A stretch of DNA of 64,000 nt from Crocinitomicaceae bacterium. Its GTDB lineage: Bacteria; Bacteroidota; Bacteroidia; Flavobacteriales_D; Crocinitomicaceae. Made by a program: the position numbers and the translations under genes. This document shows positions 1 to 64,000 of the stretch, in pieces (positions within the stretch are counted from its first letter, which is position 1; each line of letters begins with the position of its first letter). The DNA lies in NCBI GenBank assembly GCA_030727405.1, contig JANRBR010000039.1, positions 62,001 to 126,000 on the forward strand. The letters are read 5' to 3'. Below the pieces are notes generated by a model, which saw nothing but the letters and a program-made list of their open reading frames with translations, was not told where the DNA came from and searched no databases.

Positions 1-1173
1 TCCTCGCGAAAAATCCGAGGAATTTATTGGTAAAATGTGGGTGTATATGGTTTGACCATTCACACTTGCTTTAATGGAATTCGACGGATTATTTGTCGGG
101 CAATTAGCCGCTATTTCTAAACGAACTCCAAGAGCAACGGTATCTAGGTTCGGAATGGAAAAGTTAAACGTACGTTCCATTTCTACGTCGAATAATTCAC
201 CATACCATCGTTGACCACCACCAACTAGGTTTACCAAGTCATTTTCGTACACATCGCGGTAATCATACGAGCGAATCAAGGTGTCTTCAAGGTTGTCGTT
301 TTCCGCCATGTTTTGAATTCTCAACGGCGCTTGAGCGCTGTTGATGTTAATGAAATATGTGGAAACATCTGCATAATTATTTCGTTTTTGAACAAAAGTA
401 TGGTTAGGGTCATTGCTCCACCACCTATGCGGGCCCCACGCATAAAAAAGGATGTAATCATTGTCATTAAACACACCATCTGCTTCACCTTGAATGAAAA
501 TGGCATTTTCAGCTAAATCATCTGTTCTCGGAATGTTGTTTTTTTCCGGTAACATTCCATCACCATTCCCATAAATGTGAATGTGCGCAGGATTTAAACT
601 ATTGGTGTTAATGCCACATGACGTTAAAAATGATTTATCGATTTTATAGATTCCATCCTTGGCTACAGAAATTTTATACCAGCTTCCCGAACCAGATTTG
701 AGAACGGAATTTTGAACAAAATCCTTTGGTTTTGAGTCGTTATTCGCCTTCAATTCATAGGTGAAACTTGTGATGCGTTCGAAACGATTATTTTTAAATC
801 GCATCGGAATGGTATGGACAACAATAAAGGGAAGGCCAGCTTCGTCATTGACAGAGGCCTCGATGTTAAATTCACTAGAAATTTGCTCTGATTTCGATAG
901 ATAATAAGGCAAATCAGTACTTGGAATTTGTTCGAACTGAACATCCGAAATAAGCACCTCTTGTTGCAATGATTTTGCCTTTGATTTTGAATAATAATAA
1001 GGTAATCCATTGTCGATACCTTGTCCATCCACATATTGAATAGTGAAAGAATTCCCCTCTTCTTCAAAGGAGTGGGTCTTGTTCCACAACAATTCAACTT
1101 TTATCGATTGGGCAAACGACCATTGAAAGTTAAAAACACAAAGAAAAATAAAAAATATTCGGTACTTATTCAT
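1..1173 (-). CDS. porU: Type IX secretion sortase PorU, N-terminal part (cut by window edge)
   Basis: The frame stays open for 391 codons from the ATG at 1173 to the first base of the window, so only the N-terminal part is present. Residues 1-21 are a signal peptide with cleavage before Q22 (SFA-Q). Around the middle it reads GSGSWYKISVAKDGIYKIDK, then SLNPAHIHIYGNGDGMLPE and DGVFNDNDYILFYAWGPHRW, which I recognise as the N-terminal region of PorU, the C25-family protease that cleaves C-terminal sorting signals and attaches type IX cargo to the cell surface. The catalytic Cys/His region lies outside the window. It is divergent from a porP/sprF-like gene and near gldJ, as expected of a T9SS locus. 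Confidence 0.85.
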   Translation of the reverse strand, partial: MNKYRIFFIFLCVFNFQWSFAQSIKVELLWNKTHSFEEEGNSFTIQYVDGQGIDNGLPYYYSKSKAKSLQQEVLISDVQFEQIPSTDLPYYLSKSEQISSEFNIEASVNDEAGLPFIVVHTIPMRFKNNRFERITSFTYELKANNDSKPKDFVQNSVLKSGSGSWYKISVAKDGIYKIDKSFLTSCGINTNSLNPAHIHIYGNGDGMLPEKNNIPRTDDLAENAIFIQGEADGVFNDNDYILFYAWGPHRWWSNDPNHTFVQKRNNYADVSTYFININSAQAPLRIQNMAENDNLEDTLIRSYDYRDVYENDLVNLVGGGQRWYGELFDVEMERTFNFSIPNLDTVALGVRLEIAANCPTNNPSNSIKASVNGQTIYTHILPINSSDFSRG

Positions 1174-1273
1174 TCGATTTCGAATTAGAGTTGGAAGAAA
1201 AACGACAATTTATTTATTTTATTTGAATAAATGTTCGATATTTGTAACCTTTAAAACCTAAACTACGTTAAGA

Positions 1274-2278
1274 TTGTTCGTGCTAAAACCAAAGTTTGTG
1301 AAAACATTCGGAACTCTCGTCATTGCCATAGCAACCTTTTTTGTTGTGTCAATGCTCAATACTGCTCGGTCTCAGGACCCAACCTTTACACAATTCTACT
1401 CGAATCCTGTGTATTTAAACCCTGCACTAGCTGGTGCTAGCGGTTGCCCAAGAATTGCCTTGAACTATCGAAATGAATGGCCTCAACTCACAGGGAATTA
1501 TGTGACTTACAGTGCGGCCTATGACACCTACGCTAAAAATGTTTCTGGCGGAATTGGTTTAATTGCGATGCACGACCAACAGGGACAGGGTACCATTCAA
1601 ACTTCGATGATCGGTGGGGTTTATTCCTACAACTTAAAAGTAAACCGAAAATTCTCTTTGATGTTTGGTGCGAGGGCAGCATACTTTCAAAAGTTCTTGG
1701 ATTGGGATAAGTTGACTTTTGGAGATATGATCGATCCACGCAGAGGATTTATTTATCAAACAGGCGATGTAATTCGTGGAAATGGCCGAAGAGGTTATTT
1801 TGACGTTTCAGCCGGAATGGTAGGATTTACTAAAAACTTCTATTTCGGTGTAGCGGCGCATCACTTAAATCGTCCGGACGAATCAATGATACTTGGTGAA
1901 TCTCGTTTACCGATGAGAATTACTGGTCACATGGGAGCTACCATTAAACTTGGTCAACGTGGTCGTTATTCAACAAGCACGATGCTCATGCCGAATATTA
2001 TTTACCAATACCAAAATGGATTCCAAGAATTCAATATTGGTACTTATTTAAAATACGAAAGCTTTACAATCGGTGCTTGGTACCGAAACAGAGATGCCTT
2101 TATCATTAGTCTTGGGATAAGCACAGACAAATTTAGAATTGGGTATAGTTACGATTTAACTGTATCTAAATTAGGAAATGGGATTTCAGGTGGTTCACAT
2201 GAAGTTTCCATGGGTATCAATTTAAAATGTAAGAAAAAACCGAAAAACTTCAGAAAGATTTCGTGTCCTTCTTTTTAA
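1274..2278 (+). CDS. PorP/SprF-family type IX secretion outer-membrane protein
   Basis: The protein has a hydrophobic signal peptide ending near residue 33 (ARS-Q), followed by the family hallmark DPTFTQFYSNPVYLNPALAG and a predicted beta-barrel of about 280 residues. PorP/SprF proteins sit in the outer membrane and are tied to type IX secretion or to surface display of particular cargo; many genomes hold several copies, so this need not be the core PorP. The start is uncertain: TTG at 1274, GTG at 1280 and GTG at 1298 are all in frame, there is no upstream ATG, and a stop lies at 1259. It is followed after 55 bases by gldJ and is probably co-transcribed with it. Confidence 0.85.
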   Translation: MFVLKPKFVKTFGTLVIAIATFFVVSMLNTARSQDPTFTQFYSNPVYLNPALAGASGCPRIALNYRNEWPQLTGNYVTYSAAYDTYAKNVSGGIGLIAMHDQQGQGTIQTSMIGGVYSYNLKVNRKFSLMFGARAAYFQKFLDWDKLTFGDMIDPRRGFIYQTGDVIRGNGRRGYFDVSAGMVGFTKNFYFGVAAHHLNRPDESMILGESRLPMRITGHMGATIKLGQRGRYSTSTMLMPNIIYQYQNGFQEFNIGTYLKYESFTIGAWYRNRDAFIISLGISTDKFRIGYSYDLTVSKLGNGISGGSHEVSMGINLKCKKKPKNFRKISCPSF

Positions 2279-2333
2279 TTGTAACAAAAAAATAAAATTG
2301 AATTAATATCGTTAATAAAACGCAAAGTAGAAT

Positions 2334-4988
2334 ATGAAGCGATTGATGTATAGATTCTTGGGAGTATCAGTAGTTGGACTATTGGTGCTTTCCTCTTGTT
2401 CCCCAGAGAGATCAACTTCTACTGGTTGGAATTATAATGACTACAAGAATGGTGGTTTTGAGAAGGTTGAAGACCGAGAACAAGAAACTGGTCCTGGACT
2501 TGTCATGATTGAGGGAGGTACTTTCACCATGGGTAGAACTGAGCAAGATGTTATGTATGATTGGAATGCACGTGCAGCTCGCGTAACGGTTTCTTCATTC
2601 TACATGGATCGAACAGAGGTGACGAATTTACACTGGTTGGAATATATGTACTGGATGAAGCGTGTATACAACAAAACGTATCCGCATGTATACAAAAAGT
2701 GTTTGCCGGATACTTTGGCTTGGAGATCTGCATTAGGTTACAGAGAAAAATACGTGAATTACTATTTACGTCATCCATCATACGCAGATTATCCAGTTGT
2801 TGGAGTTTCTTGGTTACAAGCAAATGATTTTTGTAAGTGGAGAACAGATCGTGTGAACGAAGCAATTCTCGTTAGGGAAGGAATTATCGATTGGCATTTT
2901 GTAGATGATATGGATGATAAAGGTACTGGTGCAGCATATCAAGACGGTTATGAAAAAAACACTTATGTTTCAACGCCACAAAATATGTTCACTACAGAAA
3001 ATTACTTGAACGGAAATTATGTTGTTGAATCGAGAAAAGGTTTTGTCGCAACATTAAAAGGAAACGTTGTTCCGCTATTGGACGACAAAAAGCGCGCTGT
3101 ACCACGTGACCCTTATCAACTTGAAAATTATGACCCGATTTATGCAAATGAAGGCAAAACAGGAAGTAGAGCCGTTAAAATGGAAGACGGGATTTTATTG
3201 CCGAACTACCGCCTACCAACAGAGGCTGAGTGGGAATTTGCAGCACTTGGATTAATTGGAAACCTTGATGGTGGTTCAGAAAACATAAACGACCGCAGAA
3301 TTTATCCTTGGGATGGGCATTATGTTCGCCAAGAAGAAGAGCAATTTGCAGGAGCTATTCAAGCAAATTTCATCCGAGGTGGAGGAGATTTAATGGGTGT
3401 CGCTGGAAATTTGAACGACGGTGCTGATATCACCGCTCGAGTAGATGACTTCTGGCCAAACGACTTTGGTTTGTACAACATGGCAGGTAACGTATCGGAA
3501 TGGGTAATGGATGTTTACCGTCCAATGACCGGAGAAGTTGCTGATGAATTCATGCCATTCCGTGGAAACAAATACCAAACGCAATTATTGGTTCCTAATG
3601 GACTGTATGATCGACCGGTAAAAGCAAATGAGAATTTATATGATGTTCACGGAATGAAAGAATTTGTGAACGAATTTGCTCGCGTGAAATACCTATCCTA
3701 TGCGAATAAATCTTACGATGCCTCTCAAAATGGTTCAAGCAATTTCGTTGGAAACATTCCTGATCAAGCGAAAATCAACGCGGAAGCTTTGCAAAAAGCA
3801 AAAGATTTTTCTGCTTTGGTTACGGCTGCTATGAATAAGTTTACAGGGAAGGTAACCGTAGCTGAAAAACAACCAGTTACCGATGCCATGAAGGCATTTA
3901 ATGACGGAATCGCGAAAAGCGACTTCAAAAATTTAAGTGACTTACAGACTGCTGTTGAAACAAGCATAGATGACGTTGTTGCATCTGGAATAGTGGAAAT
4001 GGAAGATGTTCAAAAAGAACTTAAAAACCAACCTGCTGCCGTGCAAGGAAATGTACAACAGGGAATTGTCAACAATACTGGCATGAATTCGAAAATAAAT
4101 TCAAGACAAGATGTACGAGCTTACCAGTTCAATACACCATCTTCGTATTACATTTCGAATAACCGTGAATACAGTGTTCAAGTACGTCGTCAGTTTGAGT
4201 TTTTAGATACCTTGAATGCGTTTTTAGATACAGCAATTGTTCTTTACAATCAAGGAAGAACAGTGGCAGCATCGGCTTACATCGAGAGGGTGCTATTTAA
4301 TGAGTCTTTACCGACACAATTTAAGGATGATTATAACAAATCGAATACATCCAAGCAAATTAGAAACTTAATTGATGTTGCTTTCAACAGACCTGAAAGT
4401 GATGAAACGGAAGGATTTGGTTACCTTATCGATGAAGTAAGAAAAGCGTATTTTGGATCAGAATGTATTGATAAGCATTTTGAATCATTCTTTGCAGATC
4501 CTGAATTAACGACATGGATCATGACGTTGCGAAATGGTTTAACCGAATTCATTACGACAACAAAAGGAAACCAACGTTGGAGAAATGTGACGGTTGAAGA
4601 GAACGCAGGTCGTTTAAACTACCGCAAAGACGATTACATCGATTACATGGATGGTGATTTAGAATCTTCCATTTATTATAACAATGCGAAGACTAAAGAA
4701 TCCATCAACAATGGTTCTCGTGATGTGAAACAAGTAATGTACCAAAGCGAACATGAAAATTCCAATCTGAATGGTGACAAAATCAACTCTGGTTCAACGG
4801 GTTGGCCAACAACGTTAATTTCAGATAAATCACGTGTTTACAAAGGTGGATCGTGGGCTGATCGAGTATATTGGTTATCCGCTGGTAACAGAAGATTCCT
4901 AGATGAAGATAAGGCTACAGCTACTATTGGATTCCGTTGTGCGATGGATCGCGTCGGAAGCAGTAGGCCAAAAGGTCCTAAAGAATAA
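2334..4988 (+). CDS. gldJ: Type IX secretion/gliding lipoprotein GldJ, enlarged form
   Basis: The N-terminus has a lipobox (LVLSSC, C22), then an FGE-sulfatase-type domain starting at GLVMIEGGTFTMGRTEQDV and running through DRTEVTNLHWLEYMYW, RLPTEAEWEFAA and GNVSEWVMDVYRP (about residue 385). The domain closes only near the end with SRVYKGGSWADRVYWLSAGN (about residue 833) and ATIGFRCAMDRVG. GldJ is a periplasm-facing outer-membrane lipoprotein needed for gliding and for stability of the GldK ring. At 884 residues it is much longer than the roughly 560 residues of Flavobacterium GldJ; the extra length lies between residues 400 and 830. The gene ends at a strong terminator and is followed by murF, an order I recall from other Flavobacteria. 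Confidence 0.92.
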   Translation: MKRLMYRFLGVSVVGLLVLSSCSPERSTSTGWNYNDYKNGGFEKVEDREQETGPGLVMIEGGTFTMGRTEQDVMYDWNARAARVTVSSFYMDRTEVTNLHWLEYMYWMKRVYNKTYPHVYKKCLPDTLAWRSALGYREKYVNYYLRHPSYADYPVVGVSWLQANDFCKWRTDRVNEAILVREGIIDWHFVDDMDDKGTGAAYQDGYEKNTYVSTPQNMFTTENYLNGNYVVESRKGFVATLKGNVVPLLDDKKRAVPRDPYQLENYDPIYANEGKTGSRAVKMEDGILLPNYRLPTEAEWEFAALGLIGNLDGGSENINDRRIYPWDGHYVRQEEEQFAGAIQANFIRGGGDLMGVAGNLNDGADITARVDDFWPNDFGLYNMAGNVSEWVMDVYRPMTGEVADEFMPFRGNKYQTQLLVPNGLYDRPVKANENLYDVHGMKEFVNEFARVKYLSYANKSYDASQNGSSNFVGNIPDQAKINAEALQKAKDFSALVTAAMNKFTGKVTVAEKQPVTDAMKAFNDGIAKSDFKNLSDLQTAVETSIDDVVASGIVEMEDVQKELKNQPAAVQGNVQQGIVNNTGMNSKINSRQDVRAYQFNTPSSYYISNNREYSVQVRRQFEFLDTLNAFLDTAIVLYNQGRTVAASAYIERVLFNESLPTQFKDDYNKSNTSKQIRNLIDVAFNRPESDETEGFGYLIDEVRKAYFGSECIDKHFESFFADPELTTWIMTLRNGLTEFITTTKGNQRWRNVTVEENAGRLNYRKDDYIDYMDGDLESSIYYNNAKTKESINNGSRDVKQVMYQSEHENSNLNGDKINSGSTGWPTTLISDKSRVYKGGSWADRVYWLSAGNRRFLDEDKATATIGFRCAMDRVGSSRPKGPKE

Positions 4989-4991
4989 TTG

Positions 4992-5021
4992 AAAAAGCCC
5001 GAGCAATCGGGCTTTTTTTTT
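4992..5021 (+). terminator. Rho-independent terminator after gldJ
   Basis: A perfect 11-bp stem (AAAAAGCCCGA with TCGGGCTTTTT) with a GCAA tetraloop at 5003-5006 is followed by a T run to 5021. It lies 3 bases after the gldJ stop and just before murF, so it should end the porP-like/gldJ transcript. Confidence 0.93.
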
Positions 5022-5034
5022 GCATTTTTGCATC

Positions 5035-6312
5035 ATGGAAAGATTATTTGAACGTTTCTACGAATGTTCTGGTGTTTCAACAGATACTAGAAACATTGCC
5101 AAAGATTCATTATACATCGCGCTGAAAGGGGAGCATTTTAATGGGAATCAATTTGCCAAAGACGCCATCAATAATGGAGCAAAGTATGCGGTTGTTGATG
5201 AAATGGAACATGCAAATGAACAAAACATTTTTTACGTTCAAAATGCACTGACTTTTCTTCAAGAATTGGCACATTTCCATCGTTCGAAATTTTCCATCCC
5301 CTTTATTGGTATTACCGGAAGTAATGGAAAAACAAGCACGAAAGAACTCATTCAAGCTGTTCTTTCCAAAAAATACCGCACCCTATGTACCATTGGTAAT
5401 TTGAATAACCACATCGGGGTTCCACTCACCTTACTTCGCTTAAAAAAGGAACATGAAATCGCCATCATAGAAATGGGCGCTAATAAACCTGGGGATATTG
5501 ACGAATTATGTTCCATTGCAAATCCTACGCATGGGGTCATTACAAATATTGGAAAAGCTCATTTAGAAGGATTCAAAGATTTTGAAGGGGTATTAAAAAC
5601 AAAAAGCGAACTTTATCATTCCGTTCAAGCTCAGAGCGGAGTTTTGTTTGCTAACATGGATGATGAAATCCTGATGAAGGCTTGCAAAGACTTTCCTCTC
5701 CCCTTAATTACCTATGGCAGTCATTCGGATGCATTAATTGTAGGAGAATTAAGTCACTTGGATCCATTTGTTCATTTTTCTTGGCACAATCACAGCTACC
5801 ACTCACCTATTCTCTCTACGCATTTAGTAGGGAAGTATAATTTCAATAATTTTTTGGTGGCCATTGCCTTTGGAAATATTTTCAAGGTTTCTGAAACGGA
5901 CATCAATGATGCGGTATCCGGTTATATCCCGCAAAACAACAGAAGTCAAGTAATGAAAACCAATGATAACACGGTCATTGTTGATTGCTACAATGCAAAT
6001 CCATCCAGTATGAAGTCTGCACTGGAGTCCTTCAGTGAAATTCAAGCAGAAGAAAAAATGGCCATCTTAGGCGACATGTTGGAGTTAGGAGCAGAAAGTG
6101 TGAGGGAACATCAAGCAATTATAGACCTGTGTCATGATTTGAATATACCTTTTGTAACTGTTGGACCAATCTTTAAAGGCATTCATCCGGGAGGATTCGA
6201 AAACCAAGAATCGTTTCGTGCACAATGGCCTGAAAACAACTTAAAAAACCACATGATCTTATTAAAGGGATCAAGGGGCATCGCTTTGGAGAAATTAATG
6301 GATTTATTTTAA
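5035..6312 (+). CDS. murF: UDP-N-acetylmuramoyl-tripeptide--D-Ala-D-Ala ligase MurF
   Basis: MurF adds the D-Ala-D-Ala dipeptide to UDP-MurNAc-tripeptide in the cytoplasm, the last step in making the peptidoglycan monomer. The Mur ligase ATP-binding loop GITGSNGKTSTKE is at about residues 95-107, with EMGANKPGDIDELCSIANP and GVITNIGKAHLEGF downstream and the C-terminal domain motif DCYNANPSSMKSAL. The ATG at 5035 gives 425 residues, normal for the family; an in-frame TTG at 5020 lies inside the preceding terminator and is rejected. A near-consensus -7 box (CATTTTTG, 5023-5030) ends 4 bases before the ATG, so the gene may be transcribed from its own promoter with almost no leader. Confidence 0.96.
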   Translation: MERLFERFYECSGVSTDTRNIAKDSLYIALKGEHFNGNQFAKDAINNGAKYAVVDEMEHANEQNIFYVQNALTFLQELAHFHRSKFSIPFIGITGSNGKTSTKELIQAVLSKKYRTLCTIGNLNNHIGVPLTLLRLKKEHEIAIIEMGANKPGDIDELCSIANPTHGVITNIGKAHLEGFKDFEGVLKTKSELYHSVQAQSGVLFANMDDEILMKACKDFPLPLITYGSHSDALIVGELSHLDPFVHFSWHNHSYHSPILSTHLVGKYNFNNFLVAIAFGNIFKVSETDINDAVSGYIPQNNRSQVMKTNDNTVIVDCYNANPSSMKSALESFSEIQAEEKMAILGDMLELGAESVREHQAIIDLCHDLNIPFVTVGPIFKGIHPGGFENQESFRAQWPENNLKNHMILLKGSRGIALEKLMDLF

Positions 6313-7395
6313 TTACGAGCCGTACATCATAAGGAAAGACTTCAAAAAAGGATCCAATCCACCATCCATTACTGCGTCTACATCACCGGTTTCTGTTCCT
6401 GTTCGGACATCCTTTACCAATTTATATGGATGCATGACGTAATTACGGATTTGACTACCCCATTCTATTTTCTTTTTCCCAGCCTCAATCTCACTTCGTT
6501 TTTCCATTCGTTCACGCAATTCCAACTCGTATAATTGAGAACGAAGCAACTGCATGGCTTTTTCTTTATTGGCTAATTGAGAACGAGATTCTGAATTTTC
6601 TATGATGATTCCGGAAGGTGCGTGACGCAAGCGAACCGCTGTCTCCACCTTATTGACATTTTGTCCACCGGCTCCACCTGAACGAAACGTTTCCCAAGAA
6701 ATATCTGCTGGATTGATTTGAATATCAATGTTATCATCCACAAGTGGGTACACATACACTGAAACGAACGAAGTGTGACGTTTTGCATTTGAATCAAACG
6801 GAGAAATGCGCACAAGGCGGTGAACCCCATTTTCACCTTTCAAGTAACCAAAGGCGAATTCTCCCTCCAGTTCCAATGTCACTGTTTTCACTCCAGCAAC
6901 ATCCCCTTCTTGAAAATTCAATTCGGTGATTTTATATCCTTTTTTCTGACCCCACATGAGGTACATACGCATCAACATCGATGCCCAATCGCAACTTTCT
7001 GTCCCGCCCGCACCTGCGGTAATTTGAAGAACGGCACTGAGTGCATCCTCTTCACCTGACAGCATGTTCTTCAGTTCCAATTCTTCGATTTCGGTTAAAA
7101 TCACTTGAAATTGCTGGTCTAACTCAGCCTCGGTAGACATGCCTTCTTTTACAAACTCCATCACGACCTCCAAATCAGCAACGGCTGTTTGCACGCGATC
7201 AAAAGTATCCACCCAAAATTTTAATCCGCGAATGGATTTCATGTGCGTTTCTGCTTTTTTTGGGTCATCCCAGAAGGAAGGGTCTTGTGTTTTCAATTCC
7301 TCCTCTTTTAATTGCATGCGTTTTTCCGCAATTTTCAGATAGGTTTGAATTCCATCCACGCGTTTTAGCAAATCTTTGTGCTGTTCGATAGTCAT
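6313..7395 (-). CDS. prfB: Peptide chain release factor 2
   Basis: RF2 ends translation at UGA and UAA. The tripeptide anticodon SPF is at about residues 198-200 (VRISPFDSN) and the peptidyl-hydrolysis loop GGQ at about 243 ([16 protein letters not shown]). Length, 360 residues, is normal. The N-terminal segment reads straight through [10 protein letters not shown], where many bacteria carry an in-frame TGA and a programmed +1 frameshift, so this prfB lacks that autoregulatory site. The stop codon abuts the murF stop in a convergent arrangement with no visible terminator. A TACCTTTG promoter box ends 4 bases before the ATG. Confidence 0.97.
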
Positions 7396-7399
7396 GGTG

Positions 7400-7407
7400 C
7401 AAAGGTA
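7400..7407 (-). promoter_or_regulatory. Promoter -7 box for prfB
   Basis: TACCTTTG on the minus strand matches the Bacteroidota TAnnTTTG box and ends 4 bases before the prfB ATG. No convincing -33 TTG is seen at normal spacing. Transcription would start at or within a few bases of the start codon. Confidence 0.55.
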
Positions 7408-7430
7408 ATTATAAAGTCTTTTCCTTAGGC

Positions 7431-7461
7431 TTGAAACAAATGAACAAAATTGCTACATTTG
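7431..7461 (+). promoter_or_regulatory. Promoter for gcvH
   Basis: A -33 TTG at 7431-7433 and a -7 TACATTTG at 7454-7461 are 20 bases apart, a full Bacteroidota-type promoter. The leader to the chosen gcvH ATG would be about 12 bases. Confidence 0.7.
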
Positions 7462-7478
7462 TAGAAATCAAAATTGAC

Positions 7479-7856
7479 ATGAATATTCCTTCAGAATTAA
7501 AGTACACAAAAGACCACGAATGGGTAAAAATCGACGGAGATGTTGCCATTGTAGGGATTACAGAATTTGCTCAAAGTGAATTGGGTGATATCGTTTATGT
7601 AGAAATCGAAACAATCGGTGAGACCTTAGACCAAGAAGAAGTTTTTGGAAGTGTTGAGGCGGTTAAAACTGTTTCTGACTTATTCATGCCCGTAAGTGGT
7701 GAAATTCTTGAATTAAACGAAGCTTTAGAAGGGAATCCAGAATTGGTAAATTCAGATCCTTACGGTGAAGGTTGGATGATCAAAGTTAAATTAACGGATG
7801 TTTCTCAATTTGACGAACTTTTAGACAGTGAAGCATACAAAGGCCTGATTCACTAA
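7479..7856 (+). CDS. gcvH: Glycine cleavage system H protein
   Basis: GcvH is the lipoylated carrier that shuttles the aminomethyl group between the P, T and L proteins of the glycine cleavage system. The lipoyl-lysine motif [18 protein letters not shown] places the modified lysine at K63, and the N-terminus [12 protein letters not shown] is typical. I chose the ATG at 7479 (125 residues) because it gives the standard length and because a longer reading from 7431 would run through the promoter box. It is a single gene, divergent from prfB and closed by a terminator. The P and T protein genes are not in the window. Confidence 0.96.
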
Positions 7857-7878
7857 TCAAGCTTCTTTAAATAGATTT

Positions 7879-7904
7879 AAAACCGTTCATAGAGCGGTTT
7901 TTTT
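7879..7904. terminator. Bidirectional terminator between gcvH and the nuclease gene
   Basis: AAAACCGTTC, loop ATA, then GAGCGGTTTT forms a 10-bp stem with one G-T pair, with a T run after it on the plus strand and A/T-rich sequence on the other side. It lies between two convergent genes and can serve both. Confidence 0.85.
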
Positions 7905-8680
7905 TATGGCCAACAATTCGGGCAGTGTCCGGATTCGATTTTTTGTTCAATCGCGTCGTCCAGTTGGTAGAAAAAATCAATGTTGGTCATTTTTTCCAGT
8001 TCATCGATGGACATAGAGAAATTCTTTAAAGGCAATTTGGACCCTTCATTCGGCAGAACAAAGGCGATTGCTTTCGATTGACCTCCTTTGAAATCCAACA
8101 GAGCTTTATAATAGAATTTTGGGATACTTACTTGATTAGGGCCAATGCTTGGGAGCTTATCTTCTAGAATTGGGCCAGTAACAATTAAAATAGAATCGAG
8201 GGCAATCGCCCAATCCCTCACCTGTTCTTCCAATTTTTTCCAAATTCCACGGTTAAAACTTGGAGCTTGTGGACTCATGTTGCTGTAGTAAAATGACTCG
8301 TCCATGCTTTGTGTGCACCAGCGCATATCGGCCGCGGGTGCAAGATGACCACGATCAAAGCCGCTTTTCGCATAATCCGCATTGCTTGCTGTACCCGATA
8401 GAACCATCGGATCTTCTTTGAATTGATCAGAACGCTCCAAGGTTCCCAGCGCCTCTTTTTTCGTTAGGCAATAAGCTATCCATTTTGCTTGTTCATGTGT
8501 TTCATCGTAGACAAAAGCATAAGCTAAATGTTGTAGATAGGTTTCTCCATCTTTCAATTTGGGTGTTTCAAGCGGAAGGGTTTTGTGAGGACTTATGCCA
8601 AGGTAAAAACCACAAAAAACGAAAAAAGCCAGCATCGAAAGAATGATCCTTGATACTGGCTTTGTGTTATATAATCGCAT
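7904..8680 (-). CDS. DNA/RNA non-specific endonuclease (NUC1 family), membrane-anchored or exported
   Basis: The beta-beta-alpha-metal nuclease signature GFDRGHLAPAADM is at about residues 107-119, with catalytic H112, and the metal-binding Asn lies in YYSNMSPQAPSFNRGIWKKLE. The N-terminus (RIILSMLAFFVFCGFYLGIS, residues 11-30) is one hydrophobic segment after a short basic start, consistent with a membrane anchor or uncleaved signal, so the enzyme should act outside the cytoplasm. The ATG at 8680 gives 259 residues; its in-frame extension to 8746 lies inside gyrB and is unlikely. Only one base separates it from the gyrB stop, so it is almost certainly co-transcribed and perhaps translationally coupled. 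Role may be nucleic-acid scavenging; this is inference. Confidence 0.88.
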   Translation of the reverse strand: MRLYNTKPVSRIILSMLAFFVFCGFYLGISPHKTLPLETPKLKDGETYLQHLAYAFVYDETHEQAKWIAYCLTKKEALGTLERSDQFKEDPMVLSGTASNADYAKSGFDRGHLAPAADMRWCTQSMDESFYYSNMSPQAPSFNRGIWKKLEEQVRDWAIALDSILIVTGPILEDKLPSIGPNQVSIPKFYYKALLDFKGGQSKAIAFVLPNEGSKLPLKNFSMSIDELEKMTNIDFFYQLDDAIEQKIESGHCPNCWP

Positions 8681-8681
8681 A

Positions 8682-10670
<1,989 letters not shown>

Positions 10671-10675
10671 TCAAA

Positions 10676-10683
10676 CAAAAATA
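10676..10683 (-). promoter_or_regulatory. Promoter -7 box for gyrB
   Basis: TATTTTTG on the minus strand matches TAnnTTTG and would give a leader of roughly 35-40 bases before the gyrB ATG at 10634. A -33 TTG is not clear. Confidence 0.45.
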
Positions 10684-10711
10684 AGAAAAAGCTAGGTTTT
10701 TAGAAGGGTGT

Positions 10712-10730
10712 AAAAGGCTCTACATGCCTT
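10712..10730 (-). terminator. Weak hairpin, possible terminator for the glutathione peroxidase gene
   Basis: On the minus strand AAGGC, a 7-base loop and GCCTT are followed by TTTA. The stem is only 5 bp, but the position, 31 bases after the peroxidase stop and before the gyrB promoter, fits a terminator. Confidence 0.3.
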
Positions 10731-10760
10731 AACTTATCAACAAAATTTCAACGATTGAAA

Positions 10761-11294
10761 CTATTTTTCGATCCAAGAAGTAATCGATTCATGGTCAGGT
10801 TGAATTCTAGGAGAAATCACCTTTTCCAGGTGTCCATTTTCATCGATCAAATACTTCTGAAAATTCCATTCCACCTTGCTGTCTTCCAGTCCATTTTTAT
10901 CCTTTTCAGTTAAAAAATGGTAAACAGGATGCATGTCTTTTCCTTTCACTGAAATTTTGGACATCATCGGAAAACTTACGCCATAGTTCATTTTACAAAA
11001 GCTTTCAATTTCTTCGTTCGAACCCGGCTCCTGGGACATGAAGTCATTTGCAGGAAAACCAACAATCACAAAGTTCTTATCCTTGTATTTCTCGTACAGG
11101 GCTTCTAATTTCTCGTACTGAGGTGTTAATCCACATTTGGAAGCGGTATTCACAACCATGATTTTCTTCCCTTTCAATGAAGCGAAATCAAAGTCATTAC
11201 CCTGAATGTCCTTTACTTGAAATTGATAAATGGTTTCCTTGTCTGAGCTGTTCATCATGGCAATCATCGCGATTAGAATAAATAAGGTTTTCAT
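10761..11294 (-). CDS. Glutathione peroxidase-family thiol peroxidase, exported
   Basis: The family core VVNTASKCGLTPQYEKLEALY places the peroxidatic cysteine at C54, with the conserved WNFQKYLID near the C-terminus. A hydrophobic N-terminus (LFILIAMIAMM) suggests a signal peptide or anchor, so it likely reduces hydroperoxides in the periplasm with a thioredoxin-like partner, as most bacterial cysteine forms do. The usual FPCNQFG loop reads FPANDFMSQEPG here, so the tetrad glutamine position holds Asp; this may alter activity. A second cysteine in ESFCKMNYGVSFPMM may be the resolving residue. It stands alone, divergent from an OmpA-family gene. Confidence 0.9.
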   Translation of the reverse strand: MKTLFILIAMIAMMNSSDKETIYQFQVKDIQGNDFDFASLKGKKIMVVNTASKCGLTPQYEKLEALYEKYKDKNFVIVGFPANDFMSQEPGSNEEIESFCKMNYGVSFPMMSKISVKGKDMHPVYHFLTEKDKNGLEDSKVEWNFQKYLIDENGHLEKVISPRIQPDHESITSWIEK

Positions 11295-11378
11295 TGCTTT
11301 GTTTTTTAATGAAACGTTTTAAGCGGAAGATAGTTCTTATAAATGGAACATTTTTTGATTAATTACGAATAAAAAGGA

Positions 11379-12230
11379 ATGAAGGTATCGCTTATATTCT
11401 ACATACTCATTTTATCTCTGCCACTTCACGCACAGAAATATTCAGGTACTTGGCAAGGTGGTTGCTTCGTTGCTGACCCATCGAATCCCACAAGCGTATC
11501 GTCTTCCTGGTTCTACCTGGATATGAACGTTGTAAAAGGCATAATCGATGGAAAAATCAGGCATGAAAGCAGTTCAATAGACCAATATTGTCTATTTGAC
11601 ATTACCGGCAAGATTCAAGAAAATGGTCAAATTGAAATCACGGAAACAAGGCTTTCAAAGCATTCAAAAAATGCTCAAATACCCAACAAGCAACAATTTC
11701 TGTTTGAATATGATGCGGTTAAAGGATACCTTCTGGGGAAAAGTACGGATGGAAGCGCAACTATCACTCTGTACAAAGCAGCATTTAACATTTTAGAAAA
11801 CACGGCCCACATACTCCCTGTTCATCAATTGGAACAATTTCAACAAGACTTAAAAGATGGCTTGTCCTCTCCTGAAAAAAGAAAAGAAGAATTGTTATCC
11901 TTTCAATTTAAGCCGATTTATTTTGATTACGACAAGGACCTCATCAAAAAAGAGTACGAAGCATATTTACTGGAAATGATTCGAATGGTCAAAAGTCATT
12001 CGGACCTCCGAATCTTAATCACTGGTCATACGGACTCGGATGGATCTGATGCCTACAACATTGACTTATCCAAAAGAAGGGCAGCAGCTTTGGAACATTT
12101 CTTCGAATCAAATGGACTTCAAAAATCCCGGGCAGAAATCGATTTCAAAGGAGAAAAGGAACCTGTGGATAAAAATGATACAGATTCAGGAAAACAAAAG
12201 AACCGTCGGGTTGATTTTAGCTTTATTTAG
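11379..12230 (+). CDS. OmpA-family cell-envelope protein
   Basis: Residues 1-18 form a signal peptide ending LHAQ. Residues about 20-140 are a small all-beta domain I do not recognise by name (TWQGGCFVADP near its start). The C-terminal 100 residues are an OmpA domain: KPIYFDYDKDLIKKEYEAYL, ILITGHTDSDGSDAYNIDLS, KRRAAALEHFFESNGL and KQKNRRVDFSFI, with the peptidoglycan-binding Asp in the HTDSDG region and the Arg in NRRVDF. It probably tethers an envelope component to peptidoglycan. It ends one base before the convergent valS stop, with no terminator visible between them. Confidence 0.85.
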   Translation: MKVSLIFYILILSLPLHAQKYSGTWQGGCFVADPSNPTSVSSSWFYLDMNVVKGIIDGKIRHESSSIDQYCLFDITGKIQENGQIEITETRLSKHSKNAQIPNKQQFLFEYDAVKGYLLGKSTDGSATITLYKAAFNILENTAHILPVHQLEQFQQDLKDGLSSPEKRKEELLSFQFKPIYFDYDKDLIKKEYEAYLLEMIRMVKSHSDLRILITGHTDSDGSDAYNIDLSKRRAAALEHFFESNGLQKSRAEIDFKGEKEPVDKNDTDSGKQKNRRVDFSFI

Positions 12231-12231
12231 G

Positions 12232-14862
12232 CTAAGCTTTCAACGAAGTGAGTTTTTCTTCCAATAATTGAATTTTCCCAAGGGCATCCGCTTCTTTTTT
12301 ACGTTCTAATTCCAATACCTGCGCAGGCGCACCTGCAACAAAGCGCTCGTTGGACAATTTCCCTTGTACGCTCTTCAAGAATCCTTTGGCATACGTCAAT
12401 TCTTCCTCCATTTTTTGGATTTCAGCTTCCACATCCACCGTATCTCCAAAAGGTATAAAGAACTCGACACCTTCAACGATAAACGAATTGGCTTGTTGAA
12501 TCTTATCTGCAACATATTCAAAAACAGAAAGGTTCCCCATTTTGACAATCACCGCGTCAAAATCCGTTTGAGTAGAAACATCGGCACGAACGTACATTTC
12601 CAATTTCACTTTGTTTGCAATGTTATTGTTTTTTCGAATGTTTCTTATTTGCGCAATGATTTTCTCCGCTTTTTCAAATCCAACTAAAACTTTCTCATTG
12701 AACGGGACTGCTTTTGGCCATTCAGCAATAACGATGTCTTCACCTTCTTTTCGCTCATTTAACGCGTGCCAAAGCTCCTCTGACACAAACGGCGTAAATG
12801 GATGCATCACCTTCAATAATTCCTCGAAAAAGAATTTTGTTTTCGTTAATGTTTGATGATCGATCGGTTGTTCATATCCCGGTTTGATCATTTCTAAATA
12901 CCAAGAACAGAAATCATCCCACACTAACTTATAAATGGCCATTAGCGCGTCTGAAATTCGGAATTTATCAAATTGATCATTTATTTCAATCAATACCTTA
13001 TGAAAGCGGTTTTCGAACCATTCAATTGCCACCTTAGAAGAAAGAGGTTGCTCCATGTCACGCACTTCCCAAGAGGAAACGAGGCGATAGGCATTCCATA
13101 CTTTATTCGTGAAATTTCTTCCTTGCTCACATTGAGAGGAATCAAAAGGAAGGTCGTTTCCAGCTGGAGAAGAAATTAAAATCCCCACGCGCACGCCATC
13201 TGCTCCAAATTTCTCAATTAATTCAATAGGATCCGGAGAATTCCCTAGTGACTTAGACATTTTACGTCCAAGTTTATCACGAACAATTCCAGTGTAATAA
13301 ACATTTTTAAACGGCAAATCGCCTAAGTATTCATATCCCGCAATCACCATACGTGCGACCCAGAAAAACATGATTTCTGGCGCTGTAACTAAATCGTTTG
13401 TTGGATAATAATACTTAATTTCTTCATTTTCGGGACGTGTCAAGCCATTGAAAACTGAAATCGGCCACAACCAACTTGAAAACCATGTATCAAGCACATC
13501 CTCGTCTTGATTCAACTCCGTTTCAAGAATTTCTCTTCCTGCTTTTTCGCTTGCCAATTTTAATGCTTCTTCCTTGGTTTTTGCCACCACGAAGTCATCT
13601 GGACGGTTTCCAAAATACCATGCTGGAATGCGGTGTCCCCACCATAATTGACGTGAAATACACCAATCCTTAACGTTTTCCATCCAATGACGGTAGGTGT
13701 TTTTGAATTTATCAGGATGAAACTGAATGTTTCCATTCATGACATTATCTAAAGCAGGCTGTGCCAATTCCTTCATGGAAACGAACCATTGCATGGATAA
13801 TTTTGGCTCAATCACAGCGTTGGTACGTTCTGAGAATCCGACCTTATTAATGATGTCTTCAGTCTTCACTAAATATCCTTTGTCGTCCAGTTCTTTTTCA
13901 ATTTCTTTCCGAACATCAAAGCGATCCTTTCCAGCATAATGAGCTCCATCATCATTTAAGGTTCCATTATCATTGAATAAGTCAATGGATGGCAAATTGT
14001 ATTTTCGACCTAATTCATAGTCATTGGTATCATGAGCAGGTGTCACTTTCAAACACCCAGTTCCAAAATCTTTGTCAACATAATCGTCGGCAATGATGGG
14101 AATCTCGCGGTTAATGATTGGAACCAATGCTGTTTTACCGATTAATTTTTTGTAACGCTCATCGGATGGATTCACACAAATCGCAGTATCACCTAAAATG
14201 GTTTCTGGGCGTGTCGTAGCGATGGTCACCCATTCATCCGTGGAATCTGTTATTTTATATCGAACATAAAAAAGCCTTGAGTTCACTTCCTTGTAGTTCA
14301 CCTCTTCATCAGAGACCGCTGTCAACGCTTCCGGATCCCAATTCACCATTCGAACACCTCGGTAAATTTTCCCTTTCGCATACAAATCCATAAACACATT
14401 AATCACGGACTCTGAATACTCCTGATCCATCGTAAAATGCGTTCTTTCCCAGTCGCAAGATGCGCCTAGTTTTTTTAATTGTTCAAGGATTATCCCACCA
14501 TGCTTATCTTTCCATTCAAACGCATGAGCGAGAAATTCATCCCTTGTTAAATCTGATTTTTGAATGCCTTCTTGTTTCAATTTTTGAACCACTTTCGCTT
14601 CCGTTGCGATAGAGGCATGGTCTGTTCCCGGAACCCAACAGGCGTTTTTACCTAACATTCTGGCACGGCGAACAAGGACGTCTTGAATGGTATTATTCAA
14701 CATGTGTCCCATGTGAAGAACACCAGTGACATTTGGAGGAGGGATCACAATGGTATATGGCTCTCTATGATCCGGGACTGAATGAAAATAACCCTTATCT
14801 AACCAATGCTTATACCATTTTTCTTCCGCTCTTTGCGGCTCATATGTTTTCCCGATTTCCAT
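12232..14862 (-). CDS. valS: Valyl-tRNA synthetase
   Basis: ValS charges tRNA-Val. The class I signatures are HMGHM in [14 protein letters not shown] near residue 45 and KMSKS in [19 protein letters not shown]. An editing-domain segment [19 protein letters not shown], the anticodon-binding helical domain and the C-terminal coiled coil ([20 protein letters not shown] to the end) are all present, so the protein is complete at 876 residues. A promoter box TATCTTTG lies 16 bases upstream of the ATG. The gene is monocistronic, convergent with the OmpA-family gene. Confidence 0.98.
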
Positions 14863-14878
14863 GACACAATCTTTGCCG

Positions 14879-14906
14879 CAAAGATAACAATTATCTTAGG
14901 AGCACA
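14879..14906 (-). promoter_or_regulatory. Promoter for valS
   Basis: On the minus strand a -33 TTG at 14904-14906 and a -7 TATCTTTG at 14879-14886 are 17 bases apart. The leader to the valS ATG would be about 10 bases. Confidence 0.6.
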
Positions 14907-14931
14907 ATCGAGTTAGGCTTAGAAATGATGA

Positions 14932-15333
14932 CTAGTTTGTCGTTGGGGAGTCGGCTGGAGAAAGAACAGAACCTTTAATGGTTAAAACAATTGGCTCTCC
15001 ACCATCCGAGAAAACGGTGATTGTTTTCGTGAATGCTCCTACCCTTTTTGTGTCGTACGTTACTTTAATTGCTCCTTTTTTTCCTTTTTTTATAGGTTCA
15101 GTAGGTTTTTCTGCTGCTGTACAACCACAACTGGTTTGAACATTGCTGACAGTGATGGATTTTTTAGAAACATTTTTAAATTCGAACACAAACATATCCT
15201 TCGAGTCGTAAGGAATGTTTTCACGAACGATTTCCAGGTTTGTAAATTTCAATCCAGGTGCTGGTTGGGTTTCTTTTTGAGCTTGTGAGAATCCAACAAA
15301 AAGAAAAGCAAGTGTTAGTAGTGCGTATTTCAT
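14932..15333 (-). CDS. DUF1573 domain exported protein
   Basis: A signal peptide (MKYALLTLAFLFVGFSQAQ) precedes a single DUF1573 beta-sandwich: GLKFTNLEIVRENIPYDSKD, VFEFKNVSKKSITVSNVQTS, CGCTAAEKPTEPIKKGKKG and TFTKTITVFSD-like strands. The CGC motif is typical of the family. These ASH/MSP-like single-domain proteins are very common in Bacteroidota; their function is not known. At 133 residues it is the usual short form. It lies between Nudix and valS genes on the same strand, 62 bases from the former. Note that the exact beta-strand order is inferred from the family. Confidence 0.85.
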   Translation of the reverse strand: MKYALLTLAFLFVGFSQAQKETQPAPGLKFTNLEIVRENIPYDSKDMFVFEFKNVSKKSITVSNVQTSCGCTAAEKPTEPIKKGKKGAIKVTYDTKRVGAFTKTITVFSDGGEPIVLTIKGSVLSPADSPTTN

Positions 15334-15395
15334 CGTTTTATATTTTTTACAAGGGTAAGTTTATTTTTTAATTCTATTTCAAATTTAACATAAAA

Positions 15396-15974
15396 TTAGG
15401 ATTCAAAAACACTATTCATCACTTCCAAAATAGAGGGATAGGTTAATGAAAAGCAACTTTCCAATGCATCTTTCTTTATCCATTTAACTTCGGTTATGCT
15501 TTCCTCCGTTTGTGGCTTTGTAAACAAGTCGCCTTGGTATTCTAAAAAATACCAGTTGTTCTTTTTTAGAATCGATTTGTTTTTAAATTCGTATATGTGG
15601 TAAGTTGAACAGATGCGTTGTTTCAGCATTAATTCTCCTGTAAGACCACATTCCTCTCTGATTTCTCTCACCGCAGCATCTTTTGATGATTCTCCTTTTT
15701 CAATTTTTCCTTTTGGGAGATCCCATAAACCTAAGCGCTTGATCCATAGATAAGCATCACTCTCGCGATGGTAAACGAGTCCACCAGCTGTTTTTAATTT
15801 ATTAAAGTGAATAAAAAACGTTTTCATTTCAGCTTTTGGATGAGGGTGAACGGCTTGAATTTCTTCGTTTTCAAACAATTGCTCTAGCTCTAACACGCTC
15901 TTTGGGTGCGCGTTTTTTACGATATTCACATTGGTCATTGGAATAGAAGTAAAATGAATTACCTTCTTATCCAT
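15396..15974 (-). CDS. Nudix hydrolase
   Basis: The Nudix box GKIEKGESSKDAAVREIREECGL fits GX5EX7REUXEEXGU, preceded by GLWDLPKGK. The N-terminal 70 residues (IHFTSIPMTNVNIVKNAHPK onward) are a family-specific extension. Substrate is unknown; the family cleaves nucleoside-diphosphate-X compounds. I chose ATG at 15974 (192 residues) because an upstream in-frame ATG at 15998 would overlap the pyrE start on the opposite strand, and the 22-base gap that remains holds the pyrE promoter box. The Nudix-pyrE divergent pair is a common arrangement in Flavobacteria as I recall it. Confidence 0.85.
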   Translation of the reverse strand: MDKKVIHFTSIPMTNVNIVKNAHPKSVLELEQLFENEEIQAVHPHPKAEMKTFFIHFNKLKTAGGLVYHRESDAYLWIKRLGLWDLPKGKIEKGESSKDAAVREIREECGLTGELMLKQRICSTYHIYEFKNKSILKKNNWYFLEYQGDLFTKPQTEESITEVKWIKKDALESCFSLTYPSILEVMNSVFES

Positions 15975-15984
15975 GAAAACTTTA

Positions 15985-15992
15985 TATTTTTG
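15985..15992 (+). promoter_or_regulatory. Promoter -7 box for pyrE
   Basis: TATTTTTG ends 4 bases before the pyrE ATG at 15997. If this is the promoter, the mRNA starts at or beside the start codon. No clear -33 TTG is present. Confidence 0.5.
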
Positions 15993-15996
15993 CGGC

Positions 15997-16638
15997 ATGG
16001 CATCAAATCAAGAACAAGCGCTAAAGGTAGCAGAATTATTATTGAAAACGAAAGCTGTTCGTTTACAACCAAGCAAACCATTTACATGGGCATCAGGCTG
16101 GCAATCTCCCATTTATTGTGACAACCGTGTCACATTAAGCTTTCCGGAGGTACGCACACACATCCGTCAGGCTTATGCTCAACTCATTTTGGACGTTTAT
16201 GGAAAACCCGATGTAATTGCTGGGGTAGCAACCGGTGGAATTGCCCAAGGTGCTTTGGTTGCACAAGAATTGGGTTTGCCGTTTATTTACGTTCGATCAG
16301 CAGCGAAAGGACATGGAATGGAGAATTTGATCGAAGGAGCCTATGAAGCTGGTCAAAAAGTGATGGTAATTGAAGATTTGATTTCAACAGGAGGGAGTAG
16401 TTTGAAAGCTGTAGAAGCCTTGCGTCAAGGAGGTTTAATCGTGAAAGGACTTGTTGCTACATTTACATACGGTTTTGAGCAAGCAGAGCTAGCCTTTAAA
16501 GCAGCGAATTGTCCATTCGAGACCATTACCGATTATTCCACATTAATCGATGTCGCTGTAAAATCAAATTACATCAACGACAGCGATTTAGCTGCCTTAC
16601 AGGAATGGCGTTTGAATCCAAGTACCTGGAATCAATAA
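15997..16638 (+). CDS. pyrE: Orotate phosphoribosyltransferase
   Basis: PyrE joins orotate to PRPP to make OMP in pyrimidine synthesis. The PRPP-binding motif MVIEDLISTGGSSLKAVEAL is clear, as are WASGWQSPIYCDNR near the N-terminus and GVATGGIAQGALVAQELGLP. The ATG at 15997 gives 213 residues starting MASNQEQALK, standard for the family; an in-frame ATG at 15973 would lie upstream of the promoter box. It heads a run in which a SRPBCC-family gene follows after 7 bases. Confidence 0.96.
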   Translation: MASNQEQALKVAELLLKTKAVRLQPSKPFTWASGWQSPIYCDNRVTLSFPEVRTHIRQAYAQLILDVYGKPDVIAGVATGGIAQGALVAQELGLPFIYVRSAAKGHGMENLIEGAYEAGQKVMVIEDLISTGGSSLKAVEALRQGGLIVKGLVATFTYGFEQAELAFKAANCPFETITDYSTLIDVAVKSNYINDSDLAALQEWRLNPSTWNQ

Positions 16639-16645
16639 GTTGGGA

Positions 16646-17047
16646 ATGCTCATACAAAGTTCAACCAAAGAGTTTCAAGTACCATTGCATAAAGTAAAGG
16701 AGTTTCTATCAACTCCTAAAAACATAGTGTTTTTGCTTCCAAAAGATAAGGTTTCTGATTTTCAATCCAACGAAGCGCAATGCTCATTCAAAGCACAAGG
16801 AGGAATTAACATCCACTTGGATTTTGTCGGAAGCGAAAACCATTCGATACTTTATCGTTCAGGGAGTGGAAGCCCCTTTGCCTTTACACTAACTATCAAG
16901 CTTGAAGCCATAGAAACGTATTGCAAGGGTCACATCGTTTTTGATGGGGAAATAAACGGGTTTTTGAAAATGATGGTTGAAAAGCCTTTAAAAGGATTGT
17001 TCGAAGAAATGAGCGAGAATTTAAGTGCTCATTTTCAACAAAACTGA
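16646..17047 (+). CDS. SRPBCC-family protein downstream of pyrE
   Basis: A 133-residue protein with the layout of a START/SRPBCC ligand-binding fold: an N-terminal strand STKEFQVPLHKVKEFLSTPK, central strands, and a long C-terminal helix MVEKPLKGLFEEMSENLSAHF. No catalytic motif is visible and the ligand is unknown. The ATG at 16646 is preferred over an in-frame TTG at 16640. It follows pyrE closely and its last 13 bases overlap the convergent birA gene. The pyrE-SRPBCC-birA-rsfS-ftsH order is familiar from Flavobacteria, but the reason for the link is unknown. Confidence 0.7.
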   Translation: MLIQSSTKEFQVPLHKVKEFLSTPKNIVFLLPKDKVSDFQSNEAQCSFKAQGGINIHLDFVGSENHSILYRSGSGSPFAFTLTIKLEAIETYCKGHIVFDGEINGFLKMMVEKPLKGLFEEMSENLSAHFQQN

Positions 17048-17763
17048 ACTTCTTTCATCGCATACACTCTTTGCTCCTTCCCTACCTCAATGATTAAACG
17101 TCCATCATCTTGGATACCAAGGATTTCACCCTCAAATTCACCCTCTTTATCTCGGTAAATTGAGCGAATATTTTTTTGAAAAAGTATGGACTCAAGTTCT
17201 GATTTTAACGTCGGCTGAACAACATCCCATTGATGTAGGTACCCATTGAATAAATCCATTAATTCCTTCAATACCGTTTTCACTTGTAAGTTAACGCCAA
17301 GCACATTTTTCATGCTCGTTGCATTCGCTTGATGAAAGGATTGTTGATTCACATTCAACCCAATTCCAGCAATCACCCAAGAAATGCATTTTCCTTCCAG
17401 TTGATTTTCAATTAAGATGCCTGCTATTTTTTGATTATGAACATAAATATCATTTGGCCATTTAATTTCAGCCTCAATACCAAATCTTAAAAGAAGTTTG
17501 TGTAGAACCAAGCAAACCATCCAACTGATTTTACTTTGTTCGTTTACTGACAGATTGTCGGGTTGCCAAGCAATGGAGCAGAGGAGATTACTGCCTCGTT
17601 CAGATTCCCAAGTGTTGCCCATTTGACCCTTCCCAGCCGTTTGTTCGTCTGCCAATATTACCGCACCATTTTGACAAATTTGGTCGTTAATTAATTTGGC
17701 AGTAAAATTGTTAGTAGAATCTACACAATCTAGGTGATACATTTGTTTTCCAATCGTGGTCAT
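17035..17763 (-). CDS. birA: Biotin--[acetyl-CoA-carboxylase] ligase
   Basis: BirA attaches biotin to the carrier protein of acetyl-CoA carboxylase. Motifs seen: DEQTAGKGQMGNTWESERGSN (the GRGRxG-type loop, here GKGQMG), LLRFGIEAEIKWPNDIYV and KIAGILIENQLEGKCISWVI followed by GIGLNVNQ. There is no N-terminal helix-turn-helix, so it is the non-regulatory, 242-residue form. The first Arg of the biotinoyl-AMP loop is Lys here, which is common in Bacteroidota as far as I recall. It is divergent from rsfS, with a TAATTTTA near-consensus box upstream, and overlaps the SRPBCC gene by 13 bases. Confidence 0.93.
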   Translation of the reverse strand: MTTIGKQMYHLDCVDSTNNFTAKLINDQICQNGAVILADEQTAGKGQMGNTWESERGSNLLCSIAWQPDNLSVNEQSKISWMVCLVLHKLLLRFGIEAEIKWPNDIYVHNQKIAGILIENQLEGKCISWVIAGIGLNVNQQSFHQANATSMKNVLGVNLQVKTVLKELMDLFNGYLHQWDVVQPTLKSELESILFQKNIRSIYRDKEGEFEGEILGIQDDGRLIIEVGKEQRVYAMKEVQFC

Positions 17764-17802
17764 ATCGGCGTTTAAGGAGCAGTAAAATTAAAATTTATCA
17801 CG

Positions 17803-17810
17803 TAGTTTTG
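17803..17810 (+). promoter_or_regulatory. Promoter -7 box for rsfS-ftsH
   Basis: TAGTTTTG matches TAnnTTTG and ends 16 bases before the rsfS ATG at 17827, which would give a short A/T-rich leader. Confidence 0.5.
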
Positions 17811-17826
17811 TATTTAAATAGTTAAA

Positions 17827-18201
17827 ATGCGAAAAAAGACAGGAATTACAGAATCAGAACAATTGTGTCAAGCCATTGTTGAAGGAATGCAAGATAACAA
17901 AGCAAAGGACATTGTTGTGCTGGATCTGAGACACTTACCAAGTGCAGTGTGCGATTTTTTCGTAATTTGCAGTGGTGAGTCAAGTACCCACGTCGATGGT
18001 ATTTCAAATGCCACAACGAGACACACGCGCAAAGAATTGAAAGAGAAACCTTGGCACATCGAAGGAAAAACAAATAGCGAATGGGTTTTATTAGACTACA
18101 TCAATGTAGTTGGACACATTTTTTACAAGGATGCTCGATCCTTTTTTGAAATCGAGGACCTGTGGTCGGATGCTATCCGCACAGACATCCCTAACTTATA
18201 A
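17827..18201 (+). CDS. rsfS: Ribosomal silencing factor RsfS
   Basis: RsfS binds L14 on the 50S subunit and blocks subunit joining when nutrients fall. The family pattern is clear: AIVEGMQDNKAKDIVVLDLR, SAVCDFFVICSGESSTHVDG, GKTNSEWVLLDYINVVGHIF and FEIEDLWSDA. The length is 124 residues, standard. It begins a probable operon with ftsH, which starts 12 bases after its stop. Confidence 0.95.
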   Translation: MRKKTGITESEQLCQAIVEGMQDNKAKDIVVLDLRHLPSAVCDFFVICSGESSTHVDGISNATTRHTRKELKEKPWHIEGKTNSEWVLLDYINVVGHIFYKDARSFFEIEDLWSDAIRTDIPNL

Positions 18202-18212
18202 TATTACTTGAC

Positions 18213-20279
18213 ATGTCACAAGAAAAAAAGAAAAGTCCATTTTCCATCTATTGGATTTATGCAGCATTGGGGATAGCCCTAATATCCTTCAACATCTTCA
18301 TGAATTCCACCCCTTCTGCTTCGATCAAGTATAAGGAAACATTAATGGAATTGGTGGATGCGAATGGTGTGAAAAATGTGAAAATCGTCAATCAATCAAA
18401 AGCAGAATTTCAATTGAAAAATCAAGGTGTTGCATACGTCAACAAAACGAATAAACTTGATTTTCCTCAAATGAAAAAGATGATAAAAGGACGCAAAGGA
18501 AAGCCTACATCTATTGTTTTTGAGCTTGAAAACATTGGGAGCCCAACAAACTTTGAGAAATCACTAGATGACCGTGGATACCATGGTTATCAAAATGAAA
18601 CGGAAGTAAATTATCTTGGTGATATCCTTGGCTATCTACTACCGTTTGTGATAATCATCATCATTTGGATGTTTGTCATGAGAAGGATGTCTGGCGGTGG
18701 AGGCTCAGGTGGTGGCGGTGGCCAAATTTTCAATATTGGAAAATCCCGTGCTCAGGTTTACGAAAAAGGAAAATCAACGAACGTAACATTTAAAGATGTA
18801 GCTGGATTAGAAGGAGCAAAAGAAGAAATCGTTGAAATCGTTGAATTCTTAAAAAATCCAAAAAAATACACGGAGTTAGGTGCTAAAATCCCCAAGGGAG
18901 CTTTGTTAGTTGGTCCTCCAGGAACAGGTAAAACCTTGCTTGCGAAAGCTGTTGCGGGAGAAGCAAAAGTTCCATTTTTCTCTTTATCTGGTTCTGATTT
19001 TGTTGAAATGTTTGTAGGTGTTGGAGCTTCTCGCGTTAGAGATTTATTCAAACAAGCAAAAGAAAAAGCACCGTCCATCATCTTCATTGATGAAATCGAT
19101 GCGATTGGACGAGCAAGAGGAAAAAACAATGGTTTTAACTCAAACGATGAACGGGAGAATACTTTGAACCAGCTCTTGACAGAAATGGATGGATTCGGAA
19201 CAAATTCCGGCGTTATCATTTTAGCGGCAACAAACCGAGCGGATGTACTTGACGCTGCACTGATGCGTGCAGGACGTTTTGATCGTCAGATTTACGTTGA
19301 CATGCCTGATTTAAATGAGCGCAAGGAAATTTTCCAAGTTCACTTGAAGCCTTTAAAATTGGTAGAAGGATTGGACATCGACTTTTTATCAAAACAAACA
19401 CCTGGTTTCTCTGGAGCAGACATCGCTAATTTATGTAATGAAGCTGCACTTATCGCTGCACGCCACAATAAAAAGCATGTTGAAAAGCAAGATTTCTTAG
19501 ATGCCGTGGACCGAATTATTGGTGGACTAGAAAAGAAAAACAAAATCATCACGAAGGATGAGAAAAAAGCGATTGCCTTCCATGAAGCAGGACACGCAAC
19601 CATTTCTTGGCTGTTGCAATATGCACACCCACTTGTGAAAGTGACGATTGTACCCCGTGGACAATCGTTAGGAGCTGCATGGTACTTGCCGGAAGAACGA
19701 AGCATCACGACTACGGAACAAATTTTGGATCAAATGTGCTCTGCCCTTGGTGGACGTGCAGCAGAACAATTGACGTTTGGTAAAATCAGTACAGGCGCAT
19801 TAAGTGATTTGGAAAAAGTAACGAAACAAGCCTATGCGATGGTTTCCATTTACGGATTAAATGAGCGACTTGGAAACATTTCATTCTATGACTCTCAAGG
19901 CCGTGATTCTTTTACAAAACCTTATTCTGAGGATACCGCTCGTATCATTGACGAAGAAGTGTCAAAATTAATCGAAGGGCAGTACCAACGTGCACTGCAA
20001 GTATTGACTGAGAACCAAGATAAATTAACCGCATTAGCAGAACAACTGCTTACGACAGAAGTAATCTTTAAAGAAGACTTAGAGCGCATTTTCGGGAAAC
20101 GTCAATGGGAATCTGAAGAATTAGTTGAGCATACGGAAGTGTTGAATGAGGCGACTAATGAAACGGAACTTCCGAGTGATGAAGCGTCAACAGAATCAAC
20201 TGAAAATTCGGAAGACACGTCCGTAAGACCAGAGGAGGCAAAAGAAGAAGCATCAAACAAAACCCCAGAAACAGAATAA
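18213..20279 (+). CDS. ftsH: ATP-dependent zinc metalloprotease FtsH
   Basis: FtsH is the membrane-bound AAA+ protease that degrades misfolded membrane and regulatory proteins. Two transmembrane segments (about residues 11-31 and 141-161) flank the periplasmic domain. A Gly-rich linker (GGGGSGGGGG) follows, then Walker A GPPGTGKT at about 234-241, Walker B IIFIDEIDAIG, the second region of homology NRADVLDAALMRAGRFDR, and the zinc site HEAGH at about 456-460. The C-terminal 60 residues are acidic and low in complexity. At 688 residues it is slightly longer than the E. coli enzyme because of that tail. Confidence 0.98.
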   Translation: MSQEKKKSPFSIYWIYAALGIALISFNIFMNSTPSASIKYKETLMELVDANGVKNVKIVNQSKAEFQLKNQGVAYVNKTNKLDFPQMKKMIKGRKGKPTSIVFELENIGSPTNFEKSLDDRGYHGYQNETEVNYLGDILGYLLPFVIIIIIWMFVMRRMSGGGGSGGGGGQIFNIGKSRAQVYEKGKSTNVTFKDVAGLEGAKEEIVEIVEFLKNPKKYTELGAKIPKGALLVGPPGTGKTLLAKAVAGEAKVPFFSLSGSDFVEMFVGVGASRVRDLFKQAKEKAPSIIFIDEIDAIGRARGKNNGFNSNDERENTLNQLLTEMDGFGTNSGVIILAATNRADVLDAALMRAGRFDRQIYVDMPDLNERKEIFQVHLKPLKLVEGLDIDFLSKQTPGFSGADIANLCNEAALIAARHNKKHVEKQDFLDAVDRIIGGLEKKNKIITKDEKKAIAFHEAGHATISWLLQYAHPLVKVTIVPRGQSLGAAWYLPEERSITTTEQILDQMCSALGGRAAEQLTFGKISTGALSDLEKVTKQAYAMVSIYGLNERLGNISFYDSQGRDSFTKPYSEDTARIIDEEVSKLIEGQYQRALQVLTENQDKLTALAEQLLTTEVIFKEDLERIFGKRQWESEELVEHTEVLNEATNETELPSDEASTESTENSEDTSVRPEEAKEEASNKTPETE

Positions 20280-20280
20280 T

Positions 20281-20481
20281 TTGAGCAACGTTCTTGTTTT
20301 CAAAACCCGTGAGCAATATGCATTTGTTCAGGCAAAAATGATTTTGTCTGACGATGACATTCCCTTTATGGAGCGAAACACAATGGACTCAATGTTCAAT
20401 GATTTTGGGTGTTATGAAATATATGTAACTTCGGAGCAGGAAATCGAAGCGAAAAAAAGTTTAGAGAATGCCTTTAGGTAA
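20281..20481 (+). CDS. DUF2007-family small protein
   Basis: A 66-residue protein starting at TTG one base after the ftsH stop; there is no in-frame ATG near the start, and TTG gives a complete domain. The sequence (LVFKTREQYAFVQAKMILSD, IPFMERNTMDSMFN, CYEIYVTSEQEIEAKKSLEN) fits the DUF2007/putative signal-transducing small fold, a ferredoxin-like domain of unknown role. It overlaps the start of cdsA by 14 bases, so the two are likely translationally coupled. Confidence 0.75.
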   Translation: MSNVLVFKTREQYAFVQAKMILSDDDIPFMERNTMDSMFNDFGCYEIYVTSEQEIEAKKSLENAFR

Positions 20482-21289
20482 TTTAGCGGTAAGAAGCATC
20501 ACAGGTGTCATCTTTGGAACAGTGGTTATCGGTTCCATGTTATGGCATCCCTTTGCACAAATGATCGTGTTCTCCATATTCATGGTATTAGGACTAGCAG
20601 AATTCTACCGCTTATTTAAAAATCATCCCGTCGTTCAAGTTAGTTCGGAGATAGGAATCTTTATAGGAGTTTTTATTTTTGTCTTAATGCTTGGTTTTAG
20701 TTTAAAACTTTTACCCATTATTTCAGTCATTGTTTTATTTCCTTTGTTCTTTACACTCATTCTAAATGAACTCTGGGCAAAAAAAGAAAATCCCATTATC
20801 AACATTTCTGTTTTGGTCTTTGGAATCGTATATGTTGTGCTTCCTTTTTATCTAAGCATAGACCTGAGTTTACGAAACACTTCGTATTTACCACATGTTG
20901 TGGGAATGTTTTTACTGATTTGGACAAACGATTCCTTTGCTTATTTCAGTGGAAGGTTATTTGGAAAGCATAAATTATTTGAACGCATTTCACCAAAGAA
21001 AACTTGGGAAGGCACTTTTGGAGGCGTTCTATTTACCTTGATATTGGGTTACATCATTGGTGCATATATTAACGAAGGGGAAACTGTTTTTTGGTTAGTA
21101 TCTGCTGTGATTATCGCCCCTTGTGCTATTTTCGGGGATTTATTGGAGTCGCTGTTCAAGCGAAGTTTAAACATCAAAGACTCTGGCAATATACTGCCAG
21201 GACATGGAGGAATTTTAGACCGATTCGATGCCGCATTATTTGCGATTCCATTTTTTTATTGTTGGTCGATGATTTATTTATTTTGGTAG
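20468..21289 (+). CDS. cdsA: Phosphatidate cytidylyltransferase
   Basis: CdsA makes CDP-diacylglycerol from phosphatidate and CTP at the inner membrane. The protein is strongly hydrophobic with about eight membrane segments and carries the signature SLFKRSLNIKDSGNILPGHG followed by GILDRFDA, plus ERISPKKTWEGTFGG. It is 273 residues, standard. It starts inside the DUF2007 gene and is followed by psd after 3 bases, so CDP-DAG synthesis and phosphatidylethanolamine formation are encoded together. Confidence 0.95.
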   Translation: MPLGNLAVRSITGVIFGTVVIGSMLWHPFAQMIVFSIFMVLGLAEFYRLFKNHPVVQVSSEIGIFIGVFIFVLMLGFSLKLLPIISVIVLFPLFFTLILNELWAKKENPIINISVLVFGIVYVVLPFYLSIDLSLRNTSYLPHVVGMFLLIWTNDSFAYFSGRLFGKHKLFERISPKKTWEGTFGGVLFTLILGYIIGAYINEGETVFWLVSAVIIAPCAIFGDLLESLFKRSLNIKDSGNILPGHGGILDRFDAALFAIPFFYCWSMIYLFW

Positions 21290-21292
21290 GCT

Positions 21293-21955
21293 ATGACATT
21301 ACACAGAGAAGGTAAAAATATCATGTTGTGGAGCTTGTTCTTCACACTTATTTTAAGTGGACTCAATTATTACTTTTTGAGTTGCTGTTGTCCCATTATT
21401 TATTGGATACTCCAAGTTGGGTTTCTCGTATTATTGGGATTAATCGTTCAATTTTTTCGCGTACCAAGTCGAACATGTTCTGCTGGTCCGGATGACATCA
21501 TTTGTCCAGCAGATGGCAAAGTAGTTGTAATTGAAGAAACGACGGAAAGTGAATATTTCAAAGACCGTAGAATTCAAGTTTCCATCTTCATGTCCCCATT
21601 GAATGTACATGCCAATTACCATCCGATTAAAGGACTTGTGAAATACGTAAAATACCACCCGGGGTTATTTTTGGTCGCTTGGCATCCGAAAAGCAGCACG
21701 GATAATGAGCGAAGTACCATTGTTGTTGAACATGGCTCAGGAAAAGAAGTATTGTTCCGTCAAGTTGCTGGTGCGGTTGCAAGAAGAATTTGCTATTATC
21801 CAACAGAAGGACAATATGTGGAACTTGGACAGGAATTTGGATTCATTAAATTTGGTTCAAGGATTGATTTATATTTACCTTTGGGCACGAAAATTGATGT
21901 TTCCATTGGAGATGTGGTGAAAGCAAAATTGACCCGCATTGGACAACTGAATTAA
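21293..21955 (+). CDS. psd: Phosphatidylserine decarboxylase, short (PSD-A) type
   Basis: Psd converts phosphatidylserine to phosphatidylethanolamine. Two hydrophobic N-terminal segments (residues about 11-52) are followed by CPADGKVVVIEE, RIQVSIFMSPLNVHANYHPI and, near the C-terminus, GFIKFGSRIDLYLP. The GS pair there is the self-cleavage site that yields the pyruvoyl cofactor on the small alpha chain. At 220 residues it is the short form. It lies last in the ftsH-cdsA-psd chain. Confidence 0.95.
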   Translation: MTLHREGKNIMLWSLFFTLILSGLNYYFLSCCCPIIYWILQVGFLVLLGLIVQFFRVPSRTCSAGPDDIICPADGKVVVIEETTESEYFKDRRIQVSIFMSPLNVHANYHPIKGLVKYVKYHPGLFLVAWHPKSSTDNERSTIVVEHGSGKEVLFRQVAGAVARRICYYPTEGQYVELGQEFGFIKFGSRIDLYLPLGTKIDVSIGDVVKAKLTRIGQLN

Positions 21956-21986
21956 TTTGTATATTTACCTTATAAAATAGATCATT

Positions 21987-22199
21987 ATGAAAAAAGTATT
22001 TTTAGCATTAGCCTTATTCACATATGCTGGATCAATGGCAACATCTACTTACGCAGCAGTAACTGGAACAGAAGTTGTTAAGAAAGATGACGATAAGAGA
22101 AAAAAGAAAAAGAAAAAAGGATCTTGTTGTTCTTCTCAAAAAGGGAAATCTTGTTCGACAACAAAAGAATCTTCTTGTTGCTCTAAGAAAACAAACTAA
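21987..22199 (+). CDS. Small exported Lys/Cys-rich protein of unknown function
   Basis: A 70-residue protein with a signal peptide (residues 1-23, ending TYA-A), a run of six lysines (KRKKKKKKGS) and a C-terminal segment with CC, C and CC (GSCCSSQKGKSCSTTKESSCC). The mature chain is only about 47 residues, very basic, with five cysteines. This looks like a metal- or envelope-binding peptide, but I recognise no named family. A TATATTTA near-consensus promoter box lies at 21960-21967 and a strong terminator follows, so it is probably transcribed on its own. The real signal peptide and complete terminator argue that it is a genuine gene. Confidence 0.75.
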   Translation: MKKVFLALALFTYAGSMATSTYAAVTGTEVVKKDDDKRKKKKKKGSCCSSQKGKSCSTTKESSCCSKKTN

Positions 22200-22215
22200 T
22201 TCAATAAATTGAATT

Positions 22216-22247
22216 AAAAAAAAGCCATCTAACGATGGCTTTTTTTT
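22216..22247. terminator. Bidirectional terminator
   Basis: AAAGCCATC (22221-22229), loop TAAC, then GATGGCTTT (22234-22242), with an A run before and a T run after. It separates the small Cys/Lys-rich gene from the convergent acyl-CoA ligase gene and works in both directions. Confidence 0.92.
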
Positions 22248-24009
22248 ATCTAAATAATTTGTCGTAACCCTCTTGGTATTTTTCCAGTATCTTCTTCCTT
22301 TTCAATTTCAAAGTAGGAGTCAATTCACCACCAACAATGCTAAATTCAGTTGGTAATAAGGCAATTTTCTTTACTTGTTCCCAGTTTCCAAATCCTTGAT
22401 TAATCTCAGCAATTTCCAGGTTGATACGCTCTACAAATACCGTTTGTTTGATGATCTCTTCATTGGATAACCCATCAAATTCATGTCCATGACGGTGAGC
22501 CCATTCTTTGGCAAAAGCAAAATTTGGAACAACAAATGCTGCAGGAAATTTCTCCCCTTCACCAATCACCATGATTTGCTCGATAAAGCGTGATTCTTTG
22601 AAGCGATTTTCCATGGCTTGAGGAACAATGTATTTTCCTCCTGAAGTTTTGAATATTTCCTTTTTACGATCCGTGATTTTTAAATATTTTCCTTCTTGAA
22701 ACTCACCTATGTCTCCAGTGTGAAACCAACCTTCTGCATCTATCACTTCATTCGTTGCTTCTGGTTGATTATAATACCCCATCATGACATTTGGACCTTT
22801 CACTAAAATCTCTCCATCTTCAGCTATTTTGACTTGAACACCTTCAATTAACGCGCCAACTGTCCCAATCCTGATTCCGGTCACGAAGTTGTTTACCGTC
22901 ACAACAGGTGACGTTTCCGTTAGACCATATCCTTCCAAGATAGGAATATTTGCCGCAAGAAATATTCGCGCTAAACGAGGCTGTAAAGCCGCACTTCCTG
23001 AAGCAATTGCTTTTACATTTCCACCAAGGGCTTCTTGCCATTTAGAGAAGATTAATTTTCGGGCAATCGCTAATTTAATTTTATAGCCGGTCGTACTTTG
23101 AACGTTATCGTAATGTTCAGCAAGGTCAAGAGCCCAGAAAAACAAGCCACGTTTAATGCCGGTTAATTCATCTCCTTTGGCTAGTATCTTATCAAATACT
23201 TTTTCAATTAACCTAGGTACAGCTGAAAACACATCTGGCTTTACCTCTTTTATATTCTCGCCGATTGTATCCATCGATTCAGCAAAATAAATGGAGCATC
23301 CAAGGTACATGTATAAATAATGTAGCATGCGCTCGTACACATGGCAAATGGGCAAGAAGGTCAATACCCGTGATTGATTATCAGCTGGAATTGGCTCGAT
23401 GCACGCTGCGACATTTGACAACAGATTTTGATGGGACAACATTACTCCTTTTGGATTTCCAGTTGTTCCTGAAGTGTAAATGATCGTTACTAAGTCTTCA
23501 TTTTTCACGTTTCTCATGCGCTCACGCACTTGGTCTTCTTCCGAATGGGTCTTTTGTTCTTCAATATACGACCAATGAGGTACCGAACTTAATTTATCAA
23601 AAGAGAACAAATGTTCCAAGGTTGGAACATCCGCGCGAATATTTGAAATTTTATCTGCTAATTCTTGATTTGAAACAAGGCATATTTTTGCCGAACAGTC
23701 ATTCAAAATAAACCGATAATCACTTTCCGAAATATTCGGATAAAGTGGCACTAAGATGGCCCCTGTTTTTTGAACGGCGATATCCAGGATGTTCCACTCC
23801 AATCGGTTTGAACTTGCTACAGCAATGCGGTCACCGGCTTGCACGCCCATGGAAATTAATCCTCTGGCAACAATCATGGTTCGATCGATAAAATCACTGG
23901 TTGAAATCGGAACCCAAATTCCTGCTGTCTTTGTGACAAACATATTCGCATTTGGGTAATTTTTCAATTGATGGTCTGGGACTTCAAAAAGTCTTTCAGC
24001 AGTAATCAT
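22246..24009 (-). CDS. Long-chain fatty-acid--CoA ligase (AMP-binding enzyme)
   Basis: The ANL-superfamily signature IYTSGTTGNPKGVMLSHQNL is near residue 175, with LEGYGLTETSPVVTVNN, GEILVKGPNVMMGYYNQPE, EGWFHTGDIGE and the hinge KITDRKKEIFKTSGGKYIVP. The large lid-less type with a C-terminal LTPTLKLKRKKILEKYQ matches bacterial long-chain acyl-CoA synthetases of about 590-600 residues. It activates fatty acids for beta-oxidation or lipid synthesis. It follows an SLC13-type transporter gene after 42 bases and may be co-transcribed with it. Confidence 0.93.
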   Translation of the reverse strand: MITAERLFEVPDHQLKNYPNANMFVTKTAGIWVPISTSDFIDRTMIVARGLISMGVQAGDRIAVASSNRLEWNILDIAVQKTGAILVPLYPNISESDYRFILNDCSAKICLVSNQELADKISNIRADVPTLEHLFSFDKLSSVPHWSYIEEQKTHSEEDQVRERMRNVKNEDLVTIIYTSGTTGNPKGVMLSHQNLLSNVAACIEPIPADNQSRVLTFLPICHVYERMLHYLYMYLGCSIYFAESMDTIGENIKEVKPDVFSAVPRLIEKVFDKILAKGDELTGIKRGLFFWALDLAEHYDNVQSTTGYKIKLAIARKLIFSKWQEALGGNVKAIASGSAALQPRLARIFLAANIPILEGYGLTETSPVVTVNNFVTGIRIGTVGALIEGVQVKIAEDGEILVKGPNVMMGYYNQPEATNEVIDAEGWFHTGDIGEFQEGKYLKITDRKKEIFKTSGGKYIVPQAMENRFKESRFIEQIMVIGEGEKFPAAFVVPNFAFAKEWAHRHGHEFDGLSNEEIIKQTVFVERINLEIAEINQGFGNWEQVKKIALLPTEFSIVGGELTPTLKLKRKKILEKYQEGYDKLFR

Positions 24010-24051
24010 GGTTTAGTTTTAGTGTTATCGAAAATAAGAATTATTATCGAA

Positions 24052-25428
24052 TTACAAAAAAAGGATTGCGAACAAAGTGATTAATGCGATGCCAATTAAG
24101 TTAAAGATGAAACCCATTTTTACCATTTGATGAATCTTGACATATCCAGAAGAAAAAACGATGGCATTTGGGGGCGTTCCAACCGGCATCATAAACGCAA
24201 GGCTTGCTCCAAGTGTGAGGGTCATGCACAATTGTAAAATGTCATAACCTGATTCTTTGGCAAAACTGGCAATTACAGGGACAAAGATTGTCACCAAAGC
24301 AAGGTTTGACATCACTTCTGATGCAAATACCGAAATCACCACAACAATTAACACAATTGCGGGAACCGACATGTGCTCATACGATTGAAAAATGGTGGTG
24401 AGTTTTTCAACGATTCCATTTTTTTCAAAGATTTGAGCAAGTGCCAATCCCCCACCAAATAAAAGGAGGATTCCCCATGGTAGCTTTTCGGTATCTTTCC
24501 AATCCAATAGTGGTTTTTTTTCACTTTTACCAGGAACGATAAATAACAATATGGCACCAAATATGGCGGCACTTTCATCGCCGTATTTGAATCCCGTCCA
24601 ATGGGTAATCAATTCTCGGAAGGACCATAGCAACACGACTATACCAAAAATTGCCATGGCTCTTAGTTGTTCATTTGTCCAAGGAACATTCGGTAAATTA
24701 ACGTCGTGAATTTCCTTTCGCTCTTTACCCAAGGCAAGGTAAAATACAAGGAACATGATCAAAAGCATGGCGATTGCGATTGGCATTCCAATTTTCATCC
24801 AATCCAAAAAACTGACCGTTACATGGAAGTTTTTTTGAAGAATGGCCGCCATCTGCGTATTTGGAGGTGAGCCAACAAGGGTTCCCACTCCACCAATGCT
24901 CGACGCATAGGCAATACTCAGCATTAATAAAAGGGAGAATTTTGATTTTTGATGAGCAACAGGCATCGCTTGAATGATGGCAATCGCCATTGGCAACATC
25001 ATTAGGGCCGTGGCCGTGTTTGATATCCACATGCTTAAAAAGCCAGTGCTTAAAATAAAGCCCAATAATATCCTTGGTTTAGAATCACCTACAACATTGA
25101 TGATTCGACGAGCAATTTGCTCATGTACCTTCCATTTTTCAAGACCTAGCGCCAGTACAAATCCACCGAAAAATAAGTAAACATTGCTATTTCCATAACT
25201 CGCAGCCAAATCACTGCTGTCTAATAGTCCGAGAGGAATGGCTAAAATAAAAGGGAGTAATGCTGTAACATAAATGGATATCACCTCAAATATCCAAAAG
25301 AAAATCATGAGTCCACCAAGCGCAACTGCATTCCAAAAGGGATCAGTTGCGCGGGTAGTAATGAGAATGATTAGAAAAGAAACTGCGCCAAATGCTGCGA
25401 GCATGCGCTTCCAATCTAACTTAAGCAT
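24052..25428 (-). CDS. SLC13/DASS-family sodium-coupled carboxylate transporter
   Basis: About 12 membrane segments over 458 residues. Motifs of the DASS family are seen: WISNTATALMMLPMAIAI near residue 135, GVGTLVGSPPNTQMAAI near 200 (the first SNT/PP clamshell), and MSNLALVTIFVPVIASF plus FMMPVGTPPNAIVFSSG near the C-terminus. These transport dicarboxylates, citrate or sulfate with Na+; the exact substrate cannot be told from sequence. It starts 3 bases after the stop of an upstream 86-residue protein gene. Confidence 0.9.
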   Translation of the reverse strand: MLKLDWKRMLAAFGAVSFLIILITTRATDPFWNAVALGGLMIFFWIFEVISIYVTALLPFILAIPLGLLDSSDLAASYGNSNVYLFFGGFVLALGLEKWKVHEQIARRIINVVGDSKPRILLGFILSTGFLSMWISNTATALMMLPMAIAIIQAMPVAHQKSKFSLLLMLSIAYASSIGGVGTLVGSPPNTQMAAILQKNFHVTVSFLDWMKIGMPIAIAMLLIMFLVFYLALGKERKEIHDVNLPNVPWTNEQLRAMAIFGIVVLLWSFRELITHWTGFKYGDESAAIFGAILLFIVPGKSEKKPLLDWKDTEKLPWGILLLFGGGLALAQIFEKNGIVEKLTTIFQSYEHMSVPAIVLIVVVISVFASEVMSNLALVTIFVPVIASFAKESGYDILQLCMTLTLGASLAFMMPVGTPPNAIVFSSGYVKIHQMVKMGFIFNLIGIALITLFAILFL

Positions 25429-25431
25429 GAA

Positions 25432-25692
25432 TTATTTATTCAAGGCATTCAATGCATCAACGAAAGTCAATGCTTTTGCTTCAACTTCCGAAACGATTGC
25501 ACGGAATTCCGCTTTACCTTTTGCTTTGTGCATGCGACTAAGAATCACATCTTGAAAATTTGCAGCTTCTGTAATCAATTTTTCTGTTGCAGGTGCTTTA
25601 GACTCGTCCAACATTTGGTGGTGGAAACATTCTTCTACCACGTCAAAGACCATCTCATTGATGTTTCTTTTAAGAATTCTTTTATTTGACAT
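25432..25692 (-). CDS. Small conserved-looking protein of unknown function
   Basis: An 86-residue, mostly helical soluble protein (RNINEMVFDVVEECFHHQML; later EFRAIVSEVEAKALTFVDAL), with no signal peptide or membrane segment. I do not recognise a named family. It is real by context: a TACTTTTG promoter box stands 19 bases before the ATG, and the SLC13-type transporter gene begins 3 bases after its stop. A regulatory or accessory role for the transporter is possible but unsupported. Confidence 0.65.
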   Translation of the reverse strand: MSNKRILKRNINEMVFDVVEECFHHQMLDESKAPATEKLITEAANFQDVILSRMHKAKGKAEFRAIVSEVEAKALTFVDALNALNK

Positions 25693-25711
25693 ATTTCATC
25701 TTTATTTCCGT

Positions 25712-25719
25712 CAAAAGTA
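25712..25719 (-). promoter_or_regulatory. Promoter -7 box for the 86-residue protein / transporter operon
   Basis: TACTTTTG on the minus strand matches TAnnTTTG; TTTG at 25734-25737 or TTTTG at 25743-25747 (minus strand) could be the -33 element. Leader about 15 bases. Confidence 0.5.
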
Positions 25720-25780
25720 AGTCGAAAATAGGACAAACACTACAAAATCCTTGATTTTCTATTGAGTTCGACGCCCTAAC

Positions 25781-25813
25781 TTGGTTCGATTGAGTTGGGA
25801 TTATGTAACTTTG
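25781..25813 (+). promoter_or_regulatory. Promoter for the rRNA methyltransferase gene
   Basis: A -33 TTG at 25781-25783 and a -7 TAACTTTG at 25806-25813 are 22 bases apart. The -7 box ends only 5 bases before the ATG at 25819, predicting a leaderless or nearly leaderless mRNA. Confidence 0.6.
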
Positions 25814-25818
25814 TCGGT

Positions 25819-26994
25819 ATGACATATCCTATTCTACACATACGCAAAGGTAAAGAGCAATCATTAATGCGTCGACATCCTTGGGTTTTCTCTGGTGCGA
25901 TTGAAACGTCAACGGAATCATTGAAAGATGGTGATTTGGTATGTTTAATGACTCGACGGGATCAATTTTTAGGAATTGGGCATTATCAACATGCCACCAT
26001 TTCCGTGCGCATTTTAAGTTTCGAGGATGAGGTCATCGATCAAGCATTTTTCGATAAAAAAATCAAAAAAGCAGTGGATGCTCGGTTAAACATTGGCTTA
26101 TTAACGAAGGAAAATAACATATTTCGTATTTGTCATGGCGAAGGCGATGAACTCCCTGGACTTGTCATCGATTTTTACAATGGCGTAGCAGTGATTCAAT
26201 GTCATTCCATTGGCATGTACTTCTCCGTTGAATTGATTGCCAAGGCACTGAAACATGCACTGGGAAAAACCTTAAAAGCGGTTTACTCTAAATCTTCGGA
26301 CACCTTACCAAAACGACAAGAAGTTAGCGACACCTATTTACTTGGCAAATGTGAAACACCGCATGTAGCGATGGAAAACGGAGTCAAATACAACATTGAC
26401 TGGATTACTGGACAAAAGACAGGTTTTTTCATTGACCAGCGTGTCAATCGAAAGATTTTAGGCGAATATTCCAAAGGAAAAAAAGTGCTAAATACCTTCT
26501 GTTACTCCGGTGGCTTCTCCCTTCAAGCATTGAATCACGGAGCTGCATTAGTGCATTCCTTGGATAGCTCCAAAAAGGCAATTGCCCTTACAGATGAGAA
26601 TGTTACTTTAAATGCATACACGGATAATCATGTTTCCATTGTGGCAGATGCGATGGACTTCATGAAAGATTTACAGGAGGATTATGACATCATTGTACTG
26701 GATCCCCCAGCATTCGCAAAACACCGAGAAAAGCGACACCAAGCGATTCAAGGATACAAACGACTTAATGCACATGCGATTCGGCAAATTAAGCCCGGCG
26801 GCATTATTTTTACGTTTTCTTGTTCTCAAGTCATCGATAAGCCATTGTTTACAAATACCATTGTTGCAGCAGCCATTGAATCCGGCAGGAATGTTCGAAT
26901 TTTGGAACAAATCCATCAACCTGCAGACCACCCCATTCATGCATTTCACCCTGAGGGTGAGTACTTAAAAGGACTAATTATTCAGGTCGATTAA
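25819..26994 (+). CDS. Class I SAM-dependent rRNA methyltransferase (RlmI-like)
   Basis: An N-terminal PUA domain (SLMRRHPWVFSGAIETSTES and following) is joined to a Rossmann methyltransferase. SAM-binding motifs are KKVLNTFCYSGGFSLQALNH and YDIIVLDPPAFAKHREKR, the latter with the DPP(A/S)F catalytic loop of 5-methylcytosine/RlmI-type enzymes, and a late FTFSCSQVI. At 391 residues it matches RlmI, which methylates a cytidine of 23S rRNA; the site in this organism is inferred. The ATG at 25819 is chosen because a longer frame from 25795 would include the promoter box. A MATE gene follows after one base. Confidence 0.9.
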   Translation: MTYPILHIRKGKEQSLMRRHPWVFSGAIETSTESLKDGDLVCLMTRRDQFLGIGHYQHATISVRILSFEDEVIDQAFFDKKIKKAVDARLNIGLLTKENNIFRICHGEGDELPGLVIDFYNGVAVIQCHSIGMYFSVELIAKALKHALGKTLKAVYSKSSDTLPKRQEVSDTYLLGKCETPHVAMENGVKYNIDWITGQKTGFFIDQRVNRKILGEYSKGKKVLNTFCYSGGFSLQALNHGAALVHSLDSSKKAIALTDENVTLNAYTDNHVSIVADAMDFMKDLQEDYDIIVLDPPAFAKHREKRHQAIQGYKRLNAHAIRQIKPGGIIFTFSCSQVIDKPLFTNTIVAAAIESGRNVRILEQIHQPADHPIHAFHPEGEYLKGLIIQVD

Positions 26995-26995
26995 C

Positions 26996-28324
26996 ATGCT
27001 TTCCTTAAACTATAAATCGATTTTAGGGGTAGCTTTACCCATGATGGTTTCTGGTTTTATTCAATCCATTGTATTGATCACGGATGCTTCATTTATCAGT
27101 CGATATTCCACGGAAGCATTTGATGCTGTTGGCAATGCAGGACTTCTATACGTTACCATCTACATGTGTTTAGTTGGCATGGGCGATGGTGCGCAGATCA
27201 TCATTGCACGTCGGATTGGAGAGGATCGTAAATCAGCAATAGGAAGAGTTTTCGGAACATCTTTCTTGACAAATTTCACCTTGGCTCTTTTGTTTTTTGG
27301 AGTACTATACTCGTTTTTACCCAATGCCATTATCGGGTATTCAAAGAATCATGAAATCGCCTTATTACAAGGGGATTTTCTCCGGATTCGAAGTTTCTCT
27401 TTGTTTTTTGCCATGATCACCATTACCATACAAGCATTTTTATTAGCGAAAGGAAAATCAATGGTGGTGTTATACGCGGCCATTATCACGGCCAGCAGCA
27501 ATGTGTTTTTAGCCAACACCTTGATCTTTGGAAAGTATGGATTTCCTGAGATGGGGATTGAAGGTGCTGCATTGGCAAATACCATTGCGGATGGGTTAGG
27601 CATGCTCTTTCTTGTGTTCTATTTAATCTTTTCATCCGAACGAAAGGAATACCAATTATTTGCGTATTTTAAATTTGATTTGGCGTCGATGAAGGAGTTG
27701 CTTAAAGTTGGGAGTCCACTTATGTTTCAGGGATTTTTCGCCTTAGCCACATGGACCATGTTTTTTACCTGGCTGGAGCAAAAGGGGCAATTCGATTTAA
27801 CGGTTTCTCAGAACATACGAGCCATTTATTTCTTAGCATTTGTGCCGATTTGGGGATTCGCAGGAACCACAAAAACGTACATCTCACAATACATTGGAGC
27901 GAAGAAAACCGCTGAAATCCCAATCATTCAAAAGCGCATTCAATTCATGACTGTCCTTTTCTTAGCCATCACTTTTCATGGAGCCGTTTTTTATCCAGAA
28001 GCATTGATTCGATTGATTAATCCTGCGGAAAGATACGTGGAAAAAAGTGCAGAAATCCTAAAATTGATCTCCGTTTCCATCATGCTATTTGGGTTTATTT
28101 CAGTTTATTTTCAGACCATTCATGGCTCAGGAAACACCCTGCATTCTATGTTCATCGAGTTGGGAACAGTGGTGATTTACTCCATTTGCTGTTTCCTATT
28201 TATCAAAGTTTGGAAATTAGATATTTATTGGATCTGGACAGTTGAATACATCTATTTTTCGTTGCTTGGAATCGCTTCCATCACTTACCTTCGTTTATAT
28301 CATTGGAAAAATAAAATTGTGTAA
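26996..28324 (+). CDS. MATE-family efflux transporter
   Basis: A 442-residue membrane protein with twelve hydrophobic segments in two homologous halves, starting SILGVALPMMVSGFIQSIVL and DASFISRYSTEAFDAVGNAG, the usual N-terminal MATE pattern. MATE proteins export cationic compounds using Na+ or H+; no substrate can be inferred. It sits between an rRNA methyltransferase gene (one-base gap) and fmt, whose ATG overlaps its stop (TAATG-type, one base), so the three genes form one transcription unit. Confidence 0.9.
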   Translation: MLSLNYKSILGVALPMMVSGFIQSIVLITDASFISRYSTEAFDAVGNAGLLYVTIYMCLVGMGDGAQIIIARRIGEDRKSAIGRVFGTSFLTNFTLALLFFGVLYSFLPNAIIGYSKNHEIALLQGDFLRIRSFSLFFAMITITIQAFLLAKGKSMVVLYAAIITASSNVFLANTLIFGKYGFPEMGIEGAALANTIADGLGMLFLVFYLIFSSERKEYQLFAYFKFDLASMKELLKVGSPLMFQGFFALATWTMFFTWLEQKGQFDLTVSQNIRAIYFLAFVPIWGFAGTTKTYISQYIGAKKTAEIPIIQKRIQFMTVLFLAITFHGAVFYPEALIRLINPAERYVEKSAEILKLISVSIMLFGFISVYFQTIHGSGNTLHSMFIELGTVVIYSICCFLFIKVWKLDIYWIWTVEYIYFSLLGIASITYLRLYHWKNKIV

Positions 28325-29286
28325 TGAAAGATCACTTACGAATCGTCTTTATGGGCACTCCCGAATTTGCCGTGGGAATATTGGATGCCATCTGCCATTC
28401 TTCTCACGAAGTTGTTGGAGTGGTGACCGTTGCAGATAAACCCGCAGGAAGAGGCCAGCAAATTCAGCAGAGTGCGGTCAAGCAATACGCTGTCTCGCAC
28501 AAGCTACCTGTTTTGCAACCTGAACGCTTGCGCGATGCTGATTTTCTAGCGGAGCTAGAAACATTAAAGGCGGATTTATTCATTGTTGTGGCCTTTCGCA
28601 TGTTGCCTGATTTAGTATGGAAAATGCCGAGTATGGGCACGATTAATTTACATGCGAGTTTGCTGCCAAAATACCGAGGTGCAGCTCCGATTAATTGGGC
28701 CATTATGAACGGTGAAAAAGAAACGGGGGTTAGTACTTTTTTCATCAATGAAAACATAGATACAGGGGCCATCATTGCCCAAAAATCCATTTCCATTTCA
28801 GAGAATCTAAGCGCAGGAGAATTACACGATCAATTAAAGGCAATTGGAGCGGAATTAACAGTAGAAACGGCTAATCAAATTTGTTTAGGTACTGTAAAAA
28901 CGACCTTGCAGGATCCCAACGATTCAACTATTCCCTTTGCGCCAAAAATATTCAAGGCAGATTGCGAAATTGATTGGCAAGAATCAGCAGAATTAAACCA
29001 TAACCGAATCAGAGGCTTATCCCCCTACCCTGCTGCTTGGTGCAAATTATGGTCGCTTAAAAAATCCAATTGGATTGCCTTTAAATTATTCGACTCAATG
29101 GTGACAAATGTTGATCAAACGAAACGCACAGACGGACCTTTTTCCACTCCAGATGGAATTGTTTTCCCAAGCGGCGATGGATTTGTTCTCCTAAGAGAAA
29201 TTCAAGCGGAAGGAAAAAAACGCATGGATTACAAGTCCTTCTTAGCGGGCAACGACCTAAATGACTTGTGTTTTAATCCTTCTTAA
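28324..29286 (+). CDS. fmt: Methionyl-tRNA formyltransferase
   Basis: Fmt formylates initiator Met-tRNA. Motifs: IVFMGTPEFAVGILDAI at the N-terminus, the catalytic NLHASLLPKYRGAAPINWAI near residue 108-127, and ENIDTGAIIAQKSISI. The C-terminal domain starts near residue 205 (LSPYPAAWCKLW). Length 320 is standard. It ends four bases inside the convergent TonB-domain/barrel gene. The partner def gene is not nearby. Confidence 0.96.
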   Translation: MKDHLRIVFMGTPEFAVGILDAICHSSHEVVGVVTVADKPAGRGQQIQQSAVKQYAVSHKLPVLQPERLRDADFLAELETLKADLFIVVAFRMLPDLVWKMPSMGTINLHASLLPKYRGAAPINWAIMNGEKETGVSTFFINENIDTGAIIAQKSISISENLSAGELHDQLKAIGAELTVETANQICLGTVKTTLQDPNDSTIPFAPKIFKADCEIDWQESAELNHNRIRGLSPYPAAWCKLWSLKKSNWIAFKLFDSMVTNVDQTKRTDGPFSTPDGIVFPSGDGFVLLREIQAEGKKRMDYKSFLAGNDLNDLCFNPS

Positions 29287-30434
29287 ACGCCAAATAAAAG
29301 ACTGAAACCTACTCGGAATGGATAAATGGCAACTGTATGCCCCGTTTTGAAGAATGAATTCAGTTGGTAACTCACATGCATGCCAAAATGACCATATCCC
29401 ATGCGGACAGTAGCGTCGAGGGTCCAACGATTCATGTTAAACGCTGAAATCGTAGAATGATCGAATTGATCACCATTGGCATAGGTTCCTGTAGTTCGTT
29501 GTCTTGTTCCATAGTTAAATGAACCAATCACTCCAACGGCCATGTAGTAGCTTTTTTGAAACGTTTCGTTGAAATTAAAATCCAACAGCAACGGAATGGA
29601 GATTGATGCGACGTTCAATTTGTTTATAGTGAATTGAAACACCGTATCACTCACGGCAAAAATCGTATCCGCCGTATGTTGCAACACATAGTTATTTCTT
29701 AGGCTAAAGCTCTGGAATCCTACCCCAAATCCTGTGGTAATCCCTAATTTACTTCCCATGATTGGGAATTTTAGGTCAAAAACATTGTAGTTTAAACCGA
29801 TGGATTTCACTTCATTATTTTCCCAATATGGATGCGTGTCAAAATTCATATCTCCTTGTTCGTTCATGAACTGGGACATGTAAATATCAAAACCAGCATA
29901 GTGACCCCCAGAAAATTTTCGATAGTCTTCCTCTTCCATCATTTCTTCTTCCACTAAATCCTCTTCACCTAAACCTAAGTCCGGACCGATAAGGGCCTCT
30001 TCGATGTTAATCGGAATGCGCATTAAGGTCCTAACAGGTAGTCCATTTTTTTGTGCAGGAGTCCAATTAGGCATTTGTTGAACGACATCGATGGAAACAG
30101 AATCAATGATGTCATTGTATCCCTTTTCAACATTTATGTTACTGATTTTACCATCCTTTTCGACAATAAAAGACAAGTAAACCCGATCATCGTTAAAATT
30201 CCAAGAAAGTGTATCCAAGTATCCATCAGGAAGTTCAAAATTTAAAAAGATGAACTCTACCATTGCATCTAGTCCACCAGGGTATTCGGCTTCCTTATCA
30301 GGAAAGTTGACAATGGAATCTGGTGGAGTATTCGTAACGGCATTCGGCTCTCCTGCATTAAATTCTCCATTCACTTTTTGTGCAAGTAAAGTGGAAATAC
30401 TGATTAAAAAACTGAAGGAAAGTAGGTATTTCAT
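29283..30434 (-). CDS. TonB C-terminal domain fused to an outer-membrane beta-barrel
   Basis: A 383-residue protein with a signal peptide (residues 1-18, LLA-Q). Residues about 45-143 look like a TonB C-terminal domain: AEYPGGLDAMVEFI, RVYLSFIVEKDGKISNINV and MPNWTPAQKNGLPVRTLMRI, matching the Bacteroidota pattern of PGG, then KDG, then W.PA..NG.PV. An acidic linker (155-170) leads to a PorT/OmpW-like beta-barrel of about 205 residues ending in FSLLFGV. There is no N-terminal inner-membrane anchor, so it should be exported rather than act as a classic TonB. The gene starts 26 bases after a TPP-riboswitch-controlled receptor gene and should share its transcript. The ATG at 30434 gives the clean signal peptide. 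Confidence 0.75.
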   Translation of the reverse strand: MKYLLSFSFLISISTLLAQKVNGEFNAGEPNAVTNTPPDSIVNFPDKEAEYPGGLDAMVEFIFLNFELPDGYLDTLSWNFNDDRVYLSFIVEKDGKISNINVEKGYNDIIDSVSIDVVQQMPNWTPAQKNGLPVRTLMRIPINIEEALIGPDLGLGEEDLVEEEMMEEEDYRKFSGGHYAGFDIYMSQFMNEQGDMNFDTHPYWENNEVKSIGLNYNVFDLKFPIMGSKLGITTGFGVGFQSFSLRNNYVLQHTADTIFAVSDTVFQFTINKLNVASISIPLLLDFNFNETFQKSYYMAVGVIGSFNYGTRQRTTGTYANGDQFDHSTISAFNMNRWTLDATVRMGYGHFGMHVSYQLNSFFKTGHTVAIYPFRVGFSLLFGV

Positions 30435-30460
30435 TGGTCTTAATTTCCTCAAAAATACAA

Positions 30461-32929
30461 TTAAAACTTTAAGAGTACACGCGCCATGAAATTTCTTCCC
30501 GCTTGAGGATAATAGAAATTCTCTGTGGTTGTTTGTCCGCCATAAACGTATGAAAAAGTATAACCATTATTCTCATAAAGTTGATTAAAGGCATTGTTTA
30601 CCATCAATCCAAGTTGAATTTCCTTGCAAAACTTATCAAAAATGGAATAATTGATTTGTAAATTGGAGAAATTATAAGGGTCGATGCTGCGTTGGACATT
30701 GCCCGTATTATCTAAATATTGCCTAGCAACGTATTTTGTCATCCAAGATATTTGTAAGTTCTCCAATGGCATCCATTCTATCCCAACGTTTCCAATAACA
30801 TTTGGTGAAAAAGACATATCGGTATTATTGTGTGAAATCACTTGCTGGGTGTAATAAGGCAAGGTATCCAAATAGACATCAACGGATTCGTTGAATTGAG
30901 CGACTTTGTTTTGACTAAGTGTGAGTCCACCTGTCAATTTTAATTTTTGATCAAATCGATATCCGCCATAAACTTCAATACCTAGGCGATGGCTTTTTGC
31001 AACATTGGTATGAATATAAGCCCCTACATCATTGATTGCACCGGTTAACAATAACTGATTTTTGTAATTCATGTAATATAAATTGGTGGTAAATGTCAAG
31101 CGATTCGCATTGACTTGGTGACCAAATTCAAGATCCCTCAATGTTTCAAAAGTCGGACGATTTTGCGCTGTACTTTGAACAAAATCAGCTCGAACAGGTT
31201 CCCTGTGGCTAATACCATAATTCATAAAAATCATTTGTTGGGTGTTGATTTTGAAGCTACCTCCAACTTTTGGATTGAAAAAATTAAATTGTACGTCTTG
31301 GGTCACATCCGCAGGAAAACCATTTACCAATTCCTTGCCAATAAATGCGTAATCGACATGTCTAAATTGCAAATCCGTATAGACATCAAAACGATCTCTT
31401 TTGTAAACAGCTTTCAGGTAAGAACTGGCTTCCGTTTTTCTTGAATCGTTGTTGTAATAACGCTGGTAAATTTCACTGTTTGATGCATATTGTGCCCAGA
31501 CCAATTCCCCAAAATGACCTCCAAAATAAGTGTTGGCGGACCCACCCCAAACAAAATCAAGATGAGTAGTTGGTTTGTAGGTGATTCCATACACTGCCCC
31601 GATATAATCATTTTCCAGCCATAAACGACGGATTAAATCCGTTTGTTGAATGGTATCTGATCCAATCATGACCGGATTCAAACCATAATCCGCTAAATTT
31701 TCTCCTTTTCGGTATTGCTCATAATATCCACGGCCGTAGGTATAATGTCCCGCAAGGTTTAATATCAACTTATCATTGAAGGTATGTGTGAAATGCAATT
31801 GGTAATTGTCCTGCTGGTAATGATCCACTTGATTTTCATACGTATAATAATTATAGGTTCTTCCTGAATTCAATAGGTTTTCTCGTTCCTCTGAGCTTAG
31901 TCCATTCCGATCCGCGTAGGCATTCATAGCTGTTGAGTCACCGGTAATGCGGCTTTCTGGTGTTCCATACCAAGCTTGGTAGGTGATTTCTTTTCCGCTA
32001 TAAATAATCGCTTTTAAAACCGATTTATTTCCAATGTATGCTCCAGAAAGGAAGTATGATTTCAAATCCGAACTGGCGCGGTCTAGAAAACCATTCGACT
32101 GAATGCTTGACATTCTAGTCTCAAGGGAAAAATGTTTATTGATGATTCCTGTCCCCGCTTTAATCGTGGTTTTAGACGTTCCAAAAGAACCAAAAGATTG
32201 ATCAATGGATCCAAATGGTTTTTCAGAAATATCCTGTGTTTTAATGTTCACACTTGCACCAAATGCCGCAGCACCATTGGAGGATGATCCGACACCGCGT
32301 TGAATTTGAATGTTTTCAATGGAAGAAGCTAAATCAGGCATATTGACCCAATAAACTGCGTGAGATTCGGGATCATTGACAGGGATTCCATTGATGGTTA
32401 CATTGATGCGTGTCGCATCTACCCCTCGAATACGAAGTCCGGTGTACCCTACTCCTGCACCAGCATCTGAAGTTGTCAACAAGGATGGTGTTGCTTCCAA
32501 AAGAATCGGAATGTCCTGTCCGAAATTCTTGCGTTCCAATGGATTGATTCTTCGAATTAAGATCTGGGAGGTATTAAAATCGGACAAGCGCGTGGTATTC
32601 ACATGAATGTCCTCCAAAGTTTTCATTCCAGTGAAAAGAAGGACTTTGACCTCATCCATGGATTGAGCAGAAATCGTCAACGATTGTGGTAAAAAACCCG
32701 GCTTTTCGACCATGATTGTATACGTAGAATCCGATGCAGGCAATTGGTTTATCTCAAATTTCCCCTTGGCATCTGAATTAACTTGGACATTTGAATTCAA
32801 AACTGAAATTTGAGCCGCTGGAATAACTGCGCCCGTTCGATCTTCCACGACACCATGAATCCTTTGTTGAGTAAAGGCTATGTGACAAACACTTAAAAAT
32901 AGTAAGCTGGTAATAATTCTTGTTTTCAT
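30461..32929 (-). CDS. TonB-dependent outer-membrane receptor, thiamine-regulated
   Basis: An 822-residue receptor: signal peptide to about residue 20, a carboxypeptidase-regulatory-like domain (VVEDRTGAVIPAAQISVLNS), a plug with GVGYTGLRIRGVDATRINVT, NGIPVNDPESHAVYWVNMPD and IENIQIQRGVGSSSNGAAAF, then a 22-strand barrel ending in Phe (NFMARVLLKF). No SusD partner is present. A TPP riboswitch in its leader indicates that the cargo is thiamine or a thiamine precursor; TPP-controlled TonB receptors are known in Bacteroidota. It is followed by the TonB-domain/barrel gene. Confidence 0.92.
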   Translation of the reverse strand: MKTRIITSLLFLSVCHIAFTQQRIHGVVEDRTGAVIPAAQISVLNSNVQVNSDAKGKFEINQLPASDSTYTIMVEKPGFLPQSLTISAQSMDEVKVLLFTGMKTLEDIHVNTTRLSDFNTSQILIRRINPLERKNFGQDIPILLEATPSLLTTSDAGAGVGYTGLRIRGVDATRINVTINGIPVNDPESHAVYWVNMPDLASSIENIQIQRGVGSSSNGAAAFGASVNIKTQDISEKPFGSIDQSFGSFGTSKTTIKAGTGIINKHFSLETRMSSIQSNGFLDRASSDLKSYFLSGAYIGNKSVLKAIIYSGKEITYQAWYGTPESRITGDSTAMNAYADRNGLSSEERENLLNSGRTYNYYTYENQVDHYQQDNYQLHFTHTFNDKLILNLAGHYTYGRGYYEQYRKGENLADYGLNPVMIGSDTIQQTDLIRRLWLENDYIGAVYGITYKPTTHLDFVWGGSANTYFGGHFGELVWAQYASNSEIYQRYYNNDSRKTEASSYLKAVYKRDRFDVYTDLQFRHVDYAFIGKELVNGFPADVTQDVQFNFFNPKVGGSFKINTQQMIFMNYGISHREPVRADFVQSTAQNRPTFETLRDLEFGHQVNANRLTFTTNLYYMNYKNQLLLTGAINDVGAYIHTNVAKSHRLGIEVYGGYRFDQKLKLTGGLTLSQNKVAQFNESVDVYLDTLPYYTQQVISHNNTDMSFSPNVIGNVGIEWMPLENLQISWMTKYVARQYLDNTGNVQRSIDPYNFSNLQINYSIFDKFCKEIQLGLMVNNAFNQLYENNGYTFSYVYGGQTTTENFYYPQAGRNFMARVLLKF

Positions 32930-32934
32930 TTTCT

Positions 32935-32988
32935 AAAAAATTAAACAAGAACAAGGGGCTAATTCTTGGTGAATAAATAACAATTAGC
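32935..32988 (-). promoter_or_regulatory. Candidate expression platform of the TPP riboswitch
   Basis: On the minus strand GCTAATT (32982-32988) can pair with AATTAGC (32958-32964). Alternatively CAAGAA (32963-32968) pairs with TTCTTG (32946-32951) ahead of a T-rich stretch (32935-32945). The two helices share bases 32963-32964, so they exclude each other like antiterminator and terminator. The terminator stem is short (6 bp), so this is only a model. Confidence 0.4.
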
Positions 32989-32991
32989 TCG

Positions 32992-33066
32992 GTCATCTTC
33001 CCTGCGCAGGCATTATCCTACAGGTTCAATGGGTGTAATCTCAGCCTTTCGGCACCCCTTAGAGAC
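32992..33066 (-). promoter_or_regulatory. TPP riboswitch (THI element)
   Basis: On the minus strand the conserved thi-box strings appear in order: AGGGGTGCC, GGCTGAGAT, ACACCC, TGAACCTG, GGATAATGCC and GCGCAGGGAAG. P1 can form from GTCTCT (33061-33066) with AGATGAC (32992-32998) with one bulged T. It lies 62 bases upstream of the receptor ATG and immediately downstream of a -7 box, so the transcript begins at or near the aptamer. Confidence 0.97.
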
Positions 33067-33070
33067 GGGA

Positions 33071-33078
33071 CAAAGTTA
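33071..33078 (-). promoter_or_regulatory. Promoter -7 box for the TPP riboswitch operon
   Basis: TAACTTTG on the minus strand matches TAnnTTTG and lies 4 bases upstream of the first P1 base, so transcription would start right at the riboswitch aptamer. No clear -33 TTG. Confidence 0.6.
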
Positions 33079-33117
33079 AGCAAGAAATTAAACGAAAAGT
33101 AAAAAGTGAAGATTAAT

Positions 33118-34098
33118 TTAAATTAAGCCTTCCACAATTTTAGCGATTTGAACTGCATTTGTTGCCGCGCCTTTTCTTAAATTGTCCGCTACAATCCATA
33201 AATTCAAGGAGTTGGACTGGCTCTCATCTCGTCTGATGCGTCCAACGAACACATCGTCTTTACCTTGAGCGTATTTTGGCATCGGATACGTAAATGTGTC
33301 CTGGTTGTCTTGAAGTGTGATGCCAGATGTTTCATGCAGGATTTTCCGAACCTCATCCAATTGAAAGTCTTTTTCAAATTCGATGTTTACCGCCTCTGAA
33401 TGTCCACCAACAACAGGTACACGTACCGCTGTAGCTGTCACTAAAATGGATGAATCCAAAATTTTCTTGGTTTCGTTGGTCAGTTTCATTTCCTCTTTGG
33501 TGTAGCCGTTGGCTTCGAATGCATCACATTGAGGAATGCAATTCTTATCAATTGGGTATTTGTACGCCATTTCGCCTGTTTGACCAGCACGCTCATTTTC
33601 CATTTGTTCTACTGCCTTCACGCCCGTTCCTGTAATCGACTGATACGTCGAAACGATCACGCGTTTAATGCCAAAGCGCTTATGTAAAGGTGCCAAAACC
33701 ATGACCAATTGAATGGTGCTACAATTCGGATTCGCAATGATTTTATCCGCTTTTGTCAATAAATGTCCATTTATTTCGGGTACAATCAACTTTTTTGTTG
33801 GATCCATCCGCCATGCAGAGGAATTATCGATGACAACGGTTCCTACTTCGGCGAATTTAGGTGCCCAAAGGGTGGATGTTTCTCCTCCAGCTGAAAAAAT
33901 AGCAATATCTGGACGCATGTTCACCGCCGTTTGGAGTCCAACAACTTCAAATTCTAATCCACCGAATTCCATTTTTTTTCCAACTGACTTTTCAGATGCA
34001 ACGGGGATTAACGTGGTAATCGGAAAATTCTGTTCCTTTAAAACTTGCAACATGACATGACCAACCATGCCTGTTGCTCCAACAACTGCTACTTTCAT
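33118..34098 (-). CDS. asd: Aspartate-semialdehyde dehydrogenase
   Basis: Asd makes L-aspartate-4-semialdehyde for lysine/diaminopimelate, threonine and methionine. VAVVGATGMVGHVMLQVL starts the NADP-binding fold; the nucleophile is C126 in IIANPNCSTIQLVMVLAPLH; and the C-terminal half has RVPVVGGHSEAVNIEFEKDF. Length 326 is standard. It is divergent from the lamin-tail-domain gene with 47 bases between the two ATGs, where a TAATTTTA near-consensus box faces asd. Confidence 0.96.
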   Translation of the reverse strand: MKVAVVGATGMVGHVMLQVLKEQNFPITTLIPVASEKSVGKKMEFGGLEFEVVGLQTAVNMRPDIAIFSAGGETSTLWAPKFAEVGTVVIDNSSAWRMDPTKKLIVPEINGHLLTKADKIIANPNCSTIQLVMVLAPLHKRFGIKRVIVSTYQSITGTGVKAVEQMENERAGQTGEMAYKYPIDKNCIPQCDAFEANGYTKEEMKLTNETKKILDSSILVTATAVRVPVVGGHSEAVNIEFEKDFQLDEVRKILHETSGITLQDNQDTFTYPMPKYAQGKDDVFVGRIRRDESQSNSLNLWIVADNLRKGAATNAVQIAKIVEGLI

Positions 34099-34131
34099 AC
34101 GTTATTAAGCTATTTGAGCCTGTAAAATTAA

Positions 34132-34139
34132 TATATTTG
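34132..34139 (+). promoter_or_regulatory. Promoter -7 box for the lamin-tail-domain gene
   Basis: TATATTTG ends 6 bases before the ATG at 34146, predicting a leaderless or nearly leaderless mRNA. A TTTG lies 15 bases further upstream at 34113-34116. Confidence 0.5.
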
Positions 34140-34145
34140 ATAGCT

Positions 34146-36740
34146 ATGAAGTGGAATTACGGAATAATATTCTTTTTTTTCTGGTTGAGTGTACCATTCG
34201 TGAATGCTCAAGTCTTGGATGATTTCGCCGACGGGGAATTTTCTAGTAATCCAACATGGACCGGAAACTCCAATGTCTTCATCGTAAATTCTAGTCAACA
34301 ATTGCAATTAAACAATGTAAACGCGGCCACATCTTATTTAAGCATCCCACATGGGCTTTCAAACTTGCAAAACCACGAATGGCATTTCTGGCTGAAACAA
34401 AACTTTTCTCCATCCTCTAGTAATTTCGGTAAAGTGTATTTGAGCGCCGACAACAATGACCTTAACCTCGTGCAGAATGGGTATTATTTGCAATTTGGCG
34501 AAGCTAATGCAACAGACGCCATTCGCTTATTCAAACTTGAAAATGGCATTTCTACCCTGCTTTGTTCGGGGATGGATGGTCAAATTGCCAACAGTTTTAC
34601 CGTTGGAATTAAAGTTGTTTTGACATCAAGTAATGTTTGGGAACTGTATGCCGACCTCAGCGGAGGAATGAACTATGGCCTGCAAGGAAGTTTCACTGAT
34701 TTAAATGTCCTCACTGGTACAACTTTCGGATATTTGTGCACCTACACCGCCAGCAACGCAACGAAGTTTTTTTTGGACGATGTGTTCATTGGATCCCCTA
34801 TTTTAGATGTTCAGCCTCCTCAATTGCTACAAGCCACGGCGATTTCTTCCAGTCAAATGGATGCACTCTTTAATGAAGCATTAAGTGCTTCCAGTGCGAA
34901 TGAGTTGGCCAATTATGCCATTATTCCATTTAATTCGTTCGTATCGGTTCAGCAAGATGCCCTCAATCCAGCTTTGGTTCATTTGAACACCACATTTCCT
35001 TTAGTAAACGGGAACACATACACATTATCTACGTCGAACCTATCTGATTTATCAGGAAACATTTCAGCCAATCAGACGGTAAACTTTAATTATTTGATAT
35101 CTGATACAGCCATTAATGGGGACGTCATCATTTCAGAGTTTTTTCCTGATCCAAGTCCTGTCATTGGTCTACCCGAAGTTGAATACGTAGAAATTTTCAA
35201 CCATTCTTCCAAAGTTTTTCATTTGTTAGACTGGACCATTAGCGATGGATCTTCCAATGGTACAATAGGTGATTACTGGTTATTGCCGGGTTCCTATCTT
35301 GTTCTAACTGCAAACGCCAATATTGGCATGTTTACGAATGTGGCGGGTGTCACCAGTTTTCCCAGTTTAAATAATGCGGGTGATCAACTTATTTTGAGCA
35401 ATCAAATAGGGACCCAACTAGATCAATTTAATTACACCGATGACTGGTATCAAGACAATAGTAAAAAAGATGGAGGTTATAGCCTTGAACGCATTCTTTT
35501 AGATGATCCTTGTTCCAACTACGACAATTGGAAGGCGTCGAATGATTTATCAGGAGGCACTCCAGGAACCATCAACTCCGTTTTTAGTGCTGCTCCAGAT
35601 CAAAGCAAACCAAGTTTTAGTTCGCTCATTGCCCTGAACCCAAATTTCTTGGAAGTAACTTTTACGGAAGGTATGGATTCTAGTAGTTTATCGAATGCAT
35701 TCATTTTGACAACACCCAATTTGAGTATTCAGCAAACATATGTTCAGGGAGTGAATGATAATCCGAATGGTCCGCCACAATTAATCATTCAATTTAATGA
35801 GAATTTTACGGCCTCCACACCATATGAAATTCAAATAGGACCAGTAAGTGATTGCTGGCAAAACGACACAACGCTTTATGGTCAATTTATCTTGCCAGAG
35901 CAGGCCGTAGCGGGCGATATCATCGTTAATGAAATTCTTGCAAACCCCATAAATGGCGGACAAGATTTCATTGAATTATACAATCGCTCATCAAAGGTTA
36001 TCGATTTAAAGGAATGGCAATTTGCCAATTTTGACAATGACACAGTTGCCAACATGAAAACCATTCCATTCCATTTTATTATAGAACCGATGTCTTATGT
36101 TGCCATCAGCGAGGATACCAACTTTCTTCTTCTAAACTATCCAAGTACCATTCCTGGCAGGCTCATTGAAATGGACATGCCTTCGTACAACATAGACTCT
36201 GGGACCGTGTATTTATTGAAAGATGGTGAGCAAATAGATCGTGTTTCCTATCACTCGGACTGGCATTTTTCACTGCTCGATAACACAGATGGGGTATCTT
36301 TGGAACGTTTGCTACCTGATGCTTTTTCGAATCAGGCAACAAATTGGCATTCGGCCGCTGAATCTATTGGATTTGCAACGCCAGGAAGAATCAACTCACA
36401 ATTTCAATTCGGAGAAACTACGGAATCCATCAGCCTGCAAAACGACGTTTTTTCACCCGATCTTGATGGATTTGAAGATGTTTTAATGGTGAATTATTCC
36501 TTTTCAAAAGCAGGTTTGTTGGGGAAGGCACGGGTCTTTGATGATATCGGTCGAGAGGTAAAAACCATTTTCTCCAATGAATTGTTAGCGACTTCTGGCT
36601 TTTTTAGTTGGGACGGTATCATGAACGAACAAGTGAAAGCACCTATTGGAGTTTACATTTTACTTGTAGAAGTTTTTTCGACCGACGGAAGTGTTATTTT
36701 AACAAAAAAAATTGCCTTTACAATAGCGGGTAAATTGTAA
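34146..36740 (+). CDS. Large secreted protein with two lamin-tail domains
   Basis: An 864-residue protein with a signal peptide (FFFFWLSVPFVNAQ). Residues 22-220 are a beta-rich region resembling a lectin/laminin-G fold. Two SbsA-type Ig-like segments (about 222-320 and 480-585, each rich in LxSxxxxF) alternate with two lamin-tail domains: GDVIISEFFPDPSPV at about 326 and GDIIVNEILANPINGGQDFI at about 590. The last 100 residues (VFSPDLDGFEDVLMVNYSFS, then ending in FTIAGKL) are an FlgD-like/gliding-associated Ig module, which often ends type IX cargo in Bacteroidota; whether it is a sorting signal here is uncertain. It is probably displayed on the surface or released. The ATG at 34146 gives the clean signal peptide. 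Confidence 0.75.
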   Translation: MKWNYGIIFFFFWLSVPFVNAQVLDDFADGEFSSNPTWTGNSNVFIVNSSQQLQLNNVNAATSYLSIPHGLSNLQNHEWHFWLKQNFSPSSSNFGKVYLSADNNDLNLVQNGYYLQFGEANATDAIRLFKLENGISTLLCSGMDGQIANSFTVGIKVVLTSSNVWELYADLSGGMNYGLQGSFTDLNVLTGTTFGYLCTYTASNATKFFLDDVFIGSPILDVQPPQLLQATAISSSQMDALFNEALSASSANELANYAIIPFNSFVSVQQDALNPALVHLNTTFPLVNGNTYTLSTSNLSDLSGNISANQTVNFNYLISDTAINGDVIISEFFPDPSPVIGLPEVEYVEIFNHSSKVFHLLDWTISDGSSNGTIGDYWLLPGSYLVLTANANIGMFTNVAGVTSFPSLNNAGDQLILSNQIGTQLDQFNYTDDWYQDNSKKDGGYSLERILLDDPCSNYDNWKASNDLSGGTPGTINSVFSAAPDQSKPSFSSLIALNPNFLEVTFTEGMDSSSLSNAFILTTPNLSIQQTYVQGVNDNPNGPPQLIIQFNENFTASTPYEIQIGPVSDCWQNDTTLYGQFILPEQAVAGDIIVNEILANPINGGQDFIELYNRSSKVIDLKEWQFANFDNDTVANMKTIPFHFIIEPMSYVAISEDTNFLLLNYPSTIPGRLIEMDMPSYNIDSGTVYLLKDGEQIDRVSYHSDWHFSLLDNTDGVSLERLLPDAFSNQATNWHSAAESIGFATPGRINSQFQFGETTESISLQNDVFSPDLDGFEDVLMVNYSFSKAGLLGKARVFDDIGREVKTIFSNELLATSGFFSWDGIMNEQVKAPIGVYILLVEVFSTDGSVILTKKIAFTIAGKL

Positions 36741-36745
36741 CTTTG
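36738..36745 (+). promoter_or_regulatory. Promoter -7 box for the small barrel protein operon
   Basis: TAACTTTG spans the stop codon of the upstream gene (36738-36740 is TAA) and ends 13 bases before the ATG at 36759; a TTG at 36712-36714 is 23 bases upstream. Confidence 0.5.
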
Positions 36746-36758
36746 TAAAAAACAGCCT

Positions 36759-37220
36759 ATGAAAACGATTCTTTTAAGCCTCAGCCTCATATTCTCATTG
36801 AGTTTATTTGCACAGAAGTATACAAACTCGATTGGACTTAGGTTTTCGAATGTTGGTTTTACTCAATTGAATGCAAAACATTTTTTAAATGCCAATAACG
36901 CATTGGAAGTGAGTTTAGGAGGGAGTTCCAATTATGTTTGGATTCAAGGGAACTACGAGTGGCATCATGAATTGACCTCAGATTTTGATTATTACGTTGG
37001 AATTGGTCCTGGTATGGGCTTGGTTTCTGGAAATCCAATCATGAATAATTCAGCAAATGATAAGTTCATGGTGGGCGCAAATGGTGTCATTGGAACAGAA
37101 TATAAACTTCCGGATTATCCATTCACCTTCGCATTTGAAACAGGACCTTATTTACAACTCATTCCGAATTTAAGATTGGGATGGAACTTTGGACTTGCCG
37201 CGCGTTATGTCCTCCCTTAA
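36759..37220 (+). CDS. Small outer-membrane beta-barrel protein
   Basis: A 153-residue protein with a signal peptide (SLIFSLSLFAQ) followed by about eight alternating strands (NSIGLRFSNVGFTQLNAKHF to LGWNFGLAARYVLP). Such short barrels are common in Bacteroidota and of unknown function. It ends 14 bases inside the LETM1-related gene, so the two are coupled. Confidence 0.7.
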   Translation: MKTILLSLSLIFSLSLFAQKYTNSIGLRFSNVGFTQLNAKHFLNANNALEVSLGGSSNYVWIQGNYEWHHELTSDFDYYVGIGPGMGLVSGNPIMNNSANDKFMVGANGVIGTEYKLPDYPFTFAFETGPYLQLIPNLRLGWNFGLAARYVLP

Positions 37221-38493
37221 AAATTCCCTCTCCCCTGGTTCTAAAAATTGGATTGCCAAATTTTTTCAATTACTAGACAAGGACGTCATCTCCCTTGATT
37301 TAGACTTGGTTCAAAGCAACGAGTCAGACATCACCCATTTCATTTCACATAGAACGGGACTCGTTTATGGAAACGCGATGCATTTACTTTTTTCACATGG
37401 TTTAGATGCAAATAAATTCACACATGATGAAAAATTAAAATTACTTTTATTTGAGACCTTGTTATTCACCTATTTGAGGAAAAAACAAGGTATTTTTGAT
37501 CAAGACGCCTTTTTGGAAAGCTTGGTAGACTTTTACGGAACGACACAAGACTCAGGTGTTTTTGCTTGGTTTGACAGGGTATTCAAAGGAAAAGCAGGCC
37601 TTGATATAGAAGAAATCCTAGCCCAACGCATTCACGTTAAAAGCACTTTTTTTGGAGCAAATTATTGGTTAAACCACATGTCGAATGCGTTTGTTTTTCT
37701 TGACATCGTATTATACCGAGCGTTTTTGGAAGGAAAAATCCATTCATTCAGCAGCCATTACCACGATTATGCGAGTTCACTCATGAACAGTGTCATCTAT
37801 GCCGCATATGCAGACAATAATGTGGAAGAAAAAGAGCAACGGGTTTTATGGCATTTTTTAGCATCGACAGAACTTGGAAAAGCACACAGAAATCGCTTTG
37901 AAAACCGCATATTAACAGGAGTTCCATTAAAAGTTATCAAGCAAGAATTTATCGAAGACAAGCTACTTTCTAAAGTAAGTTACGAGCTAGGTATTTTTCT
38001 GATACAGGGAACACATGAACCCACAGAAATAGAATACAAACACTTGAAATCACTGGGTCGTTCGATTGGATTGACCGAAAAAGAAATGCAAGAGTCTATG
38101 GAGATGTGTACGGCTTATATGCTTCAAAATCATAATGAAAACCTTGTTTTTCAATCCGAAACTGATAGTGGGTATGTATTCAAATCATTTAGTCAAAAAT
38201 GGATCCGAATTCTAGGACGAAATAAAGATAAGCTCGTTCAAGAAATGCGTGAGAGCAAAGAACTGATGGCTTTGATTCAGAAATCGAGAAAAGAGGAACT
38301 AAGTCCAATGGAAAAAGAGCAAGTTCGCACGCAATTCTTGGATTTAATTAAAACCATGCCCTCCATTGCGTTATTTCTTTTGCCTGGAGGGAGCTTACTT
38401 CTCCCTTTAATTCTTAAACTTGTTCCTGAATTAGTGCCTTCCGCGTTCAAGGTAAATGAAATTGAAAAAACAAGCGAAAAAAATGAACTGTAA
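37207..38493 (+). CDS. LETM1-related protein
   Basis: A 428-residue, mostly helical cytoplasmic protein with no signal peptide. Near the C-terminus it carries IALFLLPGGSLLLPLILKLV followed by PELVPSAF (about residues 385-415), the hallmark of the LETM1 ribosome-binding-like domain; flavobacterial relatives carry the label LETM1-related biofilm-associated protein. The middle (DNNVEEKEQRVLWHFLAS) resembles a TerB-like helical region, but I am not sure of it. The ATG at 37207 is chosen; a TTG at 37189 lies deeper in the previous gene. The gene overlaps the barrel gene by 14 bases and the next gene by 11. Confidence 0.75.
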   Translation: MSSLKNSLSPGSKNWIAKFFQLLDKDVISLDLDLVQSNESDITHFISHRTGLVYGNAMHLLFSHGLDANKFTHDEKLKLLLFETLLFTYLRKKQGIFDQDAFLESLVDFYGTTQDSGVFAWFDRVFKGKAGLDIEEILAQRIHVKSTFFGANYWLNHMSNAFVFLDIVLYRAFLEGKIHSFSSHYHDYASSLMNSVIYAAYADNNVEEKEQRVLWHFLASTELGKAHRNRFENRILTGVPLKVIKQEFIEDKLLSKVSYELGIFLIQGTHEPTEIEYKHLKSLGRSIGLTEKEMQESMEMCTAYMLQNHNENLVFQSETDSGYVFKSFSQKWIRILGRNKDKLVQEMRESKELMALIQKSRKEELSPMEKEQVRTQFLDLIKTMPSIALFLLPGGSLLLPLILKLVPELVPSAFKVNEIEKTSEKNEL

Positions 38494-38914
38494 AATCCAT
38501 GTATACCTACTAAACGATTTGTATTCTCAAGCATTTGCGGATGAAAATCACGATGGAAATCCATCTATTGACAATGTTAAATACGACTGGGAGGATGAAT
38601 TATCGATTTCCAGTGATGTAACTGAAGTAACTGAATTAAAAAGCGTTAGTTATCCATTGGCAGGAATCGATGAAAACGAACAGTCCTTTCAATACGACAT
38701 ACCTCACATGCATTTATTTGAAATTCAATCATCAGATGCTCCAAAAGTATATGTTGGCGCCTCCGAAAGCATCATTTCTGAAGCTAAATTCCAGCAAACC
38801 GATCAGGGATTTGTCATTGAAATCTTTTTGAAAGATTACGAACCAATGTCGAATCCAACTCCAGGAATATTCATTGCATCAAAATCCTTCCCGAAAGAAC
38901 TCATTCGCTTATGA
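38483..38914 (+). CDS. Hypothetical protein between LETM1-related and ABC ATPase genes
   Basis: A 143-residue protein with no signal peptide or membrane segment. It starts MNCKIHVYLLNDLYSQAFAD, and later has DIPHMHLFEIQSSDAPKVYV and SESIISEAKFQQTDQGFVIE; the overall pattern is alpha/beta with many acidic residues. I recognise no family. The ATG at 38483 overlaps the preceding gene by 11 bases and its stop shares bases with the next ATG (ATGA, 38911-38914), so all are read from one transcript. Confidence 0.6.
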   Translation: MNCKIHVYLLNDLYSQAFADENHDGNPSIDNVKYDWEDELSISSDVTEVTELKSVSYPLAGIDENEQSFQYDIPHMHLFEIQSSDAPKVYVGASESIISEAKFQQTDQGFVIEIFLKDYEPMSNPTPGIFIASKSFPKELIRL

Positions 38915-39840
38915 TTGCATTGAAGAACATTGAACTTAGCTATGCAAAACCGATCATAAAACGGGCTAACCTCAACGTTAAAAAAGGAGAGATTCTTGGA
39001 CTTGTTGGGAAAAGTGGTGCAGGTAAATCTTCTTTGTTAAAAATCATTGCTGGCCTCATTGATCCAGATAAAGGAGAAGTTTCTTTAGCGGACAAAATTC
39101 AACCGCGTGTTCATCAATTATTAATTCCTGGATTCAAACACGTTGCGATGGTCAATCAGGACTTCAAACTCGATGTTTACCATACCGTCGAGGAAAACTT
39201 GCGCGAAGTGGTGTTGCACCTTCCGGATCAAAAAAGGGATAAAAGGGTGCAGCAATTGTTGCGGCTATTCGACCTTAAATCCATTTCTTCAACAAAAGCA
39301 CACCTCATTTCTGGTGGGGAACAACAACGTCTAGCGATTGCAAGAGCAATTGCTGATCAACCGGCCGTATTATTACTAGACGAGCCTTTTGGACACCTTG
39401 ACGCCAATTTACGCGCACGGCTAACAACTCATTTGATCCGTTTGCGAGAAGAAGAACAGACCACCATTGTTTTGGTTTCTCATGAAGGACAAGATGTTCT
39501 GGGGCTTTGTGACTCCATTTGCATCTTAAAAAATGGAACCTTAAGTAAAAAATACAAGCCCGAATTTCTCTATTACCATTATTCCAATGTGCAACAAGCA
39601 CGGTTATTTGGACCAGTGAACGTGATTCAACAAAACGAAAAGACAGTGCTTTTTAGGCCTGATGAATACCGCATTTCGAGCTCCGAAAATGGGATTCCTG
39701 TTGAATTTATGCGCAGTATTTTTGTTGGTGGCTTATACCATAACTATTTTAAAACGGAACAGGGAACAACCATTGTTTTATATCAATTTGAACGATTAAA
39801 TGACGCCACAAGAATCGAAATCAATAAAAAAACAAGCTAA
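38911..39840 (+). CDS. ABC transporter ATP-binding protein with C-terminal TOBE-like extension
   Basis: Walker A is GLVGKSGAGKSSLLKI (about residues 31-46), the signature is LISGGEQQRLAIARAIADQ, Walker B is AVLLLDEPFGHLDANLR and the switch His is in VLVSHEGQD. Residues about 230-309 form an extra beta-rich domain (LFRPDEYRISSSENG), like the TOBE domain of CysA/PotA-type importers. No permease gene or solute-binding protein is nearby in the window, so its partner is unknown. It overlaps the preceding gene by four bases and the next gene by 41 bases. Confidence 0.85.
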   Translation: MIALKNIELSYAKPIIKRANLNVKKGEILGLVGKSGAGKSSLLKIIAGLIDPDKGEVSLADKIQPRVHQLLIPGFKHVAMVNQDFKLDVYHTVEENLREVVLHLPDQKRDKRVQQLLRLFDLKSISSTKAHLISGGEQQRLAIARAIADQPAVLLLDEPFGHLDANLRARLTTHLIRLREEEQTTIVLVSHEGQDVLGLCDSICILKNGTLSKKYKPEFLYYHYSNVQQARLFGPVNVIQQNEKTVLFRPDEYRISSSENGIPVEFMRSIFVGGLYHNYFKTEQGTTIVLYQFERLNDATRIEINKKTS

Positions 39841-40702
39841 TTTAAAATGGTATTGGGGCCTAATGGCCTTCAAGGAAGCCGTTGTAAGTTATGTGAAAGA
39901 TGGGGCATTTTACCATGGAGCCGCACTTGCCTATTACACCCTCTTTGCATTTATACCCATCATTTATTTAACCAGTTCGATTTTCGGAAGATTGGTTGGG
40001 TCGGAAAACATGAAAGTGATGCTTTCTGATCTGCTTCAAAATCAAATGGGTATGACGGATAGTTCCTCCATTTTAGAGGTGGTCAATGGAATGTCTTTAC
40101 ATAAACCCAGTTTTTTCATGGAAATGATCAGTGTGGCAGTCCTTCTTTATAGTTGCTCTGCCTTTTTTGTTTCTTTAAAACGAAGTTTAAATGAATTTTT
40201 TCAGGTCACAAAAAAAAACAGGAAAGAAGAAAATTTATTCATGGACATCATTGGATTTCGCTTCATATCCATGGGACTTCTTGCTGTATTTGCCTTAATC
40301 ATCATCCTATTCTACTTTGCCCAAGTTTTTATTTTTTCGGCCATCCAAAATTGGAATCAGTACCATAGTGGCATCCTCGATTTTTCGTTAGAAATACTTC
40401 AAAACATATTGACGATAGGCAGCAATTTAATAATATTCACACTTATCTTTAAATACATACCTGATGCACAAGTAAAGTGGAATGTGGCATTTAAGGGCGC
40501 TGTATTTACTTCTATTTTACTCGTTTTGAGTCAATTCGCCATTAATTATTACCTACACAATTATTTTGTACTCGGGAAAATTGGCATCGCCAACTCCTTA
40601 TTCGTAACACTCGCTTGGGTGCATTATTCTGCACAAATTGTCTTTCTAGGCGCGAAATTCACTTCGGTAGTTGGAAAAATGACGGGACAGGAGATCAAAT
40701 AA
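39800..40702 (+). CDS. YihY/BrkB-family inner-membrane protein
   Basis: A 300-residue protein with six hydrophobic segments. The family pattern KDGAFYHGAALAYYTLFAFI is at about residues 35-55, and the C-terminal YIPDAQVKWNVAFKGAVFTS is typical of YihY. Historically called ribonuclease BN, the family has no proven activity. The ATG at 39800 lies 41 bases inside the ABC ATPase gene; a later in-frame ATG at 39863 would remove the overlap but shorten the cytoplasmic N-terminus. Translational coupling with the ATPase is likely. Confidence 0.88.
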   Translation: MTPQESKSIKKQANLKWYWGLMAFKEAVVSYVKDGAFYHGAALAYYTLFAFIPIIYLTSSIFGRLVGSENMKVMLSDLLQNQMGMTDSSSILEVVNGMSLHKPSFFMEMISVAVLLYSCSAFFVSLKRSLNEFFQVTKKNRKEENLFMDIIGFRFISMGLLAVFALIIILFYFAQVFIFSAIQNWNQYHSGILDFSLEILQNILTIGSNLIIFTLIFKYIPDAQVKWNVAFKGAVFTSILLVLSQFAINYYLHNYFVLGKIGIANSLFVTLAWVHYSAQIVFLGAKFTSVVGKMTGQEIK

Positions 40703-40706
40703 AATC

Positions 40707-43232
40707 CTATAATAAAGCTGGCGGCTTGCGGATTTCAATTTTGGCATCTTTGAAAATGGACGAAGTATTCCGGATGCTAAACAGAAAACTTTTGTTTCCT
40801 CCAACCGGTACATAATAAAAAGACAAGGCCCAGCAGTGTAAATTTCGATTCAATGAAAAATAAGCGTTGGTTAATCGAAAATCCTGCAAGTTAAAGTTCA
40901 AATTACCGGATAAGTTCCACCGTTTCGTTGGGCTAACATCTCCGCTAACAACCAATGTTTGCGCAATATTAGTTTTCGATGGATTAATCGTCGAAATAGC
41001 CTGATTGGTGTTGATGGAATAAACGTGTGATAGATTCATCTTCCAAGGAATGTCAAAGTACACTGCACGTTCAGGATGCAGGGCGTAATAATTAAAATCA
41101 GCATTCCAATTTTGTTCATTTGCCACTGTAGTGGTGTTGGCTACTTTCTCTCGTGATTTTTTAGGCGCAATCGTAAGCGATGTTGTTAGGTTTGTTGTTA
41201 AAAATCGGCCCAATCCTTGATTATTTGTTACAGCATAGGAAGCTGTTGTTTTTCCAGTTGTTGCATTCCATGCGTAAGGACTAAAGGAGGCTCCAGAAAC
41301 GAAATTCACCCAGTCAGCAGGACTAATTCTTAAGTTTAATCCAATATTAGACAAAGGCATTGTGTCCTTCAAGAAATCATAATTTCCATTAATGGAAAGC
41401 TGATCAATCAAACGGATTTTACGGTAACCAGTCAAAGTATCCTTATCCGACTTCACCTTTAGCTCCATTGTGTTATTGATTCCAAAATTCAACAAGGATG
41501 CTTTCTGTGCATTTCCTACCGTGTAAATGGATCGTTCATAGGGAGAATATTTGATGTTGCTTTGATTGGCGCCAGCATCCGCTTGTAACCATTCATTTAA
41601 TTGAGGTACGTACCTAAATCCGATGGAAGGAGTGATCAAATGACGCAATTTTGGTTTGTTCTTTCCAACAAATTGATAGTACGAATAAATCACCGAGGTT
41701 ACATTCACATTGACGTTCACTTCATGAGCCATCCCAAATTCTTGCAAGGTGTCAATCTTCGTTGCATTTGAGGCAGCATCATAGGATTTTTGAATCTGTT
41801 GTAAATTGATTTTATTCCCATAATTAATCGTTGGATTTATTTTAATCGCATTTCCAAATAAACTCGTTGTGGTCTGAATGGTCATGGATTGTGAAATCCC
41901 ATTCATGAATTGCTGAGAAATCCCATTCAAATCCCCTTTCGATAACAATTGATCGGAGAAATTTGAGCGATTTTGACCCTCGAAATTGTAAGAAATCCCG
42001 ATTCGTTCAATCGTTTTCTTCCAGTTTTTATCGCTTGTTTTAAAAGCGCTTTTGAATGGAAAAACACGTGTTAAATTAGCCGTTAAAATTGGACTCACCA
42101 AGGCAATGTTTTTGGCAATGGAATTTTGACGCATGGAAATTTTCATGCCCATATTGAATGGTTTGCCAGGAAAAGCCCTATTTAAATTGATGTCGGAATT
42201 AAAGGAGTTATTGAAATATTCTGGATTGATTGGGTCAAGGTTATTCTTCGTGGTATTATCCGAAATGAAGTTGACGTTCGAAGAAAAACTCCAAAATGGA
42301 TTCGATTTCGCTTCTTTGCGATGCGACCATTGAATGCTCAACTTATTGTTTTTATTGTTCGTAGGAAATCCATTATTAAATTGCTGGAATCCGAGCGAAA
42401 TCCTTCCAGAAAAACCATAGCGCTTCGCATAGTCTAGGTCGTTGCGCAGTCCCCAAGATCCTCGGCTATAAACGTTGGCGTATACAGCGGTTTGAAAACG
42501 GTCATTGATCGGGAAGAAATAACCCAAATTTTGAATGCCGAAACCATAAGTTGAAATTGGGACAAACTCTGGGAACAATAATCCATTCTTTTTCTGCTCC
42601 TTGGTTGGTATAAATGAAAATGGGAGCCCTAGTGGCGTTGGGATTCCATTGATCCATAAATTCATTGGTCCGGTTACAATGCGTTCATTCGGTACAATGA
42701 CTCCCTTGCTTAACTGAAAATGATAATGCGGCTCGTCTAAATCGCAGGTTGTTAAACGACCTTTCAACAAATGAATCTCATCATTTGGATGTCGTTTCGC
42801 TGTTTCCATGTGGAAATAAAACTCATCTTGTTTAATGGCTAATTCCTCTAGAAATCCTTTTTGGGTCTTCGTATTGTACTTTAGCGTATGGCAGGTTACC
42901 GATTCTCCACCATCGGTAAATACCGGAAATTCCACTTTATTGCTGTCCTTGTCGTACCAATATTTTGCGGCGATTTCGTTGGCGTCTAAATCCAATAAAA
43001 TGTATCCAGCGGTAATCAATAAACCCTCCATTTCCACTTTGGCATTTCCAAAAAGGTGGATTTGTTTCTTTTCCATATCATTCCAAATACGCTCGTCGGC
43101 GGAATAAGTAATGATGTTGCGCAAACTAGAGTCATTGACATACAAGGTGTTCTGAGCTGTAACCACAGACAAATTGCACATTATTAACAATGTAACGAAG
43201 AAAAGTTGTTGTATGTGTGTTCTTTTGGTCAA
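40707..43232 (-). CDS. lptD: LPS-assembly outer-membrane protein LptD
   Basis: LptD forms the outer-membrane pore that inserts lipopolysaccharide. An 841-residue protein with signal peptide (FFVTLLIMCNLSVVTAQ), an N-terminal OstA-like beta-jellyroll (IHLFGNAKVEMEGLLITAGY, then ETAKRHPNDEIHLLKGRLTT CDLDEPHYHF, residues about 45-185), and a large barrel domain starting at NLWINGIPTPLGLPFSFIPT. No ATG is available: a stop lies 12 bases upstream and the next in-frame ATG would cut the signal peptide, so the TTG at 43232 is the likely start. It is divergent from an amidase gene with a 22-base gap. Confidence 0.9.
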   Translation of the reverse strand: MTKRTHIQQLFFVTLLIMCNLSVVTAQNTLYVNDSSLRNIITYSADERIWNDMEKKQIHLFGNAKVEMEGLLITAGYILLDLDANEIAAKYWYDKDSNKVEFPVFTDGGESVTCHTLKYNTKTQKGFLEELAIKQDEFYFHMETAKRHPNDEIHLLKGRLTTCDLDEPHYHFQLSKGVIVPNERIVTGPMNLWINGIPTPLGLPFSFIPTKEQKKNGLLFPEFVPISTYGFGIQNLGYFFPINDRFQTAVYANVYSRGSWGLRNDLDYAKRYGFSGRISLGFQQFNNGFPTNNKNNKLSIQWSHRKEAKSNPFWSFSSNVNFISDNTTKNNLDPINPEYFNNSFNSDINLNRAFPGKPFNMGMKISMRQNSIAKNIALVSPILTANLTRVFPFKSAFKTSDKNWKKTIERIGISYNFEGQNRSNFSDQLLSKGDLNGISQQFMNGISQSMTIQTTTSLFGNAIKINPTINYGNKINLQQIQKSYDAASNATKIDTLQEFGMAHEVNVNVNVTSVIYSYYQFVGKNKPKLRHLITPSIGFRYVPQLNEWLQADAGANQSNIKYSPYERSIYTVGNAQKASLLNFGINNTMELKVKSDKDTLTGYRKIRLIDQLSINGNYDFLKDTMPLSNIGLNLRISPADWVNFVSGASFSPYAWNATTGKTTASYAVTNNQGLGRFLTTNLTTSLTIAPKKSREKVANTTTVANEQNWNADFNYYALHPERAVYFDIPWKMNLSHVYSINTNQAISTINPSKTNIAQTLVVSGDVSPTKRWNLSGNLNFNLQDFRLTNAYFSLNRNLHCWALSFYYVPVGGNKSFLFSIRNTSSIFKDAKIEIRKPPALL

Positions 43233-43242
43233 AGTTGACTCT

Positions 43243-43250
43243 TAATTTTG
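43243..43250 (+). promoter_or_regulatory. Promoter -7 box for the amidase operon
   Basis: TAATTTTG ends 4 bases before the amidase ATG at 43255, predicting a leaderless mRNA. A TTTG at 43224-43227, 15 bases upstream, could be the -33 element. Confidence 0.55.
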
Positions 43251-43254
43251 TTGT

Positions 43255-44427
43255 ATGCGCAATAAACGTACAAAGCTACCAAAATTCAAGTTGTTTGTGA
43301 AAAACGAATTAAAACTACATTTATTTACATGGATGTCTGTTTTTCTTTTATCCTTTCAAGGGTTTGCACAAGGAACACCCAATCATGGCATTAAAACCGT
43401 AGTAATCGATGCTGGTCATGGCGGGAAAGATCCAGGATGTCACGGTAGTTTTGCGCATGAGAAAGTTGTTTGCCTCGAAATGGCTTTGAAACTAGGAGCG
43501 AAAATTAAAAGTAAATACCCAAACGTTAACGTCATTTACACCCGGACAACCGATGTGTTCGTGGAACTAATCGACCGAGCGAACATAGCCAACAAAGCAA
43601 ATGCGGACCTATTTATTTGCATCCATGCAAATGCCGGAAGTAGCTCCGCTTACGGAACAGAAACCTACGTCCTTGGATTGCATCGCACAGAGGCTCAACA
43701 AAGGGTCATGGAAAGAGAAAACTCCATTATTGCCTTAGAAGATGACAAAGGAGCGAAATACAAAAACTTTGATTTATCCCCCGATGCGATCATTCAATTG
43801 CAACTGCAAGGTTCGGTTTACTTGAATCACTCCATCGAATTTGCGGAATATTTACAAAAAGAATTCAAACGAATCGGACGCTATGACCGTGGTGTGAAAC
43901 AAGCAGGTTTTTTGGTTTTATATAAAACAACCATGCCTAGTGTTTTGATTGAAACGGGTTTTTTACCGAATCCGACCGAAGAAAAATTCATTGGATCTAC
44001 TGATGGACAAGAGAAAATGGCAGCAGCCATGTTTAAAGCGTTTGAAAATTATAAAAAACAAATAGAAGGAAAAGTGGTGGCAACTGGTCAGGTCGATATG
44101 GTCGTGAAACCCACTGACCCCAAACCAAAGGAACCCGTCAAAAATTTAGCTGACTCTTCTGGACTCGTTTTCCGAGTGCAAATTGAAACTTCCGACAAAC
44201 AAATCGCGATGAATTCATCACGCTTTAAAGGACTTGAAATTTATGAATACGTGGAAAACAACATGTATAAATACTGCACTGGAACCTTTAAAAATGACCT
44301 CGCTGGAGCCAAAAACTACAAAAACGAATTGATTGAAAAAGGATTTAATCATGCTTTTGTAGCTGCGTTCATGAACGGAGAGCGAATTAGTATTGAAAAA
44401 GCGATTAAATTAGCAGAAAAAAAGTAG
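43255..44427 (+). CDS. N-acetylmuramoyl-L-alanine amidase (Amidase_3)
   Basis: This enzyme cuts the bond between muramic acid and the peptide in peptidoglycan. The zinc-amidase motifs are VVIDAGHGGKDPGCHGSFAH, EKVVCLEMALKLG, ADLFICIHANAGSSSAYGTE and MPSVLIETGFLPNPTEE. A basic N-terminus and hydrophobic segment (LFTWMSVFLLSFQGFAQ) form a long signal peptide. The C-terminal 90 residues (FRVQIETSDKQIAM onward) are a SPOR-like domain, typical for septum-located amidases. It heads an operon with mlaD. Confidence 0.92.
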   Translation: MRNKRTKLPKFKLFVKNELKLHLFTWMSVFLLSFQGFAQGTPNHGIKTVVIDAGHGGKDPGCHGSFAHEKVVCLEMALKLGAKIKSKYPNVNVIYTRTTDVFVELIDRANIANKANADLFICIHANAGSSSAYGTETYVLGLHRTEAQQRVMERENSIIALEDDKGAKYKNFDLSPDAIIQLQLQGSVYLNHSIEFAEYLQKEFKRIGRYDRGVKQAGFLVLYKTTMPSVLIETGFLPNPTEEKFIGSTDGQEKMAAAMFKAFENYKKQIEGKVVATGQVDMVVKPTDPKPKEPVKNLADSSGLVFRVQIETSDKQIAMNSSRFKGLEIYEYVENNMYKYCTGTFKNDLAGAKNYKNELIEKGFNHAFVAAFMNGERISIEKAIKLAEKK

Positions 44428-44428
44428 T

Positions 44429-45466
44429 TTGAAGTTCACGAAAGAAATAAAAGCCGCCATCATTGCATTGGCATCTATCGCCGTTTTATACACCGGGATA
44501 AACTTTCTGAAAGGAAATAGTTTCCTTGGTGGAGACATCAAATATACAGCGTATTTCCCTAATACTGGGTCGATTATGGTCTCCAGTAATGTTACATTGA
44601 ACGGTGTGACCGTTGGTAAAGTAACGGCCATAAAATCCATTCCAAATGGTCCGGTAAATAAAAAAGTCAAGATGACCTTCAACATTCAAGAAAAAGACAT
44701 TCGCCTCCCAAAAGGCACTTTTGTTGAGATTGGCTCTTTAGATTTTATTAATAAAAGTTTAATAATTCACACACCAGCCAATATTTCAAAAGGTTATTAC
44801 AAGCCAAATAGCGTGATCCCTGGAAAATTGTCGATTGACATGGTTACGCAAGTGAAAGCATATGCCGACCCCATTTCTCAGCGCCTTCAAAAGATGATGG
44901 GCTCCATCGATCGAATGGTGATTTCTTTGTCCTCGTTCTGGGATACAACCGCGACATCGGAAATTGAAGGTAGTTTGCTCGAAGTGAAAAACACGATTAA
45001 ACGTTTGGGCCGAGTGGCAAATGAACTAGAAGGGTTTATTGCTTCTGAACGGAATCAATTTTCTAAGATCATGTCGAATGTCGAATCCATTACCCTAAAC
45101 ATTCGCAAAAGCAATGATGAGCTTTCCAAAATCATCGGAAATACACGTAAAATTACGGACGATTTTGTTAGTGCCGATTTCAAAACTGTTATTTTGGATG
45201 CCCAGACAACCATCAAAAAACTGAACCTCGCCTTGGAAGATGTGGAGAACGGTCATGGTACTTTGGGGAAATTGATTCATGACGAAAAATTATACAATGA
45301 ATTGGTCGAAACGAACAAAGATTTGCAAAACCTCGTGACCGATTTACAAGAAAATCCTAGTCGATACGTGCACTTCTCGGTCTTCGGTAAGAAATCTGAG
45401 GGACTTATTCTAAGTGAGAAAGAGGAATTGAAATTCAAAAAGTGGTTGGACACCATCCCAGACTAA
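44429..45466 (+). CDS. MlaD/MCE-family lipid-transport protein
   Basis: A single N-terminal membrane segment (KAAIIALASIAVLYTGINFL) anchors an MCE domain: YTAYFPNTGSIMVSSNVTLN, then GVTVGKVTAIKSIP, FNIQEKDIRLPKG and an amphipathic coiled coil (residues about 180-300). MCE proteins shuttle phospholipids between membranes. The start is TTG at 44429, one base after the amidase stop; it gives the standard MKFTKEIKAA N-terminus and no ATG serves. No mlaE/F genes are near, so the complex partners are elsewhere. Confidence 0.88.
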   Translation: MKFTKEIKAAIIALASIAVLYTGINFLKGNSFLGGDIKYTAYFPNTGSIMVSSNVTLNGVTVGKVTAIKSIPNGPVNKKVKMTFNIQEKDIRLPKGTFVEIGSLDFINKSLIIHTPANISKGYYKPNSVIPGKLSIDMVTQVKAYADPISQRLQKMMGSIDRMVISLSSFWDTTATSEIEGSLLEVKNTIKRLGRVANELEGFIASERNQFSKIMSNVESITLNIRKSNDELSKIIGNTRKITDDFVSADFKTVILDAQTTIKKLNLALEDVENGHGTLGKLIHDEKLYNELVETNKDLQNLVTDLQENPSRYVHFSVFGKKSEGLILSEKEELKFKKWLDTIPD

Positions 45467-45477
45467 TTTAAACATTC

Positions 45478-46806
45478 ATGGAAATCGTATTTTTTGCCAT
45501 TCTTTTAAGCGCGGGACTTGGATTTTTCGCGTACAACGCATGGAAAGTGCGTTACAACATCTTACTTGGACAAGACACCGATCGTTCGGATCAAAAAGGA
45601 ACGCGCATTAAAACAATGGTTTTGGTCGCTTTTGGTCAAAAGAAAATGTTCTCTCGCCCAATACCGGCATTGTTACACCTTGCTTTATATGTTGCTTTTG
45701 TCATTACTCAGATTGAATTAATTGAAATTGCCATTGATGGATTAAGTGGCCATCATCGGTACTTTTATTTCAAATTAGGAGTATTCTATCCATTCATGAT
45801 CAGTTTCATCGAAATCTTGTCCGTATTGGCTTTCGTTGCAACCCTAGCCTTCTTGATCCGTCGAAATTTATTGAAACTACCGCGTTTTACCATGCGTGAA
45901 CTAATGGGTTGGCCAACGAAGGATGCCAACCTTATTTTAATCATGGAAATCGTATTGATCTGTTGCATTTTCAGCATGAACGGAGCAGATGAGGTACTTT
46001 ACAGCAGAGGCGGCTCACATGTGGCGTTTGCGAAAGGACATTTTGATTTTGCCATTTCATCGTGGATGGGTCCCCTTCTCTTTCAAGACTTGAGCATCGA
46101 TTCCTTGCACATCATTGAACGCATGGGTTGGTGGGGTCATATTTTCATGGTCTTTGCCTTTTTGAACTACCTGCCCTACTCGAAACATTTTCACATTTTG
46201 TTGGCTTTTCCTAATACATATTATTCCAATTTGGAGGAAAAAGGGAGATTTAACAACATGGAATCGGTGACAAACGAAGTTAAGTTGATGTTAGATCCGA
46301 ACGCAGATCCATACGCCGCGCCTGCAAATCCAGAAGAAGCACCGAAACGATTTGGCGCAAAAGATGTGACGGATTTAACTTGGAAAAACCTGCTTGATGC
46401 CTACACCTGTACGGAATGTGGAAGGTGTTCATCCTCCTGTCCAGCAAACATGACTGGAAAACTTTTATCCCCAAGAAAAATCATGATGGATACAAGGGAT
46501 CGTCTGGTGGAAGTTGGAGAAAACTACCGCAAACATGGCAAAGGATACGATGATGGAAAAAGCTTGATTGGCGATTACATCACGGAAGAAGAAATTTGGG
46601 CATGTACAAGTTGTAATGCTTGTGTACAAGAATGCCCCGTAAACATTGATCCATTATCCATCATCGTTGATTTACGACGCTACTTGGTGATGGAAGAATC
46701 GAAAGTTCCTAGTGAATTAACAGGAATGCTTACAAACATTGAAAACAACGGTGCGCCTTGGCAATTCGCACAAACAGAACGATTAAATTGGGCAAATGAA
46801 GAATAA
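45478..46806 (+). CDS. Membrane-bound 4Fe-4S dicluster protein (Hdr/GlpC-like electron-transfer subunit)
   Basis: Five or six hydrophobic segments in residues 1-240 (NarI/HdrE-like region with conserved His) precede two ferredoxin-type clusters: CTECGRCSSSCPA and CTSCNACVQECPVNIDPL (residues about 308-395). It likely carries electrons from the quinone pool or another donor to the CCG-domain protein encoded two genes later. It starts 11 bases after the mlaD stop and overlaps the next gene by 11 bases. Confidence 0.88.
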   Translation: MEIVFFAILLSAGLGFFAYNAWKVRYNILLGQDTDRSDQKGTRIKTMVLVAFGQKKMFSRPIPALLHLALYVAFVITQIELIEIAIDGLSGHHRYFYFKLGVFYPFMISFIEILSVLAFVATLAFLIRRNLLKLPRFTMRELMGWPTKDANLILIMEIVLICCIFSMNGADEVLYSRGGSHVAFAKGHFDFAISSWMGPLLFQDLSIDSLHIIERMGWWGHIFMVFAFLNYLPYSKHFHILLAFPNTYYSNLEEKGRFNNMESVTNEVKLMLDPNADPYAAPANPEEAPKRFGAKDVTDLTWKNLLDAYTCTECGRCSSSCPANMTGKLLSPRKIMMDTRDRLVEVGENYRKHGKGYDDGKSLIGDYITEEEIWACTSCNACVQECPVNIDPLSIIVDLRRYLVMEESKVPSELTGMLTNIENNGAPWQFAQTERLNWANEE

Positions 46807-47230
46807 TCAAAGTGAGGGAAAGCTCATTGACTTAATGGAAGATGGAAAAAACCTTTCTCCCATTTTACCCGAACACATTAAAAATTATTTGATTGACATC
46901 GATGGGACGATTTGTGAGGACATTCCGAATGAAGAGCCTGAGCGAATGGAATTCGCCGTTCTTTTTCCCGATGCCTTAGAAACGGTGAATGATTGGTATG
47001 ATCAAGGTCACATCATTACATTTTTTACCTCACGATTAGAAGAACACCGTGCGATTACGGAAGCATGGCTTGCGAAACATGGATTTAAATACCATGGAAT
47101 GATGATGGGCAAACCACGAGGTGGAAATTACCATTGGATTGACAACCACATCGTTCGTGCTACGAGGTATGAAGGTAAATTCACGCATTTAATTGAAAAG
47201 AATGTTAACATTCAAGTTTTTGAAAAATAA
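46796..47230 (+). CDS. Small HAD-superfamily phosphatase-like protein
   Basis: A 144-residue protein with HAD motif I YLIDIDGTICED (about residues 32-43, catalytic Asp in DIDGT), motif II FFTSR near the middle, and a late IDNHIV that may be motif IV. The C-cap Mg-binding region is short. Some databases label such proteins phosphoheptose isomerase, which the sequence does not support. It sits between two subunits of a presumed Fe-S electron-transfer complex, overlapping the first by 11 bases, with 8 bases to the second. Substrate unknown. Confidence 0.75.
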   Translation: MKNNQSEGKLIDLMEDGKNLSPILPEHIKNYLIDIDGTICEDIPNEEPERMEFAVLFPDALETVNDWYDQGHIITFFTSRLEEHRAITEAWLAKHGFKYHGMMMGKPRGGNYHWIDNHIVRATRYEGKFTHLIEKNVNIQVFEK

Positions 47231-47238
47231 CGATTGAT

Positions 47239-48021
47239 ATGAGAGTTCCAACAATGGCCGAAAAAATGGCAACTGGTGAGGTTCCCGAAATACTATTTTG
47301 GGTTGGCTGTGCCGGAAGTTTTGACGATCGCGCAAAAAAAATCACCAAAGCAATTGTTAAAATTCTGAATAAATGCCAGGTTGACTTTGCCGTATTAGGT
47401 ACAGAGGAAAGTTGCACAGGAGATCCGGCAAAACGCGCCGGTAACGAATTCACTTTCCAAATGCAAGCAATGATGAACATTGAGTTGCTGAATGCCTACG
47501 AGGTGAAGAAAATTGTGACGGGTTGTCCACATTGTTTCAATACCCTTAAAAATGAATATCCTGAACTTGGAGGAACGTACGAGGTGATTCACCACACTCA
47601 ACTCATCCAAGACCTCATCAACACCGGAAAACTAAGCATGGAAGGTGGAGATACGTTCAAAGGTAAAAAAATCACCTTCCACGATCCCTGTTATTTGGGA
47701 CGAGCGAATGATGTATACGAAGCACCGCGTTCGTTGATTGAAAAGTTAGATGCCGAATTGGTTGAAATGAAGCGTTGTAAAACCAATGGACTCTGCTGTG
47801 GGGCCGGAGGAGCCCAAATGTTCAAGGAAGCAGAGAAAGGCAACAAGGAAATCAATGTAGAACGCACCGAAGATGCATTAGAAACGAAAGCGGACATCAT
47901 TGCTACGGGTTGTCCTTTTTGCAATACGATGATGACAGATGGTGTGAAAAACTTCGAAAAAGAAGGCGAAGTAAAAGTGATGGATGTAGCCGAATTAATT
48001 GCGAATGCAGCAGACTTATAA
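47239..48021 (+). CDS. (Fe-S)-binding CCG-domain protein (HdrB/GlcF-like)
   Basis: A 260-residue soluble protein with two cysteine-rich CCG-type clusters: FWVGCAGSFDDRA, EESCTGDPAKRAGNE and TGCPHCFNTL in the first half, and HDPCYLGR, LCCGAGGAQMF and TGCPFCNTMMTDG in the second. CCG domains bind a non-cubane Fe-S cluster and act as the electron-acceptor end of heterodisulfide-reductase-like complexes. It pairs with the membrane dicluster protein encoded at 45478, a common Bacteroidota pair. Physiological substrate unknown. Confidence 0.9.
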   Translation: MRVPTMAEKMATGEVPEILFWVGCAGSFDDRAKKITKAIVKILNKCQVDFAVLGTEESCTGDPAKRAGNEFTFQMQAMMNIELLNAYEVKKIVTGCPHCFNTLKNEYPELGGTYEVIHHTQLIQDLINTGKLSMEGGDTFKGKKITFHDPCYLGRANDVYEAPRSLIEKLDAELVEMKRCKTNGLCCGAGGAQMFKEAEKGNKEINVERTEDALETKADIIATGCPFCNTMMTDGVKNFEKEGEVKVMDVAELIANAADL

Positions 48022-48418
48022 CATCCCCCAGCACTTCCCTATGGATGCCCGATTGTGGGTATTTGTTGGTGACCGTACGATGTCGGCAACTGAAATTTCG
48101 TGGTTGAATGAATCCTTAACTCGATTTGTTTCCAGCTGGCAAACGCACGGAAAAGCATTAGACGCTGTTGGATTCGTACTTCACGACGCTGCGATTGCCA
48201 TTGTGGCAAATGAGCATGCCGTAAAAGCCTCTGGTTGCTCCATGGATAAAATCAATCACTTCGTGAAAGAAGCAGGTTCACAATTAAACATCGATTTCTT
48301 TCAACGAATGAATGTCTTGCGCTCAAACTCCGAAGGAAAGTACGAACTCGCTCGATTTGAGGTGGGTGCGCCTGACATGATTCATTCTGCCATGCAGGAA
48401 CTTAAAGAAATAGTTTAA
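48005..48418 (+). CDS. Small conserved protein following the Fe-S genes
   Basis: A 137-residue soluble protein beginning MQQTYNIPQHFPMDARLWVF, with the core RTMSATEISWLNESLTRFVS and a hydrophobic DAVGFVLHDAAIAIVA. Relatives in Flavobacteria are often called ABC transporter ATPase, but no Walker motif exists, so that label is wrong. The ATG at 48005 overlaps the CCG-protein gene by 17 bases. Its function is unknown; context suggests a link to the Fe-S complex. Confidence 0.65.
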   Translation: MQQTYNIPQHFPMDARLWVFVGDRTMSATEISWLNESLTRFVSSWQTHGKALDAVGFVLHDAAIAIVANEHAVKASGCSMDKINHFVKEAGSQLNIDFFQRMNVLRSNSEGKYELARFEVGAPDMIHSAMQELKEIV

Positions 48419-48430
48419 TTCAATTAATCC

Positions 48431-49303
48431 TTAATAACTACTCGTCGCTCCGCCAATCTGTTCAATAGGATGCCACGTCGTTTTGATTTCCTGAAAACTG
48501 GAAATGTACCGAATTCCTTGATTGCTTTCTTTTGTCCAATCTTCGTCTTTCACCACTACCCTTTTCACATTATCGACGGCTAAAAGTTGTGCCTCTGTGG
48601 TCAATCCTTTTCCTGCATTTGAAAGAAATAAAGCATTCACATCCATGTGTTCCGCTAAAGTTGGAAGCATCTCGATGGCAGAACCTGTTAAAATGTTTAC
48701 GACTCCTGCTGGCAAATCAGAAGTTTCTAGCACTTCGGCAAATGTGATGGCGCACAATGGCAACTGCTCTGAGGCAATAAGTACCGCACTATTTCCACCT
48801 GCAATCACTGGCATCAACTGGGAAACCAATCCGATCAATCCACTGCTTTGCTCTGCTAATACTCCAACTACACCGGTAGGTTCAGCAACGGAAAAATTAA
48901 AATGTGAGGAGTTCACTGGATTTACGGAGCTCAAAATCTGCTGGTATTTATCGCACCAACCAGCATAATAAACAATGCGTTCAATGCATGATTCGATTTC
49001 AATCTTTGAATGTTCAAGGCTCTGTCCTTGCTGCATGAGCTCTTCTACAAATTGTGCTTTGCGTCCTTCCAACATTTCTGCCATTCGATATAAAATCTGT
49101 CCACGGTTAAACGCGCTGCGTTCGGACCATGAACCAAATGCTTTTCGTGCCGCTTGCACTGCATTGCGGATGTCCTTTTTGGATGAAAGACAAACGTTTG
49201 CTATGGCTTTTCCATCCTGGTCTTTCACGGCATAAAATCGCCCAGACTCCGTACGTGGAAATTGTCCGCCAATATAGATTTTGTATGTTTTCAATATGTT
49301 CAT
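48431..49303 (-). CDS. Aldehyde-dehydrogenase-like protein lacking the catalytic domain (ALDH16 C-terminal-type)
   Basis: A 290-residue protein aligned to the N-terminal, NAD-binding half of aldehyde dehydrogenases: YIGGQFPRTESGRFYAVKDQ, VQAARKAFGSWSERSAFNRG, YYAGWCDKYQQIL and GVVGVLAEQSSG. The usual PWNFP is replaced (AEQSSG), the KPAE cofactor-binding Lys is replaced (LIASEQ), and the chain stops before the catalytic Cys region. So it should not be an active ALDH. The full-length ALDH is encoded 21 bases upstream. Together they equal the two halves of ALDH16, whose C-terminal ALDH-like domain is non-catalytic. It is not a frameshift remnant: only 12 bases separate it from the next gene. Confidence 0.8.
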   Translation of the reverse strand: MNILKTYKIYIGGQFPRTESGRFYAVKDQDGKAIANVCLSSKKDIRNAVQAARKAFGSWSERSAFNRGQILYRMAEMLEGRKAQFVEELMQQGQSLEHSKIEIESCIERIVYYAGWCDKYQQILSSVNPVNSSHFNFSVAEPTGVVGVLAEQSSGLIGLVSQLMPVIAGGNSAVLIASEQLPLCAITFAEVLETSDLPAGVVNILTGSAIEMLPTLAEHMDVNALFLSNAGKGLTTEAQLLAVDNVKRVVVKDEDWTKESNQGIRYISSFQEIKTTWHPIEQIGGATSSY

Positions 49304-49324
49304 GCTAACTTGCTAAAGGTGGTG

Positions 49325-50773
49325 TTATTTCAAATAAGCTTCTAATCCGTGTAGTCCGCCCTCTCGACCAAAACCACTTTCCTTGTATCCACCAAAAGGT
49401 GAAGCTGGATCGAATTTATTATATGTATTTGCCCAAACCACCCCTGCGCGTAGTTTGGATGTTAGGTTAAAGATGCGCGAACCCTTGTCGGTCCAAACTC
49501 CTGCGGCAAGTCCGTATGGTGAATTGTTGGCTTTTTGAATGACCTCATCGATCGTTCTAAAGGTTTGAATGGTTAAAACAGGGCCAAAAATCTCTTCTTG
49601 CGCAATGACGCTTGACTGTGCGACATTGGTAAAAATCGTTGGTCGACAATAAAATCCTTTTGTCGGAACCTCACATTCCACTTGAAACATTTCGGCTCCT
49701 TCCTTTATGCCAATTTGCACATATTTTTCAATCGTTTCTAGCTGTTCTTTGGAGTTTATGGCACCAATGTCCGTATTCTTATCTAGTGGATTTCCAACAT
49801 ACAAACTTTGCATGCGCTGCTTCAATTTTCGCACCAGTTCATCGGCAACTGATTCTTGCACGTACAAGCGTGATCCAGCGCAACAAACATGACCTTGATT
49901 AAAGAAAATGCCGTTCACGATTCCCTCTACTGCTTGATCCATTGGTGCATCTTCCAAAACGATATTGGCCGATTTCCCTCCCAATTCAAGACTCACTTTT
50001 TTCCTTGTACCTGCAGTGGCTTTTTGAATCAATTTTCCAACAGCTGTTGAACCAGTAAAAGCGATTTTATCGATGTCAGGGTGATTGACAATCGCTGCTC
50101 CCGTATCACCGTGTCCGGTCACAATGTTCACCACACCCGGCGGCAAACCTGATTCCTCTATGATTTCCGCTAATTTAAGCGCTGTTAAAGACGTTGTTTC
50201 CGCTGGTTTCAACACGACCGTATTTCCCGCTGCTAATGCCGGAGCAATTTTCCAAGCAGCCATCAATAAAGGAAAATTCCAAGGAATGATTTGTCCAGCA
50301 ACTCCCAGCGATTCTACCGAACGATTTGGAAAAGCATCCTGCAATTTATCCGCCCAACCGGCATAGTAAAAAAAGTGATTGCATGCCAATGGAACATCAA
50401 TATCCCTCGATTCGCGAATGGGTTTTCCTCCGTCTAATGTTTCAATGACCGCAAATTCCCTCGCACGTTCTTGCATGAGTCGAGCAATTCGAAAAATGTA
50501 CTTAGCACGATCCGATGCTTTCATTTTCGACCAAACGTCAACATAAGCCCTACGAGCTGCTTTTACGGCTAAGTCAACGTCGGACTCAGATGCCCATGCA
50601 ATGTCGGCTAATTTCTCTTCATTTGCGGGATTGATGCTAGCGAAATAACGATCAGCATTTGGTTTTACCCACTTCCCATCAATGAAAAGGTCGTATTTTT
50701 CTTTCAATTGAATATGCTTTGTTCCTTCCAAAGAAGGCGCATATTCCCATTTATTTGTGTCTTCTGTTTTCAT
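49325..50773 (-). CDS. NAD(P)-dependent aldehyde dehydrogenase
   Basis: A complete 482-residue ALDH. Landmarks: GVAGQIIPWNFPLLMAAWKI, VVLKPAETTSLTALKLAEII, AFTGSTAVGKLIQ, the general base Glu in VSLELGGKSANIV, and catalytic C297 in QGHVCCAGSRLYV, then EEIFGPVLTIQTF and SPFGGYKESGFGREGG at the end. It follows deoC with a one-base overlap and precedes the short ALDH-like gene. DeoC releases acetaldehyde, so oxidation of acetaldehyde to acetate is the natural guess. Confidence 0.93.
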   Translation of the reverse strand: MKTEDTNKWEYAPSLEGTKHIQLKEKYDLFIDGKWVKPNADRYFASINPANEEKLADIAWASESDVDLAVKAARRAYVDVWSKMKASDRAKYIFRIARLMQERAREFAVIETLDGGKPIRESRDIDVPLACNHFFYYAGWADKLQDAFPNRSVESLGVAGQIIPWNFPLLMAAWKIAPALAAGNTVVLKPAETTSLTALKLAEIIEESGLPPGVVNIVTGHGDTGAAIVNHPDIDKIAFTGSTAVGKLIQKATAGTRKKVSLELGGKSANIVLEDAPMDQAVEGIVNGIFFNQGHVCCAGSRLYVQESVADELVRKLKQRMQSLYVGNPLDKNTDIGAINSKEQLETIEKYVQIGIKEGAEMFQVECEVPTKGFYCRPTIFTNVAQSSVIAQEEIFGPVLTIQTFRTIDEVIQKANNSPYGLAAGVWTDKGSRIFNLTSKLRAGVVWANTYNKFDPASPFGGYKESGFGREGGLHGLEAYLK

Positions 50774-51687
50774 TAATCTAGTGTAAAATAATCAGCAGAT
50801 TGGTATTTTCCGGTCACTTGTTTCATGTATTGCATAAGTACATCATTTGCCAAGCTACTTGCACCAAAACGAAACCATTCGTTGCTTAGCCAAGCTTCAC
50901 CCAATATTTCATTCACCATGACTAAATTATGAAGTGCCAATTTTGAGGTCGAAATTCCTCCTGCGGGCTTCATCCCAACCATTTTTCCCGTTCTGTCAAA
51001 ATGGTCACGAATGGCCATCAGCATAGTATAAGTGACTTGCATGGTTGCCGCCGGTTGAATTTTTCCAGTGGATGTTTTAATGAAATCAGCTCCGGCATGG
51101 ATGGCAATGTCACTTGCATGTCGAACCTGATCTAAAGTAGCCAATTCACCCGTTTCCAAAATTACTTTTAAGCGTTTTGTACCACAGATTTCTTTGATTG
51201 CTGCGATTTCATCAAAGACAAAAGCATGCTCACCCGCCAAGAACTTTCCGCGAGAAATGACCATGTCTATTTCATCCGCTCCTGCTTCAATGGCAAATTT
51301 TGTGTCCATTTTTTTCACGTCGAACGGCGCTTGACCAGAGGGAAAAGCAGTGGAAACAGAAGCGATCTTAATCGTGCTATCCTTTAAAGCTTCCTTTGCA
51401 ATGGGCACCATGCTTGGGTATACACAAACCGCGGCAACCGTTGGTAATCCCGCATAAGCATCATGTAAATGTGCTGCTTTGTAACACATTTGTTTCACTT
51501 TATTGGGCGTATCTTTTCCTTCCAAGGTTGTCAAATCAATCATGGACAAAACCATTGACAGTCCTTGTAACTTGGACGCACCTTTTATGCTTCGCGTTTG
51601 AAATCGCGCAACGCGTTCTTCCACTCCTACTTTGTCCACACAAGGGGAAATAGGCACTTGAGAAAATAGAGGTTTTTGAGCTGTCAT
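50773..51687 (-). CDS. deoC: Deoxyribose-phosphate aldolase
   Basis: DeoC splits 2-deoxyribose-5-phosphate into glyceraldehyde-3-phosphate and acetaldehyde. The Schiff-base lysine is in GADFIKTSTGKIQPA, preceded by LKVILETGEL and followed by MVGMKPAGGISTSKLA; GADEIDMVISRGKFLAG is the DxxxN-type region. At 304 residues it carries an N-terminal extension compared with the 220-250-residue forms, as seen in deoC-ALDH clusters. A TACTTTTG box lies 15 bases before the ATG. Confidence 0.95.
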   Translation of the reverse strand: MTAQKPLFSQVPISPCVDKVGVEERVARFQTRSIKGASKLQGLSMVLSMIDLTTLEGKDTPNKVKQMCYKAAHLHDAYAGLPTVAAVCVYPSMVPIAKEALKDSTIKIASVSTAFPSGQAPFDVKKMDTKFAIEAGADEIDMVISRGKFLAGEHAFVFDEIAAIKEICGTKRLKVILETGELATLDQVRHASDIAIHAGADFIKTSTGKIQPAATMQVTYTMLMAIRDHFDRTGKMVGMKPAGGISTSKLALHNLVMVNEILGEAWLSNEWFRFGASSLANDVLMQYMKQVTGKYQSADYFTLD

Positions 51688-51702
51688 TTTATATTCTTAG
51701 CT

Positions 51703-51710
51703 CAAAAGTA
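51703..51710 (-). promoter_or_regulatory. Promoter -7 box for deoC-ALDH operon
   Basis: TACTTTTG on the minus strand matches TAnnTTTG, with a 15-base gap to the deoC ATG. No clear -33 TTG. Confidence 0.5.
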
Positions 51711-51732
51711 GAAAAAAGAAAGACGTGACTAT

Positions 51733-52086
51733 TTATTCTTCGTCAGAATCGTCATCATCGGATTCAGCATCGTCGAAGGAATCGTCAAAATCGTCGTCTT
51801 CTTCCTCTTCTGATTCATCATCCTTGATGTCATCCACTTTATCGAAATCATCCTCAAAATCTTCTTCTTGTTCCGCAACCGGTTTCGCTTTCGGCATGAC
51901 TTTGTTGACTTTGACCAAATAGATTACTTCGTCAGTTTCCCAAATCAAGGCATCTAAGGTTTCTCCCGTTGGTGTTTTGATGGTCGTCAAATGATTGATG
52001 TACCCATCAGGGTAATCCTTGAGAATTTGTTTTTTCTGGTCAATTGATAATTTATCGTAACTGATAATAGCTCTTCTCTTCGACAT
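51733..52086 (-). CDS. Small protein with very acidic C-terminal tail
   Basis: The first 70 residues are a folded-looking domain (RRAIISYDKLSIDQKKQILK, PTGETLDALIWETDEVIYLV), followed by about 45 residues that are almost entirely Asp, Glu and Ser with a few Phe. The tail is intrinsically disordered and strongly negative. Similar small proteins are widespread in Bacteroidota; none has a known function to my knowledge. It has its own promoter box (52109-52116). The opposite-strand Ser-rich frame is an artefact of the tail codons. Confidence 0.75.
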   Translation of the reverse strand: MSKRRAIISYDKLSIDQKKQILKDYPDGYINHLTTIKTPTGETLDALIWETDEVIYLVKVNKVMPKAKPVAEQEEDFEDDFDKVDDIKDDESEEEEDDDFDDSFDDAESDDDDSDEE

Positions 52087-52108
52087 ATTTAGATGAATAA
52101 TTATATGG

Positions 52109-52116
52109 CAAAATTA
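52109..52116 (-). promoter_or_regulatory. Promoter -7 box for the acidic-tail protein gene
   Basis: TAATTTTG on the minus strand, 22 bases before the ATG at 52086; a TTG (52132-52134 minus) is 15 bases further upstream. Confidence 0.5.
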
Positions 52117-52259
52117 AATTTTTTGTTTTTCCAAGAATCGTTCTCGGGTAAATTATTGAAAATATTTTTTTGATTTGAAAATGAAGGGATTATTAAACTG
52201 CTGTTATTGAATAAACAAGCCATCTTTTCGGGCCTGAAAAATTAATCAGAACTTGTGCC

Positions 52260-52267
52260 TACATTTG
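52260..52267 (+). promoter_or_regulatory. Promoter -7 box for radA
   Basis: TACATTTG matches TAnnTTTG and ends 24 bases before the radA ATG at 52292. The 90 bases before it (about 52141-52230) show no gene or hairpin. Confidence 0.5.
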
Positions 52268-52291
52268 CATTCGAATCTATATCTTTATTCC

Positions 52292-53647
52292 ATGTCCAAA
52301 ACAAAATCAGCTTTTTTCTGTCAAAATTGTGGTCACGAGACCCCGAAATGGTTAGGGAAATGTCCGTCTTGTCAAGAATGGAATACATTTGTGGAGGAAA
52401 TTCTAGAAAAAACCACCAAACACGTTGTTTCCTTTTCGAAAGAAACGAAGGCGAGTAAACCGCTTTTGATTCAAGAAGTAGAACAAGGAGAGGAAAGCCG
52501 CATCACCTTAAAAGATTTTGAATTGAACCGCGTGATGGGCGGCGGGATTGTGTTGGGATCCATTTCCTTGCTGGGCGGTGACCCAGGAATTGGTAAATCA
52601 ACCCTGCTTTTGCAATTGGCCATCAAAGAGAAACTAAAAGTGCTCTATGTTTCCGGAGAGGAAAGTGATCAGCAAATTCGCATGAGGGCTGAGCGACTTG
52701 GATTGGAAAACGATCGATGTTATTTATTGACGGAAACCAATCTTCAACAAATTTTAATTCAAGCAAATGAGGTTCAACCCCAATTATTGGTGATTGACTC
52801 CATTCAAACGCTTCACACCAACACGATTGAAAGCTCGCCAGGCAGCGTTGCCCAAGTGCGCGAATGCACATCAAACCTGCTGCGCTTTGCCAAACAAACA
52901 AACATTCCAGTCTTCCTGATTGGACATATCACCAAAGACGGAACCATCGCTGGACCAAAAGTTTTGGAACATATGGTGGATACTGTCTTGCAATTTGAAG
53001 GAGATCGACACCACATTTATCGCTTGTTGCGGTCCATAAAAAACCGTTTCGGTTCAACGAATGAACTTGGGATTTATTCCATGCAAGGACAAGGTTTGGT
53101 TCCTGTAGAGAATCCATCCGAAGTACTCGTTTCTGGAAATGAAGACCTTAGTGGTGTGGCGGTTGCATCCATGGTGGATGGCATACGTCCCATTTTAATT
53201 GAAGTTCAAGCCTTAGTGAGTTCCGCAGCTTATGGGACTCCGCAACGTTCATCTACCGGATTTGATGTCAAACGCTTGAACATGTTACTGGCCGTTTTGG
53301 AGAAACGTTGTGGTTTCCGTTTGGCGGCGAAAGATGTATTTCTGAACATTGCCGGTGGAATTAAAGTAGACGATCCAGCCATTGATTTAGCAGTTTCCAT
53401 GGCCATATTATCCTCCAATGCGGATTTAGCCATCCCTAAAACGGTTTCATTTGCTGCTGAAATTGGTTTATCTGGAGAACTTAGGCCAGTAAACCGTTTG
53501 GAGCAACGATTATCCGAATTAGAAAAAATGGGATATGAGAAAATCATTGTCTCTTCCTATTCAAAAGGAATTGAAAAAAAACACAAACACATTCAAATCG
53601 TGCCCTGTGCAAAAATCGAAGAAGTCGTTCGCGCTGTTTTCGCCTAA
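52292..53647 (+). CDS. radA: DNA repair protein RadA
   Basis: RadA helps branch migration and processing of recombination intermediates. An N-terminal zinc ribbon FFCQNCGHETPKWLGKCPSC, Walker A LLGGDPGIGKSTLL, Walker B-like LLVIDSIQTLHT, and the RadA-specific KNRFGSTNELGIY are visible, followed by a Lon-like C-terminal domain (AGGIKVDDPAIDLAVSMAIL). The ATG at 52292 gives 451 residues, standard. It is followed by rsmI after 12 bases. Confidence 0.96.
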   Translation: MSKTKSAFFCQNCGHETPKWLGKCPSCQEWNTFVEEILEKTTKHVVSFSKETKASKPLLIQEVEQGEESRITLKDFELNRVMGGGIVLGSISLLGGDPGIGKSTLLLQLAIKEKLKVLYVSGEESDQQIRMRAERLGLENDRCYLLTETNLQQILIQANEVQPQLLVIDSIQTLHTNTIESSPGSVAQVRECTSNLLRFAKQTNIPVFLIGHITKDGTIAGPKVLEHMVDTVLQFEGDRHHIYRLLRSIKNRFGSTNELGIYSMQGQGLVPVENPSEVLVSGNEDLSGVAVASMVDGIRPILIEVQALVSSAAYGTPQRSSTGFDVKRLNMLLAVLEKRCGFRLAAKDVFLNIAGGIKVDDPAIDLAVSMAILSSNADLAIPKTVSFAAEIGLSGELRPVNRLEQRLSELEKMGYEKIIVSSYSKGIEKKHKHIQIVPCAKIEEVVRAVFA

Positions 53648-53659
53648 ATTTATTCAACC

Positions 53660-54334
53660 ATGCCCAGATTAGTCCTAGTACCAACACCCATTGGAAATTT
53701 AGAAGACATCACGCTTCGAAGTTTGCGCTACCTGAAAGAAGCAGACTTGTTGTTTGCAGAAGATACGCGTGTCACCCACAAATTATTGAAGCATTTTGAG
53801 ATCTCCAAAAAAGTGCTGCCCTTTCACGCGCACAATGAACACCGATTTTTAGAAAAAAGCATTGACATCATTGAACAGCAGGAATGTACCGTCCTCGTAT
53901 CTGATGCCGGCACGCCAGGGATTTCTGATCCGGGATTTCTATTGGTGCGTGCATGTGTCGAACGAGGGATTGAAGTGGAATGCCTCCCTGGTCCAACAGC
54001 ATTTGTTCCAGCGCTTGTTTCCAGTGGATTTCCCTGCGATAAATTCATTTTTGAAGGATTTTTACCGCATAAAAAAGGTCGTCAAACGCGCTTAAAAATT
54101 TTGGCGCAAGAAGCTAGGACAATGGTTTTGTACGAATCGCCTCATCGCCTGATCAAAACCCTTGAGCAGATGCTGGATTTCTTCGAACCCGAACGTCAAG
54201 TAGTGGTAGCAAGAGAATTGACCAAGCATTTCGAAACCTATCACCGTGGAAATGTTCAAGAACAATTGGCTTATTTCAAAGCAAATCCACCAAAAGGAGA
54301 AATCGTTTTATTAATTAAAGGCTTGGACGACTAA
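53660..54334 (+). CDS. rsmI: 16S rRNA (cytidine(1402)-2'-O)-methyltransferase
   Basis: RsmI methylates the ribose of C1402 in the 16S decoding centre. Motifs: LVLVPTPIGNLEDITLRSLR, FAEDTRVTHKLLKHF, LVSDAGTPGISDPGFLLVRA, LPGPTAFVPALVSSGFP and FEGFLPHKKGRQTRL. At 224 residues it is slightly shorter than the E. coli protein (286), lacking the C-terminal extension, as in Bacteroidota generally. It lies between radA and holB. Confidence 0.95.
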   Translation: MPRLVLVPTPIGNLEDITLRSLRYLKEADLLFAEDTRVTHKLLKHFEISKKVLPFHAHNEHRFLEKSIDIIEQQECTVLVSDAGTPGISDPGFLLVRACVERGIEVECLPGPTAFVPALVSSGFPCDKFIFEGFLPHKKGRQTRLKILAQEARTMVLYESPHRLIKTLEQMLDFFEPERQVVVARELTKHFETYHRGNVQEQLAYFKANPPKGEIVLLIKGLDD

Positions 54335-54363
54335 AATCGGTCAATTTCCATTAATTTTGAAAG

Positions 54364-55482
54364 GTGCAATTTAAAAACGTCATAGGTCAAAGTGAATTGA
54401 AAAAAGATTTCATTCGTGAAATCAAACATGGCAAAATTGCGCATGCCCAATTATTTATGGGTCCATTAGGACATGGTGGACTCCCTTTAGCCCTGGCGTT
54501 TACGCAATACCTTTTCTGCAAGAATCCAAGCGACACAGATAGTTGTGGGATTTGTCCTTCTTGTTTGAAGGTGCAAGAATTACAGCATCCCGATGTGCAT
54601 TTTGTGTTTCCTGTTGTTCAGACCTTAAGCCAGGTTTCAGACGGATTCCTAGAAGAATGGCGGGCACAGATCAAAGAAAACCCTTATTTCGACGCTTACT
54701 CTTGGACAAAAACAATTGATCCTAAGGAGCGCAAACCAATTATTGGAGGAGAAGAAAGTGGTGAGATCATTCGAAAGTTAAACTTAAAATCGTACGAAGG
54801 AGGATTTAAAGTTTTACTGATCTGGCTAGCGGAGGAAATGAATCCCACCTGTTCCAATAAATTGCTGAAAATTCTGGAAGAACCACCAAAAAATACGGTG
54901 ATCTTCTTGCTTTCCGAAGACCCTTCGAAATTGCTTGCCACCATTCAGTCCCGAACGCAATTTGTTCGAATTCCAAAAATAGAAAGCGAGTATTTGACAA
55001 AAGAACTCATGTCTCGTTTTCAACTGGAGAAAAACCAAGCAGAATCAATCGCCGCCTTTTCAGAAGGAGATTTCATAAAGGCCAGTCATTTCTTGAATGA
55101 TTCGGACAACAAAGGAATTTACCGAGAGCATTTCATTCAATTGATGCGGACCTCATACAAGAAGGATGTATTGGGAATGATGCAATGGGCAGATGGAATG
55201 GCAGCAGAAGGAAAAGAAAGGCAAAAACTATTCATCCAGTATGCACTTCATATGTTTAGGCAAAGTTTATTGTCTAATTACATGGGAGATGTATTACTAA
55301 GGATTTCAACGGAAGAAGAGCAGTTCTTAAAGAATTTCGCGCCCTTCATATCTGGAAATAACATACGTGAATTCATTGAAACGTTTGACGACGCTCATTA
55401 TCACATTGACCGTAACGCAAATGCACGCATTCTATTTACTCAGTTGTGTTTTCAAACGATGCGATTCATCCATCAAGCATAA
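54364..55482 (+). CDS. holB: DNA polymerase III delta-prime subunit
   Basis: The delta-prime clamp-loader subunit. It starts at GTG (54364), giving MQFKNVIGQSELKKDFIREI and ARLFMGPLGHG-like QLFMGPLGHGGLPLALAFTQ, with a zinc site SCGICPSCLKVQELQHPDVH and LKILEEPPKNTVIFLLSEDP plus TIQSRTQFVRIPK (sensor 1 and the SRC-type arm, here SRT). The Walker A Lys is absent, as is normal for delta-prime. 372 residues. It lies between rsmI and ricT. Confidence 0.9.
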   Translation: MQFKNVIGQSELKKDFIREIKHGKIAHAQLFMGPLGHGGLPLALAFTQYLFCKNPSDTDSCGICPSCLKVQELQHPDVHFVFPVVQTLSQVSDGFLEEWRAQIKENPYFDAYSWTKTIDPKERKPIIGGEESGEIIRKLNLKSYEGGFKVLLIWLAEEMNPTCSNKLLKILEEPPKNTVIFLLSEDPSKLLATIQSRTQFVRIPKIESEYLTKELMSRFQLEKNQAESIAAFSEGDFIKASHFLNDSDNKGIYREHFIQLMRTSYKKDVLGMMQWADGMAAEGKERQKLFIQYALHMFRQSLLSNYMGDVLLRISTEEEQFLKNFAPFISGNNIREFIETFDDAHYHIDRNANARILFTQLCFQTMRFIHQA

Positions 55483-55523
55483 TTCGTTTCATTGAAATGA
55501 TTAACTTTACCTAAAAATAAATT

Positions 55524-56828
55524 ATGGGTTGCTCATCATGCAGTAGTGGCGGTGGAACACCAAATGGGTGCAAGAACAATGGTACTTGCAGTAGCGGTGG
55601 ATGTAATAAATTAGAAGTGTATGACTGGTTGGCAAATATTGCCTTACCTGCTGGACAATCAATCTATGATATCGTAGAAGTTCGGTTTAAAAATTCTAGA
55701 AAAGCATTTTACCGAAATGCTGGAAATTTATCCTTGCACATTGGTGATTTGGTTATTGTAGATACCGCACCAGGATACGACGTTGGTGTTGTTTCAGTTG
55801 TTGGAGAACTCGCACGAATTCAAGTGAAAAAGAAGGCTCCGAACTTCAAACCAATGGAGGCAAAAAAGATCATGCGGATTGCCAATCAAGAAGAAATCGA
55901 TAAATGGATTAAAGGAAGGTCTCTAGAAAAGGATTTGATGATCCAATCTAGAACGCTAGCGATGAACTTAAACCTCGACATGAAAATTTCCGATGTTGAG
56001 TACCAAGGTGATTTGAGTAAAGCAACCTTTTACTATACGGCAGAAGGAAGAGTTGATTTTCGTCAACTCATTAAAGACATGGCAGACAAATTCAAGGTAA
56101 GAATTGAAATGCGTCAAATTGGATCAAGGCAAGAATCTTCTCGTTTAGGCGGAATTGGTTCTTGTGGAAGGGAATTATGTTGTTCCACTTGGTTAACCGA
56201 TTTTCGTTCGGTTTCTACCTCAGCTGCACGTTACCAACAACTATCCCTGAATCCACAAAAATTAGCAGGACAATGCGGTAAGTTGAAATGCTGTTTGAAT
56301 TATGAATTGGACATGTATTTGGATGCCATTAAGTCCTTCCCGAAAACCGACACTAAATTACATACGGAGAAAGGAGATGCTTTTCACATCAAAACAGATG
56401 TATTCAAACGCATCATTTGGTTTGCATATCCTGGTGAAACAGGCATTATTGCTTTGAGTCCAGAGCGTGTTGCGGAAATAAAAAAACTCAACAAAGAAGG
56501 AGTTAAACCAAAAGATTTACTTGAATTCGTGAAAGTAGAAAAAGTGGTGGAAATTGGCTACCAAAATGTTGTTGGTCAAGACAGTCTGAACCGTTTTGAA
56601 AAAAGTTTTGCGAAGAAAAAACGACCGAATAATAAAAAGCGTCCAACTAATTCTGCGCAAGCAACGGCTAATCCTGGAGTTGTAAAACCCAACAATCCTC
56701 AAGGAGCGACTTCCCCAAATCCAAACAAGGGTAACAACGGACCGAAAAGACCTCCACATGCTGGGAATCCAAATAAAGGCAACAACCGAAATAATAATCC
56801 TCAAGGTAATAAAAATGCAGAGAGCTAG
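55524..56828 (+). CDS. ricT: Regulatory iron-sulfur complex subunit RicT (PSP1/YaaT)
   Basis: The N-terminus is Cys-rich (GCSSCSSGGG, GCKNNGTCSSGGCNK). The PSP1 domain follows (VEVRFKNSRKAFYRNAG near residue 50) with the conserved cysteine clusters GSCGRELCCSTWL and QCGKLKCCLNYELDMYLDAI that hold a [4Fe-4S] cluster in RicT. The last 60 residues are Asn/Pro/Lys low-complexity. RicT is a subunit of the RicAFT complex in Firmicutes; in Bacteroidota it is usually found alone beside gldH, as here. It overlaps gldH by 14 bases. A near-consensus box TAACTTTA lies at 55502-55509. Confidence 0.9.
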   Translation: MGCSSCSSGGGTPNGCKNNGTCSSGGCNKLEVYDWLANIALPAGQSIYDIVEVRFKNSRKAFYRNAGNLSLHIGDLVIVDTAPGYDVGVVSVVGELARIQVKKKAPNFKPMEAKKIMRIANQEEIDKWIKGRSLEKDLMIQSRTLAMNLNLDMKISDVEYQGDLSKATFYYTAEGRVDFRQLIKDMADKFKVRIEMRQIGSRQESSRLGGIGSCGRELCCSTWLTDFRSVSTSAARYQQLSLNPQKLAGQCGKLKCCLNYELDMYLDAIKSFPKTDTKLHTEKGDAFHIKTDVFKRIIWFAYPGETGIIALSPERVAEIKKLNKEGVKPKDLLEFVKVEKVVEIGYQNVVGQDSLNRFEKSFAKKKRPNNKKRPTNSAQATANPGVVKPNNPQGATSPNPNKGNNGPKRPPHAGNPNKGNNRNNNPQGNKNAES

Positions 56829-57276
56829 TTTATTGATCGTTTTATGTTTCGCGTTGTATTCGTGTAAAGAAGATTCTTTTTACACGAAATCCTTTGCGTT
56901 TTCAGATCAAGTTTGGAATCAAGATGTAAAACCGGTCTTCAAAGTAGACATTCAAGACACCAGCATCCTTTACGACTTCGTCGTAACCGTTCGTACAAGC
57001 ACGGACTATGCGTACAATAATCTATGGGTTTTTCTCAGTACGAAACCGCCACACGGACAAGAAGTTCGTGAACCATACGAGATCAAAACAACCTACCCCG
57101 ATGGCAACTGGATTGGTAAAAAAACGGGGACAATCGTTGAACATGAGCTCATCTTCAAGCGAAGAAAAGTTCCGTACAAGGGCATCTACACCTTTACCTT
57201 TGAGCAAGCAATCACCATGAAAAAAGTGGATGAAATACTGGACATTTCCATGGAAGTAAAACGAGCGGTAGAGTAA
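56815..57276 (+). CDS. gldH: Gliding-motility lipoprotein GldH
   Basis: The ATG at 56815 gives a 153-residue lipoprotein with lipobox ALYSCKED and the GldH pattern FAFSDQVWNQDVKPVFKVDI, YAYNNLWVFLSTKPPHGQEV and KRRKVPYKGIYTFTFEQAI. GldH is required for gliding and works with type IX components. It starts inside ricT by 14 bases, and the DUF6495-type gene starts 1 base after its stop, so translational coupling across three genes is likely. Confidence 0.9.
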   Translation: MQRASLLIVLCFALYSCKEDSFYTKSFAFSDQVWNQDVKPVFKVDIQDTSILYDFVVTVRTSTDYAYNNLWVFLSTKPPHGQEVREPYEIKTTYPDGNWIGKKTGTIVEHELIFKRRKVPYKGIYTFTFEQAITMKKVDEILDISMEVKRAVE

Positions 57277-57277
57277 G

Positions 57278-57754
57278 ATGCGTTTCAGACGTTTGACAAA
57301 AGAAGAATTGTTTGCTCTGGAAACAGAATTTAAACAATTTTTAATCATTCATGAACTTTATGATGAAGAATGGCGTGCACTCGCTGAGAACGATCCGAAT
57401 AAAGCCGAACAGTTTATTGAATTGTTTAGTGACCTCGTCTTACATGAAGTTTTTGATGAAGTCTCTTTCCTCGTTCATTTTACGAGTCATTTGGTTTCAT
57501 TCTTTGATTTAAGAGAATCCGTTCTCAAAGCATATCATATCAAGTACTTAGGACCCGAAACGATTGAAAATGAATCCGATTTAAAAACCATTTTAATGGA
57601 ACAATTCGATCAAATCGAGTTATTTAAAGGCGAAAAAGCCAGGAATAAGGAAAAAGCGGAAGAGGTTTACGAGTTGATCCGGAAAGGAAGCGAAATTTGC
57701 ACTGAATCTTTGTTTCAAGAATTCACGAGAATCTTTCAATCCATTAAAAAATAA
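57278..57754 (+). CDS. DUF6495-family protein
   Basis: A 158-residue helical protein (MRFRRLTKEELFALETEFKQ, IELFSDLVLHEVFDEVSFLV, FDLRESVLKAYHIKYLG and a charged helix to the end). I recognise it as the Bacteroidota DUF6495 family. It starts one base after gldH, so it belongs to the ricT-gldH transcript, but a motility role is not shown. Confidence 0.75.
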   Translation: MRFRRLTKEELFALETEFKQFLIIHELYDEEWRALAENDPNKAEQFIELFSDLVLHEVFDEVSFLVHFTSHLVSFFDLRESVLKAYHIKYLGPETIENESDLKTILMEQFDQIELFKGEKARNKEKAEEVYELIRKGSEICTESLFQEFTRIFQSIKK

Positions 57755-57771
57755 ATGGGAAAGCATCTTTT

Positions 57772-57803
57772 TTTGCATTTCTCCGTTTATAAACATAAAT
57801 TTG
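57772..57803 (+). promoter_or_regulatory. Promoter for the lipoprotein/GATase-like operon
   Basis: A -33 TTTG at 57772-57775 and a -7 TAAATTTG at 57796-57803 are 20 bases apart, a textbook Bacteroidota promoter. The leader to the ATG at 57833 is about 25 bases. Confidence 0.75.
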
Positions 57804-57832
57804 ACTATTAATTGCCTAAACCATTGTCAACT

Positions 57833-58483
57833 ATGAAAGCATTCAAGTTCGCTTTTCTTTCTCTTGCGTTCGTATCACTATTTAGTTCTTGTATTGAACA
57901 CGAAGTCATTCCACCACCAACAAACAACGTAGATCTTAACGCAAGTTTGGTTGGTTATGTGAATGGGACACAATTTGAATTAACACAAAATGTGAATGGC
58001 TACAAAGCAAGTACATCTGATACAGCTGTGGTTCTTACTTCCCCTACTTTATCTAAGGTGATTTATTCTTCAACGATTTATTCTACACAGAACGCACAAT
58101 CGTTGACCTTGACATTTGGAACATTGGACTATGATGCATCTGCGAATACGGAACCGACTTTAGCCATGTTCAATGATTGGAACATGACCAATTCAGGCAT
58201 TCCTGTTTTGTTCAAAGACCAAGCGACCATGGTGGCTCAAAGCGTTGATGGCGTTCAAGTGACTTACACCGACAATTCTGGAAAAGTTTGGTACTCTCGT
58301 GAGACAGATCCGGGACAAGTTGCAAATTTTACCATTTTGAAACAAGCATCAGATGGAACAGGAGACTATTCCCTATTTGAGGCAACGTTCTCATGTAAAG
58401 TTTGGTATGTTGACCCGCAAACAAGCGTTGAGTCATCTTTAGACATTACCAATGCCAAGTACCGCGCTTGGTTTAAAAGGTAG
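57833..58483 (+). CDS. Hypothetical lipoprotein
   Basis: A 216-residue predicted lipoprotein with lipobox LFSSC (C21) and an all-beta body: NASLVGYVNGTQFELTQNVN, KVIYSSTIYSTQNAQSLTLT, KVWYSRETDPGQVANFTILK, FEATFSCKVWYV. No named family recognised, though it has the layout of Bacteroidota DUF-type envelope lipoproteins. It is transcribed from a canonical promoter and is followed after 8 bases by the GATase-like gene. The TTG at 57812 is not used because it would place the lipobox too far in. Confidence 0.7.
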   Translation: MKAFKFAFLSLAFVSLFSSCIEHEVIPPPTNNVDLNASLVGYVNGTQFELTQNVNGYKASTSDTAVVLTSPTLSKVIYSSTIYSTQNAQSLTLTFGTLDYDASANTEPTLAMFNDWNMTNSGIPVLFKDQATMVAQSVDGVQVTYTDNSGKVWYSRETDPGQVANFTILKQASDGTGDYSLFEATFSCKVWYVDPQTSVESSLDITNAKYRAWFKR

Positions 58484-58491
58484 GATATCTG

Positions 58492-59190
58492 ATGAGTGAA
58501 GTTCTCAAAATAGCTATTATCGGCGATTATAACTTCACCTACAATTCGCATCATGCGACGAATTTATCATTGGACCACGCCTCGGATTTTCTTGAAATAG
58601 AGGTAAATTACTATTGGATAAAGATCAATGAGGCCATTCAACACAAACGTGTTTATTTTGAGCAATTTGATGGCATATGGATTGCACCTGGTCCATTTTT
58701 GAATCACTTCTTTCTTAATGGAGTTTTCAAGTTGGTTTTGAAATCAAATGCACCCGTTTTCCTTACAGGAGAAGCCTATAAATATTTCTTCGAGTACTTG
58801 ATTTCGACCCATCAATTAAATCCATACGGAGAAAAATTAATCTCCGATAATTTAATTGAAGGAAGTCAGTTTGAGCGTGTCACCATTTACCCCAAGACAA
58901 AAGAGTTCGAGAAACTTTATGAAAACTGCAATCAAACGGAGTTAAGTTCCTCACGTTTTAGCCTGTATCCTCAACTGATCGATCAATTAAATGGTTATTT
59001 AATTGATATTGAAGCTACGAATCAATTTGATGATCCAGAGATTGTTTCCTTGAGAAATCATCCCTTCTTTATCGCTTGTAGTTTTTGCCCACAGATTTCT
59101 TCCACAAGAGACTTGCCACATCCAATGATTTACACTTTTTTGAAAATGGCAAAGGAATTGTCCAAATCAGAGTTCAGTCAATTGATTTAG
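58492..59190 (+). CDS. CTP-synthase-like glutamine amidotransferase homologue, catalytic residues lost
   Basis: A 232-residue class I GATase-like protein resembling the C-terminal domain of CTP synthase and its stand-alone relatives: IAIIGDYNFTYNSHHATNLS at 7-26, HA at 29-30, FDGIWIAPGPFLNHFF at 59-74, and HPFFIACSFCPQISSTRDLP at 190-209 with HPMIYTFLKMA after it. The nucleophile elbow (GTCGG in family members) reads FLTGEAYKYFF at 90-100 and has no Cys; the catalytic HPE reads CPQ at 199-201. So it should not hydrolyse glutamine. It overlaps the convergent helicase gene by 24 bases. No in-frame TGA, so not a selenoprotein. Confidence 0.7.
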   Translation: MSEVLKIAIIGDYNFTYNSHHATNLSLDHASDFLEIEVNYYWIKINEAIQHKRVYFEQFDGIWIAPGPFLNHFFLNGVFKLVLKSNAPVFLTGEAYKYFFEYLISTHQLNPYGEKLISDNLIEGSQFERVTIYPKTKEFEKLYENCNQTELSSSRFSLYPQLIDQLNGYLIDIEATNQFDDPEIVSLRNHPFFIACSFCPQISSTRDLPHPMIYTFLKMAKELSKSEFSQLI

Positions 59191-62100
59191 CGCAGAATAA
59201 TACAGCAAACACCTTACCGATTTTTGAAAAATTTCTTCCAGTAATTTCGCATACCCTACGATTTGCTCCATGTGTTTTTGATCGGTTTTACCCGTTTTAA
59301 AATCAATGACGATGATTTCAGATGATTTCACAAACACCTTATCCGGTTTTTTGGATTCATTTTCTCCAGCGATTAAGACCTGTTCGTTGAGTGTTTTCTC
59401 AATTCCCAAAAGGTAATTTCCTTCCTCCATTTTTGCCCAAAATGCTTCTGCACATTGTTTCAGCCGATCGATGTTCTTTTGTTCAATCATTCCAGCTTTC
59501 GATAATTCCATCATGCAAGCATCAACCTCACTTGCGGAATGACAAACAGACATCAGTAAATGGAAATCATTTCCGAATTGTTTTTCGGTTAATTGCGTTT
59601 CATTTTCCTCTTGGAAAACTTTTCTAAAAACGATATCCGGATACCATAAACGCTGACTGAAATCATCCGGTTGATATAAATTTCCATCCGCTGTTCCCTT
59701 TTTTTTCTGAGCGCTCACCACACCAATTTGGATTACTCCATCATCAGACATGCCAAGATCCATGGCTAACAATTGGTCGTGCAGCATTTTTCCAAACGCT
59801 CCTTTTTCATGATAGTTCATGGCATACAACCTAGATTCTGGCCTGGTCATGCCGACGTAAAACAGGTTCATTTTATCCAGTAAAATCAATTCGTTTTCCT
59901 GCTGTGCAAACGCTTCCAACTCCGGTATATGCTGACTTTTCGATGGGAAAGTATAGAGGATTTTATCCCTTATTTGCATTAAAAACTTATTTTGTGAATT
60001 CATGGTTGTTTTGAAATCCATGTGTGGCAAAATCACCACTGGAAATTCAAGTCCTTTCGATTTGTGAATGGTCATGATTTTCAACGCAGATTGTGTATCA
60101 GGCATCTGCAAAGCAATTTTATCTTTTTGGGCATCGAAATAATCCAAGAAGTGGTGAATATCGGATTGACGCGCCAATTGAAAACCATAAATGACATCCA
60201 TGAAATGGTGTAAATACGGCTCCAAGGTTTCTTTCCAATTCATCATCTGAATGAATTTCTGCACAAGGTCATACACACTTTCATAGGTGGTAAAAAACTT
60301 GGATTCTCCTCCAAAATGGTCCGTTAAAAACCGAGTGTCATTGAAAATGCGCAAAGACTTTCCAGGCTCATTTATTGCCTCAAAATATGACAAGTAATCC
60401 GACGTTGTAAATGATGCATGCATGCGGAAAAACAATTCGGCAAAGCGTTTCATTTCCATCGTTTTCTTTGGAGAAGCACGGCGTCTAAGGTATGAGATGA
60501 TCAATTGAACGCGCAGGTCTTTTGCCACCAGTAACGAATCTTGAGAAACCACTTGGTAATTGCGTTCGGTGAGTCCAATCGCAAGGTCATTCCCGTGCTT
60601 GTTTGTTTCCGTTAAAATGCAAATATCACCGGGCTCAAATCCATCGGTTAAACACGCTTCTATGAAACCGATGACTTTTTCCAATTGCGTTTCTGGGTCT
60701 ATTTTTTCAGCAACTGATTCTATGTGAACGAACCCATTTTTCGCCTGCTGAGGCTGTTGTTTTAGTCCTTTATAAAAATGGGACATTGTAGCTGGTAAAC
60801 ACTGAGCAAGGCCCTCAAAAAGCTGGTTATTAAACTCCACGATTTCCTTCGCTGAACGGTAATTGGAAAACAAATCCCTTTTTGCTCCACGACTTTCTAG
60901 AAGTTTGCTTTTTTGAGCAATACTCGCATCATTTTCAGGATTAAAGATGGCTGGTAAGCTCACAAATTGTTCCGCAAGACCATTGTTAAATCGATAGATG
61001 GATTGCTTGGCATCACCAACGATCAAATTCCAGCGATTGTGGGCCAATGATTCCATCATTAACGGAATTAAATTGAGCCATTGCAAGCGTGAAGTATCTT
61101 GAAATTCATCCAAAAGGAAATGTTCAAAACGCACACCTAAACGTTCGTAGATATAGGGTGCTTCTTCGTCTCTAACCAGTTTGCTGATTAATTTATTGAA
61201 TTCAGAAATCCGAATGAGTTGCTCCTCATTCATCATGCTATTTAATTGATTTCCGACATGTTGCAATAATGCCATGTTAAAGAAATTCTTACGGTAAAGT
61301 TCGATCAAGTTGTATGAAGCTAAATCCCTTCGATAGCGTTCATTCAAACGCACGACATCGTGTTTTAAGCTCGTTGGGATGTCCAACTTAGAACCTTCCT
61401 CCATGAGGTCCATGAATTGATTGGGGAACAAATTCACCTTATCTGAACTGATCAAAGGGAATTCATTTACTACATTTAACTTCGTAAAGTTTTTTATTGT
61501 TCTCGATTTAAGAGGGACATCCTTTTCATTCAACCCCAAATGAAAGAATGCATCGTGCACACTTTTCGCTTCAGCTAGAAATGCAGATAGGATTTGATTT
61601 CGGTCTTCAAACAAGCGTTTATAATTGCCTTTCGTCAATTCAAGTCCTAACAACTCCTGTATTTTCTCCGAATTTTTCTCTTGGCTCAGCATAGAGGAAA
61701 ATTGAATCAATTGCGACCTAAAATTCCAACTATTGCCATCCTCTAGGTTTGCTTTCGCATATTGGTACATCCAATCGCTTAGGTCCTCTGAACCTGGTGT
61801 GCCTAATTGATTCATTAATAAATCGACAACGTCTTCGGTGACTTGTTTTTCATTTAAAATGACCTCGAAGTCCGCGGGTAGATCTAGGTCCCTAGAAAAA
61901 GATCGAATCAAGCGCAAATTAAATTTATCAATCGTTGACACATGAAAATCTTCGTAAGCATGTAAAATACCTTCCAAGGCTAAACGACTTCTTTTTGCCA
62001 ATTCTTCATTGGTTAAACCCGTTTGTCGTGCCAAATCAGTTTTCATATTGACAACCTTGGAATTCCCGGCATCTTCGTGTGCAATGCCATATAAAGTCGA

Positions 62101-62295
62101 TAGAATGCGCTCTTTCATCTCACTTGCCGCTTTATTCGTAAAGGTCATCGCGACAATGTTCTTGTATTTTCTTTTGTAGTTCGAATCCATCAAAAGGATG
62201 CTCAAGTATTCAAGGACCAATTGATGCGTTTTACCTGATCCTGCGGAAGCACTTAATATACTGAGTGGATGGATATTTCGATCAATTGTTTGCAT
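59167..62295 (-). CDS. RecB/AddA-like UvrD helicase-nuclease
   Basis: A superfamily 1 helicase of 1042 residues: Walker A SILSASAGSGKTHQLVLEYL at about 12-31, KNIVAMTFTNKAASEMKER, DEFQDTSRLQWLNLIPLMME, GDAKQSIYRFNNGLAEQFV, KIMTIHKSKGLEFPVVILPH and FYVGMTRPESRLYAM. The C-terminal end carries IVIDFKTGKTDQ, the PD-(D/E)XK RecB-nuclease motif. It probably processes double-strand ends with a partner (AddB/RecC-like) outside the window. The ATG at 62295 gives the usual short leader before Walker A; an upstream in-frame start at 62355 is possible. Confidence 0.9.
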   Translation of the reverse strand: MQTIDRNIHPLSILSASAGSGKTHQLVLEYLSILLMDSNYKRKYKNIVAMTFTNKAASEMKERILSTLYGIAHEDAGNSKVVNMKTDLARQTGLTNEELAKRSRLALEGILHAYEDFHVSTIDKFNLRLIRSFSRDLDLPADFEVILNEKQVTEDVVDLLMNQLGTPGSEDLSDWMYQYAKANLEDGNSWNFRSQLIQFSSMLSQEKNSEKIQELLGLELTKGNYKRLFEDRNQILSAFLAEAKSVHDAFFHLGLNEKDVPLKSRTIKNFTKLNVVNEFPLISSDKVNLFPNQFMDLMEEGSKLDIPTSLKHDVVRLNERYRRDLASYNLIELYRKNFFNMALLQHVGNQLNSMMNEEQLIRISEFNKLISKLVRDEEAPYIYERLGVRFEHFLLDEFQDTSRLQWLNLIPLMMESLAHNRWNLIVGDAKQSIYRFNNGLAEQFVSLPAIFNPENDASIAQKSKLLESRGAKRDLFSNYRSAKEIVEFNNQLFEGLAQCLPATMSHFYKGLKQQPQQAKNGFVHIESVAEKIDPETQLEKVIGFIEACLTDGFEPGDICILTETNKHGNDLAIGLTERNYQVVSQDSLLVAKDLRVQLIISYLRRRASPKKTMEMKRFAELFFRMHASFTTSDYLSYFEAINEPGKSLRIFNDTRFLTDHFGGESKFFTTYESVYDLVQKFIQMMNWKETLEPYLHHFMDVIYGFQLARQSDIHHFLDYFDAQKDKIALQMPDTQSALKIMTIHKSKGLEFPVVILPHMDFKTTMNSQNKFLMQIRDKILYTFPSKSQHIPELEAFAQQENELILLDKMNLFYVGMTRPESRLYAMNYHEKGAFGKMLHDQLLAMDLGMSDDGVIQIGVVSAQKKKGTADGNLYQPDDFSQRLWYPDIVFRKVFQEENETQLTEKQFGNDFHLLMSVCHSASEVDACMMELSKAGMIEQKNIDRLKQCAEAFWAKMEEGNYLLGIEKTLNEQVLIAGENESKKPDKVFVKSSEIIVIDFKTGKTDQKHMEQIVGYAKLLEEIFQKSVRCLLYYSALNQLTEL

Positions 62296-62373
62296 AGTTG
62301 AAGCTGATTTGACGAGCAAAAAATGGTTTTGAGTATTTTTTAAAATTAACAACAAAATTTGATTGATTTGGGT

Positions 62374-62381
62374 TAAATTTG
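62374..62381 (+). promoter_or_regulatory. Promoter -7 box for mbnP-mbnH
   Basis: TAAATTTG ends 4 bases before the mbnP ATG at 62386, predicting a leaderless mRNA. A TTTG at 62358-62361 is only 12 bases upstream, so the -33 element is unclear. Confidence 0.55.
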
Positions 62382-62385
62382 TTTA

Positions 62386-63132
62386 ATGAAAAAAATGACC
62401 CTTTTATTCTCTATGGCCTTATTGATTTGGGCTTGTGATCCAGAGAAACCGAAACCAGTAGACCCTGTCCCTGAAAAGGTCAAGGTTACATTGACTCCTG
62501 TGTATGGTTCTCAAACCTTTTACATGGATTCCGTTTATACGACGGCAGAAGGTTACAAGGTGAAATTCACCGAAGTAACGTGTTATTTTTCCCTCTTAAA
62601 AAATGGATCAAATGACTTGCTTCAAGCGGCTTTATTCAATTTTCGGGAAAACGGGAACGTTATTGTTAACCAAAATGGAGACCATACAAAATTTTCAAGC
62701 CTTCAAGGAAAAATTGGCGTTGATTCCAGTTTAAATCACCTGGATCCTTCCGCATTTCCAAATGAAAGTCCTTTGAATATCAGCAATGCAGGACCCATGC
62801 ATTGGGGTTGGAACCCAGGCTATATCTTTGTGAACCTTGAAGGAAAAGTAGATACCATCGTGGATGCTGTAAACAACCTCGACCTTAGTTTTAGTTTTCA
62901 CATCGGAACGGATGATTATTTACAATCCTTTGATTTCCCTAATGTAACTTGGCAAGATAAAGGAAATCATGTTTGGGAACTTCCCTTAAAATTAGATTTG
63001 TCGAACTTCCTGGCAAATCCAAATTCACCAATCAATTTAAAAACCGAACACCTCACACACACCGGTGCTGGACAAGAAACATTAACGCAAAAAGTCATAC
63101 AAAACTTTAAAAATGCTTTAACCGTCTATTGA
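62386..63132 (+). CDS. mbnP: MbnP-family copper-binding lipoprotein
   Basis: A 248-residue lipoprotein with lipobox LLIWACDPE (C17). The body matches the MbnP family: VTLTPVYGSQTFYMDSVYTT, VKFTEVTCYFSLL and the hallmark MHWGWNPGYIFVNLEGKV (M138, W140 and W142 by my count), then LSFSFHIGTDDYL and a C-terminal HLTHTGAGQET. In characterised MbnP proteins the diheme partner MbnH oxidises a Trp to kynurenine and so creates a copper site. The mbnH gene follows with a one-base overlap (TGATG). No methanobactin gene is visible, so this is the stand-alone MbnPH pair. Confidence 0.85.
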   Translation: MKKMTLLFSMALLIWACDPEKPKPVDPVPEKVKVTLTPVYGSQTFYMDSVYTTAEGYKVKFTEVTCYFSLLKNGSNDLLQAALFNFRENGNVIVNQNGDHTKFSSLQGKIGVDSSLNHLDPSAFPNESPLNISNAGPMHWGWNPGYIFVNLEGKVDTIVDAVNNLDLSFSFHIGTDDYLQSFDFPNVTWQDKGNHVWELPLKLDLSNFLANPNSPINLKTEHLTHTGAGQETLTQKVIQNFKNALTVY

Positions 63133-64000
63133 TGAAGTTCATTCTAATTCTTTCTTTCCTTTTCATCTTCGTTTCCTGTCGAAAGGACAAGGCAGATTAT
63201 AACCCTACGCCTTATCAATTAGAAATTCCTTCTCATTTTCCAGATATGATCATCCCTTCGGATAATCCAATGACAAAGGAAGGAGTGGAACTTGGGCGCT
63301 ATCTTTTTTACGAAAAACAGTTGAGTGGTGATAATTCCATGAATTGCGCCACATGTCACATGCCTGAGCACGCCTTTTCTGACCCAAATAAATACTCCGT
63401 TGGAATTGATGGCATTTCCGGAAATCGTCAATCCATGGCCTTGATCAATTTAGGTTGGGAGAGCTTTTTCTTTTGGGATGGACGTAAAACCACCCTTGAA
63501 AATCAAATTTTAGAACCCGTTGAGAATCCTATTGAAATGCATCAGTCGTGGAAAAATACGGTGAAGAAATTAAACGCTGATGTGACTTACCGTAATCGTT
63601 TCTTTAAAGCATTTGGTGAGGAAGGGGTAGACTCCATCAAAGCAACGAAAGCCATTGCTCAATTTATTCGTACGATGATTTCGAGTGAATCGAAATACGA
63701 TGTCATGTATAAATTTGAGAATAACCTTTCACTTACGGCATCTGAACAAGCCGTATTAGCCACCATTGATTTGGAGGAATGGGCAGGATATGATTTGTTT
63801 AAAAGCCTGAATGGAGCAGATTGTTTTCATTGCCACAATGGACCATTGATGCGGGTAAAAAAATTCAGTAACAATGGACTGGATGCTACGTTTAGTGATT
63901 TGGGAAGAGGAGCAGTTACCCAAAACCCAGAGGATTATGGGAAATTCAAGGTGACGAGCTTACGAAACATTGCCTTAACAGCTCCATACATGCACGACGG
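63132..64000 (+). CDS. mbnH: Diheme cytochrome c peroxidase-family protein MbnH (3' end cut by window)
   Basis: The frame is open to the last base of the window (289 codons plus 2 bases), so the C-terminus is missing. It has a lipobox (FIFVSCRKD, C16) and two c-type heme motifs: CATCH at residues 72-76 and CFHCH at 231-235, with a conserved FFWDGRKTTLENQILEPVEN between. This is the bCcP/MauG family; its position one base after mbnP identifies it as MbnH, which uses high-valent diheme chemistry to modify MbnP. A plain peroxidase role remains possible. Confidence 0.85.
   Translation, partial: MKFILILSFLFIFVSCRKDKADYNPTPYQLEIPSHFPDMIIPSDNPMTKEGVELGRYLFYEKQLSGDNSMNCATCHMPEHAFSDPNKYSVGIDGISGNRQSMALINLGWESFFFWDGRKTTLENQILEPVENPIEMHQSWKNTVKKLNADVTYRNRFFKAFGEEGVDSIKATKAIAQFIRTMISSESKYDVMYKFENNLSLTASEQAVLATIDLEEWAGYDLFKSLNGADCFHCHNGPLMRVKKFSNNGLDATFSDLGRGAVTQNPEDYGKFKVTSLRNIALTAPYMHD

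Follow-up and report, generated by a model that had tools for sequence, protein, structure and literature searches.

The DNA that was analyzed, called the window in the following, is a stretch of 64,000 nucleotides from a Crocinitomicaceae bacterium, the genome of which comprises 2,233,639 bases on 42 contigs. An operon on the minus strand contains a TPP riboswitch aptamer, the gene for a TonB-dependent receptor and the gene for a protein in which a TonB C-terminal domain is fused to an outer-membrane beta-barrel. These features and the parts of the fusion protein are as follows:

32982..33069, minus strand: TPP riboswitch aptamer (RF00059, 48.7 bits against a Rfam gathering threshold of 54.3, E 1.6e-8)
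30461..32929, minus strand: TonB-dependent receptor, presumed thiamine receptor, 822 residues, with CarboxypepD_reg, plug and barrel domains (Pfam; TPP riboswitch upstream)
29283..30434, minus strand: whole gene of the TonB_C domain fused to an outer-membrane barrel, 383 amino acids (ATG at 30434, stop codon at 29285-29283)
30381..30434, minus strand: signal peptide at residues 1-18, with the cleavage site in front of Q19 or close by (by eye; model helix at residues 3-16)
29988..30299, minus strand: TonB C-terminal-like domain, residues 46-149 (PF03544 and predicted fold)
29907..29987, minus strand: acidic, predicted disordered linker, residues 150-176 (sequence; pLDDT below 50 at residues 153-172)
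29286..29906, minus strand: beta-barrel, residues 177-383 (eight model strands; OmpA Z 13.9; PF13568 below threshold)

A preliminary description of this DNA had placed the fusion at these coordinates, on this strand and in this frame, 26 bases behind a TonB-dependent receptor, and this agrees with the gap at 30435-30460 between the stop codon of the receptor and the start of the fusion. A simple consensus scan, the counts of which were near chance, indicated no terminator-like or promoter-like site in this gap. Downstream lies a convergent formyltransferase gene, and four bases (29283-29286) at the stop codons belong to both this gene and the fusion. The TPP riboswitch claimed in front of the receptor was also recovered, as a match aligned over the full length of RF00059; its score falls below the Rfam threshold, and this is why the default scan of the window returned no riboswitch. 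The aptamer in all likelihood works like a TPP riboswitch. Elsewhere in the window, positions 34146-36740 encode a large protein that has two lamin-tail stretches and, below threshold, a type IX secretion signal domain.

The fusion protein and its predicted structure

The N terminus of the fusion reads by eye as a hydrophobic start ending in A-Q, with no cysteine for a lipid anchor. The profile searches for TonB_C and OMP_b-brl families, which the preliminary description had proposed, gave a match to PF03544 (TonB_C) at residues 84-143 with 30.5 bits (cut-off, 24.6; E 5e-7) and a match to PF13568 (OMP_b-brl_2) at residues 172-358 with 24.3 bits, which is below the cut-off of 27; the relative L183 reached 45.9 bits, above the threshold, for the latter family. 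Among 23 aligned full-length proteins, the window's protein included, 21 matched TonB_C (best, 3.5e-17) and 21 matched OMP_b-brl_2 (best, 5.2e-12) at an E value of 0.1 or lower in Pfam. No M56 peptidase domain was matched in the fusion or its 22 aligned relatives; TonB_C and OMP_b-brl_2 were the only Pfam families matched. A profile of the aligned fusions, compared with solved structures, identified 8 sequences at an E value of 0.01 or lower, all of them TonB and one a TonB-ferredoxin fusion.

The structure was modeled with AlphaFold2 from a 33-sequence alignment (mean pLDDT, 81.9; pTM, 0.53), with low confidence at residues 16-36 and 153-172. At about residues 46-149 the model contains a TonB C-terminal fold, with Z scores of 9.1 to 5lw8 (H. 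pylori TonB-CTD; rmsd 2.5, 88 residues), 8.9 to 6i97_D (TonB bound to FoxA) and 8.3 to 9ddz. Since TolA domain III (1lr0) is resembled as well, with a Z score of 8.2, TonB is not singled out by the fold alone. The last strand of the domain is kept at residues 136-143, and the Y of the YP motif of TonB is replaced by L. Only about 27 residues separate the signal peptide from the TonB-like domain, and the longer acidic linker comes after the domain. The barrel half of the model (residues 171-383) matched OmpA (1qjp) with a Z score of 13.9 over 134 residues at an rmsd of 3.1. The best Foldseek matches were small barrels, Ail, OmpA and OmpX, and their query-normalised TM-scores were low, about 0.2, which is expected when one domain of two is matched. 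The preliminary view of a TonB C-terminal domain behind a signal peptide, followed by an acidic linker and a barrel, is thus borne out by profiles and model, with the signal peptide judged by eye. By our count the barrel of the model has eight strands, so that both barrel ends and the TonB-like domain should face the periplasm, and this would place the domain on the periplasmic side of the outer-membrane barrel. A gene-call or assembly artefact was ruled out as the origin of the fusion, with the same fused frame found in many assemblies.

Gene order and thiamine supply in the genus

The receptor was found in 71 of 86 genomes of the genus (E value of 1e-100 or lower) and in 46 of the 50 genomes of good quality. 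The gene after these 71 receptors was the fusion in 48 cases, a barrel without the TonB domain in 16 and neither in 3 (G003, G030 and G012), and in 4 cases the contig end made the downstream side unreadable. Coordinates alone had given 47 fusions, 14 barrels alone and 10 cases of neither, and these ten were then read individually. In G024, the fusion begins after the receptor, followed by the contig end; in G615, a barrel-only gene starts before the contig end, and likewise in G618, judged from its first residues. The unreadable sides are those of G032, where the contig stops inside the receptor, and of G601, G001 and G621, where the coordinates place it at the end of a contig. A fused or unfused barrel consequently follows 64 of the 67 receptors with a readable downstream side, which supports a partnership of the barrel with the receptor. 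The survey of fusions beside receptors that had been suggested at the outset found the fusion directly next to 48 of these 67. The TonB domain is not essential to the role of the barrel, because 16 operons keep the barrel without this domain.

Fused genes also occur away from a receptor match, in G003, G014, G030, G621 and G195, and both fused genes of G631 lie beside receptor fragments. The fusion of G014 adjoins mutS (Pfam), the neighbor in G621 resembles mutS by eye, and G030 has a gene of equal length nearby. Among the loci examined by name, a second fusion lineage lies near mutS and away from the thiamine receptor in L041 (Pfam) and in L042 and L185 (both by eye). As a separate observation, a gene for a ZIP-family metal transporter is situated near the receptor operon in L040, L049 and L068.

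In 26 receptor rows, after two of 28 had been dropped as incomplete, the presence of the fusion was compared with that of a short dedicated TonB bearing a membrane helix. The short TonB was absent in 20 of 20 fused rows and present in 6 of 6 barrel-only rows, a pattern explained by ancestry because each trait changes once on the tree. Outside these rows, G003 and G604 possess both the fusion and a short TonB, and G605 and G031 are barrel-only without a short TonB.

The RF00059 model gave 71 matches in 68 of the 86 genomes, above the threshold in 42 of the 86. A riboswitch is located within 400 bases upstream of 64 of the 71 receptors; for six of the other seven, the receptor match is situated no more than 75 bases from a contig end at the 5' side, and the seventh is devoid of its first 441 residues. 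Seven RF00059 matches lie elsewhere, one of them, in G596, directly before a PnuT-family gene, and some of the matches away from a receptor are probably on split contigs. ThiC, the key gene for vitamin B1 synthesis, was found in none of the 86 genomes, compared to matches in 13 of 14 control genomes, and a PnuT-family importer was found in 75 of the 86. Uptake of thiamine should therefore matter for the genus. These uncultured aquatic bacteria, presumably of freshwater origin, probably rely on the import of thiamine or of a precursor.

Relatives and evolution of the fusion

A search of 150 genomes of the family, which were 19 of this genus and 131 of 23 other genera, found full-length matches, among the matches listed, all within the genus, and those listed from other genera start at profile position 100 or later. 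Among the matches listed from 395 genomes of the phylum, the only full-length ones were from G000 and G020, both of the genus. Few candidates were scored per genome in both searches, so that rare cases could be missed, and within these limits a general occurrence of the fusion in the phylum was rejected. By our count, 27 of 80 named loci carry the fusion, some of them perhaps from outside the genus because these loci cannot be matched to the codes of the genus genomes. Relatives with names come from metagenome bins, with labels such as Crocinitomicaceae, Cryomorphaceae and Flavobacteriales and a few implausible titles.

TonB_C proteins were also inspected in 16 further regions, 15 outside and one inside the genus, which had been picked mainly for long TonB_C frames; by eye, no barrel fusion was present among the long frames listed. 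Many of these frames are M56/BlaR1-like and others are different, again by eye. TonB_C proteins with signal peptides and lipoprotein-like ones occur in these bacteria, and in L169 and L175 several adjoining genes encode small TonB_C proteins that start like a signal peptide and have no other membrane helix. The preliminary statement that an inner-membrane helix normally carries the TonB C-terminal domain was thus incomplete for these bacteria, since secreted and lipoprotein-like forms and, in other Bacteroidota, M56/BlaR1-like fusions (by eye) exist beside those with a helix. The unusual feature is the outer-membrane barrel as the anchor of the TonB_C domain. No TonB_C-barrel fusion is reported in the titles and opening lines of abstracts of the open-licence literature that was searched. 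What is new here is the topology, built from known domains and combined with a conserved partner.

The barrel occurs with other N termini and other neighbors. In the 17 regions examined in other genera of the family, the barrel has short, different N-terminal parts, and in a locus labelled Bacteroidales (L097, 3878-5398) a barrel of the same family carries an N-terminal DUF2807 instead of TonB_C. Barrel relatives in L063, L149, L060, L159 and L160 belong to gene sets that also encode an ECF-type sigma factor and a protein some 340 to 350 amino acids long, and the barrel relative in L063 (set at 3772-6485, G000:C2) is a paralogue in the window's own genome. The proteins of this size in L063, L149 and L160, three of the five, were scanned and had no Pfam match. 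Such a set is possibly a signaling unit of sigma factor, anti-sigma factor and barrel. The neighbor that was checked for the barrel relative in L163 is a DUF2141 protein.

In the tree of barrels, for which 8 of 47 rows from L098 to L143 were kept (none of the 47 is fused), six changes between the fused and unfused state are needed; one of them is owed to the truncated L065, which received the barrel-only label because its contig starts within the gene, and starred branches force three. L085, without a TonB domain, is positioned next to L162, which has one. The TonB_C tree was built from 96 columns and 71 rows, with long branches and a bootstrap that had not settled. The 35 fused domains do not form one clade in this tree (AU p 0.00035), so that acquisition or replacement seems to have happened more than once. 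With support of 100/99, the domains of L041 and L042 fall into one group with several TonB proteins bearing a membrane helix and one protein lacking it. Their identity to the nearest protein is 59-60%, and one of the grouped TonB proteins is from L042's own genome (L198, G030). The TonB tail in this group may have been captured. For the window's domain, the group joins secreted forms at 54/82, and the highest identity, 45%, is shared with a helix-bearing membrane TonB.

Values of dN/dS were 0.03-0.19 for the TonB domain (0 for one near-identical pair), 0.02-0.15 for the barrel and 0.06-0.81 for the linker; they refer to pairs with usable dS, and many pairs had a dS above 1 or were saturated, the saturated ones giving no value. 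The TonB domain is under purifying selection.

Possible role and known systems

It is likely that the fusion works together with the thiamine receptor as its functional partner. Of the roles suggested in the preliminary description, that of a local adaptor, of a competitor or of a sensor, each may apply. The established parts of this interpretation are both domains, the gene order, the riboswitch, the conservation and the purifying selection. In the best explanation, the barrel would keep the TonB C-terminal-like domain on the periplasmic side, tethered by a flexible acidic linker. The domain would dock by strand pairing, as real TonB does, on the periplasmic N-terminal part of the neighboring receptor, probably the TonB box, and would occupy or present this box until the inner-membrane TonB takes over. 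Such docking is somewhat less likely than not; the membrane topology, receptor binding, use of the TonB box and a hand-over rather than competition are inferred. According to excerpts of the report on FoxA, the C-terminal domain of TonB pairs its strand with the TonB box, the strands being parallel (PMC6699858). The receptors were compared by eye, leaving out 16 named rows that were mostly near-duplicates, and all fusion-bearing receptors compared share one N-terminal element in front of the plug, a box-like stretch; the TonB box looks diverged in L049, L056 and L092. Receptors of the L029 clade (L029, L030, L033 and relatives) have lost CarboxypepD_reg but keep the TonB-box-like stretch and the fusion, which indicates that CarboxypepD_reg is not the required partner. 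With the box-like stretch as the only shared element before the plug, docking at the box is the most economical mechanism. Observations against docking include the 16 operons that keep receptor and barrel without the domain, the place of L085 beside L162 on the barrel tree, the other genes behind the receptor in G003, G030 and G012, the fusions situated away from a receptor, the L in the YP motif, the diverged boxes of the three loci and the resemblance of the model to TolA domain III. The unfused orthologues indicate that the domain modulates the function and does not create it; its effect may be help, as a placeholder with a hand-over, or restraint, as a competitor.

Alternatively, the domain may serve in the periplasm as a brace or hook, with only the barrel serving the receptor. 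Its binding partner would then be the Ton motor, the inner-membrane TonB itself, peptidoglycan or some other protein of the periplasm. A periplasmic anchor is common in OmpA-like barrels, several forms of TonB_C domain that lack an inner-membrane helix exist in these bacteria, and fusions occur away from the receptor as well; nevertheless, a brace is somewhat unlikely, given the position of the fusion directly after 48 of 67 readable receptors and no match to a peptidoglycan-binding family in the window's protein or its 22 aligned relatives (Pfam). Chance domain shuffling could also have attached a neutral passenger to a barrel that partners the receptor. The 16 of 64 receptor-adjoining barrel genes without the domain and the variable N-terminal parts across the barrel family, including the DUF2807 of L097, agree with a passenger. 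Its retention in the other 48 of 64 does not, nor do its low dN/dS values, even with many pairs of high or saturated dS, nor the AU test, with its indication of repeated acquisition or replacement, so that a passenger is quite unlikely.

A sensor, in which barrel and periplasmic domain report the state of the receptor or of the envelope to a regulator, is more unlikely still. The five barrel relatives beside an ECF-type sigma factor, one of them in the window's genome, point in this direction, but the checked neighbor in L163 does not, no sigma factor was present among the neighbors scanned for the thiamine operons of the window, L026, L040, L048, L049 and L068 (L026 has an AraC-type regulator), and control in these operons is by the riboswitch. 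As regards docking itself, it is rather unlikely that the outer-membrane-tethered domain acts as a clutch that holds the TonB box of the thiamine receptor and controls when the inner-membrane motor engages. If this were true, a receptor-gripping domain would act without an attached motor and would apparently have been taken over from TonB on more than one occasion.

The arrangement bears on the question of how TonB selects and engages the right one of many receptors. A natural TonB-like tail at the outer membrane that is co-encoded with one vitamin receptor, with natural orthologues that have no tail, makes the role of TonB-box occupancy from the receptor side directly testable. It is also a case of an OmpA-like barrel that acquired a module of the Ton system, in the presumed thiamine route of bacteria without detected ThiC.

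The fusion shares the C-terminal fold and the Pfam family with TonB, and the domains of L041 and L042 cluster with helix-bearing membrane TonB proteins. It differs from TonB in that a proline-rich segment spanning the periplasm is absent and the anchor is an outer-membrane barrel placed after the domain; the N terminus, where TonB has a transmembrane helix engaging ExbB/ExbD, reads by eye as a cleavable signal peptide. With OmpA-type proteins it has in common an eight-strand barrel with a linked periplasmic domain (Z 13.9, from the model only), but the order of the domains is reversed, and a TonB-CTD-like domain takes the place of the C-terminal peptidoglycan-binding domain of OmpA, which is absent in the fusion (Pfam). 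The M56/BlaR1-type and secreted TonB_C proteins of Bacteroidota are likewise TonB_C proteins outside canonical TonB; unlike the fusion, the M56/BlaR1-type ones showed no barrel by eye in the long frames listed.

OMthi of Bacteroides thetaiotaomicron is likewise a TonB-dependent thiamine receptor under a TPP riboswitch, which, according to excerpts of the report, becomes important at low thiamine when synthesis has been deleted, and not on its own (PMC5613172). These excerpts deal with OMthi, pnuT and tnr3, and no TonB_C-barrel partner is mentioned in them, in contrast to the operon of the window. The nearest published relatives found are the OMP-TolB-like proteins, which, as far as the excerpts of their description go, also combine an outer-membrane barrel with a periplasmic domain from the Ton/Tol world; their domain is TolB-like, whereas that of the fusion is a TonB/TolA tail (PMC12204202).
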